From: a virus
Direction: 5' to 3' (one strand)
IMG/VR virus record: IMGVR_UViG_3300035145_001816
Coordinates: 1-30,078 of that record
Length of the DNA: 30,078 nt
Shown here: in pieces, positions 1 through 30,078 of the stretch
Layout: each line of letters starts with the position of its first letter
How positions within the stretch are numbered: position 1 is the first letter of the stretch
Notes under the pieces: generated by a model
What the model was told of the DNA's origin: nothing
Seen by the model: only the letters and a program-made list of their open reading frames with translations
Databases searched by the model: none
Translations under genes and position numbers: made by a program

Positions 1-60
1 CGAGGACGTAAAACTGGTCGTAGAATTCTGATATATATCATAGGTCAAATCCCATTCTAG
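1..60 (+). CDS. 3' end of an upstream virion gene (partial)
   Basis: Only the C-terminal codons of the preceding gene are present. Frame 1 is open from the window edge and ends with TAG at 58-60, giving a basic and hydrophobic tail (ends GQIPF). Frame 2 gives a shorter tail (EDVKLVVEF) ending with TGA at 29-31, followed by a 38-base A+T-rich gap. Either could be the real one and I cannot decide from so little sequence. If the order follows T4, with the neck gene at the far end of the window, the upstream gene could be the baseplate wedge gene 8. That is inferred from gene order only. Confidence 0.35.
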   Translation, partial: RGRKTGRRILIYIIGQIPF

Positions 61-69
61 CTTAGTAAT

Positions 70-3000
70 ATGCCCCAGAGTACGAATCTAAATAAAGCTC
101 CATATTTTGACGATTTTGATCAGGACAGTAACTTCTATAGAGTGCTCTTTAGACCTGGATATTCTATCCAGTCTAGAGAGTTAACTACTCTACAATCTAT
201 TTTACAAAATCAGGTTGAAAGCCTTGCTAAAGCAAACTTTAAGCAAGGATCTGTTGTTGTCCCTGGGGAAGTTATTGTTGATAGACAGTATAGTTATGTA
301 AAAGTAAGTTCATTTACCAATAATTTACAGATTACCGATTATATCGGTAAAAAAATGACTGGTAATAGTTCTGGGGTAGTTGCTACCGTTCTTAGTGCCA
401 CAGCGGCAAATACGACTGATTCAGCAACTTTATTTGTTAAGTATGAAGATGGAGGAACAGATAACGCATCAGTCACTTTTAGCGAAGGCGAGACAATTAC
501 TGCCAATTCAGCAGGATCTCCAACAGCAATTGTTGGTATCACTGGAAATGTAAAACCAACTAACAGCAATGCCATGGGGTATGGTTCTGCTGTATCTGTA
601 AGGGAGGGTGTTTACTTTATTAACGGTACTCTTGTTAAGAATGATGATGAAACTGTAATTCTTGACAAATATGGGAATGAACCGACTTATAAAGTAGGTT
701 TTGTTGTATCCGAGCAACTCATTACACCAGAAGAAGATTTTTCTTTGCTTGATAATGCTCAGGGTTATTCTAACTTTGCTGCTCCTGGAGCACATAGACT
801 GAAGATGACTGTATCTTTGGTTAAGAGACCAATTGATGCTCCAGAGCAAAAAGATTTTGTACAGTTGCTTTCCATCAAGAATGGAGTTAGTAACGCAACT
901 GTAGAACTTGTCTCCGCTAATGGTTTAATTGATGATGTACTTGCCAGAAGAACTTTTGATGAATCTGGAGATTATGTAGTAAAAGATTTCTTATTAGGAT
1001 TTAAGGAGCATCTTTCTTCTCAATCTAATAATGGCGTATACACTGCCGCTCAGGGAGGATCTGAGTCTAAATTTGTAGCATCATTAGAACCAGGCAAGGC
1101 ATATGTCAAAGGTTATGAAATTGAGACTACATCAACTAGGTATATTGATGTAGATAAAGCAAGAGATAGTGAGACACAGGAAAATAACTCAGTAACTCCA
1201 TCAGAGGGTTCAAATTATACTGTAAAGAATATTCTTTCATTCCCTGACGTTGAAAGTAAGTCTGCTGCTCTTACTGGTACTGGACTGCTAAGTACGAATG
1301 CTTTCCAAGAATTGAAATTTTATGATAGGTTTAGTGATATTGCTTTCGGTGACACCACTGCTAACTTGGATGAAACTGCCCCAGAAGCAGAAAATTTCTG
1401 GATTCTTACTCTCGAATCACCATCTGCCACTACAATTCCTCCTGTAGGAACTAACTGGACTAATGGAGCAATTAATGGAGAGATTAGATATTATGTTTTA
1501 AACGCATCAAATACAGAAGCAGTTGCTATTGTAACCAAACCATCTTCTGTTGGATTTTCAATTGGTGAACCATTATCTGGAGGTGGAGTATCAGCAACTC
1601 TTAAGACAGCAGAGAGAATTTCTACGCCTTTTGTTGGAATTGGTAAGACTAAATCATTTAAGTTCTTATCAGGCACTTCTACTTCTGGTGTTTATAGTAA
1701 ATCTGCGTTATTTAAACTAGGACTTTTTGGAGTAGAATATTTCACTAAGATCTCTTGTAAGAATCCTCTGAACTTCAGTGTAGGTAAATTTATTACTGGA
1801 CAGACTAGTAACGCTAGAGGTATTGTAGAACAACTTCTTTCAGATACAAACGAACTCATTTTGTCTGGTGTAATTGGTGAGTTTGCTGAAGGAGAAACTC
1901 TTTTATCTGAACAAGATGGAACTACAACTCCATATAACTTTGTATCACAAGAAGGTACTATCTCTGATTTTAAGGCAGTATCCTTTGGTCAAAATTATGA
2001 TGCTGATCCATCTGGAGATGTTACTGCCATTAATATCAATGGTGTAAACCGTCTTTCTGATATTGGAGTATCTAATATTACTGTTCTTAACAATGAACTG
2101 CGTTCTATTACACTAACTGCTGAGGCTAGAGAAGCTATTGGTACATTCACAACTGCTCCTGTTGTTGAGGTTGTTGCTACAAACGGTTATGGATGTCAGG
2201 TAATTGCTAACCTTAATGATAGTACGGTCATTAATTATGATTCGTCTTTTGTTAAGAGTTTCTTTAATGCTACCACTGGCAATACATTTGCGGGCGATAT
2301 TGCTTCAGAAGAATCTACTTTCTATATTGATGGTGGAGAAACATTTACTGCGTCGGAAGGTGATTATTTTATCACTGCTGACAACCTTGGTTCTAGACCA
2401 GATCTTGATTTAGTATCTGGTGACAATATTTCCATTGTAGATAATACTGGTGTAACTAGAAAGTATATCGTTAGATTTGCCACACCTGATGGATCTACCA
2501 ATACTGCTAGAATCTATGTTTATGGAGCAGTCTTATCTAACTTCAGTGCGAAGAAAGTTGCTAGAGTTCGTTCTAAACTTTCTGGTGTAGAGTCAAACTC
2601 ACTGATCTATCCTCTTGCCAATAAGCATGTAAAGACTCTTGTACTTGATGCCAACAACACTAATATCAATTATACAGTACAAAAAGAATTCATTGGTAAC
2701 TTTGATGCTGCTGGATCTGCTAGCGTAAGTGTCGGAACTAACGAACAGTTCCTTGGTTACACATCAGAGAACTATGTATTAAGTAATCCAGATACAGGAG
2801 ATCTTTTGGATCTTTCTGGTGCTGTCACAGTTGGAGCAAGTTCTGGATCTATTACTATCGATTTAGGGGCAACATTTGCTAATATTCCATACAAGTTAAT
2901 TGCTCCTGTTAGAAAGGTAGATACCGTACCAAAAACTAAAGTTCTTGTAGAAGATCAAGAATATAATGTCGGAACTGGATTTGGAGATCCTTCAATTCCT

Positions 3001-6000
3001 CTTGAGTATGCTGATGGATATAAACTCAAAGCAGTTTACATGTCAGCTACTGCTGCTGATGCTACTAGAAATGATGTTGAGGTTACCGATCGTTTTACAT
3101 TCGATGGTGGACAGAGAGATACCCACTATGATCTCGCAAGACTTAATCTGAAACCAGGAGAAATTGTTCCTACAAATAAACTTCTTGTAGTATTTGATTA
3201 TTTCAAGCATGTTGGTGGTGTAAACACAGGTGACTACTTTACAGTTGACTCCTACACTAACATCAATTATACGGATATTCCATCATTTGAATCAAGTGTA
3301 TATGGAACTGTTTCATTGAGAGATGTAGTTGATTTTAGACCAAGAGTTTCTGACTATACTGGTCTTGACACTGAAACTGTTCTCCCTGGTTACAGTGATA
3401 AAGTTACTGTAAATTCTCTGAAGTTCACTGGAAATGGTTCATCAGCATCTACCTTAGCATTGCCAGGTACTGCTTTTGAGTCTGGATATGAGTATTATTT
3501 GAATAGAATCGATTCGATTTATATTACTAAATCTGGAAAATTTGCTGTTGCCAAGGGAACCCCATCACTAAACCCACAGACCCCAGAAGAGTTGTCTGAC
3601 GGTATCTTGCTTTATCATATCAATATTCCTGCTTATACTTATTCTCTTGAGGATATTACATCTAAGTCATTTGATAATCGTCGCTATACAATGCGCGATA
3701 TTGGTAAACTTGAGAAAAGAATTGAAAAGTTAGAATACTACACTGTCTTAAGTCTTCTTGAGCAAGATACATTTAATAGTCAAGTGAAAGATGAGTTTGG
3801 TAATGATAGATTCAAGAATGGCATTCTTGTAGATAACTTTGAGGGTCATGGAGTAGGTAATACTATCTCTACTGATTATAAGTGTGCTATTGATACTCAA
3901 ACTGGTGTTTTGAGACCAAGTTTTATTTCGTCTCAAACAAAACTTAGAGAGTCTAATATCAATGATCCACAGAGAACTGCTAGTGGATATTCGAGAAAGG
4001 GTGATCTCGCAACTCTTCCATTCACACAACAATCAACGGTTAGCAATCCTTATGCTACAAAGACTATTTCTATCAACCCAGATAAGTCAGCAAAATATTC
4101 TGGTATTGTAACTTTAACGCCTAACATTGATGAATGGAAGGATACTTACACCACACCAGAATTGATTGTCAATGAAAATGCTGTCTTTGACAATATCAAA
4201 AATCATAATGATAATCTTTGGGGTAGTCTCTGGAATGAATGGCAAATTTCTTGGTGTGGTTGTCCATCATATGCGCTAAATAACTCCACTAATTTTGTGG
4301 GAGCATCTAATCAATTTGCTTCAAATCCTGATCTGGTTATTTCTGGTAAGACTAGATCTAGATCAAGAAATGGTACTCAAAATAGACTTTCTCCATATGG
4401 GTCTTCTACAATTGACAGAGGACAGAAAGTACTTTCAGTTCCATACAATCCTTATATCAGAAGTAAGCAAATTGAATTTGTTGCTGAAGGACTCGAACCA
4501 AATACTAGACTATATGCTTTCTTTGAAGGTATTGATGTTTCATCATGGATTAACCCAGATGATGTGACTAATATCACATCACCATTTACAGGAATTGCTG
4601 GATATGCCGAGAAAGGATTCGGTGAATCAATCATCACAGATAATAACGGCAATGTAAGTGGAATTTTCTTAGTTCCCAATGGTTACGCACCAATCAAGGG
4701 TAAGAAAACTATTGATTTAACTTCCACCCCTGGATCTTTCTATGATACTGGAAGTACAAGAAGATCATTCATTGTCGGAAATAAATCATTTAGATTGACA
4801 TCAAGTTCTTCTAATAGCGGAAACAGTGAAAATGTCTCTACATTTGCTGAGGCAGCATACACTGTAAGTGGTCTTCCAGAAACATTCGCTACAACAATTC
4901 AATCTACAAGAGTTCCTTATCTTAGCAGAAGATCTGTCTCAAACTCCGACACAGTTCAGTATGCTGGTAGCTCACTTGTCAATATTAATCAGACAGGTCT
5001 TTTAGATCCACTTGCTCAGACATTTAAAGTTAGTGGATTTGATGAAGGTATGTTTATGTCAAGTGTTGACTTATACTTTGCTAATAAGTCAATTCCTACA
5101 GGAGAAGATACAGATAGACCAGTTACAGTTTATCTGACCGAGACTAATGGTGGTATTCCCACAAGAAAGGTTCTTCCTTTCAGTGAAGTAACAATGAATT
5201 CTGATACTAATCTTAGAATTAAGATTAGCACAGATGTACCAACTGGTATTACTCTTCTTGCTGGTGAAACTATTACTGGCAAAACCTCAGGTGCTATTGG
5301 AACCATCAAGTCTAATCTAACTGTAACCTCAGCAAATACAAGATATAATCTGATTCTCACCAATCATAATGGTATTGAATTTGTCGCTGGGGAAGAGTTC
5401 TTTGTTAATAGATCTCCATCTATTACAGCAACTACCTTTAATATTGATGAAGATTCTGGTGTAGTTGAAAAAATTCGCGTTACTTCCTTTGGTTCTGGAT
5501 ATGATGATCTGACTACTACTATCAATATCAATGGTGATACGGGTGGAATCTTTGGAACTTCAGCAACTGCCTCACCTAAAATTTATAATGGCAAAATCTT
5601 TGAAATTGATGTAACCAACAAAGGAAATGGTTATTATACAGCACCAACTATCATTATTGGTGGCGGAGATGGATTAGCATCTGCTGAAGCTGTATTTAAA
5701 ATTACTAATCCTGCTGTTAGGATGGGTATTTCAACTTCTGCCGATGCTACGATTAAAACAAGATTTAATTTTCCATCTCCAGTATACTTACAAAATGATG
5801 CTACATATGCGATTGTAGTTACTACGTCCTCCAAGGATTACACACTTTATAGTTCTTTAGTTGGTGATCAAATTCTTAATAGTGTAGTCGTAGCAGCAAA
5901 TCAACCTAATGTAGGATCTATCTATAAGTCACAAAATTCAGCAGCATGGACTGAGGATACGATTGAGGATCTGAAGTTCGAGGTTAACAGATGCGTATTC

Positions 6001-7635
6001 TCTACTTCTACAACTGCAACAATTGAACTTGTGAATGACGATTTAGAGTATGTAGAACTTCCCAGTAACCCAATTTTTGTTGATGATACATTAGGCACAT
6101 CAGCTTTATTTGGTTCTAATCAAAAGATTCTTCGTGTTAATCATCCTAATCATGGCATGAAGGAAGGTGATGTTGTCATCTTAGATAACGTCATTGGTGC
6201 TGGATCAACAAATGCTATTTTTGGTGTTCCATCTACTCTTATTAATGGACTTCATTCCGTAAGTAATGTTGGTATTGATGATTATTGTATTCAGATTGAT
6301 TCCACGTTGTGGAACACTGCTAACGTTGCTATGACAGGAAGTGGATCTGGTGGTGGAACAGCAGTTAGAGCAACAACTAACAAGTTGTATCAAGTTGTCT
6401 CACCACAGATTTCTATTCTCTCATTCCCATCATCTACTATTTCGCAGTCCATTAAAACAGCATTCGGTAAACCAGTTGATTCTACTGTAACCAATGAATA
6501 TTCTCTAGCACCTACAGTTAACATTACACCAAATGATAACTATTTCTTCGAGGAATCTAGAGTAATTGCTTCTCCTATTAACGAGGTGTATAGAGCACAA
6601 TCTACACTATTGAATGGCGGAAGTTCTGCTACTTACAATATCTCTTTCCAAACAGAAAAAGATAATGTATCACCTGTCCTGGATGTTAATAGATGTAATC
6701 TTATCACTATTGGTTCCAGAATGGATAATCCAACAGGAAATGAAGATAGATTCGGTACTGTCTCACAAACATTGAGCGTACCAACATCTTCAGATTATAC
6801 TGTTAGCACTATTAGTCCTGATGTAGTATCCACTACTGTTATTACATATACAAATCCAGGTGGTGGTGATTTCACACCTACTGTGGACAGTGCCAGCAGA
6901 CTTACACAAACTAATGGTGCTTCTGGACAGATTGTTTCTGTGGACCTTATTAACAGCAGATTAGTATTGATTGATGTTGTTGGTGATTTTATTGCTGCTA
7001 ATACTATTAGTCAAGGTGGTGTTTCCGCTACTCTTTCAACAATCACTACTAAATCTGGTATTGTAATCGGTTGGGATTCTGGCACAGGATCACTTAAAGT
7101 TAAGATGACTACCGTGGATTTATTTGTTGCTGGTGATATCATTGATGATAGCAACTCAGGAACATCTCCTGTGACTCAAAGAACTATCACTGCTTCGGAA
7201 AGTTCTGGTGGATTCTTATTTGTTGATGAAGAATCATTCAATGGATCTGCCGCTTCTAAATATCTTACAAAAGAAGTTACTCTTGAAACTCCTGGAACCG
7301 CACTTGACTGTAAGATTACTGCTAACTTGTTTAGCAATAATAACATGAAAGTCATGTATAAAATCAGACCTGATGGAAGTTCCGAGAACTTTGATAATAT
7401 TTCTTGGGAATATTTCAACGGAACAGGACTTTCGGATAATAATTCCAATATTATTCCTAAGAGTGAAAAGACACTTGCTCCATCTGTCGAGGATCTGAAT
7501 TCTTATCTTGAATACGCTTACACAGCAAATAACTTGAAACCATTCTCATCATTTGCTATTAAGATTGTGTTCGTTGGTAGCGATCCAGCACTTGCTCCAA
7601 GAGTAGAAGATCTGAGAGTTATTGCCCACTCATAA
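70..7635 (+). CDS. Giant DUF4815-type virion structural protein (baseplate/fibre region)
   Basis: This 2521-aa protein resembles the large DUF4815-type structural proteins of T4-like cyanophages. The N-terminus (residues 1-80) carries a family-like segment with YFDDFD and RPGYSIQSRELTTLQS. A GKAYVKGYE motif lies near residue 345. A predicted coiled coil (RDIGKLEKRIEKLEYY) lies at about 1210-1225. GLEPNTRLYAFFEGIDVSSW lies at about 1470-1490, and DPLAQTFKVSGF begins near 1645. Between these are several beta modules of the type GetItG-tSGA-gti and GSGY-tt-ININGD-GG, which look like domains inserted into the core. It has no signal peptide or membrane segment. The start follows an A+T-rich gap with no clear Shine-Dalgarno site. 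It overlaps the next gene by one base (TAATG), which suggests translational coupling. By position it may do the work of T4 gp9/gp10 at the baseplate edge, but no sequence similarity to those is evident. Confidence 0.85.
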   Translation: MPQSTNLNKAPYFDDFDQDSNFYRVLFRPGYSIQSRELTTLQSILQNQVESLAKANFKQGSVVVPGEVIVDRQYSYVKVSSFTNNLQITDYIGKKMTGNSSGVVATVLSATAANTTDSATLFVKYEDGGTDNASVTFSEGETITANSAGSPTAIVGITGNVKPTNSNAMGYGSAVSVREGVYFINGTLVKNDDETVILDKYGNEPTYKVGFVVSEQLITPEEDFSLLDNAQGYSNFAAPGAHRLKMTVSLVKRPIDAPEQKDFVQLLSIKNGVSNATVELVSANGLIDDVLARRTFDESGDYVVKDFLLGFKEHLSSQSNNGVYTAAQGGSESKFVASLEPGKAYVKGYEIETTSTRYIDVDKARDSETQENNSVTPSEGSNYTVKNILSFPDVESKSAALTGTGLLSTNAFQELKFYDRFSDIAFGDTTANLDETAPEAENFWILTLESPSATTIPPVGTNWTNGAINGEIRYYVLNASNTEAVAIVTKPSSVGFSIGEPLSGGGVSATLKTAERISTPFVGIGKTKSFKFLSGTSTSGVYSKSALFKLGLFGVEYFTKISCKNPLNFSVGKFITGQTSNARGIVEQLLSDTNELILSGVIGEFAEGETLLSEQDGTTTPYNFVSQEGTISDFKAVSFGQNYDADPSGDVTAININGVNRLSDIGVSNITVLNNELRSITLTAEAREAIGTFTTAPVVEVVATNGYGCQVIANLNDSTVINYDSSFVKSFFNATTGNTFAGDIASEESTFYIDGGETFTASEGDYFITADNLGSRPDLDLVSGDNISIVDNTGVTRKYIVRFATPDGSTNTARIYVYGAVLSNFSAKKVARVRSKLSGVESNSLIYPLANKHVKTLVLDANNTNINYTVQKEFIGNFDAAGSASVSVGTNEQFLGYTSENYVLSNPDTGDLLDLSGAVTVGASSGSITIDLGATFANIPYKLIAPVRKVDTVPKTKVLVEDQEYNVGTGFGDPSIPLEYADGYKLKAVYMSATAADATRNDVEVTDRFTFDGGQRDTHYDLARLNLKPGEIVPTNKLLVVFDYFKHVGGVNTGDYFTVDSYTNINYTDIPSFESSVYGTVSLRDVVDFRPRVSDYTGLDTETVLPGYSDKVTVNSLKFTGNGSSASTLALPGTAFESGYEYYLNRIDSIYITKSGKFAVAKGTPSLNPQTPEELSDGILLYHINIPAYTYSLEDITSKSFDNRRYTMRDIGKLEKRIEKLEYYTVLSLLEQDTFNSQVKDEFGNDRFKNGILVDNFEGHGVGNTISTDYKCAIDTQTGVLRPSFISSQTKLRESNINDPQRTASGYSRKGDLATLPFTQQSTVSNPYATKTISINPDKSAKYSGIVTLTPNIDEWKDTYTTPELIVNENAVFDNIKNHNDNLWGSLWNEWQISWCGCPSYALNNSTNFVGASNQFASNPDLVISGKTRSRSRNGTQNRLSPYGSSTIDRGQKVLSVPYNPYIRSKQIEFVAEGLEPNTRLYAFFEGIDVSSWINPDDVTNITSPFTGIAGYAEKGFGESIITDNNGNVSGIFLVPNGYAPIKGKKTIDLTSTPGSFYDTGSTRRSFIVGNKSFRLTSSSSNSGNSENVSTFAEAAYTVSGLPETFATTIQSTRVPYLSRRSVSNSDTVQYAGSSLVNINQTGLLDPLAQTFKVSGFDEGMFMSSVDLYFANKSIPTGEDTDRPVTVYLTETNGGIPTRKVLPFSEVTMNSDTNLRIKISTDVPTGITLLAGETITGKTSGAIGTIKSNLTVTSANTRYNLILTNHNGIEFVAGEEFFVNRSPSITATTFNIDEDSGVVEKIRVTSFGSGYDDLTTTININGDTGGIFGTSATASPKIYNGKIFEIDVTNKGNGYYTAPTIIIGGGDGLASAEAVFKITNPAVRMGISTSADATIKTRFNFPSPVYLQNDATYAIVVTTSSKDYTLYSSLVGDQILNSVVVAANQPNVGSIYKSQNSAAWTEDTIEDLKFEVNRCVFSTSTTATIELVNDDLEYVELPSNPIFVDDTLGTSALFGSNQKILRVNHPNHGMKEGDVVILDNVIGAGSTNAIFGVPSTLINGLHSVSNVGIDDYCIQIDSTLWNTANVAMTGSGSGGGTAVRATTNKLYQVVSPQISILSFPSSTISQSIKTAFGKPVDSTVTNEYSLAPTVNITPNDNYFFEESRVIASPINEVYRAQSTLLNGGSSATYNISFQTEKDNVSPVLDVNRCNLITIGSRMDNPTGNEDRFGTVSQTLSVPTSSDYTVSTISPDVVSTTVITYTNPGGGDFTPTVDSASRLTQTNGASGQIVSVDLINSRLVLIDVVGDFIAANTISQGGVSATLSTITTKSGIVIGWDSGTGSLKVKMTTVDLFVAGDIIDDSNSGTSPVTQRTITASESSGGFLFVDEESFNGSAASKYLTKEVTLETPGTALDCKITANLFSNNNMKVMYKIRPDGSSENFDNISWEYFNGTGLSDNNSNIIPKSEKTLAPSVEDLNSYLEYAYTANNLKPFSSFAIKIVFVGSDPALAPRVEDLRVIAHS

Positions 7636-7838
7636 TGGATAAGATTAAAGTAGAAGGTCACAGCAACTTATATCGCGATTCTCAAAGTGGTGCTGTGATC
7701 AACTCTAATCGTTCTGAGTATGAACGATATATGAAAGCAAAAGCAAATAGAGATGGTATGGTGAATGAGATAAATACTTTGAGGCAAGAACTTGATGAAA
7801 TCAAGCAATTATTAAAGCAAATTACCAATGGCAATTAG
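7635..7838 (+). CDS. Small coiled-coil protein, probably virion-associated
   Basis: This is a 67-aa charged protein. The N-terminal half is polar (HSNLYRDSQSGAVINSNRSE). The C-terminal half, residues 30-64, is a heptad-like helix (MVNEINTLRQELDEIKQLL) that could form a short coiled coil. It is coupled to both neighbours: its ATG shares a base with the stop of the giant upstream gene, and its last 11 bases overlap the start of the fibre-like gene. This suggests it is made in fixed ratio with them and could be a trimerisation or assembly factor for the fibre. I do not know a T4 counterpart. The function is inferred from context only. Confidence 0.8.
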   Translation: MDKIKVEGHSNLYRDSQSGAVINSNRSEYERYMKAKANRDGMVNEINTLRQELDEIKQLLKQITNGN

Positions 7839-9828
7839 AGAAGTCTTAGTCAGTTTTACTTTTGAACAACAGCGCCAGATGATTAACCTCATCGGTACTG
7901 ATGTTGGTGATGCTTCATTACTTTTGACTCCGACAAATGTCGTTGTTACTGCGATCAATGAAGTAATCAATGGTGATGTTGATTTAGCTAATCAGACCAT
8001 TGGAATGGATGATGGCACTCTAGCATCACCAAGTTTATTTTGGGATTCTGGTCAAGGATTTTATAAGGTTGACGCAAATAAATTAGGACTAACTACCAGT
8101 CTTGCCATTACTGGTAATTTAGAAGTAGACGGAGATATTACATTTAGAGCAGGAGTTGGTAGTGGTGGTACACTGACATTCGGTGATCTTAATACTGATA
8201 ATATTGTATTTAATGCTGACATGCAGTCAAGCATTATTCCAGATACAACAGCAAACTATAATTTAGGAAGTGTATCACAACAGTGGAATAATCTTTGGAT
8301 TGATGGCACTGCTAGTATCGATACTCTAACGGTCGATGAAAACTCTCAGTTTATTGGATACCTTCAGGTAGACTCTGGTGATATTAGAGTTCCTAACACT
8401 CAAACTACAGTTGATTTGTTTGATGACTATGCTACAACTGTAGAAACATTTGGTGATGCCACTTATATGAGATTCGGTGCTGATGATGCTACAGGCGAAT
8501 TTGTAATTAGAAGTGGTTTGATCAAAACATCAAGACCGACATTAGAAGTATTCAATACAATTGCCACTACAGTAAACGCATTTGGTGCTGCTAGTAATGT
8601 CGTCATGGGTCTCAGTACCTTTGGGACTACTGGTGTAAATAGCAACTTTAATATCAGATCTGATGATACTGTTCTTGACGGCGACCTCAACGTTAATGGC
8701 GGAGAACTTCTTTCATCATCAAATACATTTGATTTGCTGATTGCTAATAGTGACGTAAGAATCGGTGCTGCTGCTGGAACTGGTGAGACTATCATCAATA
8801 ATACATTGAAGGTTAAAGAAAACCTCGATCTTTCTAACTCAGGCACCAATCTTCTTATCAAAGATAACTTAGTCAATTCATTAGTGGTTAAAGAAGGTTC
8901 TAATGATTATATTAGATTTACTACAACTGATTCTGATGAGAAGATTTTAATCTATAAAGATCTCTACGTTGTAGGTAACCTTGATGTTTCTGGAACCACG
9001 ACCAGCATTGATGTCACCAACTTACTTGTAGAAGATAAGAACATTGAACTTGGTGTTACTAGTGCTTCTCCAACAGACGCTGGAGCAGACGGTGGTGGAA
9101 TCACACTGAAAGCTACGACAGACAAGACGATTACTTATAATAATACCAGTGGACGTTGGGAAACTAATATTGGACTTCAGGTAAATGATGAATTGTATTC
9201 ATCTAGTAATATTATCGTCAAGAGTACTACTGCTACAGATGGATTTCTTGTCCGAGATGCTGCTGATACTACATGGAATGTTGTTATTCCAGGAACTGGA
9301 GCTGCCACCTTTGGACAAGCTTCAAACTCCACAGGAAATAATGGTGTAGCAGTTGGTGGTAATAATGGTTCATTGAATATCTACACTGATAGATATGCGA
9401 CAGACTGCTTCCAAATTCTTAATACAACTGGTAGTGGCACAAACGTTGCATTACAAGCTTTTGGTAACGGCAATCTTACACTTGCTGGAACCATCAGTGA
9501 CTCAATCGGTCCACTGAGAAGACTTGGTGTTCATGTTCATAATGCTGCTACTTACACGTTAGAAATTGGTGATGCTGGGAAAATTGTTAGAGAATCAACT
9601 CTCGGTGCTACTCTTACTGTTCCACAGAACGTGTACTCTGCTGGAGATATGATTTCAATCTTCAATGTTTCCACTGGTGATAATACTATTGCACAAGGTA
9701 CGGGTGTTACTTTATATAATGCTGCAGATGGTACAACTGGTAATAGAACATTAGCAGCAAAAGGAATATGTACAATCGTATGTACTGCGTCAAATGAGTT
9801 TGTAATTTCTGGTACTCAGTTAAGCTAA
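7828..9828 (+). CDS. Tail-fibre-like structural protein
   Basis: This 666-aa, beta-rich, cysteine-poor protein has the look of a trimeric phage fibre. Residues about 85-115 and 140-175 carry repeated short beta strands, including a YNLGS-QWNNLWIDGTAS motif seen in many marine phage fibre proteins. Near residue 380 there is a GNLDVSGTTTSIDVTNLLVE segment, another common fibre shaft motif. The last 100 residues (LGVHVHNAATYTLEIGDAGK onward) look like a compact C-terminal beta domain rich in Ser/Thr/Gly, ending VISGTQLS. There is no obvious enzyme motif. It overlaps the preceding coiled-coil gene by 11 bases and is followed after 14 bases by the putative adhesin. The order of a fibre shaft followed by a glycine-rich adhesin recalls the T-even gene 37/38 arrangement, but I see no homology to gp37. 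Confidence 0.8.
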   Translation: MAIREVLVSFTFEQQRQMINLIGTDVGDASLLLTPTNVVVTAINEVINGDVDLANQTIGMDDGTLASPSLFWDSGQGFYKVDANKLGLTTSLAITGNLEVDGDITFRAGVGSGGTLTFGDLNTDNIVFNADMQSSIIPDTTANYNLGSVSQQWNNLWIDGTASIDTLTVDENSQFIGYLQVDSGDIRVPNTQTTVDLFDDYATTVETFGDATYMRFGADDATGEFVIRSGLIKTSRPTLEVFNTIATTVNAFGAASNVVMGLSTFGTTGVNSNFNIRSDDTVLDGDLNVNGGELLSSSNTFDLLIANSDVRIGAAAGTGETIINNTLKVKENLDLSNSGTNLLIKDNLVNSLVVKEGSNDYIRFTTTDSDEKILIYKDLYVVGNLDVSGTTTSIDVTNLLVEDKNIELGVTSASPTDAGADGGGITLKATTDKTITYNNTSGRWETNIGLQVNDELYSSSNIIVKSTTATDGFLVRDAADTTWNVVIPGTGAATFGQASNSTGNNGVAVGGNNGSLNIYTDRYATDCFQILNTTGSGTNVALQAFGNGNLTLAGTISDSIGPLRRLGVHVHNAATYTLEIGDAGKIVRESTLGATLTVPQNVYSAGDMISIFNVSTGDNTIAQGTGVTLYNAADGTTGNRTLAAKGICTIVCTASNEFVISGTQLS

Positions 9829-9833
9829 GGAGG
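9827..9833 (+). promoter_or_regulatory. Strong ribosome binding site AAGGAGG
   Basis: AAGGAGG overlaps the stop codon of the fibre-like gene and lies 9 bases before the first of two consecutive ATG codons at 9843. It is one of the best Shine-Dalgarno matches in the window. It suggests the adhesin gene is translated efficiently and independently of the upstream gene. The first ATG is the better start by spacing. Confidence 0.8.
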
Positions 9834-9842
9834 TACTCAGAC

Positions 9843-11189
9843 ATGATGCAACAACTTTTACTCGGATATGGCGGATCTTCTAGCGGAGGTGGCAGTGATG
9901 TTTTTGAAATGATGTTTACTGAACCAGGAACATATGATTTTGTTCCTCCAGCTGGTGTAACTTCAGTTAATGTAGTTGCTGTTGGCGGTGGTGGTGGTTG
10001 TGCTCACTATCCAAATAGTGTTATAGGAACTAGTGGAGGTGGTGGTGGATCACTATCATATAAAAATAATATTTCAGTATCTTCTTCAAACACTTATACT
10101 GTAACTGTTGGTGCTAGGGGATCTGCTATTTCAACAGAGACTGGATATAACTTTCCAGCTGGATATAACCCAAACGCTGGATCTACCGCTAGTAATGGAG
10201 GAGATTCTCAATTTGCTTTAGGTGGAACTGTCTATTGTAAAGCTGTTGGTGGTTCGGGTGCCAGTGGTGGTAATGGTGGTGCTGGAGGAAATAGTAGTTC
10301 AAATATTGGTGATGGCGGTGGATCTGGTGGAGATGGTGGAGATAATGGTGGCACACAATCATATTGGGCTTTTGGAGGTGGTGCTGGAGGATATTCTGGA
10401 GATGGTGGTCATGGTGGACGTTGGGAAGCAGGTGGAAATAATTATGATATTGGTGCGACAGCTGGTGCTGCTAATAGTGGCGCAGCTGGTGGAGCGGCAG
10501 GATGGGCTGTCACTTGTGGTGTAGGTGTTTTTGGAAAAGGTACTACTGGGGCTATTAACGATCCTGGTTCTGGTGGAACTTCAACTCTTTATGGTAAAAG
10601 TGGTGGTACTCAGTTCGGAAAGTATGGTGGTGGTGGATCTGGTCATGGCAGCAGTGCTCCTGGATTGGCTAATATTGGACAATGTGGGTGTGTTAGAATT
10701 GTTTGGTATTCTGGAAGTAGTTTCCCCTCTACTAACGTAGACGCACCAGCAGGTCTTACAGACGAAGAACTTAGAACTAAAGGAACTCCTATTGGTAATA
10801 TGACACAGGATGGTGGATTATCTGCTGCTTTTGATGGAACTACCACTGGCGATTATACAGTTTCAGCAAGATTAGATCCTTCTACTGGTGCTCATATCGG
10901 AAAGGATTTTGGCGAGAATGTAAATATAAGGCAAGTTGTTATAACCAGACCTGATGGTGATGGTAGCACTGGTAGTAATTGTTTCCCTGGATCTGGAAGT
11001 CTTCCATTACTTTTAGAACATTCCCATGACGGTACGAACTGGCAAATAGCAATCAGTAGAAATAATACTACAAATAAAGATTTAACAATTAATATTGGGA
11101 TTAATATTGTGGCGCGTTATTGGCGAGTTAGATTCCAGGGAGACCAACATGGTGGATCTGTCAGGCAGATGGTATTTAAGTCTTCTTGA
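9843..11189 (+). CDS. Glycine-rich putative adhesin with discoidin-like C-terminal domain
   Basis: This 448-aa protein has three parts. Residues 20-60 form a beta entry domain (FTEPGTYDFVPPAGVTSVNV), a common start of glycine-rich phage domains. Residues 52-290 are dominated by runs of GGGG, GGNGGAGG and GGDGGDNGG, alternating with short aromatic or polar loops. This composition is typical of phage receptor-binding tips such as T-even gp38-type adhesins, where polyglycine motifs pack as a sandwich. Residues about 298-448 look like an F5/8 type C (discoidin) carbohydrate-binding fold: a variable loop after AAFDGTTTGDY, then LEHSHDGTNWQIA, and a final strand YWRVRF. It sits directly after the fibre-like gene with a strong ribosome binding site. 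It probably recognises a cell-surface glycan. The receptor cannot be read from the sequence. Confidence 0.75.
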   Translation: MMQQLLLGYGGSSSGGGSDVFEMMFTEPGTYDFVPPAGVTSVNVVAVGGGGGCAHYPNSVIGTSGGGGGSLSYKNNISVSSSNTYTVTVGARGSAISTETGYNFPAGYNPNAGSTASNGGDSQFALGGTVYCKAVGGSGASGGNGGAGGNSSSNIGDGGGSGGDGGDNGGTQSYWAFGGGAGGYSGDGGHGGRWEAGGNNYDIGATAGAANSGAAGGAAGWAVTCGVGVFGKGTTGAINDPGSGGTSTLYGKSGGTQFGKYGGGGSGHGSSAPGLANIGQCGCVRIVWYSGSSFPSTNVDAPAGLTDEELRTKGTPIGNMTQDGGLSAAFDGTTTGDYTVSARLDPSTGAHIGKDFGENVNIRQVVITRPDGDGSTGSNCFPGSGSLPLLLEHSHDGTNWQIAISRNNTTNKDLTINIGINIVARYWRVRFQGDQHGGSVRQMVFKSS

Positions 11190-11214
11190 CACGCTAAATA
11201 AATCGTAGTATAAT
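11186..11214 (+). promoter_or_regulatory. Perfect-consensus sigma70-type promoter
   Basis: TTGACA at 11186-11191 and TATAAT at 11209-11214 are separated by exactly 17 bases. All twelve consensus positions match. The -35 box overlaps the stop codon of the adhesin gene. The predicted start of transcription is near 11221, just before the GAGGA ribosome binding site of the 67-aa gene. A late-promoter-like TAAATA (11195-11200) lies within the spacer. A host sigma70-type holoenzyme could use this site early in infection, unlike the TATAAATA sites nearby. Confidence 0.75.
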
Positions 11215-11235
11215 TATCCTGAACTGAGGAATACC

Positions 11236-11439
11236 ATGGAACCCGCAACTCTTCGTGAGAACTTTACAACTCAATTTAATGCTGCCATTGATGAGATCAA
11301 GAATCTCCAGGCACAAGTCGAAGCTAAGAAAGAACATGCTCTGAAACTGAAAGGTGCTCTAGAGGCACTAGATCTTCTGGATCCCGCTGAAGGGGAAACT
11401 CCAGAGGTCACTCCAGAAGTTGTTACAGAAGCAGAATAA
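11236..11439 (+). CDS. Small acidic coiled-coil protein under its own sigma70-like promoter
   Basis: This is a 67-aa protein. Residues 5-48 form an amphipathic helix (TQFNAAIDEIKNLQAQVEAK) with heptad spacing, followed by an acidic proline/glutamate tail (GETPEVTPEVV). The start is supported by TGAGGA at 11225-11230, 5 bases before the ATG. It lies between a perfect sigma70-type promoter and a strong terminator, so it forms a one-gene transcription unit inside the structural block. That is unusual for a virion protein and could mean expression early in infection or throughout it. I do not recognise a family. A small scaffold, chaperone or host-interaction protein is possible. Confidence 0.8.
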   Translation: MEPATLRENFTTQFNAAIDEIKNLQAQVEAKKEHALKLKGALEALDLLDPAEGETPEVTPEVVTEAE

Positions 11440-11466
11440 TATAAATATAGACCTTCCTTATAAATA
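11440..11466 (+). promoter_or_regulatory. Two T4-type late promoter motifs (TATAAATA)
   Basis: TATAAATA occurs at 11440-11447, one base after the stop of the 67-aa gene, and again at 11459-11466 in the loop of the terminator hairpin. This octamer is the T4 late-promoter element read by the gp55 sigma factor. With T4 spacing, transcription would start near 11453 and 11472. The second start lies inside the 3' arm of the hairpin and gives an 18-base leader for the gene at 11490. Confidence 0.65.
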
Positions 11467-11485
11467 ACAAGGAAGGTCTTTTTTT
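11449..11485 (+). terminator. Intrinsic terminator with a late promoter in its loop
   Basis: AGACCTTCCTT (11449-11459) pairs perfectly with AAGGAAGGTCT (11469-11479) around a 9-base loop ATAAATAAC, followed by a run of seven T. It ends the transcript of the 67-aa gene and any readthrough from the fibre genes. The 3' arm contains AAGGAAGG, which could act as a Shine-Dalgarno site for the ATG at 11490. Confidence 0.85.
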
Positions 11486-11489
11486 GTAC

Positions 11490-11828
11490 ATGTCCGCAAT
11501 TACAATTAATCTAGTGATAGAACAAGGGACTGATTTTTCAGCGACCTTTACTATCAAAAACTCAGATGGCGCTCCAGTAAACCTTTTAGGTTTCACTGCT
11601 GCCGCTAAGTTGAAAACTAGTTATTATACATCAAGTACCCCAACAAATTTTGCGGTTACTTTTGTGGACAGAAGTAAAGGTATAATTAGAATTGATTTAT
11701 CAGATTCTGTCACTACTGCCCTTAAGGCAAGAAGATATGTTTATGATATTGTTCTAACATCAGCAAATGATGTTAAGACAAGATTTATTGAAGGTATCGC
11801 AACAGTAACACCAGGAGTGACAGTATAG
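11490..11828 (+). CDS. Small beta-sandwich virion protein (BppU-N-like)
   Basis: This is a protein of about 112 aa starting MSAITINLVIEQGTDFSATF. The motif NSDGAPVNLLGFTAAAKLK followed by alternating strands and DIVLTSANDVKTRFIEG resembles the small N-terminal beta-sandwich of phage baseplate upper proteins (BppU-N type) and similar tail domains. An in-frame TTG six bases earlier is less likely as the start, because ATG is the better codon and TTG lies within the terminator T-tract. The leader holds AAGGAAGG 13 bases upstream. Its stop overlaps the GTG start of the next gene by one base (TAGTG), so the two are probably coupled. It is likely a minor baseplate or fibre-attachment protein. Confidence 0.75.
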   Translation: MSAITINLVIEQGTDFSATFTIKNSDGAPVNLLGFTAAAKLKTSYYTSSTPTNFAVTFVDRSKGIIRIDLSDSVTTALKARRYVYDIVLTSANDVKTRFIEGIATVTPGVTV

Positions 11829-12532
11829 TGGCAAATTACGAAGTCAATACTACGAATTTTACAGTTACTCAGGGAACTCCTGTTGACTATAGCATTGGTT
11901 TAAATTATGAGGCACCATCAAAGGGTGTTCAGTACCAGAATTTAATTCTGGATGATTTTTCATCCCAATTTGATGGAGCGCAGACAGTATTTCAACTAGC
12001 AGTAGCTGGAGAACCATATGCTGCTTTAAATGACCAACAGTTGATTATTTCACTTGATAATACTATTCTTCAACCTGGAGTAGGTTATACAGTATCTGGC
12101 GATCAGATCACATTTGCTACTGCTCCAGCAAGTACCACTACACCATTTTTCGGCATTGCTCTTGCTAATACTGCCGACTTAACTAGATCTATTAACTATG
12201 TTGTAGATAATGGATCACGTCCAATGACAACGGGTAATAAAGGTTACCTAACAATCGATGTTACTGGAGAGATTCAGTCATGGGTTATTGTCGCTGATGC
12301 TGTTGGTACATTAGAAGTTGATATCAAAAAATGCGCTTTCTCAGATTTTCCAAATACAGTTTCTATTTGTGGTGGTAATACACCACAATTAAACGCTGAA
12401 GTAAAAAATACTGATATTGTATTAAATGGGTGGTCGAAGCAATTAACTGCTGGAGACATCATACAATATGAAGTTATAAATACTACAGTATCGATCAGTA
12501 ATTTTGCTATCGCTTTGAAAGTAAAATTATAA
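11828..12532 (+). CDS. Beta-rich virion structural protein
   Basis: This 234-aa protein begins with GTG at 11828. Residues 1-35 are a short strand-rich segment (NFTVTQGTPVDYSIGLNYE). Residues 42-112 form a module found in many marine phage fibre proteins: DGAQTVFQLAVAG, then NDQQLIISLDNTILQPG, then YTVSGDQITFATAP and FFGIAL. The C-terminal part (residues 145-234) contains GEIQSWVIVADAVGTLEVDI and a pair of cysteines around residues 169 and 182, ending with a hydrophobic strand. No enzyme motif is seen. The start is set by the one-base overlap with the preceding stop. Its own stop lies within a late-promoter motif for the next gene. It is probably a fibre or baseplate component. Confidence 0.75.
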   Translation: MANYEVNTTNFTVTQGTPVDYSIGLNYEAPSKGVQYQNLILDDFSSQFDGAQTVFQLAVAGEPYAALNDQQLIISLDNTILQPGVGYTVSGDQITFATAPASTTTPFFGIALANTADLTRSINYVVDNGSRPMTTGNKGYLTIDVTGEIQSWVIVADAVGTLEVDIKKCAFSDFPNTVSICGGNTPQLNAEVKNTDIVLNGWSKQLTAGDIIQYEVINTTVSISNFAIALKVKL

Positions 12533-12535
12533 ATA
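12528..12535 (+). promoter_or_regulatory. T4-type late promoter motif TATAAATA
   Basis: TATAAATA includes the stop codon of the 234-aa gene. With T4 spacing, transcription would start near 12541, giving a leader of about 37 bases with the CGGAGGA ribosome binding site before the ATG at 12578. Confidence 0.65.
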
Positions 12536-12577
12536 TAAACAGATAAACATCAAACTTTCCTCGGAGGAACACGTTAA

Positions 12578-13753
12578 ATGGCACTTTTAGTACCAAATAT
12601 TGGTGAGGTAGAGTCACTTCGCTATTTGCTGAATGCTACTCACCAAATCCCTAGAAATTTAGTTCTGAAGCTCTTCACTTCAAACACTGATCCAGCTGAA
12701 GGTGACGTTCCTTCGGCAACCGCTTATTATGAGCCATATCGTGATGGTAACACCAATGAGTATGGTAACTCAGTTGACACAAACTATCCTTCTGTTGTAA
12801 ATAATCGTGCTGATCAGGATTACACAAATAACTATGGTATTCTTCTGAACGGTAACCGCTGGGCAATCTCTACTGCTGGTGACCCTGTTGCTTCTGGCAC
12901 AGGTACTGGTGCTTCTGGAGAATTCACAATTACTCTTTCTGGCACAACTGGAACTGTTAGTGTTGGTAACCTCGTTTCTGGTACTGGCATCGGCGCTGGA
13001 TGTAAGGTATCAAGAGTTTCTGGTTCAACCATCGTTCTGACTGTTGCTAACTCTGGTGCTGTTTCTGGCACAATCAACTTCTCTGGTGGTGTTACGACTG
13101 CTACATATCCTGAGCAGACATTCACCTTCTCACAAGCTGCTGGTAACGTTTATGGTTACTACCTGGCTCGTGCTAACAACATGCCCCTGAGCATTCAAGG
13201 TGTTGTTGATGCCGCTGCTGCTTCTGCTTCAACTACGCTCACCAAAGGTGATAATACTGATCCTTGCTCGGGTATTGTTAATCAGTCAACGATTACTCTG
13301 CCTGCTGTTGCTGGAATCATGGATGACATTACTGTCGGCATGAAAGTTACTGGCAATAACGGTGTTGCCTCCAACACAGTAATTATTGGTATTGATCGTC
13401 TTCAGAGAGTTCTCTATCTTAATAACGCTCTGATCGACAACATTCAGGTTGCTACTGACTCTTCCATCACTCTTGAGTTCAGCAAAGTTACTGCTACTTC
13501 TCATGGTCTGGTAGCTGGTGATGTAATTTATATTGCTCAGGGAACCAGCAACACTGGTACTGTCGCGGCAACATACACCATCTTCGATGTACCTGATGCT
13601 AACACTTTCCACACCACTCCTGCCTTGATGGGTACAGGTGACCTGACTCTCTACAGCAGCATCATGTTCGCTGAAAGATTCACCAATGGTCCATACCCCA
13701 TTCAGAACAATGGTGACCAAATCAAGATCACTCTGAACGTCAGCCTCGACTGA
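12578..13753 (+). CDS. Virion structural protein with duplicated beta modules
   Basis: This 391-aa protein resembles structural proteins of T4-like cyanophages that start MALLVPN-GE-ESLRYL. The N-terminal part (1-100) holds LKLFTSNTDPAEGDVPSATA and an aromatic YYEPY segment. Two copies of a small beta module follow, at about 112-168 (VGNLVSGTGIGAGCKVSRVS) and about 232-305 (VGMKVTGNNGVASNTVI). Near 307-350 lies a TSHGLVAGDVIYIAQ motif that also occurs in larger fibre proteins. The start has a good Shine-Dalgarno site, CGGAGGA at 12562-12568, and a late promoter upstream; a terminator lies just downstream. Together these form a one-gene late unit. Codons ending in C are more frequent here than in the neighbours, which fits high expression. 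It may be an abundant virion protein whose exact place is unknown. Confidence 0.75.
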   Translation: MALLVPNIGEVESLRYLLNATHQIPRNLVLKLFTSNTDPAEGDVPSATAYYEPYRDGNTNEYGNSVDTNYPSVVNNRADQDYTNNYGILLNGNRWAISTAGDPVASGTGTGASGEFTITLSGTTGTVSVGNLVSGTGIGAGCKVSRVSGSTIVLTVANSGAVSGTINFSGGVTTATYPEQTFTFSQAAGNVYGYYLARANNMPLSIQGVVDAAAASASTTLTKGDNTDPCSGIVNQSTITLPAVAGIMDDITVGMKVTGNNGVASNTVIIGIDRLQRVLYLNNALIDNIQVATDSSITLEFSKVTATSHGLVAGDVIYIAQGTSNTGTVAATYTIFDVPDANTFHTTPALMGTGDLTLYSSIMFAERFTNGPYPIQNNGDQIKITLNVSLD

Positions 13754-13789
13754 TATATACTATACATCTTATTCGTTATTGTTTTTTGC

Positions 13790-13814
13790 GGGGGGATTAT
13801 AAGTCCCCCCTTTT
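13790..13814 (+). terminator. Intrinsic terminator
   Basis: GGGGGGA (13790-13796) and TCCCCCC (13804-13810) form a 7-bp G/C-rich stem around the loop TTATAAG, followed by TTTT. The T-run is short but the stem is strong. It separates the 391-aa gene from the giant repeat protein gene, which begins 18 bases later. Confidence 0.75.
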
Positions 13815-13831
13815 AATGGTACGGAGCACGG

Positions 13832-16800
13832 ATGAATACATTTAACTACAATTCATCAGAAGTAAACTATTATGTATCGACAGACTTAGGGTCAATTGCT
13901 GATCCAGTATCGTCTACGGTAGATAATGGTGATACTGCCTATGATTTAGTAGTTAGTGGAGATTATATTGTAACTGGTGATGTTTTAGTAAATGATTTCG
14001 TAGAACAAGATTATGATGAAATCAACTTTACTGAAACAACATATCCATTCGGAATTATCAAGATTGGTAGTGAGGTAGCACCTGCTGCCACAGTAGTATT
14101 TGTAGCAAAACCAGAACCTATAAGACTTTATACTAAGTCGATTTCTGTAAGGAAACGAGCTTGGGTTGGATCTGGAACATTATTTGAACTTTCTAATGGT
14201 TTAGAACGAGTTGCTGCGCCATATATTGGCGGTTCTGGACCTCTGCGAGTTTCTGGCGCTGCCGAAGATAGCGCAACATTTAAATTCACGGAGGAATCCG
14301 TCAAGACCTATGGTGCCGATGTTGACTTTGGATTAGTCACAGGTGCCATAGGTTCTTCTGTTGATTATGGACAAACGACAGATGTTGTTGATGAAGGAGA
14401 AACAGATCATGGCGACATCTTAATTGGTGATGGATTACCATATGGATTATTCACATTTGCTGGTGGTAATACCACCGATGTAAGAATTAAGGCGTATCAA
14501 GGTTCAGGATCTGCGACCATTTCTGGTCAGTTATCCGAGCAGTTTAATGAGCCAACGCCACAAATTTATATTGTAAATAACCTTCGTTATGGAAGGATAC
14601 CAAGTCTCTTCAGAGTATATAATAGTGTCAATCCAGACGCATTCTCAAGAGCATCATATATCGGATCTGGATCTTTATTTGAGATCGGTCAGAAGGACGA
14701 AAAGGCAGTATTCGTATATAATGTTAGTGCTCCAGCACCAGAAATTGTACTGGCTCCTTGGAATGGAACTTCAGAATATACTGGAAGTAACATCCATGCT
14801 GTAGCATCTGGATCTGGCACAAGTTCGACTAATGGATTTAATTCCAGTACAACAACATATTGGAAGTTTACTGCTCAAAGTGTAAGTAATACTTATGGTG
14901 ATGACCCAAGAATACTTACCTTGGGTCAACTTGACCTAACAAATTATAATCAGTTTGAATTGACCGCGATTGCGGGCACTAGTAATAATGGCGGAGAGAA
15001 TTGTGATGCCGATGAAGATCTTGAGATCTCTTACAGTATTGATGGCGGAACCACATATACTCAAATTACTGTTCTTGATGCTGAAGACGAAAGATTCACT
15101 GGAAGTACTTTTGGTCTCGTAACAGTTGATATTCCAGCAGCAGCAAAAACTAGTAATGTAATATTAAAATTCCACCAAGAAAAACATAGTGGTACTGGGT
15201 TTGATGAATGGGGTATTGAATATGTTAAGTTATTAGAAAATACTGAAGGTTCAGGTCAAGTATATGGAACAATTGGTTCGGTTGATCAAGGAACTGTTGA
15301 TCAGTCTGCTGGAACCAATGAAGATTATGGAACTGTAACTACTCCATTCACAAATGGAATCCTGAATTATGGTCAATTAAATCCAGGATTATTCAAGTTT
15401 GGTAATGTTGATATTACTGGTCAGGCAGTAACACCATTTCCAAGATCATATACTGGCAGTGGACAACTCACTTCTGCTGGTGGTCGTGCTACCGTTCAAT
15501 TTACTGAACCAGCACTTCAGGTTTATAATTATGGTCTTACCCAAAATCAAACCAGTCAAGGTGAATTCCTCAAGTTTGGTGGTACTGCTGCTGAGTCTAC
15601 AGCAAATGTCCCACCAGAACCAATCGGTGCTGCTGTTACCGCTGGTTCGATTTTCTCTTCTGGAGAAAAAGAAGAAAGTATTACATTCGATTATAATTTA
15701 GAATCTATTGTATATCTTGGTAATGATATTGATTATGGTTCGGTAACAACATCTAGTTCTGGTAATGAAGATCTTGGGTTACTTACTCAACCTACCACAA
15801 ATGGTGAGGTAAGTTATGGGCAGGTATTAATTACATCCATTACATATCCATATGGTGGATTGTTCAAACTCACTGGTGGTGATAGGGCACATGCTAATCC
15901 AAAAGCATATCTCGGATCTACTGCCGAAATTAATATTACTGGTGGAGCAACTGAGAAGTTTACTTCTGGTGCTGGTGAATCCACAGTTCTCTTCAGAACT
16001 TCTGGTGGTGATGCCGATGTCATTATCAAAGTATTTACTGGAGAAGGATCGCTATTCCATATTGGAGATAGGGTTGAGAAGAAAGTATATAGTTATAATC
16101 CTTCTTCAATCGTTAGCATTGAGCAGTCAGTTGACTCTGGTCTCATATCGAGTGCCACCACACAAACAGATGATTATGGTTCAGTATCTTCTGCGTATGA
16201 ACCACCTACACAAGATTATGGTGATGTAATCACTCTTCCTGGAGAAGAGAATCCATTTGGATTATTTGAAATTAGTGGTTCTGCTACTGAAGAGTTCTTC
16301 CCAACATTTGCTTGGAATAGAAAGAGTCCCGCAATTAGAATCTTCAATGAGCAGCAGGATCCTGCTGACTTTAGATTCATGCCTCACTGGAGGTCTCGCC
16401 ATCTTCTCGGGACTCCAACAATTAGAAATGCTCCCGATGGTGAATTTAATACTTATGCAAGAGTCAGACCTTACATTGGTTCAGGATCACTCTTCAGTAT
16501 CGGTGATAAGCTCGAAAGAGTAGCATACGATTATAACGAATCTTCAGTAGCAGACTTTACTGTTGGTGGTGATTATGGATTCGTCAGTTCTTCGTCAACA
16601 ACAAATGTCGATTATGGTTCAGTTACTAATGTAGTAACTGAAGGTGAATTTGATAATGGTCAAATTGTAATTACTGATATTGAGTATCCTCTTACAGGAC
16701 TCTTCTCGTTTACTGGATCTGCTGCAGGTCAGTTCATCCGTGGTCCTTACAACGCAAGGAACGGATTTATCAGATTCTACAAAGGTCAGAGTGCTGCTAC

Positions 16801-19750
16801 TGACTTTAGATTCATGCCTCATTGGAGAGGTGTTCCTGATGAAGCGCATATTATCTCTGGTTCTGCTGAAACTCCAAGAGCAAGAGATTTCGTTGGTTCT
16901 GGATCACTCTTCCATATTGGCGATAAGATTGAGAAGAAAGTATACAGATATTCTAGCGATTCTGTTGTTGAGTTTGAAATTGGTTCTGATTATGGATCTA
17001 TTGCCAATAATCCAACTACAACTAGTGATCTTGGTAGTGTTACATCCACCACTCCAGGTGGAGAAATTGATAATGGTCAGGTATTAATTACTCAGACCAG
17101 GCAACCTGTTACTGGTCTGTTTAGATTCAGTGGAGAATGTACTGAGAAGAAATCTTCTATTCCTCCTGCCGAAAGATTTGAAATCAGTATCAGTGGCGGA
17201 GCAGTTGAAAAAGTCACTTCTGGTGATGATGAGAATACCATCCTATTCAACTTCACTGGATCTCTCGCAGAGAGCTTCGGCAAAGGTCTCTATACAGGAG
17301 AAGGTTCACTCTTCCACATTGGCGACAGAATTGAAAGAGCAACATTCCATTACAATACTTCATCTATTGTTGATGGATCTTCATCCGAAGAATATGGATC
17401 AATTACAGATCCAGTAAGTTCTTCTGTTGATAATGGATCTGTGGCATCTGATTATCTGCCACCAAATACTGATCGTGGTCTTGTCATTACAGTTCCTGGT
17501 GATGAAAATCCATTCGGAAGACTGTTTGGAATTACTGGTGCTGCCGTCAAGAAAGAGATCAACTCTCATGTCGGTAGCGGATCTCTCTTTACTCCTGGTG
17601 GTGCTGCTGAGGCTGCCTCTTGGCAGACACCTGAAGAAACCTTCCTTCTCAAGATGCGTGGTGGCGCAGTTGAGAGACATGTTGAGAATTGGGTCGGCAC
17701 TGGCAACATTAAGATTAAGGAAGAGACTCCTCTCGCTCCTAATGCTGCTATTAGATTCCGCCCATGGTGGAGAGGTGTTGGTGGAATTAACGTCAAAGGA
17801 TTTGGTGACGTTGATGATATTCTCGTCAACTACGTCTCTAGAGGCGGAACGCTTAAAGTTTACACCCATGATGAGGGTGATGAATGGCGTAGATATCGTC
17901 CATCACCTCGTTATGTTAACTCCGTATATGGTAAGATCGGTGGATCCGCATTTGTTCAGGGTGTATCCGACAATCGCAAGATTAATGTTTATGGATATTA
18001 TGGTGATGATAGAGATCCAGGAACTTCTGGTTCACTCTTCACATTCAATAGTGGTACAGAGGTAGCTGCTTACAACCCAGAAACAGATACAGTTCTGTTT
18101 AATGCTTATGGATCTTCGCCTTCTAAGTGGAATCCTGCTTGGACATCACGTCCAGATGGATCTCCTAGACTGTCTGGTACTCCAGGATTACAACTTAGAT
18201 TTAATATCTTCACCAATCCCGAAGGTGAAAGCGCAAGAATTTCTGGTACTACAGGTCTTAAGATTGGTCTTAAGTATGATGGCAGCGGTTCTCTATTCGC
18301 ACTTGGTGGATCTACCGAGACTCGTGGATTCAACCCAACAACTGATACTGTTCTGTTCAGAGCAAGTGGCACTCCAGTTGTTCTGTTCTCCCTGTTGCAT
18401 ATTGGATCTGGAACACTCTCCAGTTTCGGTGGAGCAGCAGAATCTAGAACAATTGATGCTCCTACAAGCACAGTTCTATTTGTACCTTCTGGTACTGCTG
18501 TACCTGTTATCAGTCTTTCCCATATTGCCGAAGGTTCTGTATCACTCAGTGGAAATCTTTCCGAGAGTCAGACCGATGTTTATGCTGGCGAAGGTTCACT
18601 CTTCAGTGCTGGTGGTTCCGCCGAAGCAGTTTCTGTTACTGAAGCAGAAAGTACAGTTCTGTTTGTGCCATCAGGTACAGCATCAGATTCCAGAACGAGA
18701 TCTGCTGTTGCTGAAGGCAATATTACAATTACTGATATCGCAGACGAGGCATTCGCAAGACCTTATATTGGCAGCGGATCACTCTTCTCTGTTGGTGGTC
18801 TCTCTGAATCTGTCGGCGTAGCAGAAGAATCTACAGGTCTCTTCGCCTTTGTTGGCAACGCAACAATTGAGAGATCTAGAGACTTTATTGGTTCTGGATC
18901 TCTGTTCTCTGTCGGTGGTGCTTCTGAAGTCACAGCAGCGTCACCTGATCTTGATACAGGATTGTTCGCAATTTCTGGATCTGCTGCTGAAAGTAGAGCA
19001 GCAATTATTGTTGATAATGGTGGTTCCACCTTCGTTTATGGTAATGGTGAGGAAGCATATTCCAGAATTTATGATGGTGAAGGATCGCTCTTCTCTGTTG
19101 GTGGTGCTACTGAAGTATTCTCCAATGCTGCTCCAGAAAATACAGTTCTTTATGATATCGATGGTCGTGGTGTTGTCACCAGAACCAGAGGATTTGAAGG
19201 TTCTGAATCCATCAATGTCTTCAGTGAAGATCTTATTCCTGTTGTCACACTTTCTTATATTGGATCTGGAGATCTCACAACATTCGGTGGGGCAGCAGAA
19301 TCTAGAACAATTACTTCGGAGAGCACAGTACTCTTCACTCCAAGTGGAACTGCTAACGAAAGCTTTACTAAAGCAATCGTTGATAATGAAGGATCTGCCA
19401 CAATTTCTGGTGGTGCATCTGATATCAAACTTACTCGCTCTGCCAATGTATTCGCATATGTTAGCACAGATGGTCAAGCAATCGAAAGACAGACAGATCA
19501 TTACACTGGATCTGGTTCTCTCTTCGGTCTCAATAGCGCAACTATTGCTAGAGCAGTTGATTATGATGAAACTTCCGTTGGAGCACAAGGAGAAATTATC
19601 TCCACAAACCTCTTTACGTTCAATGGAAGTAATCCAGGTAGTGTTACTAGAATCACACAACCAGGAACTGCTAGATTTAAAGTTACTGGATCTTCGGTTA
19701 ATGTACTCAGGTTGTTTAGCCCCATAAGAATTTTCGGCACGATAATATAA
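13832..19750 (+). CDS. Giant repeat-containing virion protein (GSGSLF repeats)
   Basis: This 1972-aa protein is made mostly of two alternating repeat types. About two dozen degenerate copies have the form Y-GSGSLF-xx-GG-xx-E, often followed by an STVLF strand. About eight copies of a longer unit have the form DYGSV-n-DNGQVLIT-n-P-GLF-FTG, the clear ones mainly before residue 1240. Residues about 305-470 break the pattern with a jelly-roll-like domain (LTLGQLDLTNYNQFELTAIA; LEISYSIDGGTTYTQITV) that resembles carbohydrate-binding modules. A MPHW-R motif recurs near residues 850 and 995, and a related RPWWRG near 1310. There is no signal peptide or catalytic motif. The ATG at 13832 follows ACGGAGCACGG. 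The protein is probably a long fibre or whisker that reaches from the baseplate or neck; the place of assembly is a guess. Confidence 0.75.
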   Translation: MNTFNYNSSEVNYYVSTDLGSIADPVSSTVDNGDTAYDLVVSGDYIVTGDVLVNDFVEQDYDEINFTETTYPFGIIKIGSEVAPAATVVFVAKPEPIRLYTKSISVRKRAWVGSGTLFELSNGLERVAAPYIGGSGPLRVSGAAEDSATFKFTEESVKTYGADVDFGLVTGAIGSSVDYGQTTDVVDEGETDHGDILIGDGLPYGLFTFAGGNTTDVRIKAYQGSGSATISGQLSEQFNEPTPQIYIVNNLRYGRIPSLFRVYNSVNPDAFSRASYIGSGSLFEIGQKDEKAVFVYNVSAPAPEIVLAPWNGTSEYTGSNIHAVASGSGTSSTNGFNSSTTTYWKFTAQSVSNTYGDDPRILTLGQLDLTNYNQFELTAIAGTSNNGGENCDADEDLEISYSIDGGTTYTQITVLDAEDERFTGSTFGLVTVDIPAAAKTSNVILKFHQEKHSGTGFDEWGIEYVKLLENTEGSGQVYGTIGSVDQGTVDQSAGTNEDYGTVTTPFTNGILNYGQLNPGLFKFGNVDITGQAVTPFPRSYTGSGQLTSAGGRATVQFTEPALQVYNYGLTQNQTSQGEFLKFGGTAAESTANVPPEPIGAAVTAGSIFSSGEKEESITFDYNLESIVYLGNDIDYGSVTTSSSGNEDLGLLTQPTTNGEVSYGQVLITSITYPYGGLFKLTGGDRAHANPKAYLGSTAEINITGGATEKFTSGAGESTVLFRTSGGDADVIIKVFTGEGSLFHIGDRVEKKVYSYNPSSIVSIEQSVDSGLISSATTQTDDYGSVSSAYEPPTQDYGDVITLPGEENPFGLFEISGSATEEFFPTFAWNRKSPAIRIFNEQQDPADFRFMPHWRSRHLLGTPTIRNAPDGEFNTYARVRPYIGSGSLFSIGDKLERVAYDYNESSVADFTVGGDYGFVSSSSTTNVDYGSVTNVVTEGEFDNGQIVITDIEYPLTGLFSFTGSAAGQFIRGPYNARNGFIRFYKGQSAATDFRFMPHWRGVPDEAHIISGSAETPRARDFVGSGSLFHIGDKIEKKVYRYSSDSVVEFEIGSDYGSIANNPTTTSDLGSVTSTTPGGEIDNGQVLITQTRQPVTGLFRFSGECTEKKSSIPPAERFEISISGGAVEKVTSGDDENTILFNFTGSLAESFGKGLYTGEGSLFHIGDRIERATFHYNTSSIVDGSSSEEYGSITDPVSSSVDNGSVASDYLPPNTDRGLVITVPGDENPFGRLFGITGAAVKKEINSHVGSGSLFTPGGAAEAASWQTPEETFLLKMRGGAVERHVENWVGTGNIKIKEETPLAPNAAIRFRPWWRGVGGINVKGFGDVDDILVNYVSRGGTLKVYTHDEGDEWRRYRPSPRYVNSVYGKIGGSAFVQGVSDNRKINVYGYYGDDRDPGTSGSLFTFNSGTEVAAYNPETDTVLFNAYGSSPSKWNPAWTSRPDGSPRLSGTPGLQLRFNIFTNPEGESARISGTTGLKIGLKYDGSGSLFALGGSTETRGFNPTTDTVLFRASGTPVVLFSLLHIGSGTLSSFGGAAESRTIDAPTSTVLFVPSGTAVPVISLSHIAEGSVSLSGNLSESQTDVYAGEGSLFSAGGSAEAVSVTEAESTVLFVPSGTASDSRTRSAVAEGNITITDIADEAFARPYIGSGSLFSVGGLSESVGVAEESTGLFAFVGNATIERSRDFIGSGSLFSVGGASEVTAASPDLDTGLFAISGSAAESRAAIIVDNGGSTFVYGNGEEAYSRIYDGEGSLFSVGGATEVFSNAAPENTVLYDIDGRGVVTRTRGFEGSESINVFSEDLIPVVTLSYIGSGDLTTFGGAAESRTITSESTVLFTPSGTANESFTKAIVDNEGSATISGGASDIKLTRSANVFAYVSTDGQAIERQTDHYTGSGSLFGLNSATIARAVDYDETSVGAQGEIISTNLFTFNGSNPGSVTRITQPGTARFKVTGSSVNVLRLFSPIRIFGTII
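16367..16827. repeat. In-frame DNA direct repeat, 435 bases apart
   Basis: A 26-base segment beginning GACTTTAGATTCATGCC at 16367-16392 recurs at 16802-16827 with one mismatch. The shift is 435 bases, or 145 codons, so reading frame is kept. It encodes DFRFMPHWR in both copies. The length of the shift matches one full module of the repeat protein and suggests a recent duplication or gene conversion. Confidence 0.85.
18401..19312. repeat. In-frame DNA direct repeat, 858 bases apart
   Basis: The 54-base segments at 18401-18454 and 19259-19312 begin ATTGGATCTGGA and end in GCAGCAGAATCTAGAACAAT plus T. The last 30 bases differ at one position. The 858-base shift equals 286 codons and keeps frame. 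Both encode IGSG-L--FGGAAESRTI. Confidence 0.85.
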
Positions 19751-19757
19751 GTATTCT

Positions 19758-19765
19758 TATAAATA
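19758..19765 (+). promoter_or_regulatory. T4-type late promoter motif TATAAATA
   Basis: TATAAATA lies 7 bases after the stop of the giant repeat protein gene. With T4 spacing, transcription would start near 19771, leaving a leader of about 23 bases before the ATG at 19794. The leader is A-rich with only a weak AGAAG-like ribosome binding site. Confidence 0.65.
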
Positions 19766-19793
19766 AAAGAAGAAAAACACCAGATAGCTAACA

Positions 19794-19982
19794 ATGACTA
19801 CTCAAGTACAGTTTCGCAGGGGAACCACAGCTCAACATCAAACATTTACTGGTGCTGAAGGTGAAATCACTGTAGATACTGATAAGAGAACAGCGATTGT
19901 CCATGACGGCAACCAACCTGGAGGTTTTGAACTAGCGCACAAATCGCTAGCCGTTGCCTTATCCGTTGGCATGGGTCTTTGA
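19794..19982 (+). CDS. Stand-alone Mtd-N-like domain protein
   Basis: This 62-aa protein is almost entirely one small domain: TQVQFRRGTTAQHQTFTG followed by EGEITVDTDKRTAIVHDG. This is the hallmark of the N-terminal domain of the Bordetella phage major tropism determinant (Mtd) and of many phage fibre proteins, where it anchors a receptor-binding protein to the virion. Here the domain is not fused to any longer chain; only about 15 residues (LAHKSLAVALSVGMGL) follow it. A late promoter lies upstream and the next giant gene begins 53 bases downstream. It may act as an adaptor that joins a fibre to the baseplate. No frameshift joining it to the following gene is apparent: that gene has its own good ribosome binding site. 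Confidence 0.8.
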   Translation: MTTQVQFRRGTTAQHQTFTGAEGEITVDTDKRTAIVHDGNQPGGFELAHKSLAVALSVGMGL

Positions 19983-19988
19983 ACCCAT
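19932..19988 (+). other. Two short hairpins at the end of the Mtd-N-like gene
   Basis: CTAGCG (19932-19937) pairs with CGCTAG (19945-19950) around a 7-base loop. ATGGGT (19971-19976) pairs with ACCCAT (19983-19988) around CTTTGA, spanning the stop codon. Neither is directly followed by a T-run, so they are weak candidates for termination and could instead protect an mRNA end. Confidence 0.45.
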
Positions 19989-20035
19989 ATCTGCTGAAAT
20001 ATTACCAGTCAATTTTTTATAAGGAATAGCAAAAA

Positions 20036-23000
20036 ATGGCAAAACGCTTACTTCAAAAATATGAGTTTGTACCAGCAGAGGATAAAATTATCCTTGATGG
20101 TAATATTGATAGGAAGAGACTCCTTCTTATCACAAACATGGAGGACAATGAGCTCCTCTATAACTTTGCGGACAGTACTTTAGGATTAACTTCTTATAGT
20201 TTTGATAGCACCACAGAGAAGACAACAATTGTCTTAGCAAAAAATTGTGGTTTGATGTCTGCTTCAGATTCACTGCAGATTTTCTTTGAGGGAGATACTG
20301 TAAAATTTGAACCTAGTGAAACATTTGTTGACCCAGTTTCCAAGTTCAGAGTTTCTACACCACAGAACCTTATTGATACTGACTTTGAATATGGTCCCCA
20401 GGCTTCAAAATGGGAAACTATTCAATTAATTAATAATGTTCCTTCGTTCTACTCTAGTACTTCCGACACTTCAATTGCTTTCATTGAAGAAGTAAACACT
20501 ACTGCTGGGAGTGATCTTATTGAAGTTGTGTGTGGATTTGATCACGGTCTTTTGGTAGGAACGCCAATTACTGTACAGGGTCTTTCTAGCGCAAGTGCTG
20601 AGGGTGCTTATCTGGTACAGTCTATTCCAACATCAACTACCTTTACATATAAAGGAAGAGCAAATCAACCTGCCAGTGAAGATGTAAGCGGTGTTTATAC
20701 GTCTATTATTCCTGGTCAGTTTTACGAAGGTTCTCAAATTGCGGTAGATGAAGCTGAGGGTATTACAGCTGACTTCTTCAATGTTCCTGTTACGGTAAGA
20801 GTTGTATCAGATCTTACTTTAACGACAGCGGTAGATTCAAGTTTTACTGTTGATAAGACAATCACTAGTGATAGTGGAGCAACAGCAAGAATTTCACATG
20901 TTGGTTCAAATGTACTTTCTGTAGATAATATTGTTGGATCCTTTAATGATGGTGATGTTTTATCTACCACAGGCACCAGTAATACATTAACTATTGATAC
21001 TGGTGGAGTTGGTGGTGGAAATAATAAACTTTATATTGATGGAGTACAGCAAAATACATATAATCTTTCTAAGAGAGCGATTTATGTATTTGATATCTCA
21101 GACTCTTCTATGTCTGGGCATCCATTTAAATTAAGCGATACTGCTGATGGTACTCATGGTGGTGGAACTGAATATACTACATATGTTTACGAAAATGGTA
21201 CTGCTGGTACTACGGGCGCTTATGTAAGAATTTATGTAACGAATTCTACTCCAGATTTATACTATTACTGTGGTCAACACGCTGGAATGGGTGGATCTTT
21301 CCCTACCGTTGATGCTACTACTTCTAGAATTTTCCTAAAGACACAATCTGAGCACGGATTTGCGGACGATACAAATTTCTATTTTGTAAATACTGTCGCA
21401 CCCAAAATTCTTCAAGTTACTGATCCAACGGCAACAGCTCCCGATGGCAGACCATTTGTTGATGTGGTTCAGCAAACTCTTGTATCAAATACTAATGATA
21501 ATGATGAGTATATCCCATACAATTATGAATCTACTTACACAGAGAGATTCGCAGAAACAGATGTAGATTATACCAATGATCGTATTACTGTTGCTGGTCA
21601 TAGATACCACAATAGTGCTGCTGTCTTGTATTATCCAGCTCCAGGAAATACTCCTATTGGTGGATTAAATAGAATGTTGGTTTATTATGTCAATGTAATT
21701 GATGCTAATACTATTGAACTTCATCAATCACAAAGACTTAACAATAAAGTTAATCTTTCTAACTCAGGAACATGGGATTCTGGTAAGCATTGCTTAGGTC
21801 TCTGTTATAACGTTTATCGTGAGTACAAGGGATTCGGTGCTTCCTATACTTACTGGTATACCTATTATCAAACTTTTGGTGGAACTTATTCTGGATATGA
21901 TTTCTCTAATAATACTGGAGACAATAGCACTAGCTATGGATTAGGTGGACAACAGTGGACACACCTTGTTCCATTTAGTTGCAGCAGATCTGGATTCAGT
22001 GGTCATAACTATTTCACTTTAAACAGATATAATCAGTATTTTGCTGGCAGTAACGCTAATTGGGTTCCAAAAACTTATGGATATCATGTCCAGACATTAC
22101 CATTAGGAACTGGCACACAATGGCAAGGTAGTTATGATTTCATTTCAAATGATGATCATAATGGTGTTCAAATGTCTGGTAATGCTAACTCCAGCAACAA
22201 ACATTACATGTGGGGAACTAGCACATATTCTTCATATTATAACTACATGGGCACCATGTATGTTAATAGTGTTAATTCCAGCTATGCTGAATTATATGGT
22301 AGTGATTATAACTATTGGCAATATGATGGTTACTTCTTCGGTTATTACTTCAACTCTGGTGGTGTAGATAGATATTTTAATAGTGTTAATAGTGATGGTA
22401 ATACTAACATGTATTACATGTTAGTCAAGAGAAATACATCGACAAATGATTCCTTCTACAAAGCTAATCACGGATTCCAAACCAATGATTTAGTTGACGT
22501 TGTTACAACTGGTAGTGGTATCAGATATTGGACAAGTGGAACCTCTATGACATATATTGGTAATGGATCACAGGTTTACATTGATAGAATTGATGACAAT
22601 CGTTTTAGAATTAAGTCTAGCACTGGTGCTTCACCATATCGTATTGCTGGTGTAGATGGATCTGCAGATATTAGTTTTGATGCAGTTATTACCAACCCCA
22701 CAAAGAATAGTTTCTATATTTCTGAGCATTCATTCTCTAATAATGAAGTTGCTACATATAGCGTAGATTCAGGTGGTGTTGCGGTTGATGGTCTTACTGA
22801 TCAGACAGCATATTATGTAAAGGCTATTGATGGTAATAGATTCCAACTTGGTACTACAGTTAACTTCACTAGTGAAGTTACACTCGGATCTGGACAAGGA
22901 TCTGGTGCTCAAATCTTTGAAAATACAACTGCTGACTTTGGTGCTGTTGATGGTTCTTATACAACCACAACTGTTATTGGCGACAAGGAACTTGAAGTAC

Positions 23001-25789
23001 GAATTCCATTTAAGCTTTCTCCTGCTCAAAAAGCATTTGATGGCACTACAGATGTTAATACAACTAGTGACTATATCCAAATCAACAATCACTTCTTTAC
23101 CACTGGTCAAAGAGTCTTCTATGATGCTCGCGGAAATACAGCAATTGGTGGTCTAACAGACAACAAAGATTATTTCATTATCGCTCTCGATGATGAATAT
23201 TTCAAACTTGCTGATAGTAAAGCAAATGCTCAGAATGGAGTTGCTGTTTCTTTAACACAAACACAGTCTGGAACACATGCTTTTATTAGCTCAAATCTTT
23301 CTGGTCTTGTAGGTGGTAATGGTACTGTAAGTGTCACCAATGGTTCTAGAATCGTAATTGGTGATGGAACTGGATTTAAGAGATTCTTCAAAGTTGGTGA
23401 CGAATTTAAGATTGTCGATGACACAACCACACCTGGAACCGTTATCACGAAGAGAATTACTGCTCTGAAAGATGATGAAGAACTTCTCGTAGATACTGCT
23501 TATACAGTAGATCGTAGTGGTGAGAAATATCTGATTCCTTCTTACATCTATGTACGTCCTGATGGATATTATCTCCACAGACCATTTGATGGTGGCATGG
23601 AAATCGCTACTTCACACTCGCCCGATGGTTTGATTTGTCGTCAGACTCGTAAGTACTTCCGTTATCAGTCAGGTAAAGGTATCCAAACTTCGTTTGCGAT
23701 TAACTTCATTCCACAAATTCTGATTAACGATCTTTCTTACGTTCCACAAGGATCGCAAGTAACAACAACAGCTACTGGAGCTTTAGGAAGTACTGTAATC
23801 ACAGTTACTGATGCTACGGGAATTATTGTTGACATGCTTGTTACTGGCGATGGTATTCCTGACAATACTACTGTGTCGGAAATTGATGGTAATGATATTA
23901 CTCTCACAATTGCTTGTGATGAAACTCTTTCTGGTGTTGATAACGTAGTATTTTCACCAGCAAGATATGCTCACATCACGACAAGTAAACCACATAATGT
24001 CTTAACCAAGACATCAATTATCATCGCAAACTCTGATGACACTAACTTTAATGGTGAGTACCCAATTTCAACAATTGTCGATGAATATACATTAAAGATT
24101 CTCTTGAAGAATGAACCAAGCCTTTCTAAGTCTGGTGGATTCCCATCATTCTCAGTTATCGGATGGAATAATTCATTCGTAAGAGCAGGTATGTTTGACT
24201 TCCAGAACGGATTCTTCTTCGAGCATGATGGTGCTACTTTGAATTGTGTAAGAAGATCTTCAGTACAACAGTTACAAGGAACAGTCAACGTAACTAAGAG
24301 TAGTGGAGTTATCACTGGTGTTGATACTCAGTTCCAGGCTCAGCTTAATGCTGGTGATATGGTTGTAATTCGCGGAATGAGTTACAAAATTGTGAAGATT
24401 AACTCCAATACTTCAATGTCGGTACAACCATCATATAGAGGAGTTTCTGCCGAGCAAGTTAGCTTGACTAAGACAGTTGATGTCAAAGTTGGTCAGGCAA
24501 ACTGGAGTGTTGATCCTTGCGATGGAACTGGTAAGTCTGGTTATGTTGTTGATCTTCAGAAGATTCAGATGTGCTATATCGATTACTCTTGGTATGGTGC
24601 TGGTAAGATCCGCTTCGGATTTAAAGATCAGGAAGGTCATGTTAAGTACATTCATGAATTTGTTCATAATAACAAATTACAAGAATCTTACTTCAGATCT
24701 GGTAACCTTCCCGCACGTTATGAAGTTGAGAACATTGGTGCTCCATCATATGTACCAACTCTGTTCCACTGGGGTACTTCAGTCATTATGGACGGTATGT
24801 TCCAGGATGACGAAGCATATCTGTTCACGGCATCTGGCGACATCTTCAAGTTTACTAATGATGTTACTCAGACAGCATCGACCAACAGTGGTCCTATGAT
24901 CTTCCGTGTACCAAATGATTGGACAACATCATACTATTATATTAGATTACCTTTTGCTAGTTCTGATGCTAGTATATTGACTAATGGTACTCTGATGTTC
25001 AACACTAGTGCTGGCAACAATTTCTTTGTTGATGGCAGACCAGTTGATTCACGTTCCAGAACTTCAGGTTCTACATATTATGTTTATATCCTGTATAAGG
25101 AAGGTACTCAAGAACTCTTCCCAAGTGGATATCTGAATACCGTTGTAACTAAATTGGGTGGATCTGGTTATAGTTATCAGGGATATAGTTATTCAGACCG
25201 TGCTTATACATATAACTTGTCTGGAACTCTCGCTAGCGGAACTTCATTCAACGTTGGTGCTGCTGCGGGTGGTGAAAACCTGATTCCTACAAACATTCCT
25301 CTGATTACTATCAGACTCGCTCCATCTGTTGACTCATCACTTACAGGTTCTCTTGGATCTAGAGAGATTATCAATAGAATGCAACTTAATCTCCAGTCCA
25401 TGGGTATTCTTGCTTCACACGAAACTGAGATTACTCTGGTTCTAAATGGTCTCTTGAATAGTGACGCATATGAGAATGCTTCTTCGCCTTCTCTTTGCCA
25501 ACTCTTGAAGCATGGTCCAAATGATGAACTCGCAGGTGGTCAGGAAATTCTTTCCTTCCGTGCTCCTGGTGGTGGTCTTGAGGGCAACAGAAGACTTACA
25601 GCAACTTCTGACTTTGATCTTACTGAACTCAGTGCTCTCGGTAACTCAATTATTGGTGGAGACGGTGTGTTCCCCAATGGTCCAGACATCCTAACGGTTG
25701 TCGCAAACTGTGTTGATACAACTGGTGTATCACAACAAAATCCTTACACGATTACAGCTCGTGTAACCTGGAAAGAATCACAAGCATAA
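20036..25789 (+). CDS. Giant virion structural protein with cupredoxin-like insert
   Basis: This 1917-aa protein begins MAKRLLQKYEFVPAEDKIIL, like a conserved large structural protein of T4-like marine phages. Residues about 325-425 look like a cupredoxin domain: GHPFKL (His362), then YYYCGQHAGMGG with Cys412, His415 and Met418. This is a full type 1 copper ligand set with the short C-x2-H-x2-M loop of amicyanin. Repeated modules of the form H-F--ND-V-Y--GG-AI-GLTD--YYV--ID-N-F-L occur near 500-570, 810-880, 900-960 and 1010-1070. Residues about 585-770 are a Tyr/Gly/Asn/Ser-rich stretch without clear repeats. The C-terminal 700 residues include a WGTSVIMDGMFQDD segment and an acidic, ordered end. 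AAGGAA at 20021-20026 supports the start. It is probably a baseplate-periphery or fibre protein. Confidence 0.8.
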   Translation: MAKRLLQKYEFVPAEDKIILDGNIDRKRLLLITNMEDNELLYNFADSTLGLTSYSFDSTTEKTTIVLAKNCGLMSASDSLQIFFEGDTVKFEPSETFVDPVSKFRVSTPQNLIDTDFEYGPQASKWETIQLINNVPSFYSSTSDTSIAFIEEVNTTAGSDLIEVVCGFDHGLLVGTPITVQGLSSASAEGAYLVQSIPTSTTFTYKGRANQPASEDVSGVYTSIIPGQFYEGSQIAVDEAEGITADFFNVPVTVRVVSDLTLTTAVDSSFTVDKTITSDSGATARISHVGSNVLSVDNIVGSFNDGDVLSTTGTSNTLTIDTGGVGGGNNKLYIDGVQQNTYNLSKRAIYVFDISDSSMSGHPFKLSDTADGTHGGGTEYTTYVYENGTAGTTGAYVRIYVTNSTPDLYYYCGQHAGMGGSFPTVDATTSRIFLKTQSEHGFADDTNFYFVNTVAPKILQVTDPTATAPDGRPFVDVVQQTLVSNTNDNDEYIPYNYESTYTERFAETDVDYTNDRITVAGHRYHNSAAVLYYPAPGNTPIGGLNRMLVYYVNVIDANTIELHQSQRLNNKVNLSNSGTWDSGKHCLGLCYNVYREYKGFGASYTYWYTYYQTFGGTYSGYDFSNNTGDNSTSYGLGGQQWTHLVPFSCSRSGFSGHNYFTLNRYNQYFAGSNANWVPKTYGYHVQTLPLGTGTQWQGSYDFISNDDHNGVQMSGNANSSNKHYMWGTSTYSSYYNYMGTMYVNSVNSSYAELYGSDYNYWQYDGYFFGYYFNSGGVDRYFNSVNSDGNTNMYYMLVKRNTSTNDSFYKANHGFQTNDLVDVVTTGSGIRYWTSGTSMTYIGNGSQVYIDRIDDNRFRIKSSTGASPYRIAGVDGSADISFDAVITNPTKNSFYISEHSFSNNEVATYSVDSGGVAVDGLTDQTAYYVKAIDGNRFQLGTTVNFTSEVTLGSGQGSGAQIFENTTADFGAVDGSYTTTTVIGDKELEVRIPFKLSPAQKAFDGTTDVNTTSDYIQINNHFFTTGQRVFYDARGNTAIGGLTDNKDYFIIALDDEYFKLADSKANAQNGVAVSLTQTQSGTHAFISSNLSGLVGGNGTVSVTNGSRIVIGDGTGFKRFFKVGDEFKIVDDTTTPGTVITKRITALKDDEELLVDTAYTVDRSGEKYLIPSYIYVRPDGYYLHRPFDGGMEIATSHSPDGLICRQTRKYFRYQSGKGIQTSFAINFIPQILINDLSYVPQGSQVTTTATGALGSTVITVTDATGIIVDMLVTGDGIPDNTTVSEIDGNDITLTIACDETLSGVDNVVFSPARYAHITTSKPHNVLTKTSIIIANSDDTNFNGEYPISTIVDEYTLKILLKNEPSLSKSGGFPSFSVIGWNNSFVRAGMFDFQNGFFFEHDGATLNCVRRSSVQQLQGTVNVTKSSGVITGVDTQFQAQLNAGDMVVIRGMSYKIVKINSNTSMSVQPSYRGVSAEQVSLTKTVDVKVGQANWSVDPCDGTGKSGYVVDLQKIQMCYIDYSWYGAGKIRFGFKDQEGHVKYIHEFVHNNKLQESYFRSGNLPARYEVENIGAPSYVPTLFHWGTSVIMDGMFQDDEAYLFTASGDIFKFTNDVTQTASTNSGPMIFRVPNDWTTSYYYIRLPFASSDASILTNGTLMFNTSAGNNFFVDGRPVDSRSRTSGSTYYVYILYKEGTQELFPSGYLNTVVTKLGGSGYSYQGYSYSDRAYTYNLSGTLASGTSFNVGAAAGGENLIPTNIPLITIRLAPSVDSSLTGSLGSREIINRMQLNLQSMGILASHETEITLVLNGLLNSDAYENASSPSLCQLLKHGPNDELAGGQEILSFRAPGGGLEGNRRLTATSDFDLTELSALGNSIIGGDGVFPNGPDILTVVANCVDTTGVSQQNPYTITARVTWKESQA

Positions 25790-25802
25790 TAGGAGGAAAA
25801 CA

Positions 25803-26045
25803 ATGCCAGGACTTGCAGAATTTGAAGAGGTTTGTAGAAACCTAGTATGGAAATGGGAATTAATTGAAGACGAGACCGCCCGCGAGGCGGCTCGTGTCGC
25901 ATTTGTAGACATGATGGCGAAATATCAAGCACTAAGACTTGAGGTAGCTGCTTCGGCACCAGATTCAAGTAAAGTTAGTGTAATTGAAATGAAAAAAGTT
26001 GAAGATGTATTCAGGAGATATGCCCCCACTGGGTATCTACCCTAA
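25803..26045 (+). CDS. Small helical protein of unknown function
   Basis: This is an 80-aa protein. Residues 1-45 are predicted helical (EFEEVCRNLVWKWELIED, then ARVAFVDMMAKYQALRLE). A Ser/Ala-rich link and a second short helix (EMKKVEDVFRRYAPTGYLP) follow. It starts 13 bases after the giant gene, with an excellent Shine-Dalgarno site, TAGGAGG at 25790-25796. It is the last gene before the bidirectional terminator, so it belongs to the late structural unit. I do not recognise the family. A chaperone or assembly factor for the preceding large protein is possible by position. Confidence 0.75.
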   Translation: MPGLAEFEEVCRNLVWKWELIEDETAREAARVAFVDMMAKYQALRLEVAASAPDSSKVSVIEMKKVEDVFRRYAPTGYLP

Positions 26046-26050
26046 TAATA

Positions 26051-26082
26051 AAAAAGGGAGGTCTTAGGACCCCCCTTTTTTT
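26051..26082. terminator. Bidirectional intrinsic terminator between convergent genes
   Basis: AAAAAGGGAGGTC (26051-26063) and GACCCCCCTTTTT (26068-26080) form a stem with one A-C mismatch around the loop TTAG. It has a T-run on the plus strand and, by symmetry, one on the minus strand. It ends the late structural transcript and the opposing minus-strand operon. The stop codon of the minus-strand oxygenase gene lies at its edge (26081-26083). Confidence 0.85.
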
Positions 26083-26944
26083 ATGTTTTTATTTGTGCTA
26101 TTTGTCTAGATATTTTATCTTTTCCTGCACGATTACATACAGCACCTACTAGTGAATACCGATGTTGTTTACTTCTAGCATCGTACTCGATGTTGTGCCA
26201 ATGACAACCTTTATATAAAGTAACTGAATTAAATTCAGCAGGAGCAAAGTGATATTTGATATAGAAATCATCTCCCTGAAACGTGGAGAATAACTCATGG
26301 TCGTTAGCTTCTTTATCTTGAGTATGACCTTCCCTATACTTTTCAAATATAGGAATATAATTATGTTTATTTCTAAGTGGAGATTTTAATTCAAATACGT
26401 TATGAAAAATATCATCCTCTCCTGTTTCTGGATCAATAAACTTACATTTAAAAAAATTAGTACCAGATTTACAATCATTTACTTCAGATAAGTAAATATT
26501 TGCCGCAAATGAAAATGGGTCAATATGAGGATAATTATTACCTCTATTCATTTTCATACCAGGATAAAACAAATTTGTGTAATAATCCCACATTAACGCA
26601 CTATTTCGATAGTGTATCATGCGATGATCAAACATGATTTTATATAATTTTTCAGTTATTTTAGATACAAATCTATCATCCATCATTTGCTGAAGTCCAG
26701 TGGAAGCACTTCTATCTTCTTTATAGGTTCCTTCCACCATACTTCTATAACTGTCTTCGGTTGGAAATTGAGAGATAAAATCTCTAAGTTCTAGAGGTCT
26801 TTTTAAGAAATTTTTAATTTTCAAATAACTTAATTTCTCGACAGTTACATATTCAATTTCCATATCAGCATTAAGTTCGCAGATATGATCAAGTTCTGAT
26901 CTACTATATGAGGCAATAGGATTAGTAAGTAAAATATTACTCAT
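26081..26944 (-). CDS. 2OG-Fe(II) oxygenase-like protein with intact metal triad
   Basis: Starting at the ATG at 26944, the protein has 287 aa. A double-stranded beta-helix oxygenase is suggested by YPHID (His140, Asp142), followed by a strand (FAANIYLSEVNDCKSGTNFF). The distal part is CHWHNIEYD (His248, His250), with an arginine at 262 in HRYS. The His-x-Asp...His...Arg pattern is what 2-oxoglutarate/Fe(II) dioxygenases use to bind iron and co-substrate. The fold resembles the DUF6445-type family, named from memory. The substrate is unknown. A start eight codons upstream would add MKKQKKNI but overlap the preceding gene further; the chosen start overlaps it by 8 bases. It is the last gene of a three-gene minus-strand operon. 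The protein is homologous along its length to the gene at 26937-27830. Confidence 0.75.
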   Translation of the reverse strand: MSNILLTNPIASYSRSELDHICELNADMEIEYVTVEKLSYLKIKNFLKRPLELRDFISQFPTEDSYRSMVEGTYKEDRSASTGLQQMMDDRFVSKITEKLYKIMFDHRMIHYRNSALMWDYYTNLFYPGMKMNRGNNYPHIDPFSFAANIYLSEVNDCKSGTNFFKCKFIDPETGEDDIFHNVFELKSPLRNKHNYIPIFEKYREGHTQDKEANDHELFSTFQGDDFYIKYHFAPAEFNSVTLYKGCHWHNIEYDARSKQHRYSLVGAVCNRAGKDKISRQIAQIKT

Positions 26945-27830
26945 AATATTCTTCTTCTGCTTTTTCATTTTTGCTATGCGTAACCATGTCGGTATACCCA
27001 GTTTCTAAACTAAATCTACAGTTAGTTTCTTTGGTTGAATCATATGTAATATCATAGAAATAATCCCCTGGAAGCAGAAGTAATCTATTATATTTAAATT
27101 CAATACTAAAAACTTTTTCAAAAACGTTTTCATCAACTGCTGGTACAAATGGAGAAATTGCCTCACTTGAAGTTGCGTTATTTAAATCGGATGAAATTAT
27201 TTCTTTTTCTTGGATTGTTGCTGTGTTCATGATCTCAGTAATTGATGACCAATATTTACCACAAGATTTAACTTTATAATAGTTAATTTCACCACTTTCA
27301 ATATCATCACTTAAAAATGCTTTAAACATATATTGAAATCTATCAACAGTGGGAGTATTATTCCCACCTATAGAAAGCATACCAGGATAATATAATTGAG
27401 TGTTGGAAGTGAATCCAGATAATTCCGATTGTACATCGTATGGAGAGAAATTATCTTCATACATGTATTCGTGTGGTGGAATAAAATCTTGTTCGACTAA
27501 AAATTTATAATAATTAAATGACAGGTCAACAAGAGTTTCAGACATAATTTTTTGCTGAAGTCCAGGTGGTCTGATTTGTAAGTTACCACCATCTGCTAAG
27601 TCTTTAGCAGTTCTAACTCCGCTATCATATATTTTATGAGTATCTTTAGTATATGTATCAGCAGGAATACTTTTCAGATAATCAACTAAAAGTTCTGGAT
27701 TTTTAAAAGCATTATCGATGATAATGTAGGTCATTCCATCTACCATCGATTCTTGGATTTTTGAATCTGAATTAAGTTGGAAAATATCTACTAAATTAAA
27801 TTGCTTAATGTCGTCAAATTTTACTGCCAT
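26937..27830 (-). CDS. Probable inactive paralogue of the neighbouring oxygenase
   Basis: This 297-aa protein aligns with its downstream neighbour: GLQQK with GLQQM, LYYPGM with LFYPGM, GNNTPTVDRF with GNNYPHIDPF, and DYFYDITYD with CHWHNIEYD. The metal histidine of the first motif is replaced by Thr161 and both distal histidines by Tyr257 and Tyr259. Asp163 and an arginine at 272 remain. Iron binding by the usual triad therefore seems impossible. The chain is otherwise intact and well kept, so it does not look like decaying DNA. It could form a hetero-oligomer with the active copy or bind a substrate. It begins with ATG at 27830, sharing one base with the stop of the upstream gene, and overlaps the next gene by 8 bases. 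Confidence 0.75.
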   Translation of the reverse strand: MAVKFDDIKQFNLVDIFQLNSDSKIQESMVDGMTYIIIDNAFKNPELLVDYLKSIPADTYTKDTHKIYDSGVRTAKDLADGGNLQIRPPGLQQKIMSETLVDLSFNYYKFLVEQDFIPPHEYMYEDNFSPYDVQSELSGFTSNTQLYYPGMLSIGGNNTPTVDRFQYMFKAFLSDDIESGEINYYKVKSCGKYWSSITEIMNTATIQEKEIISSDLNNATSSEAISPFVPAVDENVFEKVFSIEFKYNRLLLLPGDYFYDITYDSTKETNCRFSLETGYTDMVTHSKNEKAEEEYYE

Positions 27831-28294
27831 CAGTTATCCTCACTACCTACCAATTCAGGTGTCCCAAATTCTCCAATAGGTGGTTCTCCCAGTTGGTCAA
27901 GAGGAACGCCACCCTCGCCAGATACAATTGTTTTCTCAGGATCAATTGTGGCTGTAATTGTGTTCTTAGTTTTATAGTCTGCTAAAATAGCAATATATGA
28001 GTTTTCGACATCACGGCATGGAGGATAAATCACTTCAACAAAATCTTTTGTAAATTGAAATTCCATTGATGCTGACAATGGTGCCCATTGTCTAAAAACA
28101 ACTCTCGTAGATGTATGAAAATTTGGTTGTACTTCGTCATCTACAACTGACACTGTTCCTACGTCAGTTAAGTCAACCACGAAAGGATCGAAAATTTGAT
28201 ATCCGATAAACTCATTTTTTTCTTTATCGATTACTTCTCTAACATCTGCGACAATACTCTCTCCAGTTTTCAGAAGACAAATTTGTAAACTCAT
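27830..28294 (-). CDS. Small beta protein, possibly Sm-like; first gene of minus-strand operon
   Basis: This 154-aa protein starts MSLQICLLKTGESIVADVRE, then GYQIFDPFVVDL. This pattern (short strands around a conserved TGE-IVADV turn) recalls small Sm/Lsm-like beta barrels that are common and unnamed in T4-like marine phages. The middle part carries FRQWAPLSASMEFQFTKDFV and YPPCRDV; the last 45 residues are Gly/Pro/Glu-rich and probably flexible. No RNA-binding residue set can be verified by eye. It is the first gene after the minus-strand promoter, with GAGG about 11 bases before its ATG. It overlaps the next gene by one base. The role is unknown; RNA binding or regulation is only a possibility. 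Confidence 0.65.
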   Translation of the reverse strand: MSLQICLLKTGESIVADVREVIDKEKNEFIGYQIFDPFVVDLTDVGTVSVVDDEVQPNFHTSTRVVFRQWAPLSASMEFQFTKDFVEVIYPPCRDVENSYIAILADYKTKNTITATIDPEKTIVSGEGGVPLDQLGEPPIGEFGTPELVGSEDN

Positions 28295-28318
28295 TTTTTT
28301 TGTAAACCTCTAAACAAT

Positions 28319-28347
28319 AATGTAGCATTACTAGTTGTTTTTGTCAA
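28319..28347 (-). promoter_or_regulatory. Sigma70-like promoter for the minus-strand operon
   Basis: Read on the minus strand, TTGACA (28347-28342) is followed after 17 bases by TACATT (28324-28319), with TG at the extended -10 position (TGCTACATT). The -35 box is perfect and the -10 box matches 4 of 6. The predicted start is near 28312, about 18 bases before the ATG at 28294. This suggests early transcription by host-type polymerase, opposite to the late genes. Confidence 0.65.
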
Positions 28348-28355
28348 CTAAATAA

Positions 28356-28673
28356 ATGTATGCTAAAATTTATTTATTTGAAAAAGAAATGACCCTTGTT
28401 TCGGATATCCCTATCTTACAACTTGCTTTTGACGCAGAAAAAAAGCACGGTGAAGATACTCACATGGTGATCGAAGTAGTTCTAAAAGAAGATGTTCCTG
28501 AGTCTATGTTGGATTCTAACGAAGTTACTACAGATGATGTTTTATGGTGGGTTGAATTTGAAGATCAGCAAAAAATCTTTGATGAATTTGACTGTGTTAA
28601 AAAATTTCTTTTAGAAGAAGCAGTTAAGAAAGAATTTGTTTATGCTAAGGATGAATTAAATGAGTCAAAATAA
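28356..28673 (+). CDS. Small acidic protein of unknown function
   Basis: This is a 105-aa protein rich in Asp and Glu. The N-terminus forms a strand (MYAKIYLFEKEMTLVSD), followed by a helix (ILQLAFDAEKKHG), a strand pair (THMVIEVVLKEDVP) and a C-terminal helix (DCVKKFLLEEAVKKEF). The start at 28356 has no Shine-Dalgarno site; an alternative ATG at 28389 is possible but would lose the first strand. A TAAATA at 28349-28354 lies too close to serve as a late promoter for this ATG. It overlaps the next oxygenase gene by 14 bases, so it is probably co-expressed with it. I do not recognise the family. The acidic nature could point to DNA mimicry or protein binding, but nothing specific supports this. 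Confidence 0.7.
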   Translation: MYAKIYLFEKEMTLVSDIPILQLAFDAEKKHGEDTHMVIEVVLKEDVPESMLDSNEVTTDDVLWWVEFEDQQKIFDEFDCVKKFLLEEAVKKEFVYAKDELNESK

Positions 28674-29250
28674 TATAGTAACTTTTTTCCCTAAAGCAGT
28701 TTATTGTGAAGATGGTGTATACAAAGATGGGTTGTCTAACCTAGAGGACAGCATTAGAGTATTGGCAGATAATACAAGAAGAAATTCTGTATTGAATGTA
28801 GATTCTTCTCATAGAACAATTAAAACTATTCACAAGAGACCAGAGTTTACTCATTTCACAAAAGAAATTAAAAAAAGAATTACAAAATTTTTAGTGATTT
28901 ATGGATACGACCCCATGATGACTAGAGATGTTGAAATCTCTAATATGTGGTTTAATATTAGTAAAGAAGGTGATTTTTTATTTCCACACACACATCCAGG
29001 TTCTCTATTATCTGGTGCTTTTTATGTAAAGTCTACGACTGAAAATAAAATTTTATTTTATGAGCATTATAAAAATACTTACATAGAACCATTAAAAATA
29101 ACAGATCTTTCGACCACAACAAAAGATTTTGATTGTGTTCCTGGAAGACTGCTTTTATTTCATAGTGAACTTGAGCACGGCACTCCAATACAAAGAAGTC
29201 CTGGAGAAAAAATTGTAATTTCTTTTAATACTCGCTTAGTAAACAGATGA
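28660..29250 (+). CDS. 2OG-Fe(II) oxygenase-like protein (TIGR02466/2OG-FeII_Oxy_5 type)
   Basis: This 196-aa protein has the marks of the small phage 2-oxoglutarate/Fe(II) dioxygenases: FPHTHPGSLLSGAFYV (His110, His112), and PGRLLLFHSELEHGTPIQ with the distal His173, followed by EKIVISFNTRL. The iron triad is therefore His-x-His...His rather than the usual His-x-Asp...His, as I recall for many relatives with the HPGS-LSG motif. The place of the usual 2OG-binding arginine is taken by Lys184; Arg179 and Arg192 are nearby. Length matches the family (about 200 aa). It overlaps the upstream acidic gene by 14 bases and the next gene by four (ATGA). Substrate unknown; protein hydroxylation is one idea for such cyanophage genes. 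Confidence 0.8.
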   Translation: MSQNNIVTFFPKAVYCEDGVYKDGLSNLEDSIRVLADNTRRNSVLNVDSSHRTIKTIHKRPEFTHFTKEIKKRITKFLVIYGYDPMMTRDVEISNMWFNISKEGDFLFPHTHPGSLLSGAFYVKSTTENKILFYEHYKNTYIEPLKITDLSTTTKDFDCVPGRLLLFHSELEHGTPIQRSPGEKIVISFNTRLVNR

Positions 29251-29867
29251 TTGACGATCTATTTCTTTTTAGTGAAAAAATTCTGTCCGAATCTGAGATA
29301 GATGTAATTAAAAATTACATTTTAAAAAATGAAAATAACATAAAACAATTAGGTCCTGATAATTATCCAGGAACCTCTGAAGATTCTTTGACTGGAAGAC
29401 ATGCGTTCTTTAATTATCTTCATACTCAAGATATCGGTGAAGGAATTCTTTTGCCCAAGTTAAAAAAAATTATTAAACAATTGAATCTTGAACCGCCAAT
29501 TATAATTCAATGTTGGGCAAATATTTTTCGTAACGGTGAAGGAATATCAATTCATCGCCATGGAAATATGAGACAGAAGTTTTTGTCTGGTAATTTGTTT
29601 ATCTGTGGAAATACTTTACCTGGAACAACATATTATAAAGGAGATTTTTCCACCAGTACATCTGTTGACATAGAGAATGAACCTGGGGTTTTAAATATTT
29701 TTCCATCCTATAATATGCATGGAGTGAAGGAAAATCTTACTGAAGAAACTAGAATCTCTATGGCAATTGATATTATTCCATATAGTGATACAAATCATTT
29801 TAAAAAACTTGACATGATCTACAAAAAATCGCCAAGAAGGTATATCAAACTTTATAGTTTAGACTGA
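29247..29867 (+). CDS. Second small 2OG-Fe(II) oxygenase-like protein
   Basis: This 206-aa protein has a fold pattern like its upstream neighbour but with low sequence identity. WANIFRNGEGISIHRHGNM holds His103 and His105. FPSYNMHGVKENLTEETRIS holds the distal His158 and a properly placed Arg169, which fits 2-oxoglutarate binding. The LSGNLFICG strand corresponds to LSGAFYV in the neighbour. N-terminal helices occupy residues 10-80 and a basic tail (KKSPRRYIKLYSLD) ends the protein. The start overlaps the previous stop as ATGA, so translation is probably coupled. It is followed by a late-promoter/terminator composite and the neck gene. Substrate unknown. Confidence 0.75.
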   Translation: MIDDLFLFSEKILSESEIDVIKNYILKNENNIKQLGPDNYPGTSEDSLTGRHAFFNYLHTQDIGEGILLPKLKKIIKQLNLEPPIIIQCWANIFRNGEGISIHRHGNMRQKFLSGNLFICGNTLPGTTYYKGDFSTSTSVDIENEPGVLNIFPSYNMHGVKENLTEETRISMAIDIIPYSDTNHFKKLDMIYKKSPRRYIKLYSLD

Positions 29868-29868
29868 C

Positions 29869-29876
29869 TATAAATA
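29869..29876 (+). promoter_or_regulatory. T4-type late promoter motif TATAAATA
   Basis: TATAAATA begins one base after the stop of the oxygenase gene, and its last five bases form the start of the terminator's 5' arm. With T4 spacing, transcription would start near 29882, within that arm, and lead to the neck gene at 29908. Confidence 0.65.
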
Positions 29877-29903
29877 CCTCTAGGAAACTAGGGGTATTTT
29901 TTT
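29872..29903 (+). terminator. Intrinsic terminator with GAAA tetraloop, overlapping a late promoter
   Basis: AAATACCTCTAG (29872-29883) pairs with CTAGGGGTATTT (29888-29899), with one T-G wobble, around a GAAA loop. GAAA is a stable GNRA-type tetraloop. A T-run continues to 29903. It should stop transcription from the accessory oxygenase genes before the neck gene. Confidence 0.85.
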
Positions 29904-29907
29904 ATTC

Positions 29908-30078
29908 ATGGCACGACCCTCATCACGCCAGGAGTTAATTGACTACTGCTTAAGGAAATTAGGTTTTCCCGTCCTAGAGATTAACGTAGATGATGATCAG
30001 GTTGAGGATCTTGTGGATGATGCTATTCAATTCTTCCAAGAGCGTCATTTTGATGGAAGCATCAAAACATTTTTAAAA
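29908..30078 (+). CDS. gp13: Neck protein gp13-like, N-terminal part
   Basis: The first 57 residues of a gene cut by the window end are seen. They begin MARPSSRQELIDYCLRKLG, then FPVLEINVDDDQVEDLVDDA, then IQFFQERHFDGS. This matches my memory of the conserved start of gp13 neck proteins in T4-like cyanophages (RPtsReELk-YCLRkLGaPV-EINVDDdQ-eD). gp13 with gp14 forms the head-tail neck. The start is ATG at 29908. AGGGG about 13 bases upstream, in the terminator's 3' arm, is the only Shine-Dalgarno-like site. A late promoter directly upstream fits late expression. Confidence 0.8.
   Translation, partial: MARPSSRQELIDYCLRKLGFPVLEINVDDDQVEDLVDDAIQFFQERHFDGSIKTFLK

Follow-up and report, generated by a model that had tools for sequence, protein, structure and literature searches.

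What is a complete set of type 1 copper ligands doing inside a giant structural protein of a virus? The question arises from the 30,078-base record of a marine cyanophage-like virus, the whole of which is referred to here as the window. A single uninterrupted open reading frame at 20036-25789 on the + strand encodes a protein of 1917 amino acids (P0001), and the initial annotation proposed that His362, Cys412, His415 and Met418 of this protein form a copper site of the cupredoxin type. Translation of the reading frame places all four residues exactly as claimed. Three of them lie in the sequence CGQHAGM; the window has seven large virion ORFs, and no other C-x2-H-x(2-4)-M occurs in any of these.

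P0001 is a virion structural protein of the T4-GC_863 / phrog_5838 family (E 2e-179), with homology over regions at its N- and C-termini. The nearest isolate homologue is a 2087-amino acid 'virion structural protein' of the Synechococcus phage S-BM3, which matches at 35% across 61% of the length, and is encoded immediately upstream of, and adjoining, the neck genes gp13 and gp14. Shorter T4-GC_863 orthologues with the same annotation are found in S-PM2, Syn1 and S-RSM4. The proteins of these four cyanomyoviruses make one family with P0001, with matching termini, yet a profile search of the whole genomes found no cupredoxin-like domain in any of the four orthologues. We therefore regard the domain as an insertion in the lineage of the window. 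The IMG/VR contig L201 encodes a P0001-type protein with the domain in place, as in the window. Genes lying near P0001 match cyanophage-type virion structural, tail-fibre-assembly and 2OG-Fe(II) oxygenase families. Further along P0001, residues 560-830 approximately (window 21720-22520) are rich in Tyr, Asn, Gly and Ser (13% Tyr, 11% Asn, with Trp and His also elevated). This section contains a C-x3-C, matches no family, and is possibly a self-associating fibre segment.

The cupredoxin-like domain comprises residues 314-432 (20975-21331, + strand). Two AlphaFold2 models were generated from different alignments of window and locus sequences, with pLDDT values of 83.8 for the first and 89.5 for the second. 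The latter (pTM 0.83) is a confident prediction of an eight-strand Greek-key cupredoxin barrel. Numbered within this 119-residue model the ligands are residues 49, 99, 102 and 105, and DSSP assigns strands at 51-54, 95-99 and 106-109. The predicted ligands occupy the canonical type 1 positions. His362 (21119-21121, + strand), a predicted equatorial copper ligand, comes right before strand 4, and Cys412 (21269-21271, + strand), the predicted thiolate ligand, ends strand 7. The loop connecting strands 7 and 8 carries His415 (21278-21280, + strand), the second predicted equatorial ligand, and Met418 (21287-21289, + strand), predicted to be axial.

Comparison of the second model with the PDB using Foldseek returned cupredoxins at each of ranks 1 to 12, with E-values from 1.2e-3 to 5.3e-3 and probabilities of 0.99-1.00; no E-value fell under 1e-3. 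These matches include AcoP at the top (E 1.2e-3), a pseudoazurin with an engineered amicyanin loop (2.7e-3), rusticyanin (3.6e-3) and auracyanin A, and domains of nitrite reductase are also among the best structural matches. Re-alignment with VIA-align gave a Z of 9.1 for rusticyanin, with an rmsd of 2.6 Å over 100 residues. A Z near 8 can be non-specific when taken alone, but here all 50 of the VIA rows are cupredoxin-fold copper proteins, with no unrelated fold among them. The first model, made from the other alignment, led independently to the same answer (Z 8.5). The barrel that had been suspected from the sequence is thus recovered in the predicted structure, and to the extent that the model can be trusted the domain almost certainly has the cupredoxin fold. 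The proposed C-x2-H-x2-M loop length of amicyanin receives indirect support, in that proteins with engineered amicyanin loops and amicyanin itself are among the Foldseek matches.

At the level of sequence, the tie to known cupredoxins rests on profile-profile alignment and on sister domains. Scans of the window domain with Pfam and NCBIfam gave nothing useful, with no Pfam model above its cut-off, and phmmer found zero matches in the PDB. Our profile A1 gave only weak PDB matches, the second being pseudoazurin aligned on the ligand loop (E 0.46), and the matches of the broader profile A2 were mostly spurious G-protein gamma peptides. Profile-profile alignment using hhalign against PF00127 domains, drawn from Pseudomonadota and one archaeal genome, gave 92.9% for A1 (E 3.7e-7) and 81.7% for A2 (E 1.1e-5), whereas none of the 20 column-shuffled controls, for which A2 was used, exceeded 0.85%. 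The Cys-His-Met loop is cleanly aligned in these comparisons, the column of the first His is not. Related phage domains provide stepping stones. The sister domain of the Prochlorococcus phage P-HM1 matches Prochlorothrix plastocyanin (1b3i) in plain phmmer with E 6e-5, and a copy in P-SSM2, the best relative for PF00127, scores 20.5 bits where the cut-off is 21.2. The P-SSM2 copy also matches PF13473 (Cupredoxin_1) at E 4e-4, just below the Pfam cut-offs. Since the window domain itself lies under every Pfam cut-off, we assign it only to the cupredoxin superfamily, outside the PF00127 family.

If the four residues form a working site they should not vary freely among homologues. We assembled 192 distinct homologous domains, an effective number of 68 at 80% identity, a set that is skewed to fairly close relatives. 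His362, Cys412 and His415 are present in every one of the 192, and Met418 in 190. The remaining two have Gln; both are cellular, from SAR86 and Porticoccaceae MAGs, and Gln takes the axial position in one phage copy too, that of P-RSM6. Gln is the axial copper ligand in stellacyanin. The mean column identity across the set is only 43%. The ligand columns were masked in the profile, and 155 loci were retrieved in two scans with 48-amino acid queries free of all four ligand residues. Tested in this way, selection bias is rejected as the source of the invariance. The combination of the C-x2-H-x2-M motif with His362 is not therefore a matter of chance, and the reading of these residues as a type 1 ligand set is upheld. 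Purifying selection on the four-residue metal site is supported, and although there has been no measurement of metal, it is very likely that the domain binds some metal in nature.

A further histidine, H374 within a conserved GTH, is kept in 189 of the 192 close relatives. We rejected it as a fifth ligand because it is missing from distant isolate copies in which the site is intact, and it is probably not a metal ligand. The residue following the first His is Pro, Ala or Gly in the family, compared with Asn in plastocyanin, azurin and amicyanin, a departure that weighs against our interpretation.

More distant copies were sought by running profile A2 on 19 isolate records. The domain is present in 17 of these and was not found with this profile in the other two, both roseophages; two weak matches (W06:92166 and W13:142068) were left unclassified. 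Among 42 classified copies in the 17 genomes, 29 have a complete site: four each in P-SSM2, P-HM1 and MED4-213, two each in P-TIM68, P-SSM7, P-RSM6, Bellamy and S-MbCM7, and one each in S-TIM5, HTVC028P, Mosig, Melnitz-3, Syn1, S-BM3 and S-RSM4. They include C-x2-H-x2-M, C-x2-H-x3-M and Gln-for-Met variants, all compatible with known type 1 chemistry. The remaining 13 are degenerate. Cys, His and Met have all gone in 12 of these, and the S-PM2 copy retains Cys alone of the three; the first His is retained in four of the 13. S-PM2 and S-CREM1 are the phages with the fewest copies, or with degenerate ones alone, in this survey. These real losses demonstrate that our method is able to detect loss of ligands. 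In L328, L341, L345, L348 and other degenerate isolate copies the Cys-His-Met loop is lost and the signature of the fold retained. The persistence of degenerate copies in several phages indicates that the barrel is of some value even when the site is missing. Where present the site is kept whole, and its Cys, His and Met are usually lost together, which points to a working metal center and not a relic.

Two explanations would deprive the site of its significance. The domain might be an Ig-like sandwich unrelated to cupredoxins, in which the Cys-His-Met cluster is a coincidence. Antibody and titin Ig domains do occur lower down the Foldseek list, but the top ranks and every VIA row are taken by cupredoxins, and the profile-profile and transitive sequence links lead to plastocyanin and PF00127; we find this scarcely credible. 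Alternatively a cupredoxin could have been captured as a beta-sandwich spacer, its ligands persisting through descent alone, a structural relic of the kind that the initial annotation had allowed for. The survival of 13 of the 42 distant copies without a site speaks for this. Yet a relic would be expected to drift residue by residue, and we observe that Cys, His and Met have disappeared jointly from degenerate copies, together with three ligands that do not vary over the 192 sequences despite the low mean column identity and an effective number of 68. We thus disfavor the relic, which is highly improbable.

The domain is far from being a peculiarity of the phage in the window. A tblastn search locates it in 63 phage records. 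These are without exception of marine type and comprise cyanophages, pelagiphages and Methylophilales phages. With a single 48-amino acid query, IMG/VR yields at least 531 stretches that are related; Foldseek domain matches in BFVD, which lacked a sequence check, were left out of the tally. The hosts of the phages include Prochlorococcus, Synechococcus, SAR11 and OM43, and one genome may hold as many as four intact copies. The proteins that bear it match PHROG families of tail fibre, baseplate wedge, baseplate wedge/tail-fibre connector and virion structural proteins, and because these are different families we conclude that the domain is a module shuffled among virion proteins. A domain of this kind had been considered unexpected in a virion. 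Its presence in a virion protein stands; restriction to the one phage is rejected. In a class of IMG/VR ORFs of about 1000 amino acids (L018-L080) the domain is N-terminal to a full major capsid protein. The example in L034 (2488-5565) encodes 1026 amino acids, with the cupredoxin-like domain at about 170-270 and a capsid part matching phrog_617 (E 5e-142) and PF05065. The roseophage capsid relatives CRP-811 and CRP-821 are without the domain.

Cellular carriers are surface proteins, which is consistent with extracellular use of the module, although among the 'cellular' matches some that come from SAGs and MAGs probably represent contigs of phages. In Marine Group II archaea (L088, L089, L091, L096, L097 and L099) the domain is at the C-terminus of lipoproteins, two of which (L088 and L089) have collagen-like repeats by Pfam, in a stalked architecture resembling that of a phage fibre. 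The SAR86 domain lies within a lipoprotein that also has cadherin, Ig and subtilase domains. A gammaproteobacterial MAG (L103, 977-6025) encodes a lipoprotein in which the cupredoxin-like domain is combined with Ig/cadherin repeats, a subtilase and a P-domain.

The closest solved folds are those of rusticyanin and AcoP of Acidithiobacillus ferrooxidans, with ligands identical in kind and order to those of the virion domain. However, both are free periplasmic electron carriers, the identity is only 12-16%, and their ligand loop is longer, whereas the domain is a module within a 1917-amino acid virion protein. Amicyanin has the same loop length of C-x2-H-x2-M, but its first His is followed by Asn where the window domain has Pro; there is no methylamine dehydrogenase context in the window domain, which does not match the amicyanin model TIGR02657. 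Plastocyanin (PF00127) has the fold and ligand set in common with the domain, which nevertheless falls below the PF00127 cut-off. Cyanophage petE genes encode plastocyanins that are free metabolic proteins, distinct from the virion domain.

We consider it likely that the domain is an exchangeable cupredoxin module with an intact type-1-like site, inserted into a virion structural protein of the T4-GC_863 family, although there are no metal data. The identity of the metal as copper is inferred from the ligand set, and is probable. That the domain is exposed on the particle, and there serves stability or contact with the host, is a tentative inference, somewhat short of an even chance. The virion protein probably folds free of metal in the host cytosol. 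Free copper is scarce in the cytosol, where virions assemble, and this counts against copper. By inference, the exposed site probably takes up copper (as Cu+ or Cu2+) at lysis or once the particle is in seawater. The metal-filled barrel would then lie exposed in the tail or baseplate region as a rigid adhesive or spacer, which copper stabilizes or which employs copper for host contact, and would stabilize the particle or assist that contact.

Other roles for the metal can be envisaged. The site could be purely structural, a Cys-His-His-Met staple holding shut the barrel of an extracellular adhesin domain, occupied naturally by zinc or Cu(I) and having neither a redox function nor one specific to copper. 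Zinc is also accepted by the type 1 sites of apo-cupredoxins, the carrier proteins are structural, the window has no evident gene for a redox partner, and the existence of copies without a site means that the barrel serves as a building block. Yet zinc sites normally do without a need for Met, and Met in 190 of 192 domains with Gln as sole alternative is the axial pattern of type 1 copper; moreover most Ig-like phage spacers do not require metal. A structural metal remains possible, if on balance unlikely. More speculative, and clearly less probable again, is a redox-active domain by which the virion exchanges electrons with carriers at the host surface or in the periplasm, or senses redox state on attachment. 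In its favor, electron-transfer cupredoxins have this ligand set, and the proteins nearest in fold (rusticyanin, AcoP and pseudoazurin) are carriers of electrons. Against this, neither a partner nor a second redox center was recognized, electron transfer by a virion has no known precedent, and copies of the domain are scattered over varied structural proteins. A redox function is possible, with the ligand set as its only support, but electron transfer is less likely than a role in stability or host contact. A copper-binding module displayed on the virion, for stability or host contact, is the most likely interpretation, though there are no binding data.

A known fold and site are found in a widespread and apparently new virion setting, and both the fold and the conserved type-1-like site are well supported. 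In the literature searched we found no description of cupredoxin domains in phage virions, which is not proof of absence. The prevailing view is of virions composed of protein and nucleic acid, and iron is the main transition metal discussed for tails. The closest published idea concerns HxH motifs in phage tail fibres such as T4 gp37, which bind iron and for which a role in adsorption and marine metal cycling has been proposed (PMC11705849). These 'Ferrojan horse' sites resemble the domain in placing a transition metal in a tail protein, but lie in a trimeric fibre, whereas in the domain one chain forms the predicted cupredoxin barrel, and the Cys-His-His-Met site is of a kind that suits copper.

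Because the site is preserved in hundreds of ocean phages, in proteins of the tail and baseplate and in others linked to the capsid, copper may have a role in the building or cell attachment of marine phages that has been unrecognized so far. A conserved copper-type site, present as many as four times in one genome among phages that infect Prochlorococcus, Synechococcus, SAR11 and OM43, would bring a metal cofactor into virion biology, offer a testable handle on adsorption of major marine phages, and connect virions with the cycling of copper in the sea. It is rather doubtful, though conceivable, that marine tailed phages display copper-loaded cupredoxin domains and use the copper in infection, for example by engaging host copper-handling or redox proteins at attachment. 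If so, the virions of the most abundant ocean phages would constitute a copper-binding pool, the copper counterpart of the iron hypothesis. Copies with and without the Cys-His-Met ligands provide natural controls for experiments, those that have lost the loop being the metal-free ones.

Some other genes of the window deserve mention. A protein of 1972 amino acids encoded at 13832-19750 has many diverged repeats of the type YxGSGSLFxxGG, and matches phrog_11522 and a Reelin subrepeat. Tandem genes on the - strand at 26081-26968 and 26937-27830, overlapping by 32 bases, each match phrog_1644 ('minor coat protein'), and an adjacent pair of 2OG-Fe(II) oxygenase genes (phrog_81) is found at 28660-29250 and 29247-29867.
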